From: Tautonia plasticadhaerens
Lineage (GTDB): Bacteria; Planctomycetota; Planctomycetia; Isosphaerales; Isosphaeraceae
DNA: 64,000 nucleotides
Assembly (NCBI RefSeq): GCF_007752535.1
Contig: NZ_CP036426.1
Location: forward strand, 1,240,001 to 1,304,000
Direction: 5' to 3'
In this document: positions 1 through 64,000 of the stretch, in pieces
How the letters are laid out: each line of letters starts with the position of its first letter
Numbering within the stretch: position 1 is the stretch's first letter
Notes under the pieces: generated by a model
What the model was told of the DNA's origin: nothing
The model's input: the letters and a program-made list of their open reading frames with translations, nothing else
The model's database searches: none
Position numbers and translations under genes: made by a program

Positions 1-2849
1 TCCCGGGCGGATCGCCGGAGCGCCTGGTACTCGGTCAGTCGTTCCCGGTACAGTTCGCCGAGGACCTCGGCCTCGATCGCGGACGCCTCGGCCTTCGGCC
101 GTTGCTGGGAGAGGTCGCGGACGAGAACAATCCGCTCGCGTTCGAGCTCCTCTCGCTCGGCGAGGATCTGATCCGGACTCGGCGGGGAGGCCGGGGTGGA
201 TCCCGAGCCCGGGTCGGCCCCCGACGGGGTTCCGGCCGATCGACCGGTGTCGGGGGCAACCCCGGTCACGACGCCGTTGGGAGGGGGAGCGAATCCATAG
301 GAATCGGTAGGTTCGGGGGCGGCGGCGGTCGGGGCCGGGAGCGGCCCGGGTGAGCGTTCGTAGACCTCGAGATTCATGCCCGGGATCAGCAGTTCGTCGA
401 ATCGGGAGGGGCGGCCGAACCTGGACGAGAACATCTGGAGGGTGTCCCCGTTGACCAGGTAGATTCCCTGGGCTGCGACGACCTTCCGGCGATCGGCAAG
501 GAGTTCGTCGAGGGACAGGTAATCGAAGTGGCCCGAGTTGCCGTCCCCCAGGAACATCGCGAGGGTCCGACCCCTCACGACAGAGCCGTCGGGGCCGGGG
601 GTGACGACGCTCTTGCAGAGGATCGGCACGCCGAGGGGCTCGACCTCCGAGAGTAGCCCCGGGTCCGCGAGGCTCAGTTCCAGCGTGGCGGACGCCCCTT
701 CCGGGGTGGGGATGTGGTTGGCCGAGGTCCGCCGCCAGGTCCCGAGCACAGAGGCGACGGGGTGGTCGGGGGCCGGGCTCGCAGCGGCCTCAGGCGGCGG
801 GGAGGCCGGGGTCGTATTCGCCCCCAGGTGAGGGGTTGAGGGCGTCTCGGGGTCCCGACCGGGGTCGGGGTCGTCCCCGGCCACACCCCCGTCGATGCGT
901 TCGTAGACGTAGAGCCTCGTATGATCCCGCCGCTCGAAGTCCGAGGGGCGATCGAGGCCCAGGTGCAGCATCAGGCGGTCCCCTTCGAGGCGATAGATGC
1001 CGCGTTCGATGTCGCGGAGTGCACCGTCGCCGGAGGCCAGGGCACGGATCGGCAGGGAATCCCAGTGGGCGGGCTCGAGCGACGGATCCCAGCGGGCGGG
1101 ATCGAGCGTCGGATCGACCAGGGCGATCTTCTCGATCAGCCGATCCGTGCCGTCGGCCTCGTGGAGCAGGGTGCTGACGACGACGGGGGTTCCGTCGGTG
1201 TCGACGAGCCCGGCCAGCCTAGGGTCGGCGGCGCGGATCCCGATGATCGGGTCGAACTTGGCCATATCGGGGTCGCCCTCGGCGGAGACCAGTCGCCAGC
1301 CCCCGATCAGCGGTGCGATCGAGTCCTCCGGGGGTAAGGGCGATGCGTCGATGGCGTCGAGATTGGACGCCGCCGACGGTGTGGGCGACGGCGTCTCGGG
1401 CTCCCGACCGGAGTCGGGGACGATTCCGACCACCCCGTCGTCGGGGGGTTCGTCAGGGATCCGTTCGTAGACGATCCGCATCGCGTTCCCATCCTGGTCG
1501 AATCCGGCCGGGCGGGTGCCGTCGGTGCTGGAGAGGATGGTCAGCTCGTCCTCTTCGATCCGGTAGATGGCGGGCACGGGATTCAGGCGAGCGTCCGGGG
1601 AGGAGTAGAGATAGTCCCAGGTCGACGGGTCGTCGGTCGGGTCGACGAGGGCGTTGAAGCGGTTGATGTGCATCTCGTCGAGGTCGTTCCGGCGTCGAAC
1701 GGGTTCGGCCATCTCCCGGAAATCGGTCGTGTCCGTGCAGAGGAGGAAGCCCTTCGAGTCGCCTTCGAGCAGGTCCATCACCTGGATCTTGAGTCGCGCT
1801 GGGCCGACCTCGCGTGACCCGTTCACGGCGACGAGCAGCCAGGAGCCGGCGAGCGACGAGAGGGCATCAAGATCCCTGGGCTGGGTTTGTTCTGCCCCCG
1901 GCGGAGAGGGCAAGGGTGTCTCAAGTGTGCCCCTGGGGGCGTCGGCCTCCGGAGCCTCCCGGTCACTGGCCCGGGGTTGGCCGGTGTATGCGGTGACGGC
2001 GCCGGCGAGCAGGATGATCGGCGCGAGGGCGGTCAGGGGGCCGAGGATCCAGGTCTTGAGCAGCATCAGGCTGAGTACTCCGTTGGTCAGGCCGAGGACG
2101 CCCGCCGGGACCGTCCCGGCGGCGAGGACCCCGCCGGCCGCGAAGGCGGCGGCTGATCGGGCGGTGCGGGAGACGAGGGCGGGGGGGAGGAGGGCGGCGT
2201 CGAGGGGGGAGGGGAGGAGCAGGGTCGACATGCCGGCGGGGGCCAGGCCGAGGCGGGAGAGGCGGCGGCGGAGGAGCGAGCGGGCCCGGGACTGGCGGCC
2301 CTTGACGGTGCCGAGAGGCCAGTCGAGCTGGGAGGCGGCCTCGGCGTGGGAGCGGCCTTCGAGGTCGCAGAGGAGGATGACGAGGCGGTAGTTGCGCGGG
2401 AGGCGGTCGATCGCGGCGTGGATGGCGAGGCGGTCGGGGTGGGGACGGCGGTCGGGGGCGGGGGCCGTGTCGAGGGATTCGGTGGCGAGGCGTTCGACAT
2501 GCCGGCGTCGGGAGGCGGACTTGCCGAGCCGGGTGCAGACGCGTCGGGCGGTGCGGTGCAGCCAGGGGCCGAGGTGTTCGGGGTTGCGGATCGTCGAGGC
2601 GCGTCGGGCGAGGACGAGGAAGGTGGCCTGGAAGGCGTCCTCGGCGTCGTTCGGGTCGGCGAGGAGGGATCGGCAGGTGCGGAGGACCATCGGGCCGTGC
2701 CGGGAGACGAGGGCCTCGAAGGCGAGGTCGTCCCGGGATTCGAGGAAGCGGCCGAGGAGCTGGGCCTCGGAGAGCCCGTTGACGGTGCCACGCCGGAAGA
2801 GCAGGTCGAGCTGCCGGGCGGGTCCCGAGGCGGGGGCGTCGGCGGGCAT
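1..2849 (-). CDS. ECF-type sigma factor with membrane segment and three C-terminal repeats (3' end outside window)
   Basis: The frame opens at ATG 2849 and stays open to the window edge (about 949 codons), so the C-terminus is missing. Residues about 45-110 match sigma-70 region 2 (FEALVSRHGPMVLRTC, then DAEDAFQATFLVLAR). Residues about 138-200 match region 4 (LPRNYRLVILLCDLEG, TVKGRQSRARS). A hydrophobic stretch at about 263-287 (LGPLTALAPIILLAGAVTAY) is a probable membrane span. Three related domains follow, with key Trp at 337, 518 and 705 (LAGSW, IGGWRLVSAEGD, VLGTWRRTSA), each ending in a YER(I/S) motif and joined by Pro/Thr-rich linkers. They resemble the planctomycete TIGR03067 domain. 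The last visible part is charged and probably coiled-coil (EREELERERIVLVRDL). I infer a membrane-tethered sigma factor whose outer domains could sense a signal. Confidence 0.85.
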   Translation of the reverse strand, partial: MPADAPASGPARQLDLLFRRGTVNGLSEAQLLGRFLESRDDLAFEALVSRHGPMVLRTCRSLLADPNDAEDAFQATFLVLARRASTIRNPEHLGPWLHRTARRVCTRLGKSASRRRHVERLATESLDTAPAPDRRPHPDRLAIHAAIDRLPRNYRLVILLCDLEGRSHAEAASQLDWPLGTVKGRQSRARSLLRRRLSRLGLAPAGMSTLLLPSPLDAALLPPALVSRTARSAAAFAAGGVLAAGTVPAGVLGLTNGVLSLMLLKTWILGPLTALAPIILLAGAVTAYTGQPRASDREAPEADAPRGTLETPLPSPPGAEQTQPRDLDALSSLAGSWLLVAVNGSREVGPARLKIQVMDLLEGDSKGFLLCTDTTDFREMAEPVRRRNDLDEMHINRFNALVDPTDDPSTWDYLYSSPDARLNPVPAIYRIEEDELTILSSTDGTRPAGFDQDGNAMRIVYERIPDEPPDDGVVGIVPDSGREPETPSPTPSAASNLDAIDASPLPPEDSIAPLIGGWRLVSAEGDPDMAKFDPIIGIRAADPRLAGLVDTDGTPVVVSTLLHEADGTDRLIEKIALVDPTLDPARWDPSLEPAHWDSLPIRALASGDGALRDIERGIYRLEGDRLMLHLGLDRPSDFERRDHTRLYVYERIDGGVAGDDPDPGRDPETPSTPHLGANTTPASPPPEAAASPAPDHPVASVLGTWRRTSANHIPTPEGASATLELSLADPGLLSEVEPLGVPILCKSVVTPGPDGSVVRGRTLAMFLGDGNSGHFDYLSLDELLADRRKVVAAQGIYLVNGDTLQMFSSRFGRPSRFDELLIPGMNLEVYERSPGPLPAPTAAAPEPTDSYGFAPPPNGVVTGVAPDTGRSAGTPSGADPGSGSTPASPPSPDQILAEREELERERIVLVRDLSQQRPKAEASAIEAEVLGELYRERLTEYQALRRSAR

Positions 2850-2887
2850 GGGGGCGATCCTCCGGCGTGGGGATGGCGTCGGGCGTC

Positions 2888-2938
2888 GGTCAGTCAGTCG
2901 GTCGGTCGGTTGTTCGGTCGGTCCATCCATCCGTCCGG
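2888..2938. repeat. Degenerate tetranucleotide repeat upstream of the sigma gene
   Basis: GGTC/AGTC units are repeated about nine times with one interruption, followed by CATC/CGTC units. The tract lies 39-89 bp upstream of the sigma-factor start codon, inside the likely promoter or leader region. Such tracts can change length by slipped-strand mispairing; whether this one does is unknown. Confidence 0.6.
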
Positions 2939-3105
2939 AGGAGAGAGCCGGGGAGGACGCCGATCGGTTACGCCATTCTGGGGGGGAGGCGGAGGGCCTG
3001 GCGAGGGTCGGATTGCCGGGGGGGACGGCGCGGGGTATCGTGAGGCGCCCGATCCGGGCGAGATCGGGCGCGGTCCCGACGGATCGGAAGGGAGCGAGGC
3101 GCCCC

Positions 3106-4071
3106 ATGCGACTCTGCCGATTTTCGCTCGACGACGACGTGCCACTGACCGGCTTCTACCGGGACGATCGCGTGGTGCCGATCGACCAGGCGATCGAGGC
3201 CTTCACCGAGGCGATGCAGCTGGAGCTGCTGATCCTCGACACCGACGACCCGCTCGGCCTGCTGCCGCCGAACGGGGCGTCGCACCACGCCGCCTGGGAG
3301 CTGGCCCGCTGGGTGGACGGGCTGGGGGGCGAGGCGCTGGACGAGCTGGCCATCCCGGTCGAGGACGTGCTGCTGCTGCCGCCGATCGAGCGGCCGGGCA
3401 AGATCCTGATGCTCGCGCGGAACTACCCCGAGCACAGCGTCGAGGTGGGGGACATCGCGGCCGAACGCGCCGAGACGTTCCCGTACGTCTTCATGAAGCC
3501 GATCACCACCATGGTCGGCGCCCGGGACGAGGTGGTCATCCCCGGGATCTCCCCCGACGGGATCGACTGGGAGGTGGAGCTGGGGGTGGTGATCGGCGCG
3601 GCCTGCAAGGGCGTTTCGGAGGAGGACGCCCTGAAGTACGTGGCCGGCTACACGGTCATCAACGACGTGAGCGACCGGGGCTTCCGGCCCAACCCCTCCC
3701 GCAAGAAGCGGGAGCGGGACGCCTTCTTCGACTGGCTGCACGGCAAGTGGCACGACACCTTCTGCCCGATCGGCCCCTGCATCCGGTCGAGCGACTCGCT
3801 GCCGAACCCGCAGGCCCTGCGATTACGGCTGTCGGTCGACGACGAGCCGATGCAGGACGGGAGCACGTCGCAGATGATCTTCCCCGTGGCGGCGATCGTC
3901 AGCTTCGTCAGCTCGATCGTCACCCTGGAGCCGGGGGACGTCATCGGCACCGGCACCCCCGGCGGCACCGGCAAGGGCCGGGGCCGGTTCCTGAAGCCGG
4001 GCGAGGTGATGACGGCGGAGATCGACGGGATCGGCCGGCTGGTCAACCCGGTGGTGGCGGAGCAGGAGTGA
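3106..4071 (+). CDS. Fumarylacetoacetate hydrolase (FAH) family protein
   Basis: The product is 321 aa. The start at 3106 was chosen because a purine-rich RBS (GGAAGGGAGCGAGG) precedes it and the FAH fold begins soon after; the frame is open further upstream but resembles nothing there. The N-terminal about 95 residues are an FAH-associated domain. The catalytic domain shows ARNYPEH, FMKPITTMVG, the acidic metal ligands of DWEVELGVVIG, the VAGYTVINDVSDR loop and the C-terminal GDVIGTGTPGGTG motif. Family members cleave or hydrate 2-keto acids with Mg2+ or Mn2+ (fumarylpyruvate hydrolases, 2-oxo-hept-3-ene-dioate hydratases). The exact substrate cannot be told. The gene stands alone, divergent from the sigma gene. 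Confidence 0.9.
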   Translation: MRLCRFSLDDDVPLTGFYRDDRVVPIDQAIEAFTEAMQLELLILDTDDPLGLLPPNGASHHAAWELARWVDGLGGEALDELAIPVEDVLLLPPIERPGKILMLARNYPEHSVEVGDIAAERAETFPYVFMKPITTMVGARDEVVIPGISPDGIDWEVELGVVIGAACKGVSEEDALKYVAGYTVINDVSDRGFRPNPSRKKRERDAFFDWLHGKWHDTFCPIGPCIRSSDSLPNPQALRLRLSVDDEPMQDGSTSQMIFPVAAIVSFVSSIVTLEPGDVIGTGTPGGTGKGRGRFLKPGEVMTAEIDGIGRLVNPVVAEQE

Positions 4072-4104
4072 GCCGATCCGCCGGGCGGGCCAGGCTGGGC
4101 AGGC

Positions 4105-4142
4105 TATGATTCGGGGGGTAGAGTCCCGTCGAATGAGGAGGT
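4105..4142 (+). promoter_or_regulatory. Possible -10 box and strong RBS for the Uma2 gene
   Basis: TATGAT at 4105-4110 is a good -10 hexamer, but no convincing -35 is present. GAGGAGGT at 4135-4142 is a near-perfect Shine-Dalgarno sequence six bases before the ATG at 4149, unusually strong for this window. Confidence 0.45.
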
Positions 4143-4148
4143 AATCCG

Positions 4149-4733
4149 ATGGCCATCGCTCCCTCCGTCTCGAATGAACCCGACGCGGAAGAACTCCTTC
4201 GCTCCGTCGAAGAAGGTCGCTTCGAACTGGTCGACGGCGAGTTGAAGGAGAAGACCCCGATGGGGGCGGAAGCGAACCTGCTGGCGCTCGACCTGCTCTT
4301 CCGCCTGACCGATCATGCCCGTCGTGATCGTCTCGGCCTGGTCCTCGGGATCGAGACGGGCTTCCAGATCTTCCCGCACGAGCCGAGGCGTGTCCGGTAC
4401 CCCGATGGGGCCTTCGTCCGGGCGGAGAAGCTGGCCGGTCAGAGACCGCCCAGGGGCCTCGTAAAGGTCGCCCCCGAGCTGGTCATCGAGGTGGTGTCGC
4501 CGAACGACCTGGCCGAGGAGGTCAACGCCAGGCTCTCGGACTACCTGCGGGCGGGCGTGCCGCTGCTCTGGCTCCTCTACCCGCTCACCCGACAGGCGCA
4601 GGTCTTCCGGGCGGATGGGACGGCCAACTGGATTGGGCCGGACGGAGTCCTCGACGGTGAGGATGTCCTGCCGGGCTTCTCCTGTTCGCTCCGCGAGCTG
4701 TTCTCGGTCATCGACCCCGAGCCGACCGCCTGA
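4149..4733 (+). CDS. Uma2-family (DUF820) restriction-endonuclease-fold protein
   Basis: The product is 194 aa, a normal Uma2 length. The PD-(D/E)XK core is visible: FELVDGELKEKTPMG near the N-terminus, RYPDGAFV carrying the first acidic residue, and PELVIEVVSPND with the E-x-V element, followed by the helix that ends in YLRAGVPLLWLLYP. These proteins are greatly expanded in cyanobacteria and planctomycetes; they have a nuclease-like fold, but few have a proven function. It is preceded by a very strong RBS and transcribed alone between two unrelated genes. Confidence 0.88.
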   Translation: MAIAPSVSNEPDAEELLRSVEEGRFELVDGELKEKTPMGAEANLLALDLLFRLTDHARRDRLGLVLGIETGFQIFPHEPRRVRYPDGAFVRAEKLAGQRPPRGLVKVAPELVIEVVSPNDLAEEVNARLSDYLRAGVPLLWLLYPLTRQAQVFRADGTANWIGPDGVLDGEDVLPGFSCSLRELFSVIDPEPTA

Positions 4734-4743
4734 CGACCCCGCT

Positions 4744-5628
4744 TCAGCTCCCCGCCGGATCGTAGAGCAGGGGGAAGAACGGCCCGTCCATCGGCCGGCC
4801 CTTGGGGATGGGGGGGACGCCCTCGAGGAGGGTGGCGTCGGAGTCGGAGCGGACGCCGTCTCGGAAGGCGTTGATGACGGTGGCGCGCCGGGGGCGGTCG
4901 GTCCGGTTGGCGAACGAGCCGTGGACCATCAAGGGGTGGTGGAAGGTGGCCTCCCCGGCCTTCAGCTCGACGGCGACGGGTTCCTGGAACATGGCCCACT
5001 GCTCGTCGTCGAGCGCCTCCCGGATCCCGTCCATGTCGCCGGCAAGCTCGGTGATCGGGAGCAGGGGCCAGCGGTGGCTGCCGGGGACGTAGTGGACGCA
5101 GCCGTTGTCGATCGTGCTGTCGTCCAGGCCGATCCAGCAGGTCAGGTGTGCCATGGGGACGGTGCGGGTCCAGTAGGAGTAGTCCTGGTGCCAGGCCACC
5201 ACGCCGCCGTGCTTCGCGGGCTTGCAGAAGAGCTGGTCGTGCCAGAACCGGACGGCACCGCCGAGCAGCTGCGAGGCGGGGACGGCGAAGGCCGGGTTCC
5301 AGAGGATGTCGTGGAAGCCGGGCTTGATCCGCCAGGCCCCCAGGGCGTGGAAGAGGACCCGGTCGGGGTCGGCCGACTCGTTGGAGTGGTATTCGTACCA
5401 GAGTTCCCGGCCGGGGTGGTCGGGGTCGAACCACTCGGCCAGCTCGGCGCGGAGGGCCTCGACCTGGTCATCGTCGAGGATCCGGACGCCGGGGAGGTAG
5501 CCGTTCTCCTCGAAGAACCGGACCTGGTCGTCGGAGAGGCGGAAGCGGTCGGGGTCCTCGGCCAGGTTCCTCGAGAACAGCGAACCGACGGGCCGGGAGG
5601 CCCGGGAGAGGTCGGTGACGGTGGCCAT
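4744..5628 (-). CDS. Phytanoyl-CoA dioxygenase (PhyH) family protein
   Basis: The product is 294 aa from the ATG at 5628 (MATVTDLSR); an in-frame GTG/ATG extension to 5706 is Arg/Pro-rich and unlikely to be translated. The Fe(II)/2-oxoglutarate facial triad is visible: HxD in AWHQDYSYW and the distal His in HHPLMVHGS, with the 2OG-binding Arg in the following NRTDRPRRA. The early [12 protein letters not shown] is typical of PhyH. Such enzymes hydroxylate small molecules or lipids; the substrate is not predictable. The gene converges on the Uma2 gene with 10 bp between stops. Confidence 0.88.
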
Positions 5629-5839
5629 GGTCGGGCTCGGCGTTCGCGTTCGGGTTCGTTCCGGGTCGATCCCGCCATTGGAGCACGGCCGAGCGGGGCC
5701 GTTCAAGGGGGGGGCGGGGCGGTGGAGGTCGGTTGCATCGCCCGGCGGCCCGGGCCAGAATCAGCCCCGGGGCGCCGCCGGCGAGACCCTCGCGTCGAGG
5801 GGCGTCGCGGTCTCGACGCCCGGATCGGATGGGGCTGCG

Positions 5840-7297
5840 ATGAACCTGCTGGGAATCCTGATCGGCTCGATCGCCGCGACGGCCCCCCAGGCCGACGGGC
5901 CCGCCCCGGGGAGGCCCCGGCTGGTCGTGCTGACGGACATCGGCGGCGACCCGGACGACATGCAGTCGATGCGTCGGCTGATGCTCTATGCCAACGAGTT
6001 CGAGGTCGTCGGGCTGGTCGCCTCGGCGAGCGGGACCCCCGGGGAGGTGGGCCGGGCGGTCACCCGGCCGGACCTGATCCGCGAGATCATCGACGATTAC
6101 GAGCAGGTCGTGGCCAACCTCCGGCTCCATGCCGACGGCTACCCCGACCCCGACGCCCTCCGCGCCGTCGTCCGCGGCGGGGATCCGGAGCGGGGCGTGT
6201 CGAACGTCGGCGAGGGGCGGTCGACCGGGGGCTCCGAGCTGATCGCCGGGGCCGTCGAGGCCTCGGGGCGTCCGCTGCACGTCGCCATCTGGGGAGGGGC
6301 GCACGACCTGGCCCAGGCGCTGCATGACCTCCGGTCCCGCCACCCCGCCGATCGGCTGGAGGAGTTGCTCGGCCGAGTGCGCGTCTATGCGATTGCCGAC
6401 CAGGACAAGTGGGATTCCCGGGTGCAGGGGACCGGCGAGTGGATCCGGGAGAACTTCCCCGGGCTCCGGTACGTCGAGAGCGGCCCGCCCGGGTCGGACC
6501 GCTTCTCGGCCGCCTTCCGGGGCATGTACCAGAACGACTCGAAGGGCCGGGACGGGCCGACCCTGCCGCTGGTGACCGACGAGGTGGCGAGGCTCGGCCA
6601 GGCCGACTGGGTCGGGCGGAACGTCCGGGACGGTCACGGGCCGATCGGGGCGGACTACCCGATCGTCGGCCAGAATCCGGGCACCGAGCGGAACACCCGG
6701 GGGCTGAAGGAGGGGGACACGCCCTCCTGGTTCTTCGTGCTCTCCAACGGCCTGGGAGACCCTGCCGAGCCGACCTTCGGCGGCTGGGGGGGCCGGTTCC
6801 GGCACGACGAGGGGGGCCACTTCGTCGACGCCGAGGACGAGCACCCGAACGGCGAGGGCGACGCCGGGCTCCGGCGGAAGTGGACCGTCGCCCGGTGGCG
6901 ACGGGCCTATCAGCACGACTTCGCCGCGAGGCTGGACTGGTGCGTCTCGACCCGCGACCGGGCCAATCACGCCCCGGTCGCGGCGGTCGACGGCGAGGAC
7001 GGGCGAGGGTTCGTGGTCCGGGAGGCGTCCCCCGGTTCGACGGTCAGCCTCGACGCGAGCGGCTCGACCGACCCGGACGGGGACCCGATCACCTACCGAT
7101 GGTGGATCTACCGGGAGCCGTCGGATCCGGATTCGGAGGCGATGATCTCGGGGGAGGACGGGCCGAGGGCCCTCGTCTCGATCCCGGAGGGGGCGACCGG
7201 GGGGACGGTCCACGTGATCCTGGAGGTCGAGGACGGCGGCGAGCCGAGCCTGGTCGGCTACCGCCGCGTGCTCGTCCGCGTCGGGCCGGGCCGCTGA
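5840..7297 (+). CDS. DUF1593 / Sde182-type nucleoside-hydrolase-like secreted protein
   Basis: The product is 485 aa from the ATG at 5840; longer in-frame starts exist but the short hydrophobic N-terminus (MNLLGILIGSIAATA) suits an export signal. The DUF1593 domain is clear: VLTDIGGDPDDMQSM resembles the Asp-rich metal site of nucleoside hydrolases, followed by WGGAHDLAQAL and YAIADQDKW. About 90 C-terminal residues (VSLDASGSTDPDGDPITYRWW) form a PKD/Ig-like beta-sandwich matching the Sde0182 C-terminal domain. Homologues have been linked to polysaccharide binding; I infer a periplasmic or surface role in glycan use. A 22-bp gap leads to the next gene on the same strand. Confidence 0.85.
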   Translation: MNLLGILIGSIAATAPQADGPAPGRPRLVVLTDIGGDPDDMQSMRRLMLYANEFEVVGLVASASGTPGEVGRAVTRPDLIREIIDDYEQVVANLRLHADGYPDPDALRAVVRGGDPERGVSNVGEGRSTGGSELIAGAVEASGRPLHVAIWGGAHDLAQALHDLRSRHPADRLEELLGRVRVYAIADQDKWDSRVQGTGEWIRENFPGLRYVESGPPGSDRFSAAFRGMYQNDSKGRDGPTLPLVTDEVARLGQADWVGRNVRDGHGPIGADYPIVGQNPGTERNTRGLKEGDTPSWFFVLSNGLGDPAEPTFGGWGGRFRHDEGGHFVDAEDEHPNGEGDAGLRRKWTVARWRRAYQHDFAARLDWCVSTRDRANHAPVAAVDGEDGRGFVVREASPGSTVSLDASGSTDPDGDPITYRWWIYREPSDPDSEAMISGEDGPRALVSIPEGATGGTVHVILEVEDGGEPSLVGYRRVLVRVGPGR

Positions 7298-7319
7298 CCA
7301 TCAAGGGACCCGAGAAGGG

Positions 7320-8129
7320 ATGGCCGATCGACTCATGAACGAGTACGCAGCACCCCTCGATCAGCTCCTCCGCCTGGGCGAGGTCGACTTCGGCGCCCCC
7401 TGGCGGGACTACCGCTCGCTCGGGGTCGGCCCCGAGCACCTGCCGGACCTGATCCGGATGGCGACCGACGCCGAGCTCGTCGCGATGGCCGACGAGGAGG
7501 ACGCCGACGAGGCGACGGCCTGGGCCCCGGAGCACGCCCTGCGGGCGATCGGCCAGCTCGGGGCCGTCGAGGCGACCGGGCCGGTGCTCGACGGCCTGGA
7601 CCGGCTCAGGGACATCCACGACGCCTGGGTCGAGGACCTCGGGGACGTCCTGGCCGCGCTCGGGCCGGGCGTCCTGCCCGTCTGCGAGGCCTACCTGAAG
7701 GACGACTCCCGGGAGGAGATGTGCCGCTACGTCGTCGCCGAGGCGTTCCGGAAGATCGCCGGCGCGCACCCGGGGGAGCGGGGCCGATGCATCGAGATCC
7801 TGAGCGGCCAGCTCGACCGGCACGACCCCTCGGTCCGGACGCTCAACGGGTTCCTCGTCGGCACCCTGCTCGACCTGGAAGCCGTCGAGGCCGCGCCCTC
7901 GATCGAGGCGGCGTTCGCCGCGAACTGCGTCGACGAGACGATCGCCGGCGACTGGCCGAACGTCCGCTACGACCTGGGCCTGGGGCCGATCCCCGAGCCC
8001 CGGAGGGTCGTCGAGCGTCGGATCGCCGAGCGGGAACACGGGCATCTGCCCGGTCACGGCCGACCCGACCTGAGGAATCTCAAGAAGCGGCAGAAGCAGG
8101 CCCGCAAGTCCCAGCGGAAGCGGAAGTGA
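7320..8129 (+). CDS. HEAT-repeat-like hypothetical protein with basic tail
   Basis: The product is 269 aa. The middle holds helical pairs that look like HEAT/PBS-lyase repeats (PEHALRAIGQLGAVEATGPV, then IHDAWVEDLGDVLAALGPG, and later repeats). The last 20 residues are strongly basic (RNLKKRQKQARKSQRKRK) and could bind nucleic acid or be disordered. It follows the DUF1593 gene by 22 bp and is probably co-transcribed. No catalytic motif was recognised. I can support only an alpha-solenoid scaffold. Confidence 0.7.
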   Translation: MADRLMNEYAAPLDQLLRLGEVDFGAPWRDYRSLGVGPEHLPDLIRMATDAELVAMADEEDADEATAWAPEHALRAIGQLGAVEATGPVLDGLDRLRDIHDAWVEDLGDVLAALGPGVLPVCEAYLKDDSREEMCRYVVAEAFRKIAGAHPGERGRCIEILSGQLDRHDPSVRTLNGFLVGTLLDLEAVEAAPSIEAAFAANCVDETIAGDWPNVRYDLGLGPIPEPRRVVERRIAEREHGHLPGHGRPDLRNLKKRQKQARKSQRKRK

Positions 8130-8195
8130 TGCCGAGGAGGGGCGGACGGACCCCGTCCCTCGCCGATCGAGTTCCCCGAGCCGGCCGAGCTGTCC

Positions 8196-9509
8196 ATGCC
8201 TCCGATCACCTCCCCGAGAGTGGCCCTCCTGCTCGACGCCTCGCTGGGCGTCCCGCCCGGGGAGGTCGCCGGCCGGGTCGTCGAGGACGGACTACCCGGA
8301 GACCGGCCGCCGAACATCGGCTGAATCTGGGCCGACAACCTGGCCTACCGGGATCTCGGCTGCTTCGGCAGCCCCTCGAACCGGACCCCGGCGATCGACG
8401 GCCTGGCGAGGGACGGGGTCCGGCTGACGCAGTACTGCGTGGCCCACGTGGACTGCTCGCCGTCGAGGGCCGGGCTCCTGACCGGGAGGCAGCCGTGGCG
8501 GAGCGGCATCGTCGACGTGCTCCGGTCGGACTCGCCGATCGGCCTCCCGGGAGAGGAGATCACGATGGCCGAGGCGCTCCGGGGCCTCGGCTACGCGACC
8601 ATGGCCATCGGCAAGTGGCACCTGGGCGACCGGCCCGAGTCCCTGCCGACGAACCACGGCTTCGACGGCAACCTCGGCCTGCCCTACTCGATGGACATGG
8701 CGCCGACGATCCTGATCCGGGACGAGGAGATCGTCGAGGAACTGCCCGGTGATGCGGTGGCCGACCTCACCGGTCGCTACACCGACGAGGCGACCCGGTT
8801 CCTGGAGGAGGACCGCGAGGGCCCGTTCTTCCTCTACCTCTCCCACACCCTGCCGCATCCTCCCCTGAACATCCCCGGCCGGTTCCGGGGGGACGGGAGG
8901 CCGGCCTACAACGACGCGATCGAGTACCTCGACGCCGAGAACGGGAGGCTGCTGGGGGCGATCGACCGCCTCGGCCTGGCCGACTCCACGCTGATCGTCT
9001 TCACCTCCGACAACGGCCCGATGGCCGCCGAGGGGGACGCCGGGCCCCTCCGGGGCCGCATCCGGGACTCGTACGAGGGGGGCCTCCGCGTCCCGTTCGT
9101 GGCGAGGTTCCCCGGCCGGATCCCTCCCGGCCGGGTGGTGGACGAGCCGGTCGTCGCCTTCGACCTGTTCCCGACGCTCGTCACCCTGGCCGGCGGGACC
9201 CCGCCCGACGACCGTGAGCTGGACGGGCAGGACGTCTGGTCGCTGCTCGACGGATCGGGGACGGTGGATCGGACGAGCCCGTTCGTCTGGGCCTACGACG
9301 ACGAGGTGACGGCCGTCCGGTCGGGCCGCTGGAAGCTGCTCCTGGGCAATCAGGACGTCCGGTTCCCCTCGGCGATGCGGTTCGACGTCGAGGCCGACCC
9401 GGGAGAGGCGAACGACCTGGCGGCGGATCACCCGGACGTCGTCGCCGGGCTCCGGGGGTTCGCCGAGGAGTACGAGCGGCAACTGCCGGTCGTCTGGACC
9501 CTGCGCTAA
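8196..9509 (+). pseudogene. Sulfatase (FGly-dependent) with an in-frame TGA near the N-terminus
   Basis: The frame 8196-9509 reads as one sulfatase except for TGA at 8322-8324 (codon 43). The stop replaces a hydrophobic residue of the first beta strand: RPPNIG-stop-IWADNLAYRDLG aligns with the usual PNIVLIWADDLGYGDLG. The formylglycine motif CSPSRAGLLTGR, AIGKWHLG and TSDNGP are intact, and the rest is uninterrupted. The second metal-binding Asp of ADD is Asn here. An internal ATG at 8439 would produce a protein lacking the first metal ligands. It is most simply a recent pseudogene; a sequencing error, or a TGA that is read through, cannot be excluded. The 42 residues before the stop do not resemble a normal signal peptide. 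Confidence 0.8.
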
Positions 9510-9585
9510 AACGCCCGGGATCCGGCCAAGGCGGGCGGGGGAGTGCGGAAGGAGTGATCCGGGGGCCGGCCAGCCGGGGACCGGC

Positions 9586-10674
9586 TCAGCCGACGAGCCA
9601 GCGGCCGTCTTCCATCACGAGGGAGCCGTCGGCGGTGATCCGGCCGCCCCGGCGGAGGTCGAGGATGAGATCCCAGTGGAGGGCGGAGGTGTTCACGCCG
9701 CCGGTCTCGGGGTAGCTCTGGCCGAGGGCGAGGTGGACGGTGCCGCCGATCTTCTCGTCGAAGAGGATGCTGCCGGTGAAGCGGTCGATGCCGGGGTTCA
9801 GGCCCAGGCCGATCTCGCCGAGGAGGCGGGCGCCGTCATCGAGGTCGAGCATCGAGTGCAGGTAGGCCTCCTCGGAGTCGGCGGAGGCCCGGACGACCCG
9901 GCCGCCCTCGAATTCGAGGGCGATGCCGGAGACCTCCCGGCCCCCCCGGCAGACGGGGAAGCTGCACCGCAGGCGGCCCCGGGCGGAGTCCTCGACGGGG
10001 CCGGTGAAGATCTCCCCGGAGGGCATGTTGCGGCGGCCGTCGGAGTTGATCCAGGTCCTCCCGGCGACCGAGAGGCGGAGGTCGGTTTCCGGCCCTTCGA
10101 TGTGGAGATCCGAGACGCCCGACATGAACTCGACGAGCCCGGCCTGGCTACGGCCGAGGTCGACCCAGGCGGCGACCGGATCGTCCCGGTCGAGGAACAG
10201 GGCCCGGCCGACGAACGCCTCGTACTCGGCCAGGCTCATCCCGGCGTCTTCGGCATAGGCCGGGGTCGGGAACTGGGTGAGCACCCAGCGCCGTTTCATC
10301 GCCTCGCGTCGGAGCGGGGCCCGGGTGCGGTCGACGGCGGCCTGACGCCTCGGGTCGACCCGGCTCATCGCCTTCGTGTCGTGCTCGGCGGCGATCCGGA
10401 TCCGGGCGTCGACCGCCTGGGCCTCGTAGAGCGAGAGCGGGGGGAGGTAGGAGAGCATCGCCTCGGGGGCGTGCTCGACGAAGTATTCGGCGAGGCCCGG
10501 CAGGTCGAGCCGGACGACCGGGTAGGCCCCCCGCCGGACGATCGCCCGGTAGCAGGCCTCGACCAGGGGGCGGCCCTCCAGCTCCGAACCCAGGGCGATC
10601 ACCTCGCCGGGCTTCACCCCGAGGCAGTAATCGCAGAGCAGGTCGGCCCATCGGCGGAGCTGGTCGTCGGTCAT
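9586..10674 (-). CDS. Aminopeptidase, M29 (thermophilic metallopeptidase) family
   Basis: The product is 362 aa from the ATG at 10674 (MTDDQLRRWADLLCDYC). The family pattern is clear: GVKPGEVIALGSELEGRPLVEACYRA near the start; the metal-ligand Glu in MPSGEIFTGPVEDSA; and the C-terminal LGLNPGIDRFTGSILFDEKIGGTVHLALG and ALHWDLILDLR carrying the Glu, His and Asp ligands. M29 enzymes are dimeric cocatalytic metallo-aminopeptidases. The gene lies 19 bp downstream of the hydrolase gene on the same strand and is probably co-transcribed. Confidence 0.9.
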   Translation of the reverse strand: MTDDQLRRWADLLCDYCLGVKPGEVIALGSELEGRPLVEACYRAIVRRGAYPVVRLDLPGLAEYFVEHAPEAMLSYLPPLSLYEAQAVDARIRIAAEHDTKAMSRVDPRRQAAVDRTRAPLRREAMKRRWVLTQFPTPAYAEDAGMSLAEYEAFVGRALFLDRDDPVAAWVDLGRSQAGLVEFMSGVSDLHIEGPETDLRLSVAGRTWINSDGRRNMPSGEIFTGPVEDSARGRLRCSFPVCRGGREVSGIALEFEGGRVVRASADSEEAYLHSMLDLDDGARLLGEIGLGLNPGIDRFTGSILFDEKIGGTVHLALGQSYPETGGVNTSALHWDLILDLRRGGRITADGSLVMEDGRWLVG

Positions 10675-10693
10675 GGCGGGGGACTCGGGTCGG

Positions 10694-11887
10694 TTACGGG
10701 GGGGGCGAAATGCCTCGTGCGGGGGACGCCGGGGGGAGGGGGCCGGCACCCCGGCCGAAGGCCGCCTTGGGAGAGGCAACCCCGACGCCCTGCTCGGCCA
10801 GGTGCAGGCGGAGGATGCGGGCGACCTCGGCGGCGACCTCGGGCCTCCGGAGCGAGACGTGACCGCCGGGGACGATCACCTCGGAGTCGACCTCGTCGAG
10901 GTGGGAACTCTCGTACCGCACGATGCCGTCGGTGTCGAGGTGGTGGTGCGGGGTGCCGAGCTGGGGGATGATCGAGTGGCGGCGGACGTCCGGGGCGATC
11001 GGGATCCGGTTCAGGGCGTCGAGGATCGGGCTGTCCCAGGCCAGGCCCCCCACCGCGCCGACCGGCACCCGACGCAGGTCGGGGACGAGCACCTCCTTCC
11101 CGTTGAGCCGGACCACCTCGCCGATCGGCCCGGCCAGCTCGCCTTGCCGACGGTCGGTGAGCAGGTACTCCTTGAGCCGGGCCGTCGCCGCCGCCGGCCC
11201 CTTCGAGCCGTGATGCGGCGTGGCGATGAAGACCAGGCGCCCGACCGACGGGACCCGTCGGGTGAGGAAGGCGTCGACCAGCTCGGCCCGGGTCTCGGGG
11301 GGGCAGCGGATCGCCTCGGGCCTCCGGCTGAAGGTCGAGTCCCACAGGGTCCAGCCGCCGTCCTGGGCGGCGGCCTTGGCGATGAGGCCCCCCTGGCTCT
11401 GGCCGACTAGGACCATGCGGTCCAGCGCCGGGTCGAGGCCCGAGGGGTCGAGCGCCCATCGCGTCCGGGTCAGGCATGACCGGAACCGCGCCGCCGAGAG
11501 CGGCAGGGCGACGCAGGAATCATAGGAGAAGGTCCAGAACTGATAGCGGGTCGCCAGGACCGGGTCGTCCTTGATCCGGTCGATCATCGGCCCCCAGGTC
11601 CGGGCGGTCGAGCCCATCCCGTGGATCAGGACCACCGGGATCGCCCCGGGCCGGTAGGGGTCCCTCAGGGTGAGCGTCGGCTCGGCCCCCCGGCTCTGGG
11701 GATGCCAGCCGGCCCCGACACGGTCGCCCGAGAGGGACAGGGCGGCGATCGTCGCCAGCACGAAGGGCACGCTCGGGGCCCTCGGTGCCCGCCCCCGGGA
11801 TACCGGGACTCGGGGCGGGCGACTGTGGGGGCGAGGGCCGGGGTTCGCACCCGGGCTGCGGGTCGTGCCGATCGCTCGGGTCCTCAT
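10694..11887 (-). CDS. Exported alpha/beta hydrolase (lipase/esterase-like)
   Basis: The product is 397 aa. A basic N-terminus followed by a hydrophobic segment (SVPFVLATIAALSLSG) suggests export. The alpha/beta hydrolase core shows the oxyanion motif VVLIHGMGSTARTW, the nucleophile elbow GQSQGG and a late His in PGGHVSLRRPEV that fits the catalytic triad. FIATPHHGSKG is typical of triacylglycerol-lipase or PGAP1-like hydrolases. The first about 30 residues are Arg/Pro-rich, so the true start may lie further in. The substrate is unknown. It is the first gene of a probable two-gene unit with the M29 peptidase. Confidence 0.82.
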   Translation of the reverse strand: MRTRAIGTTRSPGANPGPRPHSRPPRVPVSRGRAPRAPSVPFVLATIAALSLSGDRVGAGWHPQSRGAEPTLTLRDPYRPGAIPVVLIHGMGSTARTWGPMIDRIKDDPVLATRYQFWTFSYDSCVALPLSAARFRSCLTRTRWALDPSGLDPALDRMVLVGQSQGGLIAKAAAQDGGWTLWDSTFSRRPEAIRCPPETRAELVDAFLTRRVPSVGRLVFIATPHHGSKGPAAATARLKEYLLTDRRQGELAGPIGEVVRLNGKEVLVPDLRRVPVGAVGGLAWDSPILDALNRIPIAPDVRRHSIIPQLGTPHHHLDTDGIVRYESSHLDEVDSEVIVPGGHVSLRRPEVAAEVARILRLHLAEQGVGVASPKAAFGRGAGPLPPASPARGISPPP

Positions 11888-12436
11888 GAGTCACGACGCC
11901 GACCGAGGTCGGCCGCACCGGCGCCCGGAGGCCGGGGAGGGGCGGCGGGGCGCCTGGCGGTGCGACCGACCGGGGAGGAGTCCATCGCGGGAGGAGTCTC
12001 GGTTGCGTGCCTGGGTGGGTGGGTTTCGGGCCGCCGACGCGGGAGAGGTCGGGCCGATCGCGGTCATCGGGCCGCGATCGCGGTGGCCGGCCGGGTCTCG
12101 TCCTCGGTCCCCCGCTCGCCGGCCCGGGTCGGGGCCTCGCGGACGAGGCCCAGGCCGCCCGACGCCCCGGACGGGCGGGATCCGCCCGGTCTCGGTCGGT
12201 GAGGGGGAGTCGGGGTGGATGCGCGTCGTCGATGCTTGATCGTGCCCCACGATCGGGGCCGGTCAAGCGATCGAGGGGTCCGAGGCAGGGGGTCCCCGCC
12301 GCGGATGCGCCCCGTCCTCTAGGACCGGCACGGATCGGCGGGCCGGACCCGGGGATCGGCCCGCGTCGTCAGGGGGGGAGGTCGGCCGGATCGGCGAGCC
12401 CGGGGCCCCGGCTCCCGGCCGGGGCCCCGGGTCGGC
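11888..12436. other. Intergenic region without a recognisable gene
   Basis: About 550 bp separate the divergent hydrolase and ABC transporter genes. Several long ORFs cross it, but all are Arg/Pro/Gly-rich products of GC bias with no family features. It should hold the promoters of both flanking genes. Confidence 0.6.
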
Positions 12437-12463
12437 TTGATTCGGGGGAGGTCCCCTTACAAT
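12437..12463 (+). promoter_or_regulatory. Candidate promoter for the ABC exporter operon
   Basis: TTGATT at 12437-12442 and TACAAT at 12458-12463 are separated by 15 bp, short of the optimal 17. Transcription would start near 12470, about 40 nt before the ATG, with a GGGAGGG ribosome site between. The -10 is good; the spacing makes this only a candidate. Confidence 0.35.
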
Positions 12464-12511
12464 GATGGGGGCCTTACGAGGGGACCGGGACAGGGAGGGT
12501 GCATCGTCGCC

Positions 12512-13525
12512 ATGCCGATCGTCGAGGCGGAGGGGCTGACCAAGACCTATCGGGTCTTCCAGAAGCGGGACGGCCTGGTCGGCGCCGTCCGGGGGCTGTT
12601 CCATCGGGAATATCGGGAAGTCCGGGCGGTCGAGGGGATCCGCTTCTCGATCGAGCCGGGGGAGATGGTCGCGTTCCTGGGCCCGAACGGGGCGGGGAAG
12701 ACGACGACGTTGAAGATGCTCTCGGGGCTGATCTACCCGTCGGGGGGGACCACCACGGTGCTCGGCTACACGCCGTCGGACCGGGTGGACGCCTTCCGCC
12801 GCCAGTTCGCGCTGGTGATGGGCCAGAAGAACCAGCTCTGGTGGGACCTGCCCGCGCAGGACAGCTTCGAGCTGCACCGGGAGATTTATCAGCTCCCCCG
12901 GGATGAGTACCGGGAGACGCTCGACGAGCTGACGACGCTGCTCGACGTGGCCGCGCTGACCCGGCAGCCGGTCCGGGAGCTGTCGCTGGGCGAGCGGATG
13001 AAGATGGAGCTGATCGCGGCGCTCTTGCACCGCCCCCGGCTGCTCCTGCTGGACGAGCCGACGATCGGCCTGGACGTGGTCGCGCAGGTGACGATCCAGA
13101 AGTGCCTGAAGGAGTACCACGCCCGACGGGGGATGACGATGCTGCTGACCTCGCACTACATGAGGGACGTGGAGGCGCTCTGCGACCGGGTGCTGGTGAT
13201 CAACCACGGCCACCTGATCTACGACGGCGACCTGGCGGGGCTGTCGAACCGGTTCGGGCAGACGAAGCTGATCAAGCTCGAATTCGCCGAGGGGGAGGCG
13301 CCCTCGGACCTCGCCCGGTTCGGCGACGTGGAGCGGGCGGAGGGGGGGGAGGCGGAGATCCGGGTCGAGCGGTCGAAGGTGGCCGAGGTGCTCGGCGCGA
13401 TCCTCGACGCCTACCGCCTGGCCGACGTGGTGGTGCAGGATCCCCCCCTGGAGCAGGTGATCGCCCGGGTCTTCCAGGAGTCGAAGTCCCCGTCCCTGGG
13501 GGGGGCCGACCATGACGCCGCCTGA
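12512..13525 (+). CDS. ABC transporter ATP-binding protein (ABC-2 export type)
   Basis: The product is 337 aa from the ATG at 12512, preceded by GGGAGGG. Walker A is GPNGAGKTT (about residues 62-70). The Q-loop is in FALVMGQKNQLWWDLP, the signature is LSLGERMK, Walker B is LLLLDEPTIGLD, and the switch His is in LLTSHYMRD. The NQLWWDLPAQDSFEL stretch and the C-terminal extension are typical of the NatA-like group that pairs with PF06182 permeases. The gene overlaps the following permease gene by 14 bp, so the two are translationally coupled. Cargo is unknown. Confidence 0.92.
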   Translation: MPIVEAEGLTKTYRVFQKRDGLVGAVRGLFHREYREVRAVEGIRFSIEPGEMVAFLGPNGAGKTTTLKMLSGLIYPSGGTTTVLGYTPSDRVDAFRRQFALVMGQKNQLWWDLPAQDSFELHREIYQLPRDEYRETLDELTTLLDVAALTRQPVRELSLGERMKMELIAALLHRPRLLLLDEPTIGLDVVAQVTIQKCLKEYHARRGMTMLLTSHYMRDVEALCDRVLVINHGHLIYDGDLAGLSNRFGQTKLIKLEFAEGEAPSDLARFGDVERAEGGEAEIRVERSKVAEVLGAILDAYRLADVVVQDPPLEQVIARVFQESKSPSLGGADHDAA

Positions 13526-14459
13526 GGCCGACGCCCCCTCCCGGGCCGCCGTCGAGGCCGACTGGCCCGCCGGCGGCGTCCCCTCCCCCGGGCCGTCGCG
13601 TCCCGGGGGCGGCCCGCTCGCGCCGCCGGGCCGAGGGTTCGGGCCGATGCTGAGGAAGTACGCGATGATCTATCGCGTCTCGCTCGCCGACCGGATGACC
13701 TACCGGGCCGATTTCCTGATCACCACGATCTTCCGGTTTTTGCCGACCTTGACGACGATCCTCCTCTGGAGCGCGATCTACGACGGCGCCGGGCAGGAGA
13801 CGCTGGCGGGCTTCTCGTACGAGCAGGCGATCTGCTACCTGCTGATCGTGAACATCAGCCGGATGTTCAGCAGCATGCCGGGCCTGGCGGGGGGGATCGC
13901 CGGCGAGGTGAGGGACGGGACGCTCAAGAAGTACCTGATCCAGCCGCTGGACCTGATCGGGTATTTGCTCTCGTACCGGATGGCGCACAAGAGCGCGTAC
14001 ATCATCGGCACGGCCCTGCCGTACGCGATGCTGTTCGGCATCTGCTACAAGTTCTTCATCGGCAACGTGCCGACGGACCCGATGGTGTGGGCGGCGTACG
14101 TCGCCTCGCTGGTGATGGCGTTCCTGATCGGGTTCTTCTTCGAGGCGAGCGTGGGGATGGTGGGGTTCTGGTTCCTGGAGATCACGTCGATCCTCTGGGT
14201 GGTGATGACCCTGAACTTCTTCATCTCCGGCCAGATGCTGCCCCTGGACTTCCTCCCCCCGTTCTGGGCGGGCCTCCTGAAGCTCCTGCCGTTCCAGTAC
14301 ATGGCCTATTTCCCGGCGGTCGTCTTCCTGGAGAAGGTCCAGGGGGCCGAGCTGGCGTGGGGCCTGGCGCTGGAAGTGTTCTGGGTGGTGTTCTTCGTGG
14401 TGCTTTGCCGGTGGTTGTACACGAGGGGCCTGAAGCAGTACGGGGCCTACGGTGGGTAG
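13512..14459 (+). CDS. ABC-2 family permease (PF06182-like)
   Basis: The product is 315 aa. After a Pro-rich cytoplasmic N-terminus of about 45 residues, six membrane segments can be seen, including FLITTIFRFLPTLTTILLW, AYIIGTALPYAMLFGICY, YVASLVMAFLIGFFFEASVGMVGFW and VFWVVFFVVLCRWLY. RYRADFL-like and DGTLKKYLIQPLD motifs match permeases that work with NatA-like ATPases. Such exporters often have two different permeases; only one is encoded here, so a homodimer or a distant partner is inferred. The start overlaps the ATPase gene. Confidence 0.9.
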   Translation: MTPPEADAPSRAAVEADWPAGGVPSPGPSRPGGGPLAPPGRGFGPMLRKYAMIYRVSLADRMTYRADFLITTIFRFLPTLTTILLWSAIYDGAGQETLAGFSYEQAICYLLIVNISRMFSSMPGLAGGIAGEVRDGTLKKYLIQPLDLIGYLLSYRMAHKSAYIIGTALPYAMLFGICYKFFIGNVPTDPMVWAAYVASLVMAFLIGFFFEASVGMVGFWFLEITSILWVVMTLNFFISGQMLPLDFLPPFWAGLLKLLPFQYMAYFPAVVFLEKVQGAELAWGLALEVFWVVFFVVLCRWLYTRGLKQYGAYGG

Positions 14460-14500
14460 CGGTGCCTGATCTTCCGAGAGCGGGCGGAGGCCGAACGATC

Positions 14501-15406
14501 ATGCCCCGGTCTGCCGTGCTTGACGAGATCCGGCGACTCGACCCGGTGGCGGACTGCCAGCGGATCGTCCACCTGAGCACCACGCACGACTTCTCGTTCG
14601 ACACGACCAGGTCGCTGGAATTCGCCCTGTTCCGGACGTATTGCGTGCCGAGCATCTCCGGCCTGCTGGACCGGACCGGAGAGTTCCGGGCCCGGCCCCA
14701 GAAGCGGTACGACGACACGGACATCATCGTCAGCACCCTGCTGGAACACGGCTACGAGGGCGACCGCGGCCGGGACGCGATCCGGACGATGAACGGCATG
14801 CACCGCCGCTTCGACATCGACAACCGCGACTTTCTCTACGTCCTCTCCACCTTCGTCTTCGAGCCGATCCGCTGGAACGCCCGGTTCGGCTGGCGGCCGA
14901 TGATCGAGGTCGAGCGGCTGGCCCTCTTCCACTTCTGGGGGGAGGTGGGGAGGCGGATGGGGATCCGGGACATCCCCGGGGCGTATGACGCCTTTGATCG
15001 CCTCAACCTCGACTTCGAGCGGGAGCATTTCCGATTCGCCTCGTCGAATGCGACGATCGGCCGGGCCACGCTCGACCTCTTCCTGGGCTGGTACCCGAGG
15101 CCGCTCCGGCCCCTCGTCCGTCCGGCGATGTACGCGTTGATGGACGAGCCGATCCTGGAGGCCTTCGGCTTCCCGAGGCCGTCTCGGGCGACTCGGTCGA
15201 TGGTCCAGGCGGGGCTCGCGATGCGGGCGAGGCTGCTCCGGCTCATGCCGCCGAGGCGACGGCCGTACCTCCGGACCGAGCACCACCGGCCGAGGAGCTA
15301 TCCCCGGGGGTATCGGATGGCCGACCTCGGGCCGCCCCCGGGTCCTGACGGTGTGGAAGCCGGATCCGCGGGCCCGCCCGGACCTTCGGGGCGAGGCCCC
15401 GCCTGA
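14501..15406 (+). CDS. Oxygenase MpaB family protein (DUF2236)
   Basis: The product is 301 aa from the ATG at 14501. The family features are visible: an N-terminal helix with DFSFDTTRSLEFALFRTYCVPSIS, RYDDTDIIVSTLLEHGYEGD, the conserved MNGMHRRFDIDNRDFLYVLSTF core with likely haem-ligand His, and FHFWGEVGRRMGI. Relatives include fungal MpaB and latex-clearing rubber oxygenases, haem b enzymes that oxidise hydrocarbon chains; the substrate here is not predictable. It follows the ABC permease by 41 bp on the same strand and may be in the same transcript. The last 45 residues are low-complexity. Confidence 0.83.
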   Translation: MPRSAVLDEIRRLDPVADCQRIVHLSTTHDFSFDTTRSLEFALFRTYCVPSISGLLDRTGEFRARPQKRYDDTDIIVSTLLEHGYEGDRGRDAIRTMNGMHRRFDIDNRDFLYVLSTFVFEPIRWNARFGWRPMIEVERLALFHFWGEVGRRMGIRDIPGAYDAFDRLNLDFEREHFRFASSNATIGRATLDLFLGWYPRPLRPLVRPAMYALMDEPILEAFGFPRPSRATRSMVQAGLAMRARLLRLMPPRRRPYLRTEHHRPRSYPRGYRMADLGPPPGPDGVEAGSAGPPGPSGRGPA

Positions 15407-15467
15407 TCGAGGCGACACCCCCGCCGAGGGCCGAGCACCATCCCCTGACCCCCCCGAGGAGCGATCG

Positions 15468-17123
15468 ATGTCCCGACGGTCATTACGTCCATTCCTGATC
15501 CTTCTCGCGGTGGGTATGCCCTTGCCGGCGGGGGCGCTGGATGTCGGCCCCTATGATGTGGTGATCCGAAACGGCCTGGTCGTGGATGGCACCGGGAACG
15601 CCTGGTTCCTCGGCGATGTGGCGATCCGAGGTGATCGGATCGCCGAGATCACCCCCGCGGGGATGCTCGACGAAGCGGACGCGGAGGAGACGATCGACGC
15701 CTCGGGGAAGGTCGTCTGCCCGGGGTTCATCGACATTCAAAGTCATTCGAGAGAGCAATTGCTCTCGGGTGACGGTCGCGTGGTCGGCAAGGTCACGCAG
15801 GGCGTGACCACGGAGATCATGGGGGAGGGGACTTCGAACGCCCCTTCGAGTGATCCGGAGGAGTTCGACGTCCCCGGCGGGTTCGACCGCTGGCTCAGGG
15901 CGATGGATTCTCACGGCGTGTCGGTGAACTTGGGGTCGTTCGTCGGCTCGGGGACAGTGCGGAGCTACGTCAAGGGGATGGCCCAGGGCCCTCCGACCCC
16001 CGAGGAGCTGGAGCAAATGCGCGGGCTCGTCCGGGACGCGATGGAGGGCGGGGCGTTCGGTTTGGCGTCGGCGTTGATCTACCCCCCGGACTCCTTCGTC
16101 GCCACGGAGGACCTGATCGAGCTGTCGAAGGCGATGGCGCCCTATGGGGGCCTCTACATCACGCACCTGCGGTCGGAGGCGGATCGGCTGCTGGAGGCGA
16201 TCGACGAGGCGATCCGGATCGGCCGGGAGGGGGGCGTGCCGGTGGAGATCTACCACCTGAAGGCCGCCGGGGAGCGGAACTGGCCGAAGGCGATCCAGGC
16301 CATCCGGAAGATCGACTCCGCGAGGGCCGAGGGGCTGGACGTCGGCGCCGACATGTATCCCTACACCGCCGGCAGCACGGGGCTGACCGCGGCCCTGCCC
16401 CCCTGGGCGTCGGCCGACGGGAAGCTCTACGAGAACCTGGCCGACCCCGAGACGCGGTCGGAGATCAGGGCGGAAGTGCTGGACCCGACCACCGACTGGG
16501 AGAACCTCGCCGGGCTGTCCGGGCCGGAGAACGTGATCGTGCTCGGCTTGACGAAGCCGGAGACGAAGCAGTACGTCGGCAAAAGACTGTCCGAGATCGC
16601 CGGGGGCCGGGGCACGGACTGGGTCGACGCGGCGATCGACCTGCTGCTCGCCGAGCGGCAGCGGATCGGCACGATCTACGTCATGATGAGCGAGGAGAAC
16701 GTCGCGCTGCAGATGAAGCAGCCCTGGATGAAGTTCGGCACGGACGCCGGGGGCCACGACCCGGAGAAGGCGGGCGGGCTGGTGCACCCGAGGTCGTACG
16801 GCACCTACCCCCGGATCCTGGGCAAGTACGTCCGGGAGGAGGGGGTCATCCCGCTGGAGGAGGCGATCCGCAAGATGACCTCGGCGGTGGCCGATCGGCT
16901 GTCGATCCGGGATCGGGGGCTGCTCCGGGAGGGGATGTATGCCGACGTGGTCGTCTTCGACCCGGAGACGATCGCCGACCGGGCGACGTACGAGGACCCG
17001 CATCGCCTGTCGGTCGGCATCGAACACGTCTTCGTGAACGGCGAGGCGGTGGTGAGGGAGGGCGCCCACACCGGGGCGAAGCCGGGGAGGGTCGTCCGGG
17101 GTCCGGGTTATCGGGGGGAGTGA
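15468..17123 (+). CDS. N-acyl-D-amino-acid deacylase family amidohydrolase, exported
   Basis: The product is 551 aa from the ATG at 15468, with a signal peptide (LRPFLILLAVGMPLPAGA). The amidohydrolase fold is shown by YDVVIRNGLVVDGTGN, the altered first metal motif GFIDIQSHSRE, ITHLRSE, VEIYHLKAAGE and the catalytic Asp in FGTDAGGHDP. The C-terminus returns to the small beta-sandwich (YADVVVFDPETI). The family hydrolyses N-acyl-D-amino acids or D-amino-acid dipeptides, for instance from peptidoglycan or aged proteins. The stop codon overlaps the end of hisG, on the other strand, by 16 bp. Confidence 0.9.
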   Translation: MSRRSLRPFLILLAVGMPLPAGALDVGPYDVVIRNGLVVDGTGNAWFLGDVAIRGDRIAEITPAGMLDEADAEETIDASGKVVCPGFIDIQSHSREQLLSGDGRVVGKVTQGVTTEIMGEGTSNAPSSDPEEFDVPGGFDRWLRAMDSHGVSVNLGSFVGSGTVRSYVKGMAQGPPTPEELEQMRGLVRDAMEGGAFGLASALIYPPDSFVATEDLIELSKAMAPYGGLYITHLRSEADRLLEAIDEAIRIGREGGVPVEIYHLKAAGERNWPKAIQAIRKIDSARAEGLDVGADMYPYTAGSTGLTAALPPWASADGKLYENLADPETRSEIRAEVLDPTTDWENLAGLSGPENVIVLGLTKPETKQYVGKRLSEIAGGRGTDWVDAAIDLLLAERQRIGTIYVMMSEENVALQMKQPWMKFGTDAGGHDPEKAGGLVHPRSYGTYPRILGKYVREEGVIPLEEAIRKMTSAVADRLSIRDRGLLREGMYADVVVFDPETIADRATYEDPHRLSVGIEHVFVNGEAVVREGAHTGAKPGRVVRGPGYRGE

Positions 17124-18145
17124 GCTTCGAGCTGCTCGGCGAGGCGGTCGAAGGTGGACGTCGGCCCCTCGGAGTCGAAGAGGAAGCGGGTCGGCAGGCC
17201 GACGACGCGGCGGGCGCCGAGACGGATCAGCTCCCGGTGGTACGACGTGAGCCGGCCGGCGGCGACGAGGGCCGTGACCCGCCAGCAGGACCGGCCTCGC
17301 TCGTCCCAGACCTCTCCCCGGACGACGTGCTGGGCGCCCCGCTGGGCCAGGAACGCGGCGACGGCCGCGGCCTGGTACCCCTCCTCCGGGCCCCCGGCGA
17401 CCTCGAGCAACAACCGGCCGTCGGAGGCCCGGACGCCGTCGAGGCCGTCGAGCAGGAGGGCGAGGGGGCCGGAGTCTCCTTCAGCGATCAGTGCCTTCAG
17501 GCTCGGGGCGTGGCCGATGAGGCTGGCGGCCGATTCGAGGACCTTGCCCCCCTCGATCTCCCGGAGGCGGTTGTCCTTCAGGGTCGTGCCGGAGCTGGTG
17601 AGGTCGACGATGATGTCGGCGATGCCGAGGGTGGGGTGCAGCTCCAGGGCCCCCTCGGAGTGGATGATCTGGTAGTGGTAGATGCCCCAGCGGCGGAAGT
17701 GGGCCTGGGTCAGCGCGCCGTACTTGGTCGAGACGCGGAACGCCTTCCCGGCGGCCTTGAACTCGGTCGTCAGGTCGACCAGGTCGAGGACGTGGGTCAC
17801 GTCGATCCAGCTCTCGGGCACGGCCACCACGAGCCGGCAGCCGCCGTAGCCGAGGTCGGGCTCGACGACGACGGCGTCGGTCGCCTCGGCCTGGTGCTCG
17901 GCGAAGACGTCCATGCCGGTCACGCCCAGAGCGCACCGCCCCTCCTGCACCTGGACGACGATGTCCGTCGGCCTCATGAAGACGACGTGGAAGCGCGGGT
18001 GGCCGCCGATCGTCGCCTCGTACTGGCGGTCGCTGGCGCGTCGGACCTTGTAGCCGGCGGCCTTGAGCAGCTCGACGGCCCCCTCGTACAGGTGGCCCTT
18101 CGAGGGCAGGGCGATCCGGATGGGGTCGATGTTTGGTGGAGTCAT
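17108..18145 (-). CDS. hisG: ATP phosphoribosyltransferase HisG, long type
   Basis: The product is 345 aa and catalyses the first step of histidine synthesis (ATP + PRPP to phosphoribosyl-ATP). IRIALPSKGHLYEGAVELL begins the catalytic domain, and the PRPP loop is VDLTSSGTTLKDNRL (about 180-195). The catalytic part ends near residue 235. About 100 more residues (LLLEVAGGPEEGY to IRLGARRVVGLPTRF) look like the regulatory domain of long-form HisG. Short-form HisG needs HisZ while the long form normally does not, yet hisZ is in the same cluster. It is the last gene of the cluster, 29 bp after mazF. Confidence 0.93.
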   Translation of the reverse strand: MTPPNIDPIRIALPSKGHLYEGAVELLKAAGYKVRRASDRQYEATIGGHPRFHVVFMRPTDIVVQVQEGRCALGVTGMDVFAEHQAEATDAVVVEPDLGYGGCRLVVAVPESWIDVTHVLDLVDLTTEFKAAGKAFRVSTKYGALTQAHFRRWGIYHYQIIHSEGALELHPTLGIADIIVDLTSSGTTLKDNRLREIEGGKVLESAASLIGHAPSLKALIAEGDSGPLALLLDGLDGVRASDGRLLLEVAGGPEEGYQAAAVAAFLAQRGAQHVVRGEVWDERGRSCWRVTALVAAGRLTSYHRELIRLGARRVVGLPTRFLFDSEGPTSTFDRLAEQLEAHSPR

Positions 18146-18174
18146 GAGTGGGGCGGGGATGGGGCGGGAGCGGA

Positions 18175-18531
18175 TCAGTCAGGTGAAGGCAACAAGGTCG
18201 AGAGCTTCAACGCGACCTCATCGAGCGTTTCCGGGGGGATGCGGCAGGCGAATTCGGCCCGTCGGGTCCTCCAGTCGATGCTCTTCAGCTGATCGACGAG
18301 GATGACCCCGGAGATGGCGAGCCCCGGCGGCAAGGGGACCTCGAAGGGATAGCCCTTCACCCGAGAGGTGATCGGGCAGAACAGCCCGAGACCGACCCGT
18401 ACGTTGTACGATGCAGGCGAGAGCGTCAGGGCGGGGCGTCGACCGGCCTGTTCCCGGCCTGATTGTGGGGAGAAGTCGACCCAAACGACGTCCCCCCGAT
18501 CGGGGACGAGAGACGGATCGCCTGGGCTCAC
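18175..18531 (-). CDS. mazF: MazF-family endoribonuclease toxin
   Basis: The product is 118 aa from a GTG start that overlaps the antitoxin stop (TGGTGA). MazF/PemK features are DRGDVVWVDFSPQSGREQAGRRPAL near the N-terminus, then FCPITSRVKGYPFEVPLP and GVILVDQLKSIDWRTRRAEF with the conserved Thr/Ser and Asp-Gln region. MazF toxins cut mRNA at short sequences and are neutralised by MazE. Coupling to mazE supports a genuine toxin-antitoxin pair. The pair sits between hisZ and hisG on the same strand. Confidence 0.9.
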   Translation of the reverse strand: MSPGDPSLVPDRGDVVWVDFSPQSGREQAGRRPALTLSPASYNVRVGLGLFCPITSRVKGYPFEVPLPPGLAISGVILVDQLKSIDWRTRRAEFACRIPPETLDEVALKLSTLLPSPD

Positions 18532-18764
18532 CAAACTTCCTCCCCGGTCGGGGGTCCGGTGTCGAAGGCGTCGTGGCGGTTCTCGGCGGTGATTTGATCG
18601 AGGAGGTCTTCGAGCCGATACCGCCGGGTCGGTCGGACCACGAGGGCACCGTCTCGGATCGAGACCTCGACCGATGTCCCCTCCTCGAGGCCGGCCTCCC
18701 GGGCGATGGACTCGGGGATGGGCACGCCGAGCCCCTCTCCAAGCTTCTGGATCGTGGATAGCAT
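18528..18764 (-). CDS. mazE: MazE-like (AbrB-fold) antitoxin
   Basis: The product is 78 aa. The N-terminal swapped-hairpin DNA-binding domain is seen in TIQKLGEGLGVPIPESIAREAGLEEGTSVEVS, followed by VVRPTRRYRLEDLLDQI and an acidic tail for toxin binding. It starts 23 bp after the hisZ stop and overlaps mazF by 4 bp. MazE-type antitoxins repress their own promoter, but no clear separate promoter is visible in the 23-bp gap, so expression may depend on the upstream his genes. Confidence 0.9.
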   Translation of the reverse strand: MLSTIQKLGEGLGVPIPESIAREAGLEEGTSVEVSIRDGALVVRPTRRYRLEDLLDQITAENRHDAFDTGPPTGEEVW

Positions 18765-18787
18765 CGCCGTCTCGCCTCCGAGCAGAT

Positions 18788-20026
18788 TCAGCCCTCGCGG
18801 AGCCCCTCGATGGCATGATACAGCCGCTCGACGCCGAAGGCGAACCCGACGCCGTGGGGGTCTCGGTCGGAGCCGAGGACGGTGGCGAGGCCGTCGTATC
18901 GTCCGCCGTGGCAGATGCCGAGGGGGCCGGAGGGGGTGGAGACGGACAGCTCGAAGATCATTTGCGAGTAGAAGCCGATGCCGTGGCCGAAGCCGAGGTC
19001 CAACTCGACGCGCTCCGGGGGGATGCCCCGCGCCTCGAGCTGGCGGAGCATCTCCAGGAACCCCCGGATCGTGCCGGGGGCCAGGGCGGCGAAGCCCTGT
19101 TCGAGCCCCTGGAGCACCTCGACGGCGGGCCCCCGGAGGTCGGCCAGCTCGTGGACCCGGGCGCGGACCCGGCCGAGGGCGTCCCCCAGGGAGTGGCCCA
19201 GGGCCCATTTCCTGCGCAGGCGGTTGATGATCTCATGGCCGGTCCGGCGGCCGGTGACCCGGGGGACGAGGTGGCGGAAGAGGCGGTCGACGCCGGGGTC
19301 GTCGGCCCGGTCGATGGCCGGGAGGACCGCCTCGGCCTGCTGCTCGGCGTCGCCGTGCAGCCAGCCGGCCAGCCGGTCGAGGGCGGTCTCCAGGGCCCGG
19401 ACGTTGCGGCCCTCGGAGGCGGCGTCGCTGAGGTGCTCGACCAGGCTCGACACGGCGGCCGAGGGGAGGCCGGAGCGCTCCAGCAGCTCGACGATCAGGC
19501 CGGTGTGCCCGACCCGGATCGAGGCGTCGGGGATGCCCGCGGCGGCGGCGGAGTCGAGGGCGAGGGCGATCACCTCCGCGTCGGCTTCGGGGCCGGGTGC
19601 GCCGAGCAGCTCGACGCCCGCCTGGGTGAACTCGCGGTACCGGGTCGGCCCGGGTTCGCGCTCATAGCGGAAGACGGGGCCGGAGGAGCACACGCGCCAG
19701 GGCAGCTCGGGGGCCTCCGGGGTGTCGATGAACGCCCGGACGATGCTGGCGGTCAGCTCGGGGCGGAGGCAGAGGCGGGCCGGGCCGTCGGCGACCTCGA
19801 ACAGCTTGGAGACGATCGCGGCGCCGCTCTTGCGCTCGTGCAGCTCGGTCCCTTCGAGGATCGGCGTCTTGACGGGCCGGAAGCCTGAGGCGGCGAAGCG
19901 ATCCATGAGGGACCGCTCCAGCGAGGCGATGGCGGCGTAGTCGTCGGGCAGCCAGTCCCGGGTGCCCCGGACCTGGGGGATGGGGGCCTCGCGTTGCGTC
20001 GGGGTGCCGGGGGGGGGATCGGTCAT
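18788..20026 (-). CDS. hisZ: HisZ-like ATP phosphoribosyltransferase regulatory subunit
   Basis: The product is 412 aa with a class II aminoacyl-tRNA-synthetase fold: VRGTRDWLPDDYAAIASLE, VFRYEREPGPTRYREFTQAGVE (motif 2) and GICHGGRYDGLA near the end. The HisRS histidine-A motif GLxRGLDYYTG is replaced by LGFGHGIGFYSQ, and the protein ends without the anticodon-binding domain, so it should not charge tRNA and fits HisZ. It lies 69 bp downstream of hisS. I call it the HisG regulator, but the long HisG beside it leaves the exact role open. Confidence 0.85.
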   Translation of the reverse strand: MTDPPPGTPTQREAPIPQVRGTRDWLPDDYAAIASLERSLMDRFAASGFRPVKTPILEGTELHERKSGAAIVSKLFEVADGPARLCLRPELTASIVRAFIDTPEAPELPWRVCSSGPVFRYEREPGPTRYREFTQAGVELLGAPGPEADAEVIALALDSAAAAGIPDASIRVGHTGLIVELLERSGLPSAAVSSLVEHLSDAASEGRNVRALETALDRLAGWLHGDAEQQAEAVLPAIDRADDPGVDRLFRHLVPRVTGRRTGHEIINRLRRKWALGHSLGDALGRVRARVHELADLRGPAVEVLQGLEQGFAALAPGTIRGFLEMLRQLEARGIPPERVELDLGFGHGIGFYSQMIFELSVSTPSGPLGICHGGRYDGLATVLGSDRDPHGVGFAFGVERLYHAIEGLREG

Positions 20027-20095
20027 GGTGGGGGGGAGGTCGGGTGGCGGCGGGGTGGGGGCGGTGTCCGAGATCGGCGTCGAGGGGCGGTCGGC

Positions 20096-21490
20096 TCAGT
20101 CGGCCGACGGCCGGGAGCCCAGCAGCCCGAGGGCGCTCTGGACCGAGTCTTCCAGGGTCGAGAGGGCGAGGCCCTTATCCTCCTGGCGGGTGGCGAGGAC
20201 GCGGAGGTTGAAGACCTCGGCCTGCTCCTCGTCGGGGCCGACAATCACGGCGACGGCGTGCCCCCGGGTCGAGCCGTAGCCCATCTGCTTGCCCACGGAG
20301 ATCGGCTCGGGATAGACCTCGGCGCCGATGCCGGAGGCCCGCAGGCGGGCGGCGATCCTGACGGGGGTGGTGGGGGAGACGCCGGGGAAGTAGGCGACCA
20401 GCACCGGGGCGGTGGTGGCCGAGGAGGGGAGCCGGCCGGCCTCCTCCATCAGGGCGAGCAGGCGGTCGAGGCCGATCGAGGCGCCGACCCCGGGGAGGCG
20501 ACGCTTGATATAAAGGCTCGCCAGGTCGTCGTAGCGGCCCCCGGAGCTGATGGAGCCGAAGCGTTCCCAGCCGTCGACGGTCGTCTCGAAGACGATGCCG
20601 GTGTAGTAGTCCAGCCCCCGGGCGAGGCCGAGGTCGAGCTTCAGGCGGTCCTGGGGGACGCCGGCGGCGTCGAGCAGGTCGAGCACGGTCCGGAGGTTGG
20701 CGATCCCCTCCCGGGCCGTCTCGTGGGGGCCGAGGCGGGACTCGGCCATCGAGAGGACGGCGTCGCCGGGACCCTTGCCCTGCTCGACGAGGTCGAGGAG
20801 CCGGGCCGCGTCGGCCTCGGGCATGGTCGGCCCCTCGGGGACGCCTCCCGGTTCAACCGCCCTGGGGTGGGAGGTCAGTTCCTTGAGGACGCCGTCACGG
20901 CCGACCTTGCCGAGCTTGTCCAGGGCGCGGAGGACGGCGGCCTTGCGGTCGATCACGCCGAAGGAGTCGAGCAGGCCGTCGAGGATCTTGCGGTTATTCA
21001 GGTGGATCGAGAACGCGGGGACGTCGATCGCCGCCAGGGCGTCGTGGATGAGCTGGGCGGTCTCGGCGTCGGAGACGGGGCTCTCGGTGCCGACGGTGTC
21101 GAAGTCGCATTGGGTGAATTCGCGGAAGCGGCCCTTGGCGGGCCGCTCGCCGCGGAAGACCGAGCCGATGGCGTAGCGCTTGAAGGGCGTCCCGAGCTGG
21201 TCGACGTGCTTCGCCACGAACCGGGCCAGCGGGACGGTCAGGTCGAACCGGAGGGCCAGCTCGCCGGGGGTGCCCCCCTTATTGGTCACCTCGAAGATCT
21301 GGCGAAGGACCTCGTCGGAGCCGGCCCCCTTGCCGGTGAGGACCTCGAGGCGCTCGATGTGGGGGGTCTCGATCGGCACGAAGCCGAACGAGGAGAACGT
21401 CGAGCGCAGGGCCTCGAGCATCCGCTCCCGGGGGATCATGGCCGACGGGGGGATGTCCCTCAGCCCGCTGGCCACGCGGGGGTCGATCAT
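20096..21490 (-). CDS. hisS: Histidyl-tRNA synthetase
   Basis: The product is 464 aa from the ATG at 21490. Class II motifs are present: RFDLTVPLARFVA, motif 2 FRGERPAKGRFREFTQCDFD, the histidine-A signature GLARGLDYYTG, ISSGGRYDDL, and motif 3 in GVGASIGLDRLLALM. A C-terminal anticodon-binding domain follows (VLVAYFPGVSP to VFNLRVLATRQED). The enzyme charges tRNA-His and should be essential. It is the first gene of the hisS-hisZ-mazE-mazF-hisG unit. Confidence 0.95.
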   Translation of the reverse strand: MIDPRVASGLRDIPPSAMIPRERMLEALRSTFSSFGFVPIETPHIERLEVLTGKGAGSDEVLRQIFEVTNKGGTPGELALRFDLTVPLARFVAKHVDQLGTPFKRYAIGSVFRGERPAKGRFREFTQCDFDTVGTESPVSDAETAQLIHDALAAIDVPAFSIHLNNRKILDGLLDSFGVIDRKAAVLRALDKLGKVGRDGVLKELTSHPRAVEPGGVPEGPTMPEADAARLLDLVEQGKGPGDAVLSMAESRLGPHETAREGIANLRTVLDLLDAAGVPQDRLKLDLGLARGLDYYTGIVFETTVDGWERFGSISSGGRYDDLASLYIKRRLPGVGASIGLDRLLALMEEAGRLPSSATTAPVLVAYFPGVSPTTPVRIAARLRASGIGAEVYPEPISVGKQMGYGSTRGHAVAVIVGPDEEQAEVFNLRVLATRQEDKGLALSTLEDSVQSALGLLGSRPSAD

Positions 21491-21593
21491 CGGTCGCGGA
21501 TCCTCCGAGAGCGTGCCGGTCCGGGTTCGATCGCGACGGCCGGGGGCTCGGTCCCCTCCGGGGGGCGTCGCGCGATCTCTGAGTGGGAAGGCC

Positions 21594-21623
21594 ATTGTAG
21601 CAACCGGCGTCCGGGTTGCCCAA
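21594..21623 (-). promoter_or_regulatory. Candidate promoter for hisS
   Basis: On the minus strand TTGGGC (21623-21618) and TACAAT (21599-21594) are separated by 18 bp. Transcription would start near 21587, about 97 nt before the hisS ATG. It is the best sigma-70-like match in the divergent hisS-ettA region and would serve the whole his-mazEF cluster. Confidence 0.5.
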
Positions 21624-21847
21624 CGGCCATCGGCCCCGGGCCGCCCCGCGCCGGATCTCCGGATCTAGTGCGGCTTCACCCTGGCCGGGGGAGACGCGGG
21701 GGGATCGACTGGGGTTCCGTGGCGTGATCGGATCGGTTCTAATGAACATGATCGGGCGGCCGGGTGGGAGGCGTTCCATGCGCCCGGCCCCGGCCGCCCG
21801 GGTTGCTCCCCATCCCCGCCGTCGAGCCTCGCACCCCGGGATCGTCG

Positions 21848-23524
21848 ATGCCCCCGCAGTACATCTTCTCCATCGAGCGGCTGTCGAAGAACCACGGCAA
21901 AAAGGAAGTCCTCAAGGACATCACCCTGATGTTCTACCCGGGGGCCAAGATCGGCGTCCTCGGTCCCAATGGCGCGGGGAAGAGCACGCTCCTGCGGATC
22001 ATGGCCGGCGAGGAGAAGGAGTTCCTCGGCGCCGCGAAGCCCGCCCCGGGGGCGACGATCGGCTTCGTGCCCCAGGAGCCGCGGCTCAACCCCGAGAAGG
22101 ACGTGAGGGGGAACGTCGAGGAGGCGGTCGGCCCGGTCCGGGCCCTGCTGAAGCGGTTCGACGAGATCAACGCCCGGCTCGCCGAGGGGCCCGACGCCGA
22201 CGAGATGGACGCGCTGCTCGCCGAGCAGGCCGACGTGCAGGACGGCATCGAGGCCGCCGACGGCTGGGAGCTGGAGCGTCGGCTCGAGATCGCCATGGAC
22301 GCCATGAGGCTCCCCCCCGGCGACGCCGACGTCTCCACGCTCTCCGGCGGCGAACGGCGACGGGTGGCGCTCTGCAAGATCCTGCTCCAGCGCCCCGACA
22401 TCCTGCTGCTGGACGAGCCGACCAACCACCTCGACGCCGACAGCGTGGCCTGGCTGGAGCGGCACCTCCAGGAATACCCGGGCATGATCGTGGCCGTCAC
22501 CCACGATCGTTACTTCCTGGACAACGTCGCCCAATGGATCCTCGAGCTCGACCGGGGCCGGGGCATCCCCTTCGAGGGGAACTACACCGGCTGGCTGGAG
22601 CAGAAGCAGGCCCGGCTGGAGAAGGAGGAGAAGGCCGACCGCTTCCGCAAGAAGACCCTCGAACGGGAACTGGAGTGGATCCGGATGGCACCCCGGGCCC
22701 GGGTGGCCAAGAACCGGGCCCGCATCCAGCGCTACGAGCAGCTCGCCGCCGAGGAGGCCGACCGCCGGGACGAGCCGGTGACCATCCAGATCCCCCCCGG
22801 CCCCCACCTGGGGGACCTCGTCGTCGAGGCCGAGAACGTCTCCAAGGCGTTCGGCGACAACATCCTCTTCGAGAACATGAACTTCCGGCTGCCCCCCGGC
22901 GGCATCGTCGGCGTGATCGGGGCCAACGGCGCCGGCAAGACGACCATGTTCCGGATGATCGTCGGCCAGGAGGCACCCGACTCGGGCATCCTCCGGGTCG
23001 GCGACACGGTGAAGCTCTCCTACGTCGACCAGAATCGGGACGCGCTGGACCCCGACAAGACGATCTTCCAGGAGATCAGCGGCGGGCTCGACCAGATCGA
23101 GCTGGGCAAGCGGAAGGTCCCCTCCCGGGCCTACGTCTCCTGGTTCAACTTCCGGGGGCCGGACCAGGAGAAGAAGGTCGGCAAGCTCTCCGGGGGCGAG
23201 CGGAACCGGGTCCACCTGGCCAAGCTGCTCACGACCGGCGGCAACCTGCTGCTGCTGGACGAGCCGTCGAACGACCTGGACGTGGACACGCTCCGCGCCC
23301 TGGAGGACGCCCTGCTGGACTTCTCCGGCTGCGCGGTCGTCATCAGCCACGACCGCTGGTTCCTCGACCGGATCGCCACCCACATCCTCGCCTTCGAGGG
23401 GGAGAGCCGGGTGGTCTGGTGCGACGGCAACTTCGACACGTACCTGACCCAGCGTCGGGAGCGGCTCGGCATCGAGGCCGACCAGCCCCACCGGATCAAG
23501 TACAAGAACCTGGTCCGGGGTTGA
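21848..23524 (+). CDS. ettA: Energy-dependent translational throttle protein EttA (ABC-F)
   Basis: The product is 558 aa from the ATG at 21848 ([17 protein letters not shown]), a typical EttA start and length. There are two ATPase domains: Walker [10 protein letters not shown] and GANGAGKTT, signatures [11 protein letters not shown] and [11 protein letters not shown], and Walker [13 protein letters not shown] and [12 protein letters not shown]. The arm and linker region carries the EttA-like [20 protein letters not shown]. There is no membrane segment. ABC-F proteins bind the ribosomal E site; EttA gates entry into elongation when ATP is low. Confidence 0.95.
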
Positions 23525-23548
23525 ACCCTCCCGGGGGCGGGAACGGGT

Positions 23549-23573
23549 GCCGACGGCCTCCGAGGCCGTCGGC
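23549..23573 (+). terminator. Hairpin after ettA
   Basis: GCCGACGGCCT and AGGCCGTCGGC form a perfect 11-bp stem with a CCG loop, 24 bp after the ettA stop. No T-run follows, so it is either a Rho-assisted end or a stability hairpin. Confidence 0.55.
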
Positions 23574-23701
23574 TCGTCGATCGCTGGTCGAGTGTGTATA
23601 ACAGGACGGGGGAGCTGGGTCGAGTTTCCGGGGCGAGTCCCGGGTCGGCCCCGGGCCGAACCCGACCCGTTGACGCCTCGATCTCCGCCGAGACCGACAC
23701 C

Positions 23702-26308
23702 GTGACCGCTCCCCGAGACGCCGACGCCCCGGAGCTTGCCGGCCGGTCGCCCGATCCTCCCGGCCTCGAGATCGGCTGGACGCCGTCGCTGTTCCGGCGC
23801 CGGGCCGGGCGGGGGCCCGGATTGGTCGCCGTCGAGGGCCCTTCGGGCTCCGTCTCGTACGGGGACCTCGACCGGGTGACCGATCGCTGGGCATCGGTCC
23901 TGAGTGGAGAGGGCGTCGGGCCGGGCGTCCTCGTCGCCCTGACCATGCCGAGGTCGGTCGAGGCCGTGGCCGCGATGCTGGCCGTGATGAAGGCCGGGGG
24001 CGCGTTCCTGCCGATCGACCCGGATTATCCCACCGCCCGGGTCGCCTTCTTGCTGAAGGATTCCGCCTCGCCGGTCGTCCTGTCGACCGACTCGCTCGCC
24101 CCCGGGCTGCCGGTGACGGGGGCCCGGGTGCTGACGATCCGCGAGATCGACCGCGGGTCCGATGACCCCGGGACGGCCCCGCCCCCCGAGGGCGATCCCG
24201 GGGACCCGGCCTACGCGATCTACACCTCGGGGTCGACCGGCCGGCCGAAGGCGGCGTTGATCTCCCATCGGGGGATCGGCCCCTTGGCGAGGTCACAGGC
24301 CGAGGCGTTCGGGATCGGGCCGGGGACGCGGGTCTTGCAGTTCGCCTCGCTCGGATTCGACGCCTCGATCAGCGAGATCCTCGTCACGCTGCTCTCCGGG
24401 GGGACGGTGTGCGTCTCGGAGGCGTCGGGCCTCGTGCCGGGCCCGGCGCTGTCGGGGACGCTCCGGAGGCGGTCGATCCACGTCGCCACGCTGCCGCCGA
24501 CGGTGCTCGGGCTGCTGCCGGAGGGCCCGTATCCGGACCTCCGGACCCTCGTGGTGGCCGGGGAGGCGTGCCCGGCGGGGCTGGCGTCTCGATGGTCGGT
24601 CGGCCGCAAGTTCATCAACGCCTACGGCCCGACCGAGGCGACCGTCTGCGTCTCGCTGCACGTCTGCCCGGGAGGTGCCCAGCCGGCGCCGCCGATCGGT
24701 CGGCCGTTGCCCCACGTGGAGGCCCTCGTGCTCGACGAGGCCGGGGATCCCGTCCCGGACGAAACGCCCGGCGAGCTGGCGATCGGCGGGCCGGGGCTCG
24801 CCCTCGGCTACCTGCACCGACCCGGCCTGACCGCCGAGCGCTTCCCCCCCCATCCGACGGCGACCGACCCCGAGACCCGGGTCTACCGGACCGGCGACCG
24901 GGTGATCCGGAGGGCGGACGGCGTGCTGGAATTCCTGGGTCGGGTCGACGACCAGGTGAAGATCCGCGGGGTCCGGATCGAGCCCGGCGAGGTCCGGGGG
25001 GCGATCGAGGCCATCGAGGGGGTCCGGGCCGCGGCCGTCCTGGCCGAGGGGGAGGGGAGGGACCGCCACCTGGCCGCCTTCGTTGTCCCGGGGAGGGGGA
25101 GCGGCCTCTCGGTCGATCGGATCCGCGAGGACCTCCGGGATCGGCTGCCGATCCACCTGCTCCCCCCCCGGATCACCCTCGTCGACCGGCTGCCGACCAC
25201 CCCCCACGGCAAGCTCGACCGGGCCGCCCTGGCCGGGCTGGATCCCCGGCGGGTGCAGGGGACCTCGACGGCCCCGCCCCGCACCCCGCCTCGGGACGCT
25301 CCGGAGCTGGAGGTGGCCCGGGCCTGGGAGGAGCTGTTCGGCCGGGAGGTCGGCGTGGACGACGACTTCTTCGCGCTCGGGGGCGATTCGCTCTCGGCGA
25401 TGGATCTCCTCGCCCGGATCGCCCGGCGATGCGGCGAGGCGCTGCCGATCGCCGCCCTGCTGGACGACCCGACCGTCGCCGGGTTGGCCTCGGCCCTGGC
25501 CGAACGTCGGGGGCCTGGGGGGTGGTCCCCGCTGGTGCCGATCCGGGCCGAGGGGAGCCGGCATCCCCTGTACTGCGTCCACCCGGGCGGCGGGAACGTC
25601 CTCTGTTACGTCGAACTGGCCAGGGCGCTCGGGCCGGCCCAGCCGCTGTTCGGCCTGCAGGCGCCCGGGGTCGACGAGGGGAGGGCGCCGCTGACCTCGG
25701 TCGAGGCGATGGCGGACGAGTACCTCGACGCCATCCGATCGGCCCGGCCGTCCGGACCGATCCGGCTCTGCGGCTGGTCATTCGGCGGCGTGGTCGCCTT
25801 CGAGATGGCCCGGAAGCTGGCCGAGGAGGGCCGGCCGGTCGACCGCCTGGTGCTGCTCGACGCCGGGTTCCTCTATTCGTTCGCGATCCTCCGCGGCCTG
25901 ATCCCCAGCGAACAGCCGCTCGTCCGGTTCCTCGGCGCGAAGAGGGACGCGATCTTCCCCGAGTTCCGGAGGCATGCGGGGCGGTCCCAGGTCGTCCCCC
26001 CGGGGGCCTCGGAGGCCCTGACCCGCCGCGTCTTCGAGGTCTTCATGGCCAACGTCGAGGCGCTCTACGCCTATCGCCCCGCCCCCTACCGCGGGGGGGC
26101 GATCACCCTGATGATGGCCGAGGAGCCGTTCGCCGACCGCCGGAGGGACCCTGTCGACGAGTGGCGTCGGCTCTGCGACGACCTGGACGTCGTCCCCGTG
26201 CCCGGCAATCACCTGACGATGCTCCGGCCGCCGCACGTCGGGGCGCTGGCCGACCGGCTCGGGGAGCGGCTCCGACGGGCCCCGGTCGGGGGACGATCGC
26301 ATGGCTGA
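23702..26308 (+). CDS. Single-module NRPS: adenylation - carrier - thioesterase
   Basis: The product is 868 aa from GTG 23702; an earlier in-frame GTG at 23594 is possible, but TATAAC at 23597 may be a -10 box. The adenylation domain (about 20-545) shows YTSGSTGRPKA, FDASISEI, NAYGPTEATV, RTGDR and TPHGKLDR. Aligned by eye to GrsA, the specificity positions read about D-A-S-T-V-A-A-V-C-K, near codes for aromatic amino acids (inference). The carrier has FFALGGDSLSAMD (Ser about 562). The thioesterase has GWSFGG (Ser about 693) and a late His in GNHLTML. There is no condensation domain, so it may release or dimerise a single activated acid. It overlaps the methyltransferase gene by 8 bp. Confidence 0.88.
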   Translation: MTAPRDADAPELAGRSPDPPGLEIGWTPSLFRRRAGRGPGLVAVEGPSGSVSYGDLDRVTDRWASVLSGEGVGPGVLVALTMPRSVEAVAAMLAVMKAGGAFLPIDPDYPTARVAFLLKDSASPVVLSTDSLAPGLPVTGARVLTIREIDRGSDDPGTAPPPEGDPGDPAYAIYTSGSTGRPKAALISHRGIGPLARSQAEAFGIGPGTRVLQFASLGFDASISEILVTLLSGGTVCVSEASGLVPGPALSGTLRRRSIHVATLPPTVLGLLPEGPYPDLRTLVVAGEACPAGLASRWSVGRKFINAYGPTEATVCVSLHVCPGGAQPAPPIGRPLPHVEALVLDEAGDPVPDETPGELAIGGPGLALGYLHRPGLTAERFPPHPTATDPETRVYRTGDRVIRRADGVLEFLGRVDDQVKIRGVRIEPGEVRGAIEAIEGVRAAAVLAEGEGRDRHLAAFVVPGRGSGLSVDRIREDLRDRLPIHLLPPRITLVDRLPTTPHGKLDRAALAGLDPRRVQGTSTAPPRTPPRDAPELEVARAWEELFGREVGVDDDFFALGGDSLSAMDLLARIARRCGEALPIAALLDDPTVAGLASALAERRGPGGWSPLVPIRAEGSRHPLYCVHPGGGNVLCYVELARALGPAQPLFGLQAPGVDEGRAPLTSVEAMADEYLDAIRSARPSGPIRLCGWSFGGVVAFEMARKLAEEGRPVDRLVLLDAGFLYSFAILRGLIPSEQPLVRFLGAKRDAIFPEFRRHAGRSQVVPPGASEALTRRVFEVFMANVEALYAYRPAPYRGGAITLMMAEEPFADRRRDPVDEWRRLCDDLDVVPVPGNHLTMLRPPHVGALADRLGERLRRAPVGGRSHG

Positions 26309-26975
26309 CGACGCCCCCCCCGGCGGCTTCGACCGGGCCGCCTGGTTCTACGAGCCCCTCGCGCGGATCTACTCCCTGGGGAAGATCGAGGCGGCCAAGG
26401 CGTCGCAACTCGGACTGATGAACCCGGGCGACCGCGTGCTCTACGTCGGGGTCGGGGCGGGGGAGGACGCCGTGCTCGCGGCCCGAGTGGGGGCGGACCT
26501 GACGTGCATCGACCTGTCGGGCCGGATGCTCGCCAGGGCCCGGACGAAGTTCGAGCGGGCCGGGTTGCGGGGCGAATTCATCCGGGGGGACGTGTTCGAA
26601 CATGACCGCATCGGCCATTACGACGTGGTCGCGGCGAACTTCTTCCTCAATTGCTTCGAGCGGGGCCCGATGCGGAGGATGCTCCGCCACCTCTCCGGCC
26701 TGGTCCGGCCGGGGGGCCGGCTGCTGATCGCCGACGTGGCCGCACCCTCGGGCAATCGGCTCCAGCGGCAACTCCACCGGGGGTACAACGGGGTGGGCCT
26801 CGCGCTTTACTGGGCGATGGGGCTCGTCCCGCTGCACCCGATCCACGACTATCGCCGGTACTTCGGCGAGGCCGGCCTCCGCTGCATCCGGGTCCGGGAC
26901 TTCCGGGTGCTCCCGTTCGGCCCGGTCAGCTTCCAGGCGATCGAGGCCCAGCGGCTGGCCGATCCCGAGGGCTGA
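26301..26975 (+). CDS. SAM-dependent methyltransferase linked to the NRPS
   Basis: The product is 224 aa. Class I motifs: VLYVGVGAGEDAVLA (SAM loop), ADLTCIDLSGRML, FIRGDVFEHD, and YDVVAANFFLNCF followed by LVRPGGRLLIADV. The start overlaps the NRPS end by 8 bp, so the two should be co-translated. I infer that it methylates the NRPS product or precursor; the acceptor is unknown. Confidence 0.85.
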   Translation: MADDAPPGGFDRAAWFYEPLARIYSLGKIEAAKASQLGLMNPGDRVLYVGVGAGEDAVLAARVGADLTCIDLSGRMLARARTKFERAGLRGEFIRGDVFEHDRIGHYDVVAANFFLNCFERGPMRRMLRHLSGLVRPGGRLLIADVAAPSGNRLQRQLHRGYNGVGLALYWAMGLVPLHPIHDYRRYFGEAGLRCIRVRDFRVLPFGPVSFQAIEAQRLADPEG

Positions 26976-26997
26976 ACGGCAGGCCACCGGCGGCCGA

Positions 26998-27999
26998 TCA
27001 GCCCTCGCCGATCGTGATGACCACCTTGCCCACCAGCGTCCCCGCCCCCCCGACGGTGTTGTCCTCCAGGAACTGCTCGGCCTGGGCCGCCTGGTCGAGC
27101 GGGAAGGTACGGCCGACACTGGGGCGGAGGAGCCCCTGAGACAGCCATCGGGCCATGTCCTCCGCACAGATCAACTGCTCATCGGCCGAGTAATTGAACA
27201 TGGCGAAGCCAAAGATCGAGCAGTTGCGCGGGTAGAACGAGCCGAGGGGGAGGGTGGGGGTGGCGTCCCGCCCGGCCATGAGCACGAGGCGGCCCCGCTT
27301 GCGGAGCAGCGGGACGATGGTCATGAGGTCGGGGTCGCGCTGGGTCTCGTACCAGACGTCGATCCCCTCCTCGGACCACTCGCGGAGCCGGGCGGGGACG
27401 TCGTCCTCCTTGTAGTTGAGGACGAGGTCGGCGCCGAGCCTCCGGCAGAGGTCGAGGCTGGCGGGCTGGCCGGCGGTGGTGGCCACCCGGGCGCCGACGG
27501 CCTTGGCCATCTGGACGACCATCGAGCCGACGCCCCCGCCGCCGCCGGCGACGTAGACCGACTCGCCGGGCCCGAGGCGGGCGCGGTCGAACAGCCCGAG
27601 GTGGGCGGTGAGGCCGACCATGGCGATCGAGGCGGCCTCGGGGTCGGACAGGCCGGGGGGGGTGGGGTGGAGCCAGCCCTCGTCGGTGCAGGCGAACTCG
27701 GCGGCCGAGCCCTGGCGGCCGAGGATGCCCTGGTTCGAGCCCCAGGCGCGGTCCCCGGGTCGGAATCGGGTCACGCCGGGGCCGACCTCCTCGACCGTGC
27801 CGGCCACGTCGGTGCCGACGACGTAGGGGAAGCTCATCGGCATGGCGACCCGGCCCGATCGGAGGTACAGGTCGATCGGGTTGATCGCCGCGGCGCCGAC
27901 GCGGAGGAGCACCTGGCCGGGGCCCGGCCTGGGGGTCGGCAGTTCGCCGACGAGGATCTCCGAGGCGTCGCCGTGGGCCTCGATGTAGGCGGCTCGCAT
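26998..27999 (-). CDS. Quinone oxidoreductase-like zinc-independent MDR enzyme
   Basis: The product is 333 aa from the ATG at 27999. MDR features: LPTPRPGPGQVLLRVGAAAINPIDLYLRSG-type N-terminal GroES fold, the Rossmann motif VAGGGGGVGSMVVQMAKAVGARV, and VLNYKEDDV. The catalytic-zinc Cys/His set is absent, matching NADPH:quinone oxidoreductases. It converges on the methyltransferase gene with 22 bp between stops and lies 114 bp after the Rieske gene on the same strand. Confidence 0.88.
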   Translation of the reverse strand: MRAAYIEAHGDASEILVGELPTPRPGPGQVLLRVGAAAINPIDLYLRSGRVAMPMSFPYVVGTDVAGTVEEVGPGVTRFRPGDRAWGSNQGILGRQGSAAEFACTDEGWLHPTPPGLSDPEAASIAMVGLTAHLGLFDRARLGPGESVYVAGGGGGVGSMVVQMAKAVGARVATTAGQPASLDLCRRLGADLVLNYKEDDVPARLREWSEEGIDVWYETQRDPDLMTIVPLLRKRGRLVLMAGRDATPTLPLGSFYPRNCSIFGFAMFNYSADEQLICAEDMARWLSQGLLRPSVGRTFPLDQAAQAEQFLEDNTVGGAGTLVGKVVITIGEG

Positions 28000-28113
28000 G
28001 GGATCGGCTCCCGGGGCTGATCGGGTCGGGTCGGGTCGGATCGATCGGGCCGGGCCCCGGGAGGTCAACCGGGGCGCCCGAATGAGTCGACCGATCGGCG
28101 GGTCAGCGCTCCA

Positions 28114-28434
28114 TCAATCGACGTTGACCTGAATCTCGTCCCCGACGACGCGGACCGGGAAGGTCGGCACCCGGGACCGGGAGCCGTCGAGGTGCCGGCC
28201 GTCCTCGAGGCTGAAGCGCCAGCCGTGCCAGGTGCAGGTGACGGACTTGTCGAAGAGGACCCCGTCGCTGAGCGGGGCCCCCTGGTGCGGGCAATAGTCC
28301 TCGATCGCGTAGTATCGGCCCCCTTCGAGGAAGACGGCGACCATGACGCCGTCGACGTCGAAGGCGCGGCCGGCGCCCTCGGGGATCTCGCCGACCCTGG
28401 CGATCGTGTGGAATTGCTCTGTTTCGGACGACAC
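28114..28434 (-). CDS. Rieske [2Fe-2S] ferredoxin-like protein
   Basis: The product is 106 aa. Both cluster motifs are present: CPHQGAPLSDG and, 17 residues later, CTWHGWRF, giving the Cys2His2 ligands. Size and layout match NirD or dioxygenase ferredoxin components that carry electrons in the cytoplasm. The quinone oxidoreductase-like gene lies downstream and could be a redox partner, which is inference from position. Confidence 0.92.
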   Translation of the reverse strand: MSSETEQFHTIARVGEIPEGAGRAFDVDGVMVAVFLEGGRYYAIEDYCPHQGAPLSDGVLFDKSVTCTWHGWRFSLEDGRHLDGSRSRVPTFPVRVVGDEIQVNVD

Positions 28435-28751
28435 CGGCTGCCTCCGGTCCGGACGACTCGGGGAAGGGCTCGCGAGGCTCCGCCGGGGGACGGATTCGAG
28501 GAACCGGGGCCTCGGCCCGACACACCCCCATCATAGCGAGGCGGGCCGTCGGGGAAAAACCCTCGGGCGATCGGGCGGTCCCGTCGGGAGGGTCGGGCGT
28601 CGCCTCGGCGTCGAGGGAGATCCCGCCCGGGTCGGGCGATCCGGGAATGACCGGGACGCATCCATGTGTCCCGGTCGGCCGAGGCGCGGAGGCCGGCAGG
28701 CCCCCGGCCGCGGTCGTGCGATGCGGCGGTCGATCGAGCGGCGGGGCCGGC
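28435..28751. other. Intergenic region with a weak Rieske promoter
   Basis: This 317-bp stretch lies between the CAP gene and the Rieske gene. On the minus strand, TATGAT (28535-28530) is a good -10, with TTTTCC 17 bp upstream as a poor -35. No gene is recognised. Confidence 0.4.
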
Positions 28752-29555
28752 TCAGTACGCGTTGAAGGTCCAGTAGGCCCCCATGCCCGCGATGCCGATC
28801 ACCCGGATCGACGGGTCGAGCAGGGCGGCGGCGTGGGCGGGGGAGGCGAGCCACTGGGAGCCGATGCTGCCGGCCGAGCCCATGGCGCTGTTCTGCCGGC
28901 GGGCCGGGCCCATGACGTGGTGGCCCATCCCCTGGCTGTTCTGCTGGGCGTTGTTCGCGTTCGCCCAGGCGGAGAGGTTCGCGTCGTAGGAAACCGCCGA
29001 CAGGCCGTACTGGGCCCGGACGCCGTTGAGCCAGGCGGTGAAGCCGTAGGGGTCGCCGTAGGCGGTCGCCGGTTGGGCGGCGGCCGGCTGTGCGGGGGCG
29101 ACCGCCGGCTGCGCGGGGGCGGCGGCGGCGGGCTGGGCATAGGTCGGTTGGGCGTAGGTCGGCTGCGCGGCCGGCTGGCCGGTCCAGTAGGTCACGGCGG
29201 CGTTGACGGGGTTCTGCACCATCCGGTAGCCGCCCGGGGCGACCGGGTACTGGTACTGGTACCGCGGGGCGTAGGTCGGCTGGGCGGCCTGGACCTGGAC
29301 GGGCTGTTGCGCGACCCGGACGGCACCTTCGAGCAGGCCCCGGAGCTCGGCGTCGCCGGACCGGAGGGCCGGAGTCTCATCGGGTACGACCGGGCCGTCG
29401 GGGGCGGTCGCCCGGATCAAGACCGTCATCAGGCCCCAGAGCGGGTCGGTCGATTCGGCGGCGATGGCGGGGCGGGCGGCGGGCGCCGAGACGACGAGCG
29501 TCAGGGCGAGGAGGATGAAGGATCGGGCGGGGACGCGGGTCGTGGTGCGATTCAT
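28752..29555 (-). CDS. Secreted CAP/SCP-domain protein with Pro/Gln/Ala repeat linker
   Basis: The product is 267 aa from the ATG at 29555, with a clear signal peptide (SFILLALTLVVSAPAARP). The middle is a low-complexity spacer rich in QPTYAQP and AQPA units. The C-terminal about 100 residues look like a CAP (cysteine-rich secretory, SCP) domain: WLNGVRAQYGLSAVSYDANLSAWANANN, GMGHHVMGP and WLASPAHAAALLDP, with His residues in the usual pocket. Bacterial CAP proteins are extracellular and mostly of unknown function. The linker resembles a wall- or surface-spanning spacer. Confidence 0.8.
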   Translation of the reverse strand: MNRTTTRVPARSFILLALTLVVSAPAARPAIAAESTDPLWGLMTVLIRATAPDGPVVPDETPALRSGDAELRGLLEGAVRVAQQPVQVQAAQPTYAPRYQYQYPVAPGGYRMVQNPVNAAVTYWTGQPAAQPTYAQPTYAQPAAAAPAQPAVAPAQPAAAQPATAYGDPYGFTAWLNGVRAQYGLSAVSYDANLSAWANANNAQQNSQGMGHHVMGPARRQNSAMGSAGSIGSQWLASPAHAAALLDPSIRVIGIAGMGAYWTFNAY

Positions 29556-29943
29556 CGGGGGTCGAATCTCTCGGGCCTCCGTACTTCGCCGCGACTGCGG
29601 GACATTCCCTGCGCTCACGTCTGGTTCATCGGGGCGGGCCGGTCGGCTCGCGGCGGCCCGCCACCTCGTCACGGCGATCCGAAGAGGATGGCCGGGCGCG
29701 CCCCCGGCATGCAAGGGCAATTGTGCCCTTTCCTTTAAATTCGCTTTCTTTAGACGTGATGATAAAACAGGCACGAGTCGGGGCAGGCGGGGAGGGGGCA
29801 AGGCCCGTCAATTCGCGATGTCGGAATGTGAATAGGGCAAAGTTCGCGAACTTGATCGGGGCGTCTCCCGTTGATTTTCCCACGCCCCTCGAGTCCCCCG
29901 CGCGGCCCGACCGGGCCGCGCGGGGGGGCGGGGGATGCGGGGA
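29556..29943. other. AT-richer intergenic region with a hairpin
   Basis: This 388-bp gap between two minus-strand genes is markedly richer in A/T than its surroundings around 29710-29860. AAGGGCA and TGCCCTT (about 29713-29730) form a 7-bp stem with an ATTG loop; on the plus strand it is followed by a T-rich tract. It may end the Gfo/Idh transcript and contain the CAP gene promoter. No coding region is supported. Confidence 0.45.
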
Positions 29944-31332
29944 TCAGGCGCGGGTGACCTCCCAGCCCCGGCGGTATTCCGTCTGGATGAACTGGTTCGC
30001 CTCGGGGTAGTTGGTGATCTTCAGCCCGGGGCCGTCCCATTCCAGGCGCTGGCCGGTGCGGATGGCGACGTTGCCGAGCAGGAATGCCTCGGTCAGCAGG
30101 CTGGCGGTGTCGAAGTTCGAGTAGGCGATCTCGGGCTTGCCCTCGGTGATGGCCCTGACCCACTCGTCCTTCATCCCCTGGTCGCCCTTGTTGTTGGAGG
30201 GCAGACGCTCGGGGGTATCGAGGTTCTTGCCCTCGGCCAGCGCCTCGGGGTGGAGGCGGAACTTGGCGCCGTAGTCATTCGGAGAGTAGAGGATGCCCTC
30301 GTCGCCGACGAGGATCGAGCCGCTGCCGGGCAGCCGCTCGCCGCCGGAGAGGATCTTGGCCTGGAGCTCCTCCGGCGGCAGGACGAGCTCGCCATCCTGC
30401 CGACCCTCGTACCAGGTGAGGGTGGCCGGCGGCATGTCCTCGCGGGCGGGGAACTCGATGGTGACCCGGGCCCAGGCCGGGTAGGTCTCGGGATTGACCT
30501 CGGCGCTCTCGGCCGAGACGGCGGTGGGGTGGGCCAGCTTCAGGGCACGGAAGGCCATGTTGGCGGTGTGGCAGGCCATGTCGCCAATGGCGCCGGTGCC
30601 GTAGTCCCACCAGCCTCGCCAGTTGAACGGGTGGTAGACCTCGGCGACGTAGGGCCGCAGCGGGGCGCCGCCGATGAACTGGTCCCAGTGGATCTCCTTC
30701 GGCCAGGGGTCGGCCGTGTCGGGCCGGGAGGTGATGTCGGGGGCCTGCGGCCAGACGGGCCGGTTGGTCCAGACGTGGACCTCGCGGACCGGGCCGATGA
30801 TGCCGCCCTGGACCAGCTCGACGGCCCGCCGGAGGCCGTCCTCGGCCGAGCCCTGGTTGCCCATCTGGGTGCAGACGCCGTGCTGCTTCGCGGCTTCCTT
30901 GAGGACCCGGGCCTCGAAGACCGTCTGGGTGAGCGGCTTCTGCGTGTAGCAGTGCTTGCCCATGCGGATGGCCATCAGCGAGGCCAGGGCGTGGGTGTGG
31001 TCGGGGGTGGAGACGGTGACGGCGTCGATCTCCTTGCCCATCTCGTCGAGCAGGGCGCGGAAGTCGGTGTAGACCTTGGCCGAGGGCCACTTCTCGGCCT
31101 TCGGGGCGATCCGCCCCTCGTCGATGTCGCAGATCGCCACGACCTCGCCGAGGTTGCCCACGTGGTCGATGTCGCTGGATCCCTTGCCGCCGACCCCGAT
31201 GCCGGCGAAGCGGAGGGTCTCGTTCGGCTTGCGTCCCATCCGGGCGGCCGAGTAGGCCGGGGCGGAGTAGAAGTAGCCGAGGGTGGCGGCCCCGGTGCCG
31301 AGGAATCCGCGGCGGTTGACGTTCGTTCTCAT
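29944..31332 (-). CDS. Gfo/Idh/MocA family oxidoreductase with Tat signal
   Basis: The product is 462 aa from the ATG at 31332. The N-terminus holds a twin-arginine signal (NRRGFLGTGAATLGY). The Rossmann domain follows: RFAGIGVGGKGSSDI, VAICDIDEGR, VTVSTPDHTHALAS, GKHCYTQKPLT with the catalytic-site Lys. The C-terminal domain includes HPFNWRGWWDYGTGAIGDMACHT, characteristic of the exported planctomycete and Bacteroidetes group. These enzymes oxidise or reduce sugars and sugar derivatives with tightly bound NAD(P). The substrate is unknown. Confidence 0.92.
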   Translation of the reverse strand: MRTNVNRRGFLGTGAATLGYFYSAPAYSAARMGRKPNETLRFAGIGVGGKGSSDIDHVGNLGEVVAICDIDEGRIAPKAEKWPSAKVYTDFRALLDEMGKEIDAVTVSTPDHTHALASLMAIRMGKHCYTQKPLTQTVFEARVLKEAAKQHGVCTQMGNQGSAEDGLRRAVELVQGGIIGPVREVHVWTNRPVWPQAPDITSRPDTADPWPKEIHWDQFIGGAPLRPYVAEVYHPFNWRGWWDYGTGAIGDMACHTANMAFRALKLAHPTAVSAESAEVNPETYPAWARVTIEFPAREDMPPATLTWYEGRQDGELVLPPEELQAKILSGGERLPGSGSILVGDEGILYSPNDYGAKFRLHPEALAEGKNLDTPERLPSNNKGDQGMKDEWVRAITEGKPEIAYSNFDTASLLTEAFLLGNVAIRTGQRLEWDGPGLKITNYPEANQFIQTEYRRGWEVTRA

Positions 31333-31542
31333 CGGGAGAGCGCTCCTTCGAGTGGCTTGGCAACCGGGGCAGGGCCCGGACATTGCCAGCGTAGTGACCG
31401 GGCGCCCCGCCGACAACGGCCCACCGGCCGCCCGCCTCGACCGGGCGAAACGCTGGACAGCGGGCCCCGGGAGCACTAGAACGGGGGGCGACGGATCGCC
31501 TCACACCCGCCCTCCCCGATCGCCCGCTTGAGGCCGCCCCCC

Positions 31543-32322
31543 ATGACCTGCCGCTTCCTGCTCGCCGCGCTCGCGATGGCCGTCCTCCCGGGGGCCCGGG
31601 CCCAGGAGATCCCGGGCGCGACGCCGGAACTCAACCGCTCGTTCCAGGAGCCCGACGTAGGCCAATATGTCGAACGGTTCGAGAGCGAGTCGCGGGAGGT
31701 CTTCACCCGCCGGAGGGAGGTGGTGGCGGCGCTGGGGCTCCGGCCGGGGATGGACGTGGCCGACATCGGCGCCGGGACGGGCCTGTACGCGATCCCGATC
31801 GCCGAGGCGGTCGGGCCCGAGGGGGCGGTATTCGCCGTCGACATCGCGCCGAACTTCCTCCGACACATCGCCGAGCGGTCGAGCAAGGCGGGCCTCTTGA
31901 ACGTCTGCACCGTGCTCGGCACCCAGGACTCTCCCCAGTTGCCGCCCGGCTCGGTCGACCTCGCGTTCATCTGCGACACCTACCACCACTTCGAGGACCC
32001 GGCCGCCATGCTCGGGGCGATCCGACGGGCCCTGCGGCCGGGGGGCCGGCTGGTGGTGATCGAATTCGACCGCCGGGAGGGGGTCAGCTCCGAATTCATC
32101 CTGGAACACGTCCGGGCGGATGCGTCGACCTTCATCGAGGAGATCTCGGACTCGGGCTTCAGCGTCATCGAGCTGGACGGGGTCCCCCGGCCGGAGCTGG
32201 AGGAGAACTTCTTCGCGATGTTCGTCCGCACGCCCGAACCCGGCGATCCTCCCCTGGAACTGCTCCCGGAACCGGGAGAGCGGGATCGCCCGGTCCCGCC
32301 TCGTCCCGGGGCGGATCGGTGA
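31543..32322 (+). CDS. Class I SAM methyltransferase with apparent signal peptide
   Basis: The product is 259 aa from the ATG at 31543; a TTG at 31528 is a less likely start. The first 20 residues (CRFLLAALAMAVLPGARAQ) look like a cleavable signal peptide. The methyltransferase core is intact: VADIGAGTGLYAIPIAEAVG, VFAVDIAPNFL, and LAFICDTYHHFEDP with LRPGGRLVVIEF. Exported SAM enzymes are puzzling because SAM is cytoplasmic; this type recurs in planctomycetes and proteobacteria. The stop shares a base with the start of the permease gene (TGATG), so the two are translationally coupled. Confidence 0.82.
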   Translation: MTCRFLLAALAMAVLPGARAQEIPGATPELNRSFQEPDVGQYVERFESESREVFTRRREVVAALGLRPGMDVADIGAGTGLYAIPIAEAVGPEGAVFAVDIAPNFLRHIAERSSKAGLLNVCTVLGTQDSPQLPPGSVDLAFICDTYHHFEDPAAMLGAIRRALRPGGRLVVIEFDRREGVSSEFILEHVRADASTFIEEISDSGFSVIELDGVPRPELEENFFAMFVRTPEPGDPPLELLPEPGERDRPVPPRPGADR

Positions 32323-33818
32323 TGGCCGGACGCGACGAGAATCCCTTCACGGCCCCCCTCGAGCCCGGGGGCGCCCCGAGGGACGGGGGGGGGGCGGGTG
32401 GGCCGGATGTGAGGGACCGTCCCGACGCGGCCCGGGAGCTTCCCGCCTCCTTCGGCCTGGCGACGTCGACGTTCGTTGTCGTGGCCAGCATGGTCGGGAC
32501 GGGGGTGCTGACGACCTCGGGGTTCACCGTCTTCTTCGTCGGCAGCAACGCCTGGATGCTGGCCCTCTGGGTGGTGGGGGCGGTGATCGCAGCCTGCGGC
32601 GCCCTGACGCTGGCGGAGCTGGCGGCGGCGATCCCCCGATCGGGGGGCGATTATGTGTTCCTGTATGAGGCGTACGGGCCGCTCGCGGCGTTCCTCTCGG
32701 GGTGGGTGTCGTTCCTGATCGGCTTCGGCGCCCCGATCGCCGCCTCGGCGTTCGCGGCCGGGGAGTACCTGCTCCGGCCGTTCGACCTCGACGGGCCGAC
32801 CGGCCTGCTCGCCCGGCGGGGGCTGGCGACGGCGTTGATCCTCCTCTTCGGGCACATCCACGGCAGGAGCCGATCCGGCTCGGTCAACGTCCAGGGCGTC
32901 TCGACCGTGCTCAAGTTCGGCCTCCTGGCGGCGCTGGCCGTGGCGGGGTTGGCCGCGGGGTGGGGGCGTTGGGAGAACCTGGCCGACGCGCCCCCCGTCG
33001 ACTCGATCGACCGCCCGCTCCTGCTGGCCGCCCTCTCGTCGCTGGTCTATGTGTATTACGCCTACACGGGGTGGAACGGGGCCGCCTACCTCGCGGGGGA
33101 GGTGGCGGATCCGAGGCGGACGATGCCGAGGGCGATCTTCGTGGGCACCGGGCTGGTGGTCGTGCTCTACCTGGCGATGAACACGTTCTACGCCCTGGCG
33201 CTGACCCCGGGCGACCTGCGGGGCGTGGTCGCCCGGGCGGAGGAGGCGGGCGACCCGGACCCGCTGAACGCGCTGACGCCGATCGCCGAGATCGCCTCGG
33301 CCCGACTCTTCGGGGCTCGGGTGGCCTCGGGCCTCTCCATCGTCATCGGCCTGACGCTGCTCGCCTCGCTCAGCGCCTTCATCCTCACCGGCCCGAGGGT
33401 CGCCTATGCGATGGCCGGGGCCGGCCAGTTCCCGGCGATCGCCGGCCGCCTCTCGGGCCCGTCGAGGACCCCGACCGCGGCCACGGCGATGCAGATCGCC
33501 TGGTCCCTGGTGCTGCTCTGGACCGGGTCGTTCGAGGGGATCGTGGTCTATGCCGGGGTCGGGCTGGCCCTCTTCTCCATGCTCACCATCAGCGCCGTCT
33601 ATGCCCTGCGGATCCGGCGGCCGGACCTCCCCCGGCCCTTCCGGACGCCCGGCTACCCCGTCGTGCCGGCGGTCTACCTGGCGTCGACCCTCGCCTTGAC
33701 GGTCGCCACCTGCCTAGAGCGGCGGGGCGCGGCGCTGGCCTCGCTGGCCAGCATCGCCCTCGGCGTGCCGTTCTACTACGGGTGGCGGTGGTCCTCGAAC
33801 CGGAGGGCCGGGCGATGA
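32322..33818 (+). CDS. APC-superfamily amino acid permease
   Basis: The product is 498 aa from the ATG at 32322. A Pro/Gly/Asp-rich N-terminus of about 40 residues precedes about 12 membrane segments. The APC signature is in TM1 (VVVASMVGTGVLTTSGF), with GGDYVFLYEAYG and VYYAYTGWNGAAYLAGEVADPRRTMPRA. SVNVQGVSTVLKFGLL and the PFRTPGYPVVPAVYLA end are typical of the family. It should take up or exchange amino acids or amines; the substrate is unknown. Confidence 0.9.
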   Translation: MAGRDENPFTAPLEPGGAPRDGGGAGGPDVRDRPDAARELPASFGLATSTFVVVASMVGTGVLTTSGFTVFFVGSNAWMLALWVVGAVIAACGALTLAELAAAIPRSGGDYVFLYEAYGPLAAFLSGWVSFLIGFGAPIAASAFAAGEYLLRPFDLDGPTGLLARRGLATALILLFGHIHGRSRSGSVNVQGVSTVLKFGLLAALAVAGLAAGWGRWENLADAPPVDSIDRPLLLAALSSLVYVYYAYTGWNGAAYLAGEVADPRRTMPRAIFVGTGLVVVLYLAMNTFYALALTPGDLRGVVARAEEAGDPDPLNALTPIAEIASARLFGARVASGLSIVIGLTLLASLSAFILTGPRVAYAMAGAGQFPAIAGRLSGPSRTPTAATAMQIAWSLVLLWTGSFEGIVVYAGVGLALFSMLTISAVYALRIRRPDLPRPFRTPGYPVVPAVYLASTLALTVATCLERRGAALASLASIALGVPFYYGWRWSSNRRAGR

Positions 33819-33995
33819 GGAGGAGGACCCCGGTCATGGGGCTCATCCTCCTCGGCGTCCTGCCGCGGATCGCCGCGCCGGCCGGGGCCGTCGCGACGCC
33901 GGCAACCCCGATTCGGCCATGAATCGCCGGCTCGAGTCGCTCGCCCGGGCGGTGCAGCCCCCGGGAGGGTGAATCGGATCACCTCAACCGACCCA

Positions 33996-34136
33996 TCATG
34001 GCACCAGGCCGATATACAACCCGATGAGGAACGCCCAGCCGGCCGCGATGCCGACGCCGAGCGCGATCCAGCGTCCCGACTGGTCCTTCCCCTTCCGGCA
34101 AGTCCGATTCGACATCGTCTTCATCCCGTCTCGCAT
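33996..34136 (-). CDS. Small single-span membrane protein (46 aa)
   Basis: On the minus strand, ATG at 34136 (or the in-frame ATGs at 34124 and 34115) opens a 46-codon frame ending in TGA at 33996. A basic N-terminus with CRKGKDQSGRW is followed by a Gly-rich hydrophobic span (IALGVGIAAGWAFLIGLYIG), resembling widespread glycine-zipper-like small membrane proteins. The lower GC bias of the stretch and the basic-then-hydrophobic pattern support coding. No function is proposed. Confidence 0.5.
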   Translation of the reverse strand: MRDGMKTMSNRTCRKGKDQSGRWIALGVGIAAGWAFLIGLYIGLVP

Positions 34137-34260
34137 CGCTCGCGTACGATCCCGGGACCGATCCCGGATCGGGGGCGAGCCTCGGCGGGTACTTCGGGGT
34201 TCGCCGCCGATTCTTGACCCCGACGACGCGGTATCCCCGAATCGCTTCGGGGAGGACGGG

Positions 34261-35232
34261 TCACGGGGGGCCGGGGGCCGGGGGGAGGACGGGGCTGGGG
34301 AGCGGCCTGCGGTCGAGCCCGGCGAGCAGGTTCTCGACCGAGATCTCGGCCATCCGGCGTCGGGTCCGGTCCGTCGCGCTGCCGAGATGGGGGGTAATGA
34401 CCAGGTTGTCCAGCCCGAGCAGGCCGTGGCCCCGGGGGAGCGGCTCGGGATCGGTCACGTCGAGGCCCGCGGCGGCGATCGTCCCGCCCCGGAGCGCGGC
34501 CAGGAGGTCGTCCGTCACGACGACCGGGCCCCGGGACACGTTGACCAGCACCGCCGACGGCTTCATGAGGGACAGGGCCCGGGCGCCGATCAGCCCCCGG
34601 GTCTGGTCGGTGAGCGGGACGCAGAGCACGACGAAGTCGCTCCGGGAGAGCAGTTCCTCGAAACCGGCGTGGCGGAGGCCGAGCGCCGACTCGACCTCGG
34701 GCCGGGGGTTGCGATTGTGGTAGAGGACGTCCATCTCGAACCCGAGGGCGCGACGGGCCACCTTCTCGCCGATCCGGCCCATGCCGAGGATGCCGAGGGT
34801 CGAACCGTGGACCTCCAGGCCGAGCATGTGGCCCGGGTCGTACCGCGTGAACCCGTCGGATCGGGCGTAACGGTCCCCCTCGGCGAGTCGTCGGGCGGCG
34901 GCGAGTAGCAGGGCGAAGGCCAGGTCGGCCGTGGCGCCGTCGAGCACGCCGGGCGTATTCCCCACGGGGATCCCCCGGTCGAGGGCCGCCGCCACGTCGA
35001 TGTGATCGACGCCGACGCCGTAGTTGCTGACCACGAGGAGCCCGGGGAGCCGATCGAGCATGGCGTCATCGACGGTCGGGTGCCCGTAGGTGTAGACTCC
35101 ATCGACGGTCCCGGGTTCGGCCGGTTCGGCCTCCCACGGCAGGAGTTCGACCCGTCCGTCCAGCAGCCCGAGGACGGTCGGGTCGAGCGGGCCATCGGCG
35201 ATGACGCGGGGCAAGGGTCGTTGGGCATCCAT
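34261..35232 (-). CDS. D-2-hydroxyacid dehydrogenase
   Basis: The product is 323 aa from the ATG at 35232. The nucleotide-binding motif is GILGMGRIGEKVARRALGF; substrate- and cofactor-site motifs are SNYGVGVDHID, NTPGVLDGATADLAFALLLA, LVNVSRGPVVVTDDLLAAL with the catalytic Arg, AAAGLDVTDPEP with the Glu/Asp, and NLVITPHLGSAT with the catalytic His. It is probably a glyoxylate/hydroxypyruvate or related 2-oxoacid reductase. It is divergent from the SDR gene with 95 bp between starts. Confidence 0.92.
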   Translation of the reverse strand: MDAQRPLPRVIADGPLDPTVLGLLDGRVELLPWEAEPAEPGTVDGVYTYGHPTVDDAMLDRLPGLLVVSNYGVGVDHIDVAAALDRGIPVGNTPGVLDGATADLAFALLLAAARRLAEGDRYARSDGFTRYDPGHMLGLEVHGSTLGILGMGRIGEKVARRALGFEMDVLYHNRNPRPEVESALGLRHAGFEELLSRSDFVVLCVPLTDQTRGLIGARALSLMKPSAVLVNVSRGPVVVTDDLLAALRGGTIAAAGLDVTDPEPLPRGHGLLGLDNLVITPHLGSATDRTRRRMAEISVENLLAGLDRRPLPSPVLPPAPGPP

Positions 35233-35327
35233 CGGCGGCGATCGTGCGAGGAGCGGGGCGGGGTTGATCGGTCCGGCCGGAGTCATCATCCTGGCCGATC
35301 CGACAGGACGCAACCGGAGGGCGGCAG

Positions 35328-36137
35328 ATGCGGATCGATCTGGGGGGCGAGGTCGCGATGGTCTTCGGCGCGGCCCGGGGCATCGGCCGGGCGATCGCCG
35401 AGGGCTTCAGCGAGGCGGGGGCGACGGTCGCCTATGTCGACCGGAGCCCGACCGTCGGCTTCGTGGCCGGCCAGTACCGCCGCCACTCCGGCCGGAAGAC
35501 TGCCGCCTTCGTGGCCGACGTGACCGACGCCGAGCTGATGAGGCAGGTCGCCGACGACGCCTTCCGCGACCTCGGCCGCGTCGACCATTTGGTCTATGCC
35601 GCGGCGGTCGGATCGGGCAAGTTCGGGATGCCCTTCTGGAACCTCGAACCGGGGGACTGGGACCGGGTGCTCCGGGTGAACCTGCTGGGCGCCGTCCACG
35701 TCGCCCACGCCTTCGGCCCCCTGCTGGCCGAGGCCGGTCGGGGTAGCATGACGATGATCGGCTCGGTCTCCGGGCAGATCGGCTCGCAGACCGATCCGCC
35801 CTACAGCGCCTCGAAGGCGGCGCTCATCAACTTCGCCCAGTGCGCGGCGAGGGACCTGGCCCCGAGCGGCGTCCGGGTGAACACGATCAACCCGGGGATG
35901 GTCGACACCCCGCTCAACCGATCGGTCTACGAGGCGTGGGCGGCCACGCAACCGAGGGCGAGTCGGCAGGGCTGGGAGGACTGGTCCTCGGAGAAAATCC
36001 GCCGCCTCGTGCCCCTGGGCCGCTGGCAGGAACCCGAGGACATCGCCTCGATGGCCGTCTTCCTCGCCTCGCCGATGGCCCGGAACGTGACCGGCCAGAC
36101 GATCAACGTCGACGGCGGGTATGTGATGCACTGGTGA
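35328..36137 (+). CDS. Short-chain dehydrogenase/reductase (SDR)
   Basis: The product is 269 aa. The cofactor motif is GAARGIGRAIAEGF, the catalytic Ser is in MIGSVSGQIG, the Tyr-Lys pair is YSASKAAL, and the NPGMVDTPLN and GQTINVDGGYVMHW motifs are typical of classical SDRs. Asp after the second strand (AYVDRSP) favours NAD(H). The substrate is unknown. It shares an intergenic region with the divergent hydroxyacid dehydrogenase. Confidence 0.92.
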   Translation: MRIDLGGEVAMVFGAARGIGRAIAEGFSEAGATVAYVDRSPTVGFVAGQYRRHSGRKTAAFVADVTDAELMRQVADDAFRDLGRVDHLVYAAAVGSGKFGMPFWNLEPGDWDRVLRVNLLGAVHVAHAFGPLLAEAGRGSMTMIGSVSGQIGSQTDPPYSASKAALINFAQCAARDLAPSGVRVNTINPGMVDTPLNRSVYEAWAATQPRASRQGWEDWSSEKIRRLVPLGRWQEPEDIASMAVFLASPMARNVTGQTINVDGGYVMHW

Positions 36138-36232
36138 TCCGGGGCAGGGGCCGTGCTCGGGGACGAGGAGGGGGCCCGGTCCGGTCCCCCTCCGGCCGAA
36201 TCCTCGAGGGCGATCCGCACCCCCTCGGTGCG

Positions 36233-37438
36233 TCAGGGCTCGACGACCCGCCCGTCCGCCGGATCCCCCAGGGCCCCGAGGTCCAGCTCGGTGTCGGTCA
36301 GGACGTTCCCGTCGAAGCGGACCCGGCTCACCTCGCCCCGGAGCTCGACCGCCTTCGGCCCGACCCCGGCGAAGAGGTTGCCGCTGAGGGCGATGTCGCG
36401 GGTGCCGTCGAGCAGGACGCCGCCGGCCTCCCGGTCGCCTTCGAGCCGTCGCTCCCCCTCCTCGCCGATCGTGCTGTCGGCGAAGCTGTTGCCCGTGACC
36501 GCGACCCGCCCGCTCCTCGGCCCGATCGCCAGGGCGTGCCGCTTGACGATCGGGAACGCGTTGGCCGAGACGGCGACGCCGTGGGCGTCCCTCAGGTCGA
36601 TGCCGTCGGTGAACTCGTGCGCGATCACGTTGGCACTCAACGCGATCCCGTAGCAGTCCCGGTCGAGGATGATCGCCGTGCCCTGGCACTCCTCGATCAT
36701 GTTCCCCGAGACGACGGAGCCGTACGTGTTCTCGATCACCACGCCGTTGCCGAGGTGGTCGTCCAGGCAGTTGCCGGTCATGCAGAGGTTGAAGCCGTCG
36801 GTGCACCGCACGGCGTCGACGTTCTCCTCGAACTGGTTGGCCGAGACGACGATGTCGTGGCAGGCCATCAGGTTGAGGCCGGTGCCCCCGTTGTAGGTGA
36901 TCAGGGAATTGCAGATGCGGGGGTCTTCATAGCAATTGTCCAGCACGATCCCGTCCCCGCCGTGCTCGCTGACGGTGACGCCGTCGATGAACAGCTCGTT
37001 GACGCCACGGGCCACGATGCCGTGGCCGCTCCGATCGTTGCCGGTCAGCCGGAAGTTCGACAGTCGGATCCGCCAGATCCGGGAGCGCCCGTCCTCCTCG
37101 TAATCCCGGGCTGCCGCGAGGAGGGCCGGTCCCTCGTCGGCGTTGGAATTCTTGATGTGCGTGGCCGTTCCGGCCCCCTCGAGACTGGCGTCCTCGGAGG
37201 TGATCCGCAGGGGTTCGTCGATCTCGAACGTGCCGGCGGGCAGGCGGACGAGCCCGCCCTCGGGCGGCAGCGCGTCGATCGCGGCCTGGAGGCTGGGGAA
37301 GTCGATCGCCTCGATCGTCGGCCTCGCGCCGGGCAGCCCTCCCCGGCCCTGCTGGGCGAGGCCCGGGCCGGGGCCGACGGCCACCCAGGCGATCGCGGCG
37401 AGGGCGGGGGGGAGGAGGATCAGGAGGGTTCGTCGCAT
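36233..37438 (-). CDS. Secreted right-handed parallel beta-helix protein
   Basis: The product is 401 aa with a signal peptide (LLILLPPALAAIAWVAVG). After a Pec_lyase-like start (FPSLQAAIDALPPEGGLVRLPAGTFEI), rungs repeat every 22-24 residues with N-x-(F/I/V) and GxGIxL-type turns, e.g. SEHGGDGIVLDNCYED, TYNGGTGLNLMACHD and HLGNGVVIENTYGS, typical of right-handed beta-helix (NosD/pectate-lyase-like) proteins. It lies 17 bp after the DUF1501 gene, at the end of that operon, so a role in extracellular glycan processing is plausible. Confidence 0.85.
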   Translation of the reverse strand: MRRTLLILLPPALAAIAWVAVGPGPGLAQQGRGGLPGARPTIEAIDFPSLQAAIDALPPEGGLVRLPAGTFEIDEPLRITSEDASLEGAGTATHIKNSNADEGPALLAAARDYEEDGRSRIWRIRLSNFRLTGNDRSGHGIVARGVNELFIDGVTVSEHGGDGIVLDNCYEDPRICNSLITYNGGTGLNLMACHDIVVSANQFEENVDAVRCTDGFNLCMTGNCLDDHLGNGVVIENTYGSVVSGNMIEECQGTAIILDRDCYGIALSANVIAHEFTDGIDLRDAHGVAVSANAFPIVKRHALAIGPRSGRVAVTGNSFADSTIGEEGERRLEGDREAGGVLLDGTRDIALSGNLFAGVGPKAVELRGEVSRVRFDGNVLTDTELDLGALGDPADGRVVEP

Positions 37439-37455
37439 CGGAATCTACCGTGAGT

Positions 37456-38886
37456 TCAGGCGAGGATCGGGTGGATGACGTGACCGTGCACGTCCGTCAG
37501 GCGGCGGTCGATGCCGTCGTGCCGCACGGTGAGCCTCGTGTGATCGATGCCCAGCAGGTGCAAGACGGTGGCGTGGACGTCGTAGCCGTGGGTCACGTGT
37601 TCGGCCGCCTTGTACGACCACTCGTCGCTGGCCCCGTGGGTCACGCCGCCCTTGATCCCTCCGCCGGCCAGCCAGGAGGTGAACGTGAACGGGTTGTGGT
37701 CGCGACCCTTGCTCCCCTGCGAGCAGGGCATCCGGCCGAACTCGGTCGTCCAGAGGACGATGGTGTCGTCGAGCAGCCCCCGGGCCCTCAGGTCCTTGAT
37801 CAGGGCGGCGGCGGGCCGGTCCATGCTCGTGCCCATCTCGCCGTGGTCCCGGGCGAGGTCCTCGTGCGAGTCCCAGTTGCGGCGCGGGAAGCCGTTGTCG
37901 GCGCCGCTCCAGAGCTGGACGAACCGCACGCCCCGCTCCAGCAGGCGGCGGGCGATCAGGCAATTGCGGCCGAAGTCGGCGGTGATCTCCCGGTCGAGGC
38001 CGTAGAGGGCCTTCGTCGCCTCCGTCTCGCCCGACAGGTCGAGCACCTCCGGCGCGCTCAGCTGCAGCCGGGCCGCCAGTTCGTAGGAGGCGATCCTGGC
38101 GTCGAGCCGGGAGTCACCCGGCCGTTCCGAGGCGTGTCGGCGGTTCAACCGGGCCAGCAGGTCCCGCCCCTCGGCCTCGGCCGAATCGGTCAGGAACGGC
38201 TCGTCGGGCGGGAACAGGTCGCGGATGGGGCGGGGGTCGGCGGGCCGGATCGTCGTGCCCTGGTGCTCGGCCGGCAGGAAACCGGCCCCCCAGTTCGCGG
38301 GGCCGTTTGGGGCGTAGCCCCGGGAGTCGGGCAGGACGACGAAGGTCGGCAGGTTCTCATTCAAGGAGCCGAGCCCGTAGGAGGCCCACGACCCGACGCT
38401 GGGGAAGCCCGGCATCACGAACCCGGTCGCCTGGAGGAACGTGGCCGGGCCGTGGACGTTCGAGGTCGACACCATGGCCGGAAGGAAGGCGATCTCGTCG
38501 ACGCAGGTCGCCAGGTGGGGGAGCAAGTCGCTGACCCAGGCGCCGCATTCGCCGTGTTGCCGCCACGGCCAGGGGCTCGCCATGACGGCCCCGGGGTCGC
38601 TCTGGAACAGCTCGACCGCGCCGCCCGGGTCGAACGGCGTGCCGTCCTTCGCGATCAGCAGCGGCTTGTAGTCGAAGGTGTCGCACTGGCTGGCGGCGCC
38701 GGACATGAAGAGCTGCACGACGCGCTTCGCCTTCGCTGGGTGGTGCAGCCCGCCGTCGAAGTCGCCCTTCGGAAGAGTCGCGGCCCCATCTTCGGCCCGC
38801 AGGCCCTCGACGCCCAGCATGTGGGCCAGGGCGATCCCTCCCAGTCCCCCCCCCGCCCGCCAGAGCATTTCGCGGCGATCCATCAT
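37456..38886 (-). CDS. DUF1501 family protein
   Basis: The product is 476 aa from MMDRREMLWRAGGG at 38886. DUF1501 features include VVQLFMSGAASQCDTFDYKP, GTPFDPGG, FLPAMVSTSNVHGPATFLQATG, FVQLWSGADNG, DDTIVLWTTEFGRMPCSQG, GRDHNPFTFTSWLAGGGIKGG and the late HATVLHLLGIDH. The alkaline-phosphatase-superfamily-like residues (TEFGRMP, DHNP) suggest a metal-dependent hydrolase fold. In planctomycetes it is nearly always paired with a PSD1/DUF1553 gene, as here. The molecular function is not established. Confidence 0.92.
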   Translation of the reverse strand: MMDRREMLWRAGGGLGGIALAHMLGVEGLRAEDGAATLPKGDFDGGLHHPAKAKRVVQLFMSGAASQCDTFDYKPLLIAKDGTPFDPGGAVELFQSDPGAVMASPWPWRQHGECGAWVSDLLPHLATCVDEIAFLPAMVSTSNVHGPATFLQATGFVMPGFPSVGSWASYGLGSLNENLPTFVVLPDSRGYAPNGPANWGAGFLPAEHQGTTIRPADPRPIRDLFPPDEPFLTDSAEAEGRDLLARLNRRHASERPGDSRLDARIASYELAARLQLSAPEVLDLSGETEATKALYGLDREITADFGRNCLIARRLLERGVRFVQLWSGADNGFPRRNWDSHEDLARDHGEMGTSMDRPAAALIKDLRARGLLDDTIVLWTTEFGRMPCSQGSKGRDHNPFTFTSWLAGGGIKGGVTHGASDEWSYKAAEHVTHGYDVHATVLHLLGIDHTRLTVRHDGIDRRLTDVHGHVIHPILA

Positions 38887-38912
38887 CCCGAGATCCTCCG
38901 AAGTCGATGCGA

Positions 38913-39164
38913 TCAAGGAGAGACGAGGAGGCCGACGACGACGCCGAGGCAGAGCAGGCCGAGGGTCCCGGCCACGAGGACGTCCCAGGGCGGCGGGACG
39001 TAGAAGGCGGCGATCCCCGCCAGCAGCGCGACCAGCCCGAGGAAGGCGAAGAAGGTCACCTCCGGGAAGGAGACCCACGCGGCGAAGTCGACCGCGAACA
39101 GTCCGACCACGACCAGGAGTTCCCGAACCGTCGCCGGTCGTTTCCGGGCCCGATCCCCGAGCAT
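38913..39164 (-). CDS. Small membrane protein in the PSD1/DUF1501 operon
   Basis: The product is 83 aa with two or three hydrophobic spans (LLVVVGLFAVDFAAWVSF, FFAFLGLVALLAGIAAFY, VLVAGTLGLLCLGVVVGLLV) after a basic N-terminus. It sits 26-28 bp from both neighbours on the same strand, which supports it being a real gene. No family was recognised. Confidence 0.65.
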   Translation of the reverse strand: MLGDRARKRPATVRELLVVVGLFAVDFAAWVSFPEVTFFAFLGLVALLAGIAAFYVPPPWDVLVAGTLGLLCLGVVVGLLVSP

Positions 39165-39192
39165 GGTCCGATCCCCGAATCGGCGAGGGAGG

Positions 39193-42177
39193 TCAATCGA
39201 CGAAGGCGAACTCGTTGAGGTTCAGGACCAGTCGGCATGCCGCCTCGAGCCCGTGCTCCCCGGCGTAGTTCGCCAGCGCCGAACGCTCCTCCTCGCCCGG
39301 GGATCGGCCGAGGGCCAGGCGATAGGCGGCATCGATCCGCCCCCCGGTGCCCCGGGCCATCCCCGAGATCCGGGCGGCGAGGTCCTTGGCCCGGGCGATC
39401 ATGAACGGGTCGTTGAGCAGGGCGAGCGACTGGAGCGCGGTGATCGTCTCGTTGCGCACCGGGACGTTGATGTTCGGGTCGGCGCCGTCGAGGCACTCGA
39501 GGAACGGGTCGGGGACGCTGCGGACGGCGAAGCGGTAGATCGCCCGCCGTCGGCCCTCCGGCGGGTCGATCCAGGCGGGGTCGTCATGGTCGTAGATCGG
39601 CGAGTGATCGTCCTCGAAGCGGAAGAGGGCGAAGCCGGGACCCCCCATCGACTCGTCGAGCGCGCCGGAGACGAACAGGGCGGCGTCCCGGATTTCCTCC
39701 GCCTCCAGGCGACGGCGATTCTGCCGCCAGAGGAGGCGATTGCCGGAGTCGACCCGGGCATCGGCCGCGTCGTGCCGGGACGATTGCCGGTACGTGCCGC
39801 TGGTGACGATCAGCCGGTCCAGCTCCTTGAGCGAACCGCCCGAGTCCCGGAACTCGACGGCGAGCCAGTCGAGCAACTCCGGGTGCGAGGGCGTCGACCC
39901 GTTGCGGCCGAAGTCGCTGGGGGTGTCCACCAGGCCGACGCCGAACCGGTCCTGCCAGGCCCGGTTGACGATCGACCGCCAGGTGAGCGGGTTGTCCGGG
40001 TGGGCGATCCACTCGGCCAGTGCGGCGCGGCGGGCACCCTCGTCCTCGGTTTCGTCGAAGTCCGGGTCGGGCCCGGGCACGCGGGAGAGGGCGCCGGGCC
40101 CGACCTCCTCCCCCGGCTGGGTGACGTCCCCGCGTGCCAGCAGGTGGATGGGGCGGGGGGCGCGGGGCGAGGCGGCGTAGACCAGCGACGGCCCGGGCAA
40201 CGCGTCGATCGACCGGTCGAGCTCGGCGAGTTCGTCCTCGGCCTTTCCCACCTCGGCGATCGTGTCGGGGTCGACCCTGGAGGCCAGGATCGACCGCCAG
40301 CGCGAGGCGTGGTCCCGTCGGGCCGATTGGAGCAACGTCGCCCGGCGATCGATCGCCGAGAGGGTCTCCGGGTCGTCCGGGTCCGCGAGCCGGGTCCGGC
40401 TGTCGAAGCCGTCCACCAGATGCGACCGCCCCCATCGGCCGGCCTCGATCGAATCGAGCGACGAGACGGCGGCCCCCCCGGCGACCTCCTCCCCGCCGGA
40501 GATCACGAGCAATTCGCCGAGCGCGAACGCGTAGTCGTCCCGGCGTTCCCGGAGCCTCGTCGCGGTGACCCTGACGTACCGTGCCGTTCGGGCGATCCCG
40601 TCTTCGGGGGCGATCCGCACCGGGACGTCGCCGGGATTCTCGAACGACCCGCTCGCGTGATCGACGAGCCGATCGGCGTGCCGGAATTCGGGGTCGTCCT
40701 CCGAGACCTCGACCCGGAACCCGGCGGGGAAGCCGAATCCCGGCGTGTCCGGGAAGTCGACCGGCCGTGCGGGGATCAGGTAGATCGCAGAGACCGGGAC
40801 GGCGCGCCCGAGGTCGACCTGGACCCATTTGGTCGTGTCCGGGGTCGTCGCGATGGCGGAGTGATACCCATTGGTCGGGCTCGCCTCGCCGAGGCCCGGG
40901 CGGGGGAGCTCGTCGATTTCGAGCAGTCGGGAGGCCAGCTCGGCGACGATCCGGGCCCGATCGGCCCGGGTCCGCTCGTCGATCCGCCGGTTCAGCGTGT
41001 CCAGCCGGGCGGCGACCTCGGCGCGGCGTCGCTCGAGTCCCCCCCGACGCTTCGCCGCCTCGACCGACTCGAACGGCCGATCGCCGCGTTCCACGCCCGA
41101 GAAGACGGCCTGGAGGCGGTAGTAATCTTGCTGGGGGATCGGGTCGAATTTGTGGTCGTGGCACCGGGCGCAGTGGACGGTGAGGCTGACGAAGGTGGAC
41201 ATGGCGTTGGCGAGCATGTCGTCCCGGTCGATCAGCCGGGTCTTTTGCTTGTCGACGGTCCCCTCGCGCAGCTCGACGTGGCCGACGAAGTCCCAGGGCC
41301 CGGCGGCGATGAAGCCGGTGGCGATCACGCCGTCGGGGTCGCCGGGGTCGAGGACGTCGCCGGCGATCTGCTGGCGGACGAATCGCCCGTAGGGGATGTC
41401 CTCGTTGAACGACCGGATGACGTAATCGCGGTACGGCCAGGCGTGGGGCCGGCGCTTGTCCTTGTCGTAGCCGTGGGTGTCGGCGAAGTGGACGAGGTCG
41501 AGCCAGCGTCGGGCCTTGCGCTCGCCGTATCTCGGGGAGGCCAGGAGCCGGTCGACGAGCCGCTCGAAGGCCCCGGGCCCTCGATCGTCGAGGAAGGCGT
41601 CGACCTCCCCCGGGGTCGGCGGTAGTCCGGTCAGGTCGTAGGTCGCGCGGCGGATCAGGGTGCGGCGGTCCGCCTCGGGGCCGGCCGTCAGGCCGTCCTC
41701 GTCGAGTCGGCTGAGGATGAAGGCGTCGATCGGATTGCGGACGAGGGTCGGGTCCCGGGGCTCGGGAACTTCGGGCCGGGCCGGGGGGGCGAGCGACCAC
41801 CAATCGTCGTCGAAGCGGCGATCCCGGAGCGAGGTCCCCGCCGGCCAGGGGGCCCCGTCCAGGACCCATCGGCGGATCGCATCCACCTCGCCGGGCCCCA
41901 GGGGATCCCCCTCGGGGGGCATCCGCGGTTCATCGCCCGAGATGGCGTCGAGCAGGGGGCTGAAGGCCGGGGCCTCGGCGTCGAAGGCGGGGCCGTGGAT
42001 GTCCCCCCCGGCGAGGAGGCCCGACCGGGTCTCGAGCGAGAATCCCCCTTCGGGCCGATCGCCGCCGTGGCAGGACAGGCATCGGGACTCGAGGATCGGC
42101 GCGACCCGATCCCGGAACGGGTCGTCCGCCCCCCCCGGCGTGGCCAGTGCGAGCAGCAGCAGCGGCCCGGCGATCAT
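39193..42177 (-). CDS. PSCyt1-PSCyt2(DUF1549)-F5/8 C-PSD1(DUF1553) protein
   Basis: The product is 994 aa from the ATG at 42177, with a short export signal. It carries one c-type haem site, CLSCH (residues 33-37), in the PSCyt1 domain with MPPEGDPLGPGEV. The DUF1549 domain has NPIDAFILSRLDEDGL, YGERKARRWLDLVHFADTHG and CARCHDHKFDPIPQQDYY, which carries a second CxxCH. An F5/8-type C (discoidin) beta-sandwich is in the middle (TKWVQVDLGRAVPVSAIYLI). The DUF1553 end includes NPLTWRSIVNRAWQDRFGVGLVDTPSDFG. These proteins are a planctomycete hallmark, suggested to act on extracellular polymers. It is first gene of a four-gene operon. Confidence 0.93.
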   Translation of the reverse strand: MIAGPLLLLALATPGGADDPFRDRVAPILESRCLSCHGGDRPEGGFSLETRSGLLAGGDIHGPAFDAEAPAFSPLLDAISGDEPRMPPEGDPLGPGEVDAIRRWVLDGAPWPAGTSLRDRRFDDDWWSLAPPARPEVPEPRDPTLVRNPIDAFILSRLDEDGLTAGPEADRRTLIRRATYDLTGLPPTPGEVDAFLDDRGPGAFERLVDRLLASPRYGERKARRWLDLVHFADTHGYDKDKRRPHAWPYRDYVIRSFNEDIPYGRFVRQQIAGDVLDPGDPDGVIATGFIAAGPWDFVGHVELREGTVDKQKTRLIDRDDMLANAMSTFVSLTVHCARCHDHKFDPIPQQDYYRLQAVFSGVERGDRPFESVEAAKRRGGLERRRAEVAARLDTLNRRIDERTRADRARIVAELASRLLEIDELPRPGLGEASPTNGYHSAIATTPDTTKWVQVDLGRAVPVSAIYLIPARPVDFPDTPGFGFPAGFRVEVSEDDPEFRHADRLVDHASGSFENPGDVPVRIAPEDGIARTARYVRVTATRLRERRDDYAFALGELLVISGGEEVAGGAAVSSLDSIEAGRWGRSHLVDGFDSRTRLADPDDPETLSAIDRRATLLQSARRDHASRWRSILASRVDPDTIAEVGKAEDELAELDRSIDALPGPSLVYAASPRAPRPIHLLARGDVTQPGEEVGPGALSRVPGPDPDFDETEDEGARRAALAEWIAHPDNPLTWRSIVNRAWQDRFGVGLVDTPSDFGRNGSTPSHPELLDWLAVEFRDSGGSLKELDRLIVTSGTYRQSSRHDAADARVDSGNRLLWRQNRRRLEAEEIRDAALFVSGALDESMGGPGFALFRFEDDHSPIYDHDDPAWIDPPEGRRRAIYRFAVRSVPDPFLECLDGADPNINVPVRNETITALQSLALLNDPFMIARAKDLAARISGMARGTGGRIDAAYRLALGRSPGEEERSALANYAGEHGLEAACRLVLNLNEFAFVD

Positions 42178-42358
42178 GACTTCAGGCCCCCGGATCGTGA
42201 CGAACACCCGATCATCGGCACACGACCGACCGTAACCGAGCCGGGTCCGCCACGCAACCGACCCAGGATCGCCCCCGCGTGCGCATCGCCCCACGGGGGC
42301 GGATCGACTAGGATACCGTGGGAGGAGTCCCCCGAGGGATCGCCCGGAGGATCGAAGG

Positions 42359-45106
42359 ATGTCGACCCCCGACGACGCCGCCATCACCCCGGCGCACGAC
42401 GTGCTCCGCTCGACTCGGAGCGACCTCGAACCGATCTTCTCGCCCAGGACCGTCGCGGTGGTCGGCGCGACCGAGGCGGCGGGGAGCGTCGGCCGGACGG
42501 TCCTCTGGAACCTGCTGAGCAGCCCCTTCGGCGGCACGGTCTATCCGGTCAACCCGGGGCGGCCGAACGTGCTCGGGGTCAAGGCGTATCCGACCGTCTC
42601 GAGCCTCCCCGAGCCGGTGGACCTCGCGGTCATCGCCACGCCGGCGGCGACGGTCCCGGGGGTCGTCGGGGAGTGCGTCGACGCGGGGGTGAAGGGGGCG
42701 ATCGTCGTCTCGGCCGGCTTCAAGGAGGTCGGGCCGGAGGGGGCGGATCTGGAGCGCCGGGCCCTGGAGCAGGCGAGGCGGGGCCGGATGCGGATCGTCG
42801 GGCCGAACTGCCTGGGGGTGATGAACCCGACCACCGGCCTCAACGCCACCTTCGCCGCGGCGATGGCCCGTCCCGGGAACGTGGCCTTCCTGAGCCAGAG
42901 CGGGGCGCTCTGCACGGCGGTGCTCGACTGGAGCTTCCAGGACCAGGTGGGGTTCAGCGCCTTCGTCTCGATCGGCTCGATGCTCGACGTCGGCTGGGGT
43001 GACCTGATCGACTACCTGGGGGACGACCCGAGGACCCGGGCGATCGTCATCTACATGGAGTCGATCGGCGATGCGCGCCACTTCCTCTCGGCGGCCCGGG
43101 AGGTGGCCATGAGCAAGCCGATCATCGTCATCAAGGCCGGCCGGACGGCCGCCGCCGCCGCCGCCGCCGCCTCGCACACCGGGGGCCTGACCGGCAGCGA
43201 CGAGGTGCTCGACGCCGCGTTCCGGCGCTGCGGCGTCCTGCGAGTGGAGACGATCGCCCACATCTTCAACATGGCCGAGGTGCTCGCCAAGCAGCCCCGG
43301 CCCCGGGGCCCCCGGCTGGCGATCCTGACCAACGCCGGGGGGCCGGGTGTGCTGGCGACCGACTCGCTGATCCAGTTCGGGGGCTCGCTCGCCGAACTCT
43401 CGCCGGAGACGATCGCGGAATTGGACGGGTTCCTCCCCGACGCCTGGAGCCGCGGCAACCCGGTCGACATCCTCGGCGACGCCGACCCCGACCGCTTCGC
43501 CAGGGCGGTCGAGGTCGTCTCGAAGGATCGCAACAGCGACGGGCTGCTTGTGGTCCTCACGCCCCAGGCCATGACCGACCCGACCCGGACGGCCGATCAG
43601 CTGAAGATGCACGCGAAGCTCGGCCACAAGCCGATCCTCGCCAGTTGGATGGGCGGCACCCACGTGGCGGCGGGGGTCGACATCCTCAACCGCTCCGGCA
43701 TCCCGACCTTCACCTACCCCGACACCGCCGCCCGCGCCTTCGCCGCCATGTGGCGCTACAGCGACGCCCTCCGGGGCATCTACGAGACCCCCGCCGAGAC
43801 CGAGCACGACGGCGAGAGGGGCGTCGATCGCGCCTCGGCCGAGGAGATCGTGAGGGCCGCCCGGAGCTCGGGCCGAACAATCCTGAACGAATACGAGTCG
43901 AAGCGGCTGCTCGCCGCCTATGGCATCCCCACGGTGGAGACCGTGGTGGCGACGGATGAGAAGGCCGCGGCGGAGGCGAGCGGCCGGATCGGCTACCCGG
44001 TGGTCCTCAAGCTGCACTCCGACGCGATCGCCCACAAGACCGACGTCGGCGGGGTGGTCCTCAACCTGGCCGACGCCGCCGCCGTCCGGGCCGCCTTCCG
44101 GTCGATCCGGGAGTCGGCCTCGAAGGCCGGAGTCCCCGGCGACTTCCGGGGCGTGACCGTCCAGCCGATGGTCCGGCCGCCGGACGGGTACGAGCTGATC
44201 GTCGGCAGCAGCATCGACCCCCAGTTCGGCCCCGTCCTGCTGTTCGGCACCGGGGGGTCGCTCGTCGAGGTCTTCCGGGATCGCGCCCTCGCCCTGCCGC
44301 CGCTGAACACGACGCTGGCCCGGAGGATGATGGAACGGACCCGCATCCTCTCGGCACTGAAGGGGGTCCGGGGCCGGCCGCCGGTCGACCTGGGGGCCCT
44401 GGAACGGCTGCTCGTCCGATTCAGCCAGCTGGTCGTCGAGCAGCGGTGGATCCGGGAGATCGACATCAACCCGCTGCTGGCGTCGCACTCGGGGCTGCTC
44501 GCGCTGGACGCCCGGGTGATCGTCCATGGGCTGGACGCCCGGGCCGAGGATCTCCCCCGGCCGGCGATCCGCCCCTATCCGTCCCAGTATGTCGAGCCCT
44601 TCACGCTCCGAGACGGGACCCGGACGACCATCCGGCCGATCCGGCCCGAGGACGAGCCGCTGCTGATCGCCTTCCACGAGACGCTCTCGGAGCGGAGCGT
44701 CTATTCCAGGTACTTCCAGGCGATGAAGCTCAGCACCCGGGTCGCCCACGATCGGCTGACCCGGATCTGCTTCATCGATTACGACCGGGAGATGGCGCTT
44801 GTCGTCTCCCGGCGCCCCACCGAGCCGGGGCGTCATGAGATCCTGGCCGTCGGCCGGCTCAGCCGCATCCACGGCGCCGACGCGGCCGAGTTCGCCCTGC
44901 TGGTCGCCGACCCGTACCAGGGCCAGGGGCTCGGCGTCGAGCTGCTCCGACGCCTGCTCCGGATCGCCCGGGACGAGGGGCTCCGCCTCGTCACCGCCGA
45001 GATGCTCCGCAACAACCGCCCGATGCAGCGCGTCTGCGAGGCGCTCGGCTTCCGGCTCCGCTACGACCCCGACGACGAGGTCGTCCACGCCGAGATCGAA
45101 CTCTGA
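42359..45106 (+). CDS. ADP-forming acyl-CoA synthetase fused to GNAT acetyltransferase
   Basis: The product is 915 aa. The CoA-binding domain starts at [19 protein letters not shown]. The succinyl-CoA-ligase-like part has the phospho-His loop [12 protein letters not shown]. The ATP-grasp part has [30 protein letters not shown] and [12 protein letters not shown]. The last about 165 residues are a GNAT domain ([36 protein letters not shown]). The layout matches Pat/PatZ-type protein lysine acetyltransferases, where the synthetase part may or may not be active. Here the loop His, ATP-grasp and GNAT acetyl-CoA motif (QGQGLG) all look intact. It is divergent from the PSD1 gene. Confidence 0.93.
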
Positions 45107-45116
45107 GCGGCCCGAC

Positions 45117-45500
45117 TCAGGACACCAGGGGCCTCGGCCGGGAGACGATCTGGAGCCGATTCCCCTCCGGATCCCGGAAGAATGCCGTGGTCATCGCCTC
45201 GTTGTCGACGGCGGTTTCCTGCTCGAAGACGACGCCCCGGGCCTCCAGGTCGGTCCGGGCGGCGGCGACGTCCTCGACGATGAAGGCGATGTGGCAGATC
45301 CACCTCGTGTCGGCGCCGGGGACCCCCTCCGGCCTGCCGATCAGCTCGACGGCCACGCCGGCGTCGTCGGCCAGGAAGTAGCCGGGGGGGCTGGCCTTGC
45401 TGTTGTCGAGGACCACGCGGAGGCCAAAGGCATCGGCATAGAAGTCCTTCAGGGCGTGCGGGTCGGCGGCGAAGAGGGCGACGTGCTCGATGCAGGCCAT
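45117..45500 (-). CDS. VOC (glyoxalase/bleomycin-resistance) family protein
   Basis: The product is 127 aa from the ATG at 45500. Two beta-alpha-beta-beta-beta modules are visible: IEHVALFAADPHALKDFYADAFGLRVV and WICHIAFIVEDVAAARTDLEARGVVF, ending in FFRDPEGNRLQIVSRP with the metal-ligand Glu/Gln positions. Members are metal-dependent lyases, dioxygenases or drug-binding proteins. It is transcribed towards the acyl-CoA synthetase gene end and may be last in the exb gene series. Confidence 0.9.
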   Translation of the reverse strand: MACIEHVALFAADPHALKDFYADAFGLRVVLDNSKASPPGYFLADDAGVAVELIGRPEGVPGADTRWICHIAFIVEDVAAARTDLEARGVVFEQETAVDNEAMTTAFFRDPEGNRLQIVSRPRPLVS

Positions 45501-45682
45501 GAGGGGCATCCTCGTTGAGTGATGAGGGGGCTTCCGGTGGCGGATCGCGGAGGGCGGCATGCGGAGTCCCGAGGCCCACGTGCCGGGCCGCTCGGGCACG
45601 CGATCGGCACGTCATCCGTCCCGGGCGAACCGGTCTCCGCCGCCCGGGTTCGACCTCCCGGGATGCGAGGTCCGGCGTCGGC

Positions 45683-46195
45683 TCAGGCCGGCCGGAGTTT
45701 CGTCCTCGCCTTCGACTTCGGCCCGGGGGCGGCGTCGGCGATCAATCCCTCGATGACCGACCAGTGCTCGGGTCCGACCGGCTGGATCGACAGGCGGCTC
45801 CCCTTCCGGAGCAGCTCCAGGCCGTCGAGCCGGGGCTCGGCTCGGAGGCGGGGGAGGTCGAGGGGAGGGTCGATCGGCCGGACGGCCCGGATGGTAACCT
45901 GGAACCAGGTCGGGTCGTCGGGGTCGCTCTTGGGGTCGTAGTGGTCGGCCTCGGGGTCGAAGGCGGTGGGGTCGGGGTGGGCCTCCCGGACGACCTCGGC
46001 GATGCCGGCGATGCCGGGCGGTTTGGCGTTGGAATGGTAGTACAACACGAGGTCGCCACGCCTGACCTGGTCGCGCAGGAAGTTGCGTGCCTGATAGTTG
46101 CGGATCCCGTCCCAGCCGGTCGAACGCTCGGGGGAGGCCATCAGGTCGTCGAAGGAGAAGCAATCCGGCTCGGACTTGAACAGCCAGTAGGCCAT
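45683..46195 (-). CDS. EVE domain protein
   Basis: The product is 170 aa from the ATG at 46195 (MAYWLFKSEPDCFSFDDL). The EVE/PUA-like fold is seen in W-LFKSEP, GWDGIRNYQARNFLRDQVRRGDLVLYYHSN and IAGIAEVV. EVE domains bind modified bases in DNA or RNA; bacterial members are often linked to restriction of modified DNA, but no restriction gene is adjacent. The basic C-terminal tail (KSKARTKLRP) could bind nucleic acid. Confidence 0.93.
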   Translation of the reverse strand: MAYWLFKSEPDCFSFDDLMASPERSTGWDGIRNYQARNFLRDQVRRGDLVLYYHSNAKPPGIAGIAEVVREAHPDPTAFDPEADHYDPKSDPDDPTWFQVTIRAVRPIDPPLDLPRLRAEPRLDGLELLRKGSRLSIQPVGPEHWSVIEGLIADAAPGPKSKARTKLRPA

Positions 46196-46341
46196 CGCGC
46201 TGGATCCCCGATCGTCCCGGTCCATTCCGCCCTCGCCGACCTTCCCGGCGAGGAAGGCCGGTAGCCTACCATGCGGCGAGCCTTGGCGGGAGTCCAGGAG
46301 CAGTGGGGATGCAAGTCCACAGGCGGGGCGGGGACCGTGAT

Positions 46342-47268
46342 TCAGGCCCGATCGTCCCGAGACGATTCGCCCCGGTCGTCGACCGGGGGGCTTCGGAGCC
46401 ACTCGTCCAGCTCCTCGGGGCTGATCTGGTCGGTTGGAGGGGCGTGGAAACGGCGTTTGGAGCCGGCCCCGAAGAGGGAGCGGGCGGTGGTGGCGGTGCG
46501 GACGAACAGATAGACCACCAGCAATGCGACCGGCGCCAGCATCCAGAGCGGCCGGGAGCCGCCGAGGGCCGGTGGCGGGGGGACCGCGTCGGACTCGTCG
46601 GGGAGGTACTCGATGCGGCCGATGAGCATCGGGGCCTTGCGGAGCTTATCCCCTGCCTTGTAGGCGAGCAGCTTGAAGAAGTAGCCGTGGAAGATGACGA
46701 AGGCGTTCACGTCGTCCCCCGCGGGCAGGCCCTCGGGGGGATCCTCGAAGACGAGCACATAGGGGAATCCCCGGCTGTCTCCGGTGAAGGTCCAGGCCTC
46801 GTAGACCCTCCCTCCCGGGGCGAGCGCCCCGGGGAGATCCTCCTGACGTAGGATCAGCCGGGCGGTCCCCTGGAGTCGGATGGGGAGCCCTCGGTAGCGC
46901 TCGGGACGCGTGAGCAATTCGGAGAAGACAACGTCGCCCCGCGCCCGGTCCCGGAGTTCGTCCGGGGGTGTCCGGCGGACCCGATCGAGCAACTCGGCAT
47001 AGGCGGCCGTCTCGGAGAACCGGATCGGCGTCTCGTCCCGGACGGCCCGGAGGGCCGGCGAATCGTCGGGAGGGGGCAGGGGGGAGAGTTCCCCCACACC
47101 CCGACCGCCACGCTCCCCGGCGGGTGGGTCGGCGTCCCGACGGCGGGCCTGGGCGATGATCACGATCGTCAGGATCGCCAGCGTCACGAGCGGGACCAGC
47201 CGAGCCCGGGCGAGGGGCCGTCGGCCGGTGGCCGGGCCGTCGCGGTCGAGGGGGTCGGGTTGGCTCAT
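46342..47268 (-). CDS. Hypothetical membrane protein in the exbBD cluster
   Basis: The product is 308 aa with an N-terminal membrane span (LVPLVTLAILTIVIIA), a periplasmic-size domain of about 190 residues (SELLTRPERYRGLPIRLQGTARLI, FTGDSRGFPYVLVFEDPPEGL, NAFVIFHGYFFKLLAYKAGDK) and a second span near residues 250-268 (MLAPVALLVVYLFVRTA). It is 23 bp after exbD and on the same strand, so a role with the ExbBD motor is inferred. No known family was recognised. Confidence 0.7.
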   Translation of the reverse strand: MSQPDPLDRDGPATGRRPLARARLVPLVTLAILTIVIIAQARRRDADPPAGERGGRGVGELSPLPPPDDSPALRAVRDETPIRFSETAAYAELLDRVRRTPPDELRDRARGDVVFSELLTRPERYRGLPIRLQGTARLILRQEDLPGALAPGGRVYEAWTFTGDSRGFPYVLVFEDPPEGLPAGDDVNAFVIFHGYFFKLLAYKAGDKLRKAPMLIGRIEYLPDESDAVPPPPALGGSRPLWMLAPVALLVVYLFVRTATTARSLFGAGSKRRFHAPPTDQISPEELDEWLRSPPVDDRGESSRDDRA

Positions 47269-47291
47269 CGGCTCCCTCTCGGGCGGGGTCG

Positions 47292-47756
47292 TCAGCGCAT
47301 CTGGGTGAAGTTGACCTTGCTCAGGCCAAGGTCGGCGAAGAGGTTGAGGACCTCGACGAGGTGTTCCCAGTGGAGATCCTCGTGGGCCCGGATCAGGGCC
47401 TCGTCGAAGCCGTAATCCGGATCGGCGAGCAGGGCCTCCAGCCGGGCCTCCAGCGCCGGCAGATCCTCGAACCGCAACTCCTCCAGCTCGATCCCCGTCA
47501 GCTCCCCGGTGCGGTTGGAGAGCAAGGTGACCTGGAATGACCGGATCGCCGGGGGCTCGTCGGAGGGGCTGTCCTCGGGGGGCGGCTCGGGCTCAGGCTG
47601 GGCCTGGGGGGTGGTCGGGAGCAGGTTCAGGTCGAACTGGAGCTCCAGCGGCGCGGGCTTGAAGGTCAGGATGAAGAAGGTCAGCAACTGGAACGCCACG
47701 TCGAGCATCGGCGTCAGGGGCACTTCGACTTCGGTGGCTTGGCGGCGTCGGGGCAT
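47292..47756 (-). CDS. exbD: ExbD/TolR family biopolymer transport protein (second copy)
   Basis: The product is 154 aa. The ExbD pattern is a single N-terminal membrane span with the proton-conducting Asp ([20 protein letters not shown]), then a periplasmic domain of about 100 residues beginning with a Pro/Glu-rich linker and ending in the [15 protein letters not shown] fold. It lies 69 bp after the first exbD gene. Confidence 0.9.
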
Positions 47757-47825
47757 CGTCGGGGCCGCTCCGGGGGGCCAGGGAAAGGGCCGGGCACTGT
47801 TCGGCGGTCGGCGCGCCGAGGACGG

Positions 47826-48293
47826 CTATCGGGCCGGGGCGCTGAGCGCCCGGAGGTCGAACCGGGTGAAGCCGACCTCCTGGCAGGCCCGGATCAGGGC
47901 GAAGACGTCGCGGAACGGGGTGGCGCGGTCGGCCCGGAGGATGACGGTCGTCGGCAAGGGCTCCCCGGCCGAGAGTGAGACGCCGGCGGCCTCGGTGTTC
48001 AGCCGGGTGAGGTCGGCCTGGAAGCGGATCTCCTTCACCGCCTCGCCGGTGTCCAGCGCCCGGTTGTTGAAGAGGAGGCGGCCCTCGGGGTCGATGTTCA
48101 GGACGAGCTTGTCCTCGGTGGCGTCGACGATCGGCCGGGCCGAACCGGCGACCGGGAGCCGGACGCGCTGGTCGTATACTTCCTGGTTGAAGTTGGAGAC
48201 CATGATGAAGAAGGTCATCAGCTGGAAGACGACGTCGAGCAGGGGCGTCAGGTCCGGCTGATATTTCACGTCGTGCAGGACGGGACGGGCCAT
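47826..48293 (-). CDS. exbD: ExbD/TolR family biopolymer transport protein (first copy)
   Basis: The product is 155 aa. The membrane span has the conserved Asp (DLTPLLDVVFQLMTFFIMV), followed by a periplasmic beta-alpha domain (EDKLVLNIDPEGRLLFNNRAL, TTVILRADRATPFRDVFALI). It starts 54 bp after exbB. ExbB5-ExbD2-type motors use the proton gradient to drive TonB- or Tol-like force transmission. Confidence 0.92.
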   Translation of the reverse strand: MARPVLHDVKYQPDLTPLLDVVFQLMTFFIMVSNFNQEVYDQRVRLPVAGSARPIVDATEDKLVLNIDPEGRLLFNNRALDTGEAVKEIRFQADLTRLNTEAAGVSLSAGEPLPTTVILRADRATPFRDVFALIRACQEVGFTRFDLRALSAPAR

Positions 48294-48347
48294 GGACGCT
48301 CCTCCTGTCGGGGCCTTCGCTCGCTCGCTAGTCGGGGCGGGGCCGGG

Positions 48348-49262
48348 TCAGGAGGCGGTCCGGGTGACGCCCTGCTGCTGCTTGGCGGCCGCCCAGAAGG
48401 CGTTGATCGTGCGGTCGGCGATCTTGGTCGTCTCGGTGGCGATGAAGACGATCCGGTTGCGGAAGAAGGCGAAGAAGAAGATCGCCGGGACGGAGACGAT
48501 CAGCCCCTCGAAGGTCGTCACCAGCGCCAGCGAGATATTCCCGGCGAGCTTGGTGGGGTCGACCTGCACGCCCTCGACCGTCGCCAGGTCCTGGAAGGCC
48601 AGGATCATGCCGAGCACCGTGCCGAGCAGGCCGAGCATCGGGGCGATGGTGCCGATGGTGCCGAGGTAGCTGTTCTTCGACTCCATGTCGACGACCACCT
48701 CCTCGGCCGTGGCGTTCATCGCCTCCTTGGCCTCGGTCCGGCCGTTGGGCATGTTGGCCACCCCGGTGCGGACGAGCCGGGCGAGGAACGAGTTGTCCTC
48801 CCGGCAGGCGTCGTAGGCCTCCTGGAATTTCTTCTCCCGGATCGCGGCGTCGAGGATGTCGACGAGCTGGGGAGGGACGGCCTCCTTGAGCCGGAACTCC
48901 AGGAACAGGCGGATGATCATGGCCACCATGAAGATCGACAGGAAGATGATCAGCAGGCCGATCAGTCCGGACGACTCGATGAACCATTGCAGGCCAGATT
49001 TCGTCCGGGTGGGCGTCGCGGCGGTCGTCGAGGCGTCCGAGTCGGCCGGCAGGGCCTCGCGTTCGGGTTCCGGCTCGGGAACGGGGGCGGCCTCGGGGGC
49101 GGGGGCCTCCTCCGGCTCCGGGGGGGGCGGGAGGTCCTGCGCCGCGGCGGATGCCGGGGCCAGGAGCAGGGTCGCCGTCGCCACGATCGGTATGACCATC
49201 CAGGCCGCCAACAGGAATCGGGGAAGGAGACTGCCCCTCGGGGCGGAGATCGGGGTCGGCAT
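48348..49262 (-). CDS. exbB: MotA/TolQ/ExbB proton channel protein
   Basis: The product is 304 aa from the ATG at 49262. A signal-like segment (LLAAWMVIPIVATATLLLAP) and a Pro/Glu-rich linker precede the ExbB core: SSGLIGLLIIFLSIFMVAMIIRL, then the two long helices with YLGTIGTIAPMLGLLGTVLGMI and ALVTTFEGLIVSVPAIFFFAFF. The N-terminal extension is common in ExbB proteins that have large periplasmic parts. It is the first gene of an exbB-exbD-exbD operon. Confidence 0.93.
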   Translation of the reverse strand: MPTPISAPRGSLLPRFLLAAWMVIPIVATATLLLAPASAAAQDLPPPPEPEEAPAPEAAPVPEPEPEREALPADSDASTTAATPTRTKSGLQWFIESSGLIGLLIIFLSIFMVAMIIRLFLEFRLKEAVPPQLVDILDAAIREKKFQEAYDACREDNSFLARLVRTGVANMPNGRTEAKEAMNATAEEVVVDMESKNSYLGTIGTIAPMLGLLGTVLGMILAFQDLATVEGVQVDPTKLAGNISLALVTTFEGLIVSVPAIFFFAFFRNRIVFIATETTKIADRTINAFWAAAKQQQGVTRTAS

Positions 49263-49781
49263 CGATTGCAGTCTCCGTCGGCGGTCGTGTCGGAGTCGAC
49301 GTCGGGATCGGTTCGGGTCGGCAGACGCCCAATTGCCGGGCGTCCGATGGGGAGGAGGACGCACCTTCGACCCGCCCGGCTGAGGAAGGTCGGCCGGTCG
49401 TCATGTCGCCATGTAAGGGTGCCCAAGGGGATTCTCGGATGCCCGGCGCGAGCTGTCAACCGCCGCCCCGGCTTCCCCCTCCTCGCCGCCGGCGGTTCGA
49501 ACGGGAGGGTCGGGCTGGGGCCCTTCGTCCCGGACCGCCTTCGCCCGACGACCGGGCTCGGACCGCCGGAGGGTCAGACTGGGCTTCACCCCACCCGCCT
49601 CGGCATGTCGGGACGGGCCGGGGGGCCGGGTCCCGGGGGTCGACCGCTGCGGAGGCCGACCCGACCGGGCGGGGCGCACGTCGGTTCGAGGCGTCCGACG
49701 CCGATCCTCCCGGGGCTCGGCCGGATCCTCCCGGGCGGATCCCGGGGAGGTACCCGGGGCGTCCGCGTCGCCGACCGGGGA
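49263..49781. other. Intergenic region holding the exbB promoter
   Basis: About 520 bp lie upstream of exbB and downstream of the hflK-like gene. The overlapping ORFs are Arg/Pro/Gly-rich shadows of GC bias. Only the promoter listed separately was recognised. Confidence 0.6.
49431..49459 (-). promoter_or_regulatory. Candidate sigma-70 promoter for the exbBD operon
   Basis: On the minus strand a perfect TTGACA (49459-49454) is followed after exactly 17 bp by GAGAAT (49436-49431). The start would be near 49424, giving a leader of about 160 nt before the exbB ATG. Confidence 0.55.
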
Positions 49782-50738
49782 TCATCGGGGATCGGGCGGC
49801 CCATCCTGGTCCGGCGTGGGGCGGCCGACCGGTTCGATCGAGGGGCCGAGGATGCTGAGGTCGAGCGGCTCGTCGGGCTCGAGCACGATGGTCCGGCCGA
49901 CCCCGGGGAGGACCTCCCGCAGGGCATCCCGATAGAGCCGGCTCACGGAGAGCGGCCGGGATCGTCGCAGTTCGTCGAGGATCGCCCGGAAGCCGTCGGC
50001 CTTGGCCCCGGCCAGCGAGACGGCCCGATCGGCGACGGCATGGGCCCGCTCGACCTCGGCGTCGGCCTCCGACTCGGCGGCCAGGAGGACGCGATCGGCG
50101 TGGCCTCGGGCCGCCCGGATCCGGGTCTCGGCCTCGCTCCGGGCCGACTGGGCGGCGGCGAAATCGGGGCGGACCTCGTCGGGGGGGCGGGCGTCGGTCA
50201 AGCTCACGCCGAGGATCGCCAGGCCGAGCCCGAGCCGATCCGACTTGTCGGCCAGGTCGGTCGCCATCTCCTCAGCCACCGTGACCCGCCCCGCTCGCAT
50301 CGCCTCATCGATCCCGAGGCGCGAGAGGGCCCGGCTCAGGGCCGATTCCCCCAGGCCGAGGATCGTCGCGTCGAGCCGATCGGCCGCCAGCACGAAGGCG
50401 ACCGGATCCGAGACGCGATACTGCACGACGGCCTCGGCCCGGATCAGGTTCAGGTCCCCGGTGAGGAACTCCCCGGCACCGGGCGCCTGACCCGCCCCGG
50501 GGACCGTCGCCAGTCCGACGACCAGGCGACGGACCTCGTCGGTGCGGACCCGATCGACCCGGTCGATCCCCAGCGGGGCGACCCAGTGCAGGCCGGGGCC
50601 CAGCGGGCCGGGATCGGCCCTCCCCAGCCGCCGGACCACGACCGCCTCTCCCGGCTCGACCGCCACGAATCCCGTCGCCAGGGCCGCCGCCGCCCCGGCG
50701 ATCGAGAGCCCCAGGACCGCCCTCGCGAAGCGACTCAT
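49782..50738 (-). CDS. hflK: HflK-like SPFH/band 7 protein
   Basis: The product is 318 aa from the ATG at 50738, overlapping the upstream gene (TGATG junction). A membrane anchor (VLGSLIAGAAAALATGFVA type) leads into the SPFH start VEPGEAVVVRRLGRADPGPLGPGLHW. The SPFH core includes LNLIRAEAVVQYRVSDPVAFVL, and a long charged coiled coil follows (RSEAETRIRAARGHADRVLLAAESEADAEVERA). The AVEPGEAVVVRRLGR and GPGLHW motifs closely resemble those in the SPFH part of the fused ATPase upstream. HflK and HflC form large membrane cages that regulate FtsH; no ftsH is present in this window. Confidence 0.85.
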   Translation of the reverse strand: MSRFARAVLGLSIAGAAAALATGFVAVEPGEAVVVRRLGRADPGPLGPGLHWVAPLGIDRVDRVRTDEVRRLVVGLATVPGAGQAPGAGEFLTGDLNLIRAEAVVQYRVSDPVAFVLAADRLDATILGLGESALSRALSRLGIDEAMRAGRVTVAEEMATDLADKSDRLGLGLAILGVSLTDARPPDEVRPDFAAAQSARSEAETRIRAARGHADRVLLAAESEADAEVERAHAVADRAVSLAGAKADGFRAILDELRRSRPLSVSRLYRDALREVLPGVGRTIVLEPDEPLDLSILGPSIEPVGRPTPDQDGPPDPR

Positions 50739-51733
50739 CACTCGTCCCCTCCGCCCGGGGACGACCCGGGCGCTTCGGCCGCCGACGGCGATCCGGCCAT
50801 CGGGGTCGGCGACGCCGCGGCGGGTGGCTCCAGGACGCCCGGCCCGGGCCCCTCGTGCAGCAACCTCAGCAGCGGGCTCTCGGCCGAGAGCACGACCGTC
50901 GCCCGGCCGTCGAGCAGGGCCCGATAGGTCTCCAGGGTCCGGAGGAACTCGGCGAATCCGGGGTCGACCGCGTGTGCCTCGTTCAACAACCGGGTCGCCT
51001 CCGCCTCGCCGGTGGCCCGGATGCGTTCGGCCTCGGCGTCGGCCTCGGCGAGGATGGCCTCGCGCTCGCGGTCGGCCCTGCTGGTGATGGTGCGATACTG
51101 CGCCTCGCCGTCGGCCCTCAGTTGCGCCGCCACCTGTCGTCGCTCGCTCCGGATCAGGTCGAAAACCGCCGGCCGCACCTCCAGCGGGTGATTGAAGCGG
51201 CGGAGCCGCACGTCCACGACCTCCACCCCCAGCTCCCGGCGGGCGGGGGAGTCGACCGCGAGCCGGATCTCGGCCGTGAGGTCGTCGAGCGACCAGACGT
51301 CCGGGTCGGTCGACGCCAGGCTTGCCAGCTCCCGACGGCCGATCGCGTCGCTCAGGGCCGAGGCGACCCGCTCCTCCAGCCTCGCCTCGGCCGCCGCCCC
51401 GGAGCCGGCGGCGCGGAGGAAGGCGACCGGGTCGGCCACCTTCCAGGCCACGAAGCCGGCGACCTCCAGGTTCTTCTTGTCCCCGGTGATGACCTCCCTG
51501 GGCGCCGCGTCGAACGACCGCAATCGACGGTCGATCGCCCACGATCCCTGCCAGGGCCACCGGGGATGAGGCCCCGCCTCCCCGGGTTCGTCCCCGTAGA
51601 GCGCGACCGGGCGGCCGAAGCTGGTCACCAGGACGAACTGCGTCTCGTCGGCCACGACGATCGACCTTGCCGCGATCGCGAGGCCGACGACGAGGAGCAG
51701 GACGACAACGGCCAGGATGGTGCTTCGACGCAT
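50738..51733 (-). CDS. hflC: HflC-like SPFH/band 7 protein
   Basis: The product is 331 aa. It has an N-terminal anchor (ILAVVVLLLVVGLAIAA) and HflC-type features: ADETQFVLVTSFGRPVALYG, ITGDKKNLEVAGFVAWKVADPVAFL, GVEVVDVRLRRFNHPLEVRPAVFDLIRSER, then a coiled coil rich in AEADAEAERIRATGEAEATRL. It ends in a Pro/Ser-rich tail. It follows the ATPase-SPFH gene by 90 bp and overlaps the next gene, forming a three-gene SPFH operon. Confidence 0.88.
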   Translation of the reverse strand: MRRSTILAVVVLLLVVGLAIAARSIVVADETQFVLVTSFGRPVALYGDEPGEAGPHPRWPWQGSWAIDRRLRSFDAAPREVITGDKKNLEVAGFVAWKVADPVAFLRAAGSGAAAEARLEERVASALSDAIGRRELASLASTDPDVWSLDDLTAEIRLAVDSPARRELGVEVVDVRLRRFNHPLEVRPAVFDLIRSERRQVAAQLRADGEAQYRTITSRADREREAILAEADAEAERIRATGEAEATRLLNEAHAVDPGFAEFLRTLETYRALLDGRATVVLSAESPLLRLLHEGPGPGVLEPPAAASPTPMAGSPSAAEAPGSSPGGGDE

Positions 51734-51823
51734 CGGTCGTGTTCTCGGTCTCGGTCTCGGGGCGGGTTGTCAGGGCGGAGATCGGGGAGGGGCTCAGCCC
51801 TCGGCCTCGGGGAGGGACGTGGA

Positions 51824-54800
51824 TCAGTCCGGGCCCGAGGCCGACGGGGGCGCGAGGCCGCCCGGGGCGAGCAGCGGGGCCAGGCCGCCCGGCGAGTCGC
51901 CCAGGATCAGGTGGCGGCGGCGATCGGGGCGGGGGCGGTCGAGGATCAGCTTGGGCCTGCCGGCGACGGCGGCCTCCACCGCGTCGGCGTAAAGCCGGTG
52001 ATCGGTGGTCGCCGGGGAGGAGGACCGGGCCGAGTGCATCGCGAGGAAGGCGTCGGCCCGCGAGGAGGCGTCGGCGAGGTCGGCCCGGCGACCCGCCTCG
52101 GCGGCGGCGAGGGCCTCGGCGGCGATCCCCCGGGCCTCGGCCAGGCGTTCGGCCCGGTACGATCGGGCCTCGTTCACGCGGGCCTCGGCGTCCCGCCCGG
52201 CCCGGGACACGTCCCGGTAGGCGTCCACCACCATGAGGGGCGGATGGGCATCGCGGAACGAGAGGCCCATCACCTCCACCCCGAGCCCTAGCGCGGCGGC
52301 CCGACCTCGAAGGGCCTCGGTCGCCTCCCGCTCCGCCTCGCCCCGGGAGGCGGTCAGGAGCTCGTCCAGGGGGCGCCGGCCGACGACGTCCCGGACGCTC
52401 GACTCGGCCAGCGAGCGGAGCAGCTCCTCGGACCCCGCCACCCGGTAGGCGAAGGCCCTCAGCTCGTCGACCGATCGGCCGAGGCGATACTGGACCGTCG
52501 CCATCAGCTCGACGAGGCGGCCGTCGCCGGTCATGACCAGCGCCTCCTCGGCGGAGAGCGCATCGAGCCGGTCATGCCCGCTCTCCCATCGGAATCCCGA
52601 CTCGTCGAGCCCGACGCCGACCGGCCGGAAGCCGACGGAGACGCCGCGGACCCGGTCGGGCTCCAGGAGGTCGACCCGTTCGATCGGCCGGGGCCACCTC
52701 AGGTGCAGGCCCGGCCCGAGGGCGGCCTCGAACCGCCCGAGCCTGCGGACCAGGCCGACCTCGCCCGGCCCGATCGCCGTCAGGCCCGAACCCGAATAGG
52801 CGACCACCCCGGCCCCCAACGCCCCCGCCAGCAGCACCCGCCATCGCCCGGCGAGCCGATCGAGCGCCGATCCCGGGTCGAGCCGGTCGTCCCAAGCGTC
52901 CACCGCTCGGCCGATCGCCCGGATTTGGCGGAAGGGCGTGGCCTCGTGCCAGTCGCCGAAGGCCAGCAGCCGCATTGCGTTGAGCAGGACGAGCAGCGAG
53001 CCCGCCTGGTGCAGGATCGCCGCCGCCACCGGGCCCAGGATCCCCGCGAACGCCAGGCCGATGGCCGCCGCGTTCAGGCCGAAGGCGAAGATGAGGATGT
53101 TCTGGCGGATGACCCGCACCGTGGCCCGGGAGAGCTTCACGAGGTCGGGCAGCACGAGCAGCGGCTCGCCCATCAGGATGAGGTCGCCGGCCTCGGCCGC
53201 GAGGTCGGCGCCCGGGCCGCCGAGGGCGATCCCCACGTCGGCGGCGGCCAGGGCGGGGGCGTCGTTGATGCCGTCGCCGACCATGGCCACCCGGCGCCCC
53301 TCGGCCTGCCGCTCCCGGATCCAGGCGGCCTTGTCGGCCGGGAGCAGCTCCGCCCCGACCTCCTTGATGTGGACCCGCTTCGCCACCACCCCGGCCGCCG
53401 GGCGACGGTCGCCGGTCAGCAGGGCGACGGTCGAGAACCGGAGGTGCTTCAGGTCGTGGACGACGTCATGGGCCTCGGGGCGGACCGCGTCCCGGGCGCC
53501 GATCAGGCCGACGACCCGGCCGTCCTCGGCCACGAGCAGCGGCGTCTCCCCCGCCGCGTCCAGTCGGCCGAGCCGTTCGTCGACCCCCGGCCCGATCTCC
53601 ACGCCGCGCTCGGCCATCAACCGGCGGTTTCCGACCAGGACCGTCCGATCCGAGTCGGGGAACCTGGCCTCGACGCCGGCCCCCGGCATCGCCGAGGCCT
53701 CGGCGACCTCGGGGATGGCGAGCCCCTTCGCCTCGGCCGCCCGGACGACCGCCTCGGCCAGCGGGTGCCGGCCGCCGCGCTCGGCCGATGCGGCGAGGAG
53801 CAGGACGTCCTCGGGCGCCCTCCCGTCGAGGGCCTCGATCGTCGACAACTCCGGGCGGCCGAGGGTGAGCGTGCCGGTCTTGTCGAAGGCGATCGCGTCG
53901 CAACGGGCCAGCCGCTCGAGGGCGATGCCCCCCTTGATGACGACGCCGTGGCGGGCCAGCCAGGCCATGCTCGCCATCACGGCCGCCGGGGTCGCCAGGA
54001 TGAGGGCGCACGGGCAGGCGACCACCAGGACCGCCACCGCCCGCTCTCCCGTGTCCGACCAGCCCAGCAGCAGCCCGGCGAGCACCGTCAGGCCCGCCGC
54101 CCCGAAGACGACCGGGAGGAAGTAGCGGGCCAGGCGATCGGCCGTCTTGTGCAGCGGCGCCTTGCGGCGCTGGGCGTCGGCCACCAGCATGAGCACCTGG
54201 CCGAAGGTCGATTGGTGCCCGACCCGGTCGGCCCGCACCTCGATCTTGCCGAACTGGTTGATCGTGCCGGTGAAGACGTCCTCGCCCGGCCCCCGATCGA
54301 CCGGGATCGACTCGCCGGTCAGGGCGGACTGGTCGATCGAGCTCCTCCCCGAGAGGATCGCCCCGTCGACCGGGATCCGCTCGCCGGCCGCGACCACGAC
54401 GACCTCGCCCGGACGGACCTCATGCGGGGGGACCTCGACGAGGCCCCCGTCCCGCTTCACCCGGGCGACCCGGGGGGCCTGGTCGAACAGCCTCCGGATC
54501 GACCGCATCGCCCGGTCGGCGGTGAGGGCCTCCAGCACCTCGCCGACCATGGCGATGAAGACCACCTCGGCCGCCACGAACGGCTCCCGGAGCGCCAGGG
54601 CCGCCAGGGCCGCCACCGCCAGGGCCACGTCCGCCCCCACCCGGCCCTTCGCCAGGGCCTCCAGCGCCTGATAGACGATCCTCAGGGCCCCGATCAGCGC
54701 CGCCACCCAGACCGGCGACACGCCGAGGGGGGCCCGCCAGGCCGACGGTGCGAGGGAGGAGAGCAGCAGGTCCAGCCCGATCAGGGTGCCCAGCAATCCG

Positions 54801-54895
54801 GTGAACGCGTAGAGCCGGCGGTGTTCGTCCCGGTGAGCCCGATCATGTTCGTCGTGCGTCCCGGCCGCCTCGAAGGCGTGGGCGCGCAGGTGCTG
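51824..54895 (-). CDS. P1B-type metal ATPase fused to an HflK-like SPFH domain
   Basis: The product is 1023 aa from the ATG at 54895; a GTG at 54925 would add a His-rich start (HREYHPDD). The N-terminus is His/Asp-rich and lacks an HMA CxxC domain. P-type ATPase features follow in order: TGES, CPC metal site (294-296), phosphorylated Asp in DKTGT (D338), GGRHPLAEA with the P1B HP dipeptide, and GDGINDAPALA (about 540). The last transmembrane region has HQAGSLLVLLNAMRLL. From about 700 the same frame continues into an anchor and an SPFH domain (AIGPGEVGLVRRLGRFEAALGPGLHL) with a coiled coil, running to the stop. No break in frame was seen. I infer a metal transporter with a built-in prohibitin-type scaffold. 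Confidence 0.85.
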   Translation of the reverse strand, partial: QHLRAHAFEAAGTHDEHDRAHRDEHRRLYAFTGLLGTLIGLDLLLSSLAPSAWRAPLGVSPVWVAALIGALRIVYQALEALAKGRVGADVALAVAALAALALREPFVAAEVVFIAMVGEVLEALTADRAMRSIRRLFDQAPRVARVKRDGGLVEVPPHEVRPGEVVVVAAGERIPVDGAILSGRSSIDQSALTGESIPVDRGPGEDVFTGTINQFGKIEVRADRVGHQSTFGQVLMLVADAQRRKAPLHKTADRLARYFLPVVFGAAGLTVLAGLLLGWSDTGERAVAVLVVACPCALILATPAAVMASMAWLARHGVVIKGGIALERLARCDAIAFDKTGTLTLGRPELSTIEALDGRAPEDVLLLAASAERGGRHPLAEAVVRAAEAKGLAIPEVAEASAMPGAGVEARFPDSDRTVLVGNRRLMAERGVEIGPGVDERLGRLDAAGETPLLVAEDGRVVGLIGARDAVRPEAHDVVHDLKHLRFSTVALLTGDRRPAAGVVAKRVHIKEVGAELLPADKAAWIRERQAEGRRVAMVGDGINDAPALAAADVGIALGGPGADLAAEAGDLILMGEPLLVLPDLVKLSRATVRVIRQNILIFAFGLNAAAIGLAFAGILGPVAAAILHQAGSLLVLLNAMRLLAFGDWHEATPFRQIRAIGRAVDAWDDRLDPGSALDRLAGRWRVLLAGALGAGVVAYSGSGLTAIGPGEVGLVRRLGRFEAALGPGLHLRWPRPIERVDLLEPDRVRGVSVGFRPVGVGLDESGFRWESGHDRLDALSAEEALVMTGDGRLVELMATVQYRLGRSVDELRAFAYRVAGSEELLRSLAESSVRDVVGRRPLDELLTASRGEAEREATEALRGRAAALGLGVEVMGLSFRDAHPPLMVVDAYRDVSRAGRDAEARVNEARSYRAERLAEARGIAAEALAAAEAGRRADLADASSRADAFLAMHSARSSSPATTDHRLYADAVEAAVAGRPKLILDRPRPDRRRHLILGDSPGGLAPLLAPGGLAPPSASGPD

Positions 54896-55113
54896 CATGT
54901 CGTCCGGGTGGTATTCGCGATGCACCTTGGCACGCCCCCACGTTCGAGAAGCTCGCCCGACCCGGGGGCCGGACCCGCGATCCAACGTGCCGAGAACCCG
55001 GCCCGAGGTCAAGGATCCCTCGGTTCGCCGGTCGAGGCGACGGGCTCCCCGCCGAGCCCGGGATGCCATAGGATTGGGGACCCCGCCCCCACCTTCCCTC
55101 GACGATCCCGATC

Positions 55114-55782
55114 ATGCCCACCGACCCACCGCCCCCGATTTCGGCCGTCGCCTTCGACATGGACGGCCTGATCTTCGACACCGAGGCGCTCTTCTTCCGC
55201 GTCGCCGGCGAGCTGCTGGCGGCGAGGGGCAAGGCGTTCACGTCCGAGATGATGACCGCGATGATCGGCCGGCCGGCGGCGGTGACGGGCCCGACGCTGG
55301 TGGCGATGGCCGGGCTGGACGAGCCGCCCGAGGCGATCATGGCCGAGGCCCGCCGCCGCTTCGACGCCCTGGTCGACACGGCCATCCACCCCATGCCGGG
55401 CCTCTTCTCCCTGCTCGGCCGCCTGGAGGAGCAGGGCATCCCCCGGGCCGTGGCCACCTCGACCCGGCGGGCCTATGCCCTCCGCCTGCTCGGAAACCAT
55501 GGCCTCATCGAGCACTTCGCCTTCGTCCTCGGCGGCGACGAGGTGACCCGCGGTAAACCGGATCCGGAAATTTACGAGACCGCAGCCTCGCGGCTCGGCG
55601 TCGACCCATCGACCTTGCTCGTGCTCGAAGACAGCCCGGCCGGCGTCGCCTCGGCCCGCGCCGCCGGGGCGTATGTGGTCGCCATCCCCCACGACCACAG
55701 CCCCGCCCCCGGACTCGCCGCCGCCCACCTCCTGGCCGACCGCCTCGACGACCCCCGCGTGCTCGCCCTCCTCGACGGATAA
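55114..55782 (+). CDS. HAD-superfamily hydrolase (phosphoglycolate phosphatase/beta-PGM-like)
   Basis: The product is 222 aa. HAD motifs: FDMDGLIFDTE (nucleophile DxD), STRR (motif II Ser/Thr), GKPDPEIY (motif III Lys) and VLEDSPAGVASARAAG (motif IV acid). The alpha-helical cap between motifs I and II fits the beta-phosphoglucomutase-like subfamily acting on small phosphorylated metabolites. A decayed paralogue occurs at 61708, beside an IS element. Confidence 0.93.
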   Translation: MPTDPPPPISAVAFDMDGLIFDTEALFFRVAGELLAARGKAFTSEMMTAMIGRPAAVTGPTLVAMAGLDEPPEAIMAEARRRFDALVDTAIHPMPGLFSLLGRLEEQGIPRAVATSTRRAYALRLLGNHGLIEHFAFVLGGDEVTRGKPDPEIYETAASRLGVDPSTLLVLEDSPAGVASARAAGAYVVAIPHDHSPAPGLAAAHLLADRLDDPRVLALLDG

Positions 55783-56144
55783 TCCGATACGACGCCTGCG
55801 TGGCATGGGTGACTGAGCGTTAGAATCGTCGTAATTGAAATCGGGGCGAGATACCCGAGCTGCACAATTGCTGCCTCCGCTTGCACCATGGCGGAGTCCG
55901 CTATGCAATCAAGTAGGACCGGAACGTCACGAAGTCGATCGAGGAGACTGAGATCGCCCGAAACGTCGAGTTGGTCTGGGGCCGCGTCCGGGAGATGCTG
56001 GGAGAGCCGGCGCCGGCCATCCAGAGGCCGAGATCTGGCCGGCCAAATCGCGGGATCTGCCTGACAAGGAGCCCAGGCCCTTGGAGTGCGACCTGGAGTC
56101 GCCCACTTACATGGACTCGCACCCGCACCGGCGCAGCCCGGTGA
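55783..56144. other. Intergenic stretch of unusual composition, no gene recognised
   Basis: This 362-bp region between the HAD gene and the convergent kinase gene has lower GC than its neighbours around 55800-55960. The short ORFs in it have no family resemblance. It could be a remnant of decayed or mobile DNA, but nothing diagnostic is visible. Confidence 0.45.
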
Positions 56145-59100
56145 TCAGGGCACGAGGTGGAGCCCGACGGGCCAGGTGTCCTCGCCGCCGACGTAGGGCG
56201 AGAGGGCCGGGTCCTCGGACCAGAGGATGGCGTAGCTCATCTGGCGGTTCGTGACGTCGTCGTTGTCGGTGATCGCGATATTCATCAGAAGAAGTGCGCC
56301 CGGCGCCGCCGGGGCGGACTCCGGCCCGTCCCGCGTATCGATCAGGTCCAGCGGGATCTCGAACTCGATGACGTAGCCGTCCTCGGTCGTGCTCGCCCCG
56401 GCGGTCCAATCGTCGTTGGTGAACTCGGGAGTCCCGGTGTACTGATTGCCTGCGGTGTCGGCGAGGAGCTGGAAACCTTCTCGCGAGCCGAAGTCCGCGC
56501 CACCCGAGGGGGGACTCGCTGGGCCGAAGTTGTGATCATTCGCCGTCAAGTCGCCGTTGATGAAGACCTCCACATGGTCGTTGCTCTGTACGGGGTCGAG
56601 CGCCTGCGGGTCGGCGACGAGGAACGAGTCGCGGACCTGGACGGCCAGGAACAGCGACGCATCAGAATACGCGGCCATGATGCGGAAACTCAGGTCATCG
56701 CGGGCCTTGCCACGCGGGTCGAGCCAACGATACATCCGACCCGGGTTGCGATCGTCGTCAAAGGACACGTCGAGCGCCGGGCCGTACTCCTCGGGGCCGA
56801 TCGTCCCGTCGGCGACGGGCGATTCGGGCCGGTACGGCGCCTCGATCGTCACCGGGACCGACGGCGGGCCGGACGGGTCGTCCGGCTTCCCCGGACCGTG
56901 CAGTTTGCCGAGCACCGCTCGGGCTCTCGCCAGTTCCATCCCGAGCGACTGGGTGAGTAGCGGATCGGTCGGGGTGTCGCCCGTCGATTCCAGTCGGCGC
57001 CGGGCGGTCGCGATCACTTCGTCGAGGATCGCGCGGGCCTCGTCCGCACTGCCGTGGTTCCGGTAGAGCAGGGCCAGGGCATTCTGATACCAGAGCATGT
57101 CCGAGTCATCCGACCCCAGCGACGCCCGGCAACGCTCCAGCACCTCGTCGGCGAACGCACGGCCTTCCTCGAAGTCACCACGATCGAAGTGCCGCTTCAG
57201 GCGGGTGAGGATCGCCAGCTTCGTCTCATTTCTCCCGAAGCCGAGGGTGCGGGTGCGGGACTCGATCACCTGATCGAGCCGGGCGTCGGCCGGCTCGTGC
57301 AAGCCCCGCTCCTCCATCAGCTCGGAGAGCGCCAGAGTCGTCGCAATCGTCTGGGCGTGGTCGGCCCTGAGGGTGCGGGAGAGTCCGGCGGCCGCCTCCT
57401 CGTAGAGACGCTGAGCCTCCTCCAGCTCATCCCGAGCTTGGTGCACCCCGGCGAGTATGTTGATCCATTCGTAGGTCCGTTGATCGTCCAGTCCGAGTTC
57501 GCGACGGGCTCGCTGCTGCGTGTCCTCGGCGAGGGCGAGGGCCTGATCATCCCGATCGTGCTCCCTCAGGAAAGAAAAGAGGATGCTGATCGCTTCGTGT
57601 GTCGTCGGGTCGGCGAACCCGAGCGAGCGGAGGCAGTCGTCGCGGCCCCGCTCGAGGAGGGCCTCGGCCTCGTCCGTCTTGCCGTGCTCGGCCATCAATC
57701 GCGCGAGCCGATTCGCCGTACGGATCGTTTCTGAGCGATCGGGGCCGCGGGAACGCTCGGCCTCCAGGGCATCTGTGAGGAGGCGCTCGGCCTTCTCCGG
57801 GTCGCCCTGCGCCTCGGCGATGCCGGCGAGGACGCCGAGTGTGCTGATCGTGTCGCGGTGGTCCGGCCCGAGGGCGCGGCGGCGACCGGCGAGCACTCGG
57901 TCGTAGAGCACCCGAGCCTCCTCCAGATCACCCCGGCGGCGGTGCTGGTCGGCGAGGTAGGTGGTCCAGAAGAGGGTCTCCGGGTCCTCCGGCCCCTTCT
58001 CGCGGCGGGCCCGCGCGATCTGCTTCTCGAAGAACGCGCGATCCTCCTCGAAGTTCTCCAGGTGGTTCAGGTACGCCTGGATCGAATCCCGGGTCATGTG
58101 ATGGTCGTAGCCGAGGATGCGGAGGCGGCTCTCCATCGCCTCCTTGAGGAGGGCGGCGGCCTCCTCGCGATGGCCGAGTTGGTCGAGGGTGATGGCGAGG
58201 TTCTGCATCGTGAGCGGCGTGCCCGGATGATTCGGTCGAATCCGTCGCTCCACCTCGACGGCCGCCGCGTAGAGGTCGCGAGCCTCCCGGATTCTGCCGA
58301 GGCTCCGGTACACGTTGGCGAGGTTGTTCATCGTCACCAACGTGCCGGGGTCCTCCGGATCGAGCGTCCGCCGCTTGATCTCCAGGGCCTCCTCGTGCAG
58401 GGCGAGGGCCTCCCCGAACCTGCCGAGCACGTAGTAGGCCGCCGCGAGCCCATTCATCACGTTGAGCGTGTTCTCGTGCTCGGGACCGTACTCGCGTCGA
58501 CAGATCTCGAGGAGATCCTCAAAGTGTTCCTGTGCCTTGGCGTTCTGGCCCTGACGGAACAGTACCCAGCCGAAGCGGAATGACGACTCGCACGTCGTGA
58601 GATGCTCGGCGCCGAGGTGTTCGGTCCGGAGTTCGACCGCGCGGGCCAGATGATTCTCGGCCTCCTCGTATTGCCCGAGCCCCTCGAAGGTCTGACCGAG
58701 CGTGTGGCGGATCGACGCCTCGATCAGCGGCTGATCGGCGAACTGCGCGCCGACCCGCTCGGCGGCCCGTTCGAGGACGTCTGACACCGTGACCGTCTCG
58801 CCCTGGGCCTGTTCCGGCGAGGGGGAGGCGAGCATGTCGTTGACCAGGAAATCGACCACTGCCCGGGCCTCGGTCGCCCGGAGATCGGCCAGAGCCCGTG
58901 CCTCCTCGGCCTCGGCGGCGCGGCGGTTGGCCAGGTCGGCGGCCTGGTCGGCGCGCTCGGCTTGCTGGTCGGCGCGGAGGCTGGCGGCGACGGCCTTCAG
59001 GCGGGTCGACCGCTCGGCGGCCGCCAACGTGTTGAAGCGGTAGGCCGCAGCCACCGAGCCGGCCGCAACCCCCATCAGCAGCAAGGTGATGATCCCCAGC

Positions 59101-60485
59101 AGGCTCGCCACGGCCGGGTTGCGCCGGCACCATCGCCAGGCCACGCCGGCGATGCTCAGGGGCCGGGCCTTGATCGGGCGATCCTCCAGATACCGCTCCA
59201 GGTCCGCCGCCAACTCCGCGGCCGTCTGGTAGCGGTCGGCCGGCTGCTTCGCCATCGCCTTGTGCACGATGGTCGCCAGGTCTCGCCGGATTGTCGGATC
59301 GACCCGCGTCAGCCGGGGAGGGTCGGTACGGGTGATCGAGTCGACCAGTCGGCCGCGGTCGGACTCGCCGAAGGCGGGGCGCAGCGTGAGCAGTTCGTAA
59401 AGGGTTAGGCCCAGCGCGTAGAGGTCGCTGCGGTGGTCGGCTTGGCCGTGGAGGCGCTCGGGGGCCATATAGCGCAACGTGCCGACGAGGTCGCCGGTGT
59501 GGGTCAGGTCGTCCTGGCCGGCGGACTTGGCCAGGCCGAAGTCGGTGACCCAGATGGCGCCGCGGATGTCGAGCAGTAGGTTCGAAGGCTTGATGTCGCG
59601 GTGGGTGATTCCTTGCTCCGCGGCGTGCGCCAGCGCCTCGGCGACCTGGATGCCGAGCCGAGCCACCCGACGAGAGTATGACCGTCTCGCGTGCCCTGCC
59701 GTCCCCGAGCCTACCAGCAGGCTCGAATCCGCCACCGAGCCGCCCGAGGTGGTCGCCGAGCCCGGGTCGTGGGCGGCCTCCGTGCTGGCCGTCGGCGTCA
59801 CATCGCCCGCCTCCGGGACCGCCGCCGCGGTGAAGCGGCCGGTCCAGAGCGACCGGGCGACCTCGGCCGCCGAGGGGGGCGCGGCCGCCGAAGTCGGCAC
59901 GGTTGCGTCGCGATCCATGGCGTGGAGGGGCGCGGCCTTTCGCAGCCGCCTCAGCTCGAGGAGCACTTCGTCGAGCGACTGGCCCTGGATGTACTGCATG
60001 ACGTAGTAGTACGTCCCGGCTTCCTCGCCGACGCCGAAGACGGGCACGATGTTCGTGTGGTGCAGCCGGGCGGCGGCACGGGCCTCGCGCTCGAAGCGGC
60101 GGACCTGCACCGGGTCGCGCAGGGCGTGCGGCGGCAGGACCTTCAGGGCGACGTGGCGGCCGAGCGACTCCTGCTCGGCCTCGTAGACGACGCCCATGCC
60201 CCCGCGGCCGATCTCGCGGAGGATCCGGTAGTCGCCCAGTTGCTCCAGCGGCGCGTCCCGGCGAGACGGCGCCGGGCCTGTGGGGTCGCCGGCCAGCGAC
60301 TCGTCGGCGATGGCGATCTGCTCCATCATCGCCATGGCGGGGAAGACCTCGCGGATCTCCCCGGCCAGCTCGGGGTGCCGGTCGATGTATTCCTGCAGCG
60401 ACGGCCGCTGGCCCCCGCGGTAGCGGTCGAGGAACTCCTCGGCCAGCCGGAGCACGATCTCGGAGCGCGATCCCGACGTCGACAT
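56145..60485 (-). CDS. Giant Ser/Thr kinase with TPR array and C-terminal CBM9-like domain
   Basis: The product is 1446 aa. The Hanks-type kinase covers about 86-430: glycine loop IGRGGMGVVYEAE, ATP-Lys at 115 (VALKVLPP), HRDIKPSNLLLD (Asp 297), DFGLAK (315) and APE (341). A low-complexity insert of about 85 residues (about 183-265) separates the hinge from the C-lobe. A membrane span lies at about 460-482 (SLLGIITLLLMGVAAGSVAA). From about 560 to 1170 there are many TPRs (e.g. YEEAENHLARAVELRTEHLG). The C-terminus (about 1205-1446) resembles a CBM9/DOMON-type sandwich (NDHVEVFINGDLTANDH, YVIEFEIPLDLID). I infer an outward sensor or scaffold for the kinase. The ECF sigma gene is just upstream. 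Confidence 0.9.
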   Translation of the reverse strand: MSTSGSRSEIVLRLAEEFLDRYRGGQRPSLQEYIDRHPELAGEIREVFPAMAMMEQIAIADESLAGDPTGPAPSRRDAPLEQLGDYRILREIGRGGMGVVYEAEQESLGRHVALKVLPPHALRDPVQVRRFEREARAAARLHHTNIVPVFGVGEEAGTYYYVMQYIQGQSLDEVLLELRRLRKAAPLHAMDRDATVPTSAAAPPSAAEVARSLWTGRFTAAAVPEAGDVTPTASTEAAHDPGSATTSGGSVADSSLLVGSGTAGHARRSYSRRVARLGIQVAEALAHAAEQGITHRDIKPSNLLLDIRGAIWVTDFGLAKSAGQDDLTHTGDLVGTLRYMAPERLHGQADHRSDLYALGLTLYELLTLRPAFGESDRGRLVDSITRTDPPRLTRVDPTIRRDLATIVHKAMAKQPADRYQTAAELAADLERYLEDRPIKARPLSIAGVAWRWCRRNPAVASLLGIITLLLMGVAAGSVAAAYRFNTLAAAERSTRLKAVAASLRADQQAERADQAADLANRRAAEAEEARALADLRATEARAVVDFLVNDMLASPSPEQAQGETVTVSDVLERAAERVGAQFADQPLIEASIRHTLGQTFEGLGQYEEAENHLARAVELRTEHLGAEHLTTCESSFRFGWVLFRQGQNAKAQEHFEDLLEICRREYGPEHENTLNVMNGLAAAYYVLGRFGEALALHEEALEIKRRTLDPEDPGTLVTMNNLANVYRSLGRIREARDLYAAAVEVERRIRPNHPGTPLTMQNLAITLDQLGHREEAAALLKEAMESRLRILGYDHHMTRDSIQAYLNHLENFEEDRAFFEKQIARARREKGPEDPETLFWTTYLADQHRRRGDLEEARVLYDRVLAGRRRALGPDHRDTISTLGVLAGIAEAQGDPEKAERLLTDALEAERSRGPDRSETIRTANRLARLMAEHGKTDEAEALLERGRDDCLRSLGFADPTTHEAISILFSFLREHDRDDQALALAEDTQQRARRELGLDDQRTYEWINILAGVHQARDELEEAQRLYEEAAAGLSRTLRADHAQTIATTLALSELMEERGLHEPADARLDQVIESRTRTLGFGRNETKLAILTRLKRHFDRGDFEEGRAFADEVLERCRASLGSDDSDMLWYQNALALLYRNHGSADEARAILDEVIATARRRLESTGDTPTDPLLTQSLGMELARARAVLGKLHGPGKPDDPSGPPSVPVTIEAPYRPESPVADGTIGPEEYGPALDVSFDDDRNPGRMYRWLDPRGKARDDLSFRIMAAYSDASLFLAVQVRDSFLVADPQALDPVQSNDHVEVFINGDLTANDHNFGPASPPSGGADFGSREGFQLLADTAGNQYTGTPEFTNDDWTAGASTTEDGYVIEFEIPLDLIDTRDGPESAPAAPGALLLMNIAITDNDDVTNRQMSYAILWSEDPALSPYVGGEDTWPVGLHLVP

Positions 60486-60562
60486 CAGGCCCTCCCTCCT
60501 CCGGCGCCATCGCCCATCGAGGTCGGCGGTCGATGGCTCCCTGGAGCCTTCCGGACTGAGCC

Positions 60563-61210
60563 TCAGAACGCCTCGAAGCCGGGGTTGCGGGAGAGGATCC
60601 CCCGCAACCGCTTGATCGCCCGCAGGTAGCGGCTGCCCGCCCCGGCCCTGGACAGCCCCAGCGCCTCGGCGATCTCGGAGGTGCTGAGCTGCTCGAAGTG
60701 CTTCAGTGCGAGCACCTCGCGGTCGATCGGGTCCATGCTGTTGAGCGCCTCCTGCACCAGCAGGCGCGTCTCGGCCTTGATGGCCGCCTGCGACGGCGTG
60801 GTCAGCGAGCCCAGGAGCTGGGCCGCCAGCGAAACCGAATCGGCCGGGGGCAGGCCCCCGCGGTGCAGGGTGACCTCGCGGTCGGCGTCGCGCAGCTGCG
60901 TCCCGAGGTGGCGGCGATGGACTTCGGTTAGCTTCAACCCCGTCAGGTGTCGCAGCCAGAGGAAAAACGGCAGCACAGGCCCCTGGAGGTACTCGTCCAG
61001 CCGACGCGCGACTTCAAGGTACGCCTCCTGGAGGACATCCGAGTCGCCGACGCGGCCCGCGAGGCGGCGGCTGAGGCGTAGGCGCACCATCCGCTTAAGC
61101 CGATCGTGGTGCCGTGCGAGCAAGACGCGGAGCGCCTCCTGGTCGCCATCGGCGGCCTGGTGCAACAGATCGGTGACCTCGCTGGAATCTCCCGTCATGA
61201 TACCGCTCAT
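60563..61210 (-). CDS. ECF-type RNA polymerase sigma factor
   Basis: The product is 215 aa from the ATG at 61210 (a second ATG at 61198 is possible). Region 2 is seen in LLHQAADGDQEALRVLLARHHDRLKRMV and GDSDVLQEAYLEVARRL, and region 4 in LNSMDPIDREVLALKHFEQLSTSEIAEALGLSRAGAGSRYLRA. It is close to the planctomycete-specific ECF groups that occur next to Ser/Thr kinases. It lies 77 bp upstream of the giant kinase on the same strand, so kinase-controlled sigma activity is a plausible inference. Confidence 0.92.
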   Translation of the reverse strand: MSGIMTGDSSEVTDLLHQAADGDQEALRVLLARHHDRLKRMVRLRLSRRLAGRVGDSDVLQEAYLEVARRLDEYLQGPVLPFFLWLRHLTGLKLTEVHRRHLGTQLRDADREVTLHRGGLPPADSVSLAAQLLGSLTTPSQAAIKAETRLLVQEALNSMDPIDREVLALKHFEQLSTSEIAEALGLSRAGAGSRYLRAIKRLRGILSRNPGFEAF

Positions 61211-61707
61211 AACCTGTTAAGTGCGTCCGCGGGACGATTGTCTCCATCGGGCATGGGCTTTCTTCATTTTTTTTCTCCTGGGATGCCGCCCCGGCAGTGC
61301 GGGACGATCCGATGTCGATGGCACGCGACACGACCAGTCGGTCTCATCACGCGAACGCCGCGGCCGGCGAGGTCGTGGCGGGTTGGACCTGAAGCGGCGG
61401 CCGATCACCGCCCCGCTCGAAGCGCCACTGCTCGTCGCCAGGTCGATCGAGTTCCCCGAGAGCCTCGCGTAGTCCTTGAGACGGCAGGGGAGGCCCGGAC
61501 CCGGGGTGCGTGCTACTCGGTGGCCTGCGATCCGCTCGGCGTCCGACTCGGCAGTGTGGCCCGGCTGTGTTTCCATCGTATCCCTACCGTGTGCCCCCCT
61601 CTATCAACTGGTCGGCCTCGACGTTGCCCCGGCCGAGCAGCTTAGGCGCACTGGGTCGTCACCCGGTACACCCTGGTCAACGGGACCGCGAGCGGCCCGC
61701 CCGTAGT
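61211..61707. other. Intergenic region with a T-rich tract, no gene recognised
   Basis: About 500 bp lie upstream of the sigma gene. A T-rich run occurs at about 61260-61276 (TTCATTTTTTTTCTCC). Part of the stretch should hold the sigma-gene promoter. The ORFs here have no family features, and the upstream part of the HAD paralogue is not detectable. Confidence 0.5.
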
Positions 61708-61940
61708 GACGGAAGAACGACCCGGAGATCTACACGGACGGCGGCCGCCCGGTTCGGGGTCGAACCGGGTGGGATGCTGGTCCTGGAGGACAGCCCTGCC
61801 GGGGTCGCCTCGGCCCGGGCCTCGGGGGCGTTCGTCGTGGGGATCCCGCACGACCAGAGCCCGGCCGCCGGCCTCTCGGCCGCCAATCGGCTGGCCGTTC
61901 GGCTCGACGACCCCGGGCTGCTCGCCCTGCTCGGGGGGGA
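61708..61940 (+). pseudogene. Truncated, frameshifted HAD-hydrolase paralogue
   Basis: Only the C-terminal third of a HAD hydrolase remains. KNDPEIYTD is read in one frame, then the match continues in another frame as AAARFGVEPG, MLVLEDSPAGVASARASGA and LDDPGLLALLGG. It is strikingly similar to the intact HAD protein at 55114-55782 (about three quarters of 55 residues identical by eye). The 5' part is missing. The IS left end follows immediately, and the ancestral stop can be found beyond the IS at about 63475-63477. Confidence 0.8.
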
Positions 61941-63459
61941 GGGCGTCTCGTTTGTAGGTGGAATCAGTTCGGTGTGGGGCACCAGAAGGCGTCCCACTGC
62001 CGATCTCCGCTCTTGAACAACGCCCGCAAGTGGCTCAGGGCGTCGGCCCCGTCGGCGCCCCACCTCATCCCCGAGCCCTTCATCCGCTGCCCGATGACCG
62101 TCTTGCACGCCGCCTCCACCGGCCCCGAGCCGATCGCCCAACCCTTGGCCACGTAGCCCGGGTAGTCCATGCGGTGCGCCTGGTTGGTGAAGTACCGCAC
62201 CACCTCCGCTCGTGCTTCCTTCGCCGCGTGGCCGCGCACCTCCAGGCCTCGCAACGCCTCGAGTACGGTCGGGCCGCCCTCGTATTTCAGCCGGTGGCAC
62301 CAGTCGCCCAGCCAGCCCTCCCGCGCTTCGTCGTCGCCCGGGAACAGGGCGCGGGCCAGGCCCCCCAGGTATTCGGCGGCGTGGTAGAAGTCGAGGATCA
62401 CCGCCTCGACCCTCCCGAAGTTGGCACGCGCCCAGCCCTCCAGCCCGCTGCCCCCGTCGGTCAGCGCGATCCACCGCTCGGCCCGGTCCATCCCCACCTG
62501 CGCCGCCTGCCGCCGGAGCGGCTCGCCCAGGGGGGCCACGCCGCACAGCCCCGCCACGTAGCGGGCCCGGAACCGGGGCGGCGGGCCGTCGGGCCGCGCC
62601 CGGCGGGCGGACACCTCGGGGACCGGGTTGTAGACCATCGCCACGGTGGCCATCCGCCCCTCGGCCGACGACCCGCCCTCGCCCTGCTGCCCGACCCCGG
62701 TCGCGTCCGCCGCCACGTACGCGCAGGTCTTGCCCTCGGCGTCCTTGTGCCAGTGCCAGGCGCGGGCCCCGCCGAAGACCTCCCCGGCGGCCAGCCGCCG
62801 GCCGACCTCGGCCCCGGCCGCCTCGGCGGCCCGCTCGACCGTCGACTCGGCCAGGCGCAGCCCGGCCATCTTCGGCAAGGTCACCTCGGCCGCCTCGGCG
62901 AACGCCGAGAGCGCCCCGGCCAGGCAGGCGACCTCGTAGGCCGCCGGGGTCAGCGCCGCCTCGGGCACCCGCATCACGGCGTCGCCGGGGGCGAAGCCGC
63001 CGTGGCAGTGGGGGCAGTGGTAGTACGCCCGGGTGACCCGTACCGCCCCGAGCAGGCTGACCACCCGGCGGGGACGGTGGCCCATGAACTTGGCCGGCTC
63101 GAGGCAGGTCGGGCAGCTCACGCTCGACCCCCGGTACCCCCCTTTTTCCGCCCGTCGAGGGCGGCCTGAATCGCCTTGGCCCCGGTCTTGTGGACGAGGT
63201 CGCGGACCTCGTGCTCGGTCTGCCCGAAGAGTCGGTCGTCGCCCCGCGAGGCGAGGAGCTGGGCGATCCGCCAATGGTCCTCCTCGGAGGCGGCGTGGAG
63301 GGCCTGGTAGATCCGCTCGGCGTCGGCGGCCTGCTCCGGGGTCAGGCCCGAATCGGGGGTGCGCATGGCGGGATGTCCGTGCGAGGTTGTGGGTGAAATC
63401 CGTCGATCCCATCAGCCACCCCTGTTGTACGGGATTTCCCACCTACTTTCGAGACGCCC
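61941..63459. mobile_element. ISKra4-type insertion sequence, about 1.5 kb
   Basis: Imperfect terminal inverted repeats begin GGGCGTCTCG at 61941 and, inverted, at 63459; three mismatches (TTT versus AAA) are followed by GTAGGTGG in both ends. Flanking direct repeats CCCTGCTCGGGGG(GG)A lie at 61925-61940 and 63461-63474. Read through the repeat, the right flank restores the ending of the HAD gene (CTG CTC GGG GGA TGA), showing that the element landed in its last codons. The transposase fills the element on the minus strand. Confidence 0.8.
61964..63366 (-). CDS. ISKra4-family transposase, expressed by -1 frameshift
   Basis: Two overlapping frames are needed. The first (63366-63118) gives 82 aa ending in VRDLVHKTGAKAIQAALDGRKKGG, then stops. 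The second (to 61964) continues as GYRGSSVSCPTCLEPAKFMGHRPRRVVSLLGAVRV, the standard ISKra4 order. The switch lies at A5G6 (63147-63137), a slippery run. The second part carries a zinc-knuckle-like CPTC/CPHCH, the catalytic DGGSGLEGW, LDFYHAAEYLGGLA and the conserved GWAIGSGPVEAACKTVIGQRMKGSGM end. The joined protein would be about 465 aa, the usual length. If the run is not slippery, the gene is simply broken. Confidence 0.85.
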
Positions 63460-63477
63460 ACCCTGCTCGGGGGATGA

Positions 63478-63715
63478 ACCGGGCAGGGGACTTGCGAGGA
63501 ACGACGGTGCTCGTCATAATCGCGGGATGCGCGGCCCTCGCGGGCGGCGTTTTTTTCGTTTGATGCGCGATTCGTCGCGATTGAACGAATCGAACTTGCA
63601 CAGACGACGACCCCCCAAGAACCTCGCGAAGCTCCCGATCCGGTTCGCCCCGGCCCGCACCGCGCGTCGCGGGATGTCCGGGCGGGCCCGGCGACGGAGG
63701 GACGGACACCTACTC
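63478..63715. terminator. Intrinsic terminator and dyad upstream of rplY
   Basis: A stem (CGCGGCCC/GGGCGGCG, one mismatch, TCGC loop) at 63530-63549 is followed by seven T (63550-63556), a plausible intrinsic terminator for the HAD gene before the IS arrived. Then CGATTCGT and ACGAATCG (63568-63592) form a perfect 8-bp dyad with a 9-nt loop, of unknown role, about 125 bp before rplY. The rest of the gap shows nothing else. Confidence 0.5.
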
Positions 63716-64000
63716 ATGGCCGAAGCGGTTACCATCCAGGTCGAGCCGCGCGACCCGGCGAAGAACAAGGGCACCGGCAGCCGAGCCTCGAAGCGGCTGA
63801 GGGCAGACGGTCGCGTCCCGGCGATCATCTACGGGCACAAGCAGGATCCCGTGCCCATCTCGCTGTCGAACGACGACGTGGCGATGATGCTGAAGAAGTC
63901 GGTCCACCTCGCCCAGCTCTCCTGGGAAGGCAAGTCCGAGATGGCCGTCGTCCGGGACGTGCAGTGGGACCACCTGGGCAAGGACATCATCCACCTGGAC
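63716..64000 (+). CDS. rplY: 50S ribosomal protein L25 / general stress protein Ctc (3' end outside window)
   Basis: The first 95 codons are present from the ATG at 63716, with GGAGGG at 63697-63702 as RBS. The N-terminus (ITIQVEPRDPAKNKGTGSRASKRLRADGRVPAIIYGHKQDPVPI) matches the L25 5S-rRNA-binding domain, and LAQLSWEGKSEMAVVRDVQWDHLGKDIIHLD matches the bacterial Ctc-type form that has an extra C-terminal domain. It should bind 5S rRNA in the large subunit. Confidence 0.93.
   Translation, partial: MAEAVTIQVEPRDPAKNKGTGSRASKRLRADGRVPAIIYGHKQDPVPISLSNDDVAMMLKKSVHLAQLSWEGKSEMAVVRDVQWDHLGKDIIHLD

Follow-up and report, generated by a model that had tools for sequence, protein, structure and literature searches.

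A mazEF toxin-antitoxin pair between the hisZ-like and hisG genes of Tautonia plasticadhaerens, a probable lineage-specific insertion

Genes and proteins of the locus

The window, as the whole 64-kb stretch of Tautonia plasticadhaerens DNA analysed here is called, contains a run of five genes, hisS, a hisZ-like gene, mazE, mazF and hisG, which all lie on the minus strand with gaps of 69, 23, -4 and 29 bp, and the positions of the open reading frames (ORFs) agree with the original prediction on each of these points. A divergent ABC-F-like gene lies upstream of this operon and a convergent D-acylase-like ORF downstream (both names come from reading the sequence), and the host genome, of 9.4 Mb in 6 contigs, contains a single HisG match, which is the hisG of the window. 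The features of the locus, in the direction of transcription, are the following.

21594-21622, minus strand: probable operon promoter, a -35-like TGGGCA (within GTTGGGC) plus an extended -10, TGCTACAAT; 104 nt before hisS
20096-21490, minus strand: hisS, histidyl-tRNA synthetase (HisRS), first gene of the operon; TIGR00442, 356 bits (cutoff 287)
18788-20026, minus strand: hisZ-like HisRS paralogue, second gene; best match TIGR00443 (221 bits; cutoff 272, not reached); PF13393
18815-18820, minus strand: TATCAT, a possible but weak internal -10 within the 3' end of hisZ, 50 nt ahead of mazE
18765-18787, minus strand: hisZ-mazE spacer, 23 bp, with a GGAGG ribosome site and no recognisable promoter
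18528-18764, minus strand: mazE, antitoxin, 78 aa; PF04014, 34.4 bits (cutoff 24.7)
18175-18531, minus strand: mazF, toxin, 118 aa, GTG start; PF02452, 91.2 bits (cutoff 23.1); NCBIfam MazF equivalog NF007386, 125.7 bits (cutoff 120)
18146-18174, minus strand: mazF-hisG spacer, 29 bp, C-rich, no terminator found on the minus strand, no GGAGG
17108-18145, minus strand: hisG, final gene of the operon, 345 aa; TIGR00070, 179 bits (cutoff 76)

Family scans support the identification of both embedded genes as MazEF, and the two look intact and typical. A solved MazF endoribonuclease (PDB 7d28) was matched over residues 8-115 of the toxin, and residues 1-78 of MazE align with the MazE of PDB 7d2n. 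As an AbrB-like antitoxin with a C-terminal tail, MazE matches MazE/PemI chains (7d2n, 1mvf and 1ub4) up to its C-terminus; 7d28 and 7d2n are presumably the MazEF proteins of Deinococcus radiodurans. The matches of mazE to the NCBIfam MazE and ChpS equivalogs are below their cutoffs. The antitoxin gene comes first, the mazF start overlaps the mazE stop by 4 bp (18528-18531), and GGAGG ribosome sites precede both genes. MazF proteins cut mRNA at a short motif unless MazE is bound, and in the window the MazE protein would likewise bind and neutralise MazF, a predicted mRNA endoribonuclease, as in ordinary MazEF. Counts of ACA and UACA in the operon genes, with ACA also compared to synonymous shuffles, gave no clear signal of MazF site avoidance: ACA occurs 5 times in hisS (8.6 in shuffles), 3 in hisZ (3.2), 2 in mazE (2.1), 3 in mazF (1.3) and 5 in hisG (7.0), and UACA occurs once each in hisS, mazF and hisG and in neither hisZ nor mazE.

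The original prediction placed the pair between HisZ and its partner HisG. The placement holds; the partnership is an assumption, because this HisG has a C-terminal part and yet a HisZ-like neighbour. Long HisG proteins carry a regulatory domain in the same chain and short ones are activated by HisZ, according to the literature (PMC10795190). The HisG of the window has 345 aa, with extra residues at about 218-345, and so differs from the short form of the HisGS-HisZ type, in which HisG is without a C-terminal domain; the solved HisGs that it matches range from 206 to 352 aa. All 20 family members that were aligned (chosen from 43) possess the C-terminal part, and hisG has a HisZ-like neighbour in 41 of 42 HisG-bearing relatives. 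A HisG of 345 aa beside a HisZ-like gene is at odds with the customary division into long HisG on its own and short HisG paired with HisZ, and the combination merits a study of its own.

The best solved relative of the whole protein is 6czl, a 352-aa HisG that we take to be that of Medicago, with profile positions 5-328 aligned, and the whole HisG profile aligns to HisGs sampled at the class level (99.6%). Fifteen of 22 class-level proteins were fetched for this purpose; one (L192) gave no match, and another (L190), read in the wrong frame, is included in the whole-profile comparison and was left out of the hhalign comparison. Taken alone, the C-terminal part had no Pfam match in any of five proteins (5/5), retrieved no HisG from the PDB in a search up to E 10, and reached an hhalign probability of 1.6% (P 0.03) against the class-level HisGs, with 0.2% (P 0.25) for a reversed control. 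A single-sequence fold was uninformative (mean pLDDT 36.8). Assignment of the C-terminal part as a HisG_C domain is therefore not supported, the part alone being without a significant relative by sequence. The HisZ-like protein also varies in the family, as it has ~85-140 extra C-terminal residues in many genera (e.g. L006-L020), and this extension is missing in the genus of the window and a few others (e.g. L003-L005, L021, L022, L029-L031).

The hisZ-hisG junction and the origin of the pair

To compare the hisZ-hisG junction in related genomes, as the original prediction had proposed, HisG was sought in 44 other genomes of the family and matched in 42, the two misses (G020 and G034) both being genomes of 77% completeness. 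Of the 42 genomes with HisG, 41 have hisZ on the same stretch as hisG; one of these junctions (G061) was read on a second contig (L136) where hisG is incomplete, a further stretch (L127) being without hisZ, and another genome (G065) has a run of N within hisG. G007 (L149) is arranged otherwise, since the 17 kb read around its hisG contain neither hisS nor hisZ.

Of the junctions compared, that of the window genome alone carries mazEF. There was no mazE or mazF match at any of the 41 readable junctions of relatives, and in every one of them hisG begins to align no more than 61 bp from the hisZ stop. In 34 of the 41, including all three congeners, hisZ ends in a 4-bp overlap with an in-frame start codon. 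The congeners, whose proteins are 82-84% (HisZ) and 88-92% (HisG) identical to those of the window, have hisS directly before hisZ and the same order, hisS-hisZ-hisG, with no mazEF. In the window genome, the only one to represent its species, the hisZ stop is 642 bp from the hisG start and hisZ is homologous to its congeners until about the last five codons, so the insert covers roughly these 642 bp or barely more than that. Around it there were only short or low-identity repeats, none of them recognisable as a target-site duplication or a terminal repeat.

These observations strongly support a recent insertion that spared the operon, which the original prediction had offered as one of two readings: the junction is filled in only 1 of 42 readable genomes, and the flanking genes are intact. 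We therefore assign a probability of about 0.86 to mazEF being a lineage-specific insertion of an ordinary MazEF pair. The ancestral hisZ/hisG junction was most likely a 4-bp stop/start overlap, which a horizontally acquired type II MazEF cassette of ~640 bp would have entered, leaving both flanks intact. Since the same genes adjoin without the pair in relatives, the locus looks like a known kind of event and not a new regulatory circuit.

Codon usage and phylogeny suggest that mazEF probably came from elsewhere. The GC3 values of mazE (0.81) and mazF (0.78; both together 0.80) are unusual beside those of hisS, hisZ and hisG (0.951-0.957), and composition alone would not prove a foreign origin, because windows of equal length (197 codons) in the D-acylase ORF as listed, a weak control on the codon argument, fall to 0.79 at its 5' end. 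The MazF of the window is the only match in its own genome (E up to 0.01); with a threshold of E 1e-6, one or more matches appear in 10 of the 45 family genomes, that of the window included, and in none of the other three of its genus. Among at least 506 confirmed relatives of MazF in public genomes, the best 80 are 57-68% identical and scattered over many phyla (Chloroflexi, Acidobacteria, Proteobacteria, Cyanobacteria, Planctomycetota and others). In a FastTree phylogeny of 85 sequences, the nearest neighbour is a proteobacterial metagenome-assembled genome (MAG; L057; support 0.85, with a long path of 0.72), and no clear donor lineage emerged.

Two other histories of the pair were considered. 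Loss of toxin-antitoxin pairs is common, which would favour an ancestral mazEF that was lost many times in the family, but such a history needs loss in 41 of 41 relatives with a 4-bp overlap left behind in 34, and it would leave the codon usage of a long-term resident unadapted; its probability is close to negligible. That the pair is strain-specific debris, a degraded and inactive remnant, is in line with its presence in a single lineage. This reading, by which the original prediction could have fallen, is nevertheless highly improbable, as both ORFs are full length and align nearly end to end with solved MazE and MazF, the 4-bp overlap between them is kept, and each gene has a GGAGG site. 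In the favoured reading, the inserted pair works as an ordinary MazEF and is probably maintained mainly by selfish addiction or by a general stress or phage response, and its persistence requires no role in histidine metabolism.

Transcription and the proposed link to histidine

A scan of positions 14500-23000 returned one sigma70-like promoter site, which lies upstream of hisS (0.3 expected by shuffling), and, on the plus strand, two sites that resemble terminators. The -10 element TGCTACAAT occurs once within the 64-kb window and is conserved upstream of hisS in all four genomes of the genus, that of the window counted, at 104, 66, 48 and 47 nt, each time preceded by GTTGGG. Among three other genera, one (L142) has TGGTACAAT at 44 nt, and the TGCTACAAT pattern found none in two (L143, L144). 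The hisS promoter (GTTGGG...TGCTACAAT) is a useful reference for promoters in this group.

By comparison, neither a promoter nor a terminator of its own was recognisable for mazEF in the 23-bp and 29-bp spacers that flank it, so the pair most likely relies on read-through. The original prediction had asked for internal promoters ahead of mazE to be sought, and none was recognised in the 23 bp of the spacer (18765-18787). Given bare, short spacers and a conserved promoter, it is probably right in proposing that the hisS promoter drives transcription of mazEF together with the his genes, and we consider read-through from that promoter to be a probable mode of expression. The cassette would bring its own ribosome sites and draw its transcription, most likely, from the conserved promoter ahead of hisS. 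In addition, the absence of a GGAGG before hisG, together with the loss of the overlap with hisZ, suggests that the yield of HisG may have changed.

Alternatively, mazEF could have its own promoter in the 3' end of hisZ and be expressed, in full or in part, independently of the his genes. The candidate is TATCAT (18820-18815), 50 nt before mazE and the only promoter-like element in the preceding 100 nt; it differs from its counterparts in the three congeners (TACCAC, TATCAC and TATCAC) and is made of codons that are rare in hisS, hisZ, hisG and the ABC-F gene together (TAT for 4 of 33 Tyr, CAT for 2 of 41 His), the D-acylase ORF having TAT for 5 of 17 Tyr and CAT for 2 of 9 His. Related pairs are also mostly more spaced, with a same-strand upstream gap of at most 70 bp in 13, the window included, of the 76 loci at which an upstream gene was called. 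However, the scan accepted no -35 for TATCAT and did not return it in its output, and the hexamer is part of a hisZ coding stretch that has homologous counterparts at the empty sites, so independent expression appears unlikely.

Co-transcription had also been taken to link toxin release to histidine supply or the charging of tRNA-His. If mazEF had been recruited in this way, its levels would follow the hisS promoter, and a shortage of histidine or tRNA-His would lower MazE and free MazF. The position within the operon and the likely co-transcription are in favour of such a circuit, and in E. coli amino acid starvation represses mazEF via ppGpp, as reported in PMC3920265, so a link to starvation is possible in principle. 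Yet the arrangement occurs in 1 of 42 genomes with a readable junction, and in 0 of the 41 relatives among them, so that it lacks the conservation expected of a regulated part of the histidine operon; codon usage suggests a recent arrival, a histidine response of the hisS promoter is without support, and the neighbours of four related mazEF pairs include no histidine-related genes. An Rfam scan of 14000-24000 found no T-box, leader or riboswitch, nor any other regulatory RNA family, above threshold. Its sole match was EAV_LTH, with 23.5 bits against a gathering score of 70 (E 0.051), which was rejected as a histidine-sensing leader before hisS and attributed to chance. The claim of a tie to histidine thus finds no support, recruitment is very improbable, and the locus warns against reading position in an operon as regulation.

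It can also be imagined that a promoterless mazEF was captured by an essential amino acid operon and is, or is becoming, a readout of that operon, its dose being set by the hisS promoter; the pair would then be kept since its loss puts the only detected hisG at risk, and small cassettes may land preferentially where operon genes meet in a stop/start overlap. We regard this as improbable.

Related loci and known toxin-antitoxin insertions

The surroundings of mazEF were compared over 85 loci, namely that of the window, the best 80 of at least 506 relatives and four family loci, two of the loci (L068 and L145) being apparently the same place. Genes were called on both sides of the pair at 68 of the 85, and with this crude gene caller six, the window included, have same-strand neighbours within 70 bp on both sides. 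Some of these depend on how the genes are read: among the five beside the window, L051 and L118 rest on weak ORFs, and in L122 the real ispG start is probably ~150 bp further on, because most relatives align from about residue 60 of the ORF called there. Whether L104 counts as tight depends on the mazE start chosen (20 bp or 104 bp). The convincing tight loci beside the window are L072 and L111, and no general preference of related mazEF for operon interiors is claimed from the 85 loci.

The locus of an Ignavibacteria MAG (L111), leuS-mazEF-serS, resembles the window in that a related mazEF lies between two genes that are close together without the pair: leuS and serS are ~50 bp apart in its nearest relative (L151), and leuS is upstream of serS in 14 of the 15 relatives read, with mazEF in none of the 15. 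It differs from the window in its host operon and in having 59 bp before mazE, possibly enough for a promoter. The same junction (L150-L153) carries a DUF1016/YhcG nuclease in one relative and a PDDEXK_3 gene in another, so that in Ignavibacteria the gap between these two tRNA synthetase genes is a plastic site at which different genes land. The PDDEXK_3 gene (L153:992-1481) lies between the two arms of an inverted repeat, GGGACGCAGATT on one side and its complement on the other; this 12-mer has three copies in the L153 genome, two of which are this pair, and is absent from the three other genomes searched.

Insertions of this kind are known from model bacteria. In E. coli, mazEF lies between relA and mazG and another toxin-antitoxin pair between dinB and yafP, in each case between co-directional genes of an operon, and strains without the pair keep an undisturbed bicistronic operon, as the relatives of the window keep theirs (PMC7167474 and PMC1626106). 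One of these, a review, describes an event of this kind for both regions (PMC7167474). The corresponding empty site, with both flanks present, was found in 3 of 3 congeners and in all 41 readable family junctions. The window differs from the E. coli cases in its host operon, hisS-hisZ-hisG, and in having only 23 bp before mazE; moreover, E. coli mazEFG is preceded by two promoters, according to PMC3920265, whereas none is recognisable for the mazEF of the window. Similarly, the Staphylococcus aureus mazEF is transcriptionally linked to a chromosomal operon, sigB, but it sits upstream of sigB under a regulated promoter of its own (PMC3920265), while the pair in the window lies inside an amino acid operon. 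The S. aureus pair is reportedly not autoregulated in that account, so autoregulation is no strict requirement for MazEF (PMC3920265).

In the open-licence literature, no paper was found that joins mazEF with hisG and histidine biosynthesis. The movement and integration of toxin-antitoxin pairs were called unelucidated in a 2020 review (PMC7167474), and recent insertions with several empty relatives are material for studying them. Alongside the relA-mazG and dinB-yafP examples, the T. plasticadhaerens locus adds a toxin-antitoxin insertion outside the model bacteria whose filled and empty sites can be compared cleanly, in the operon that contains the only detected hisG of its host.
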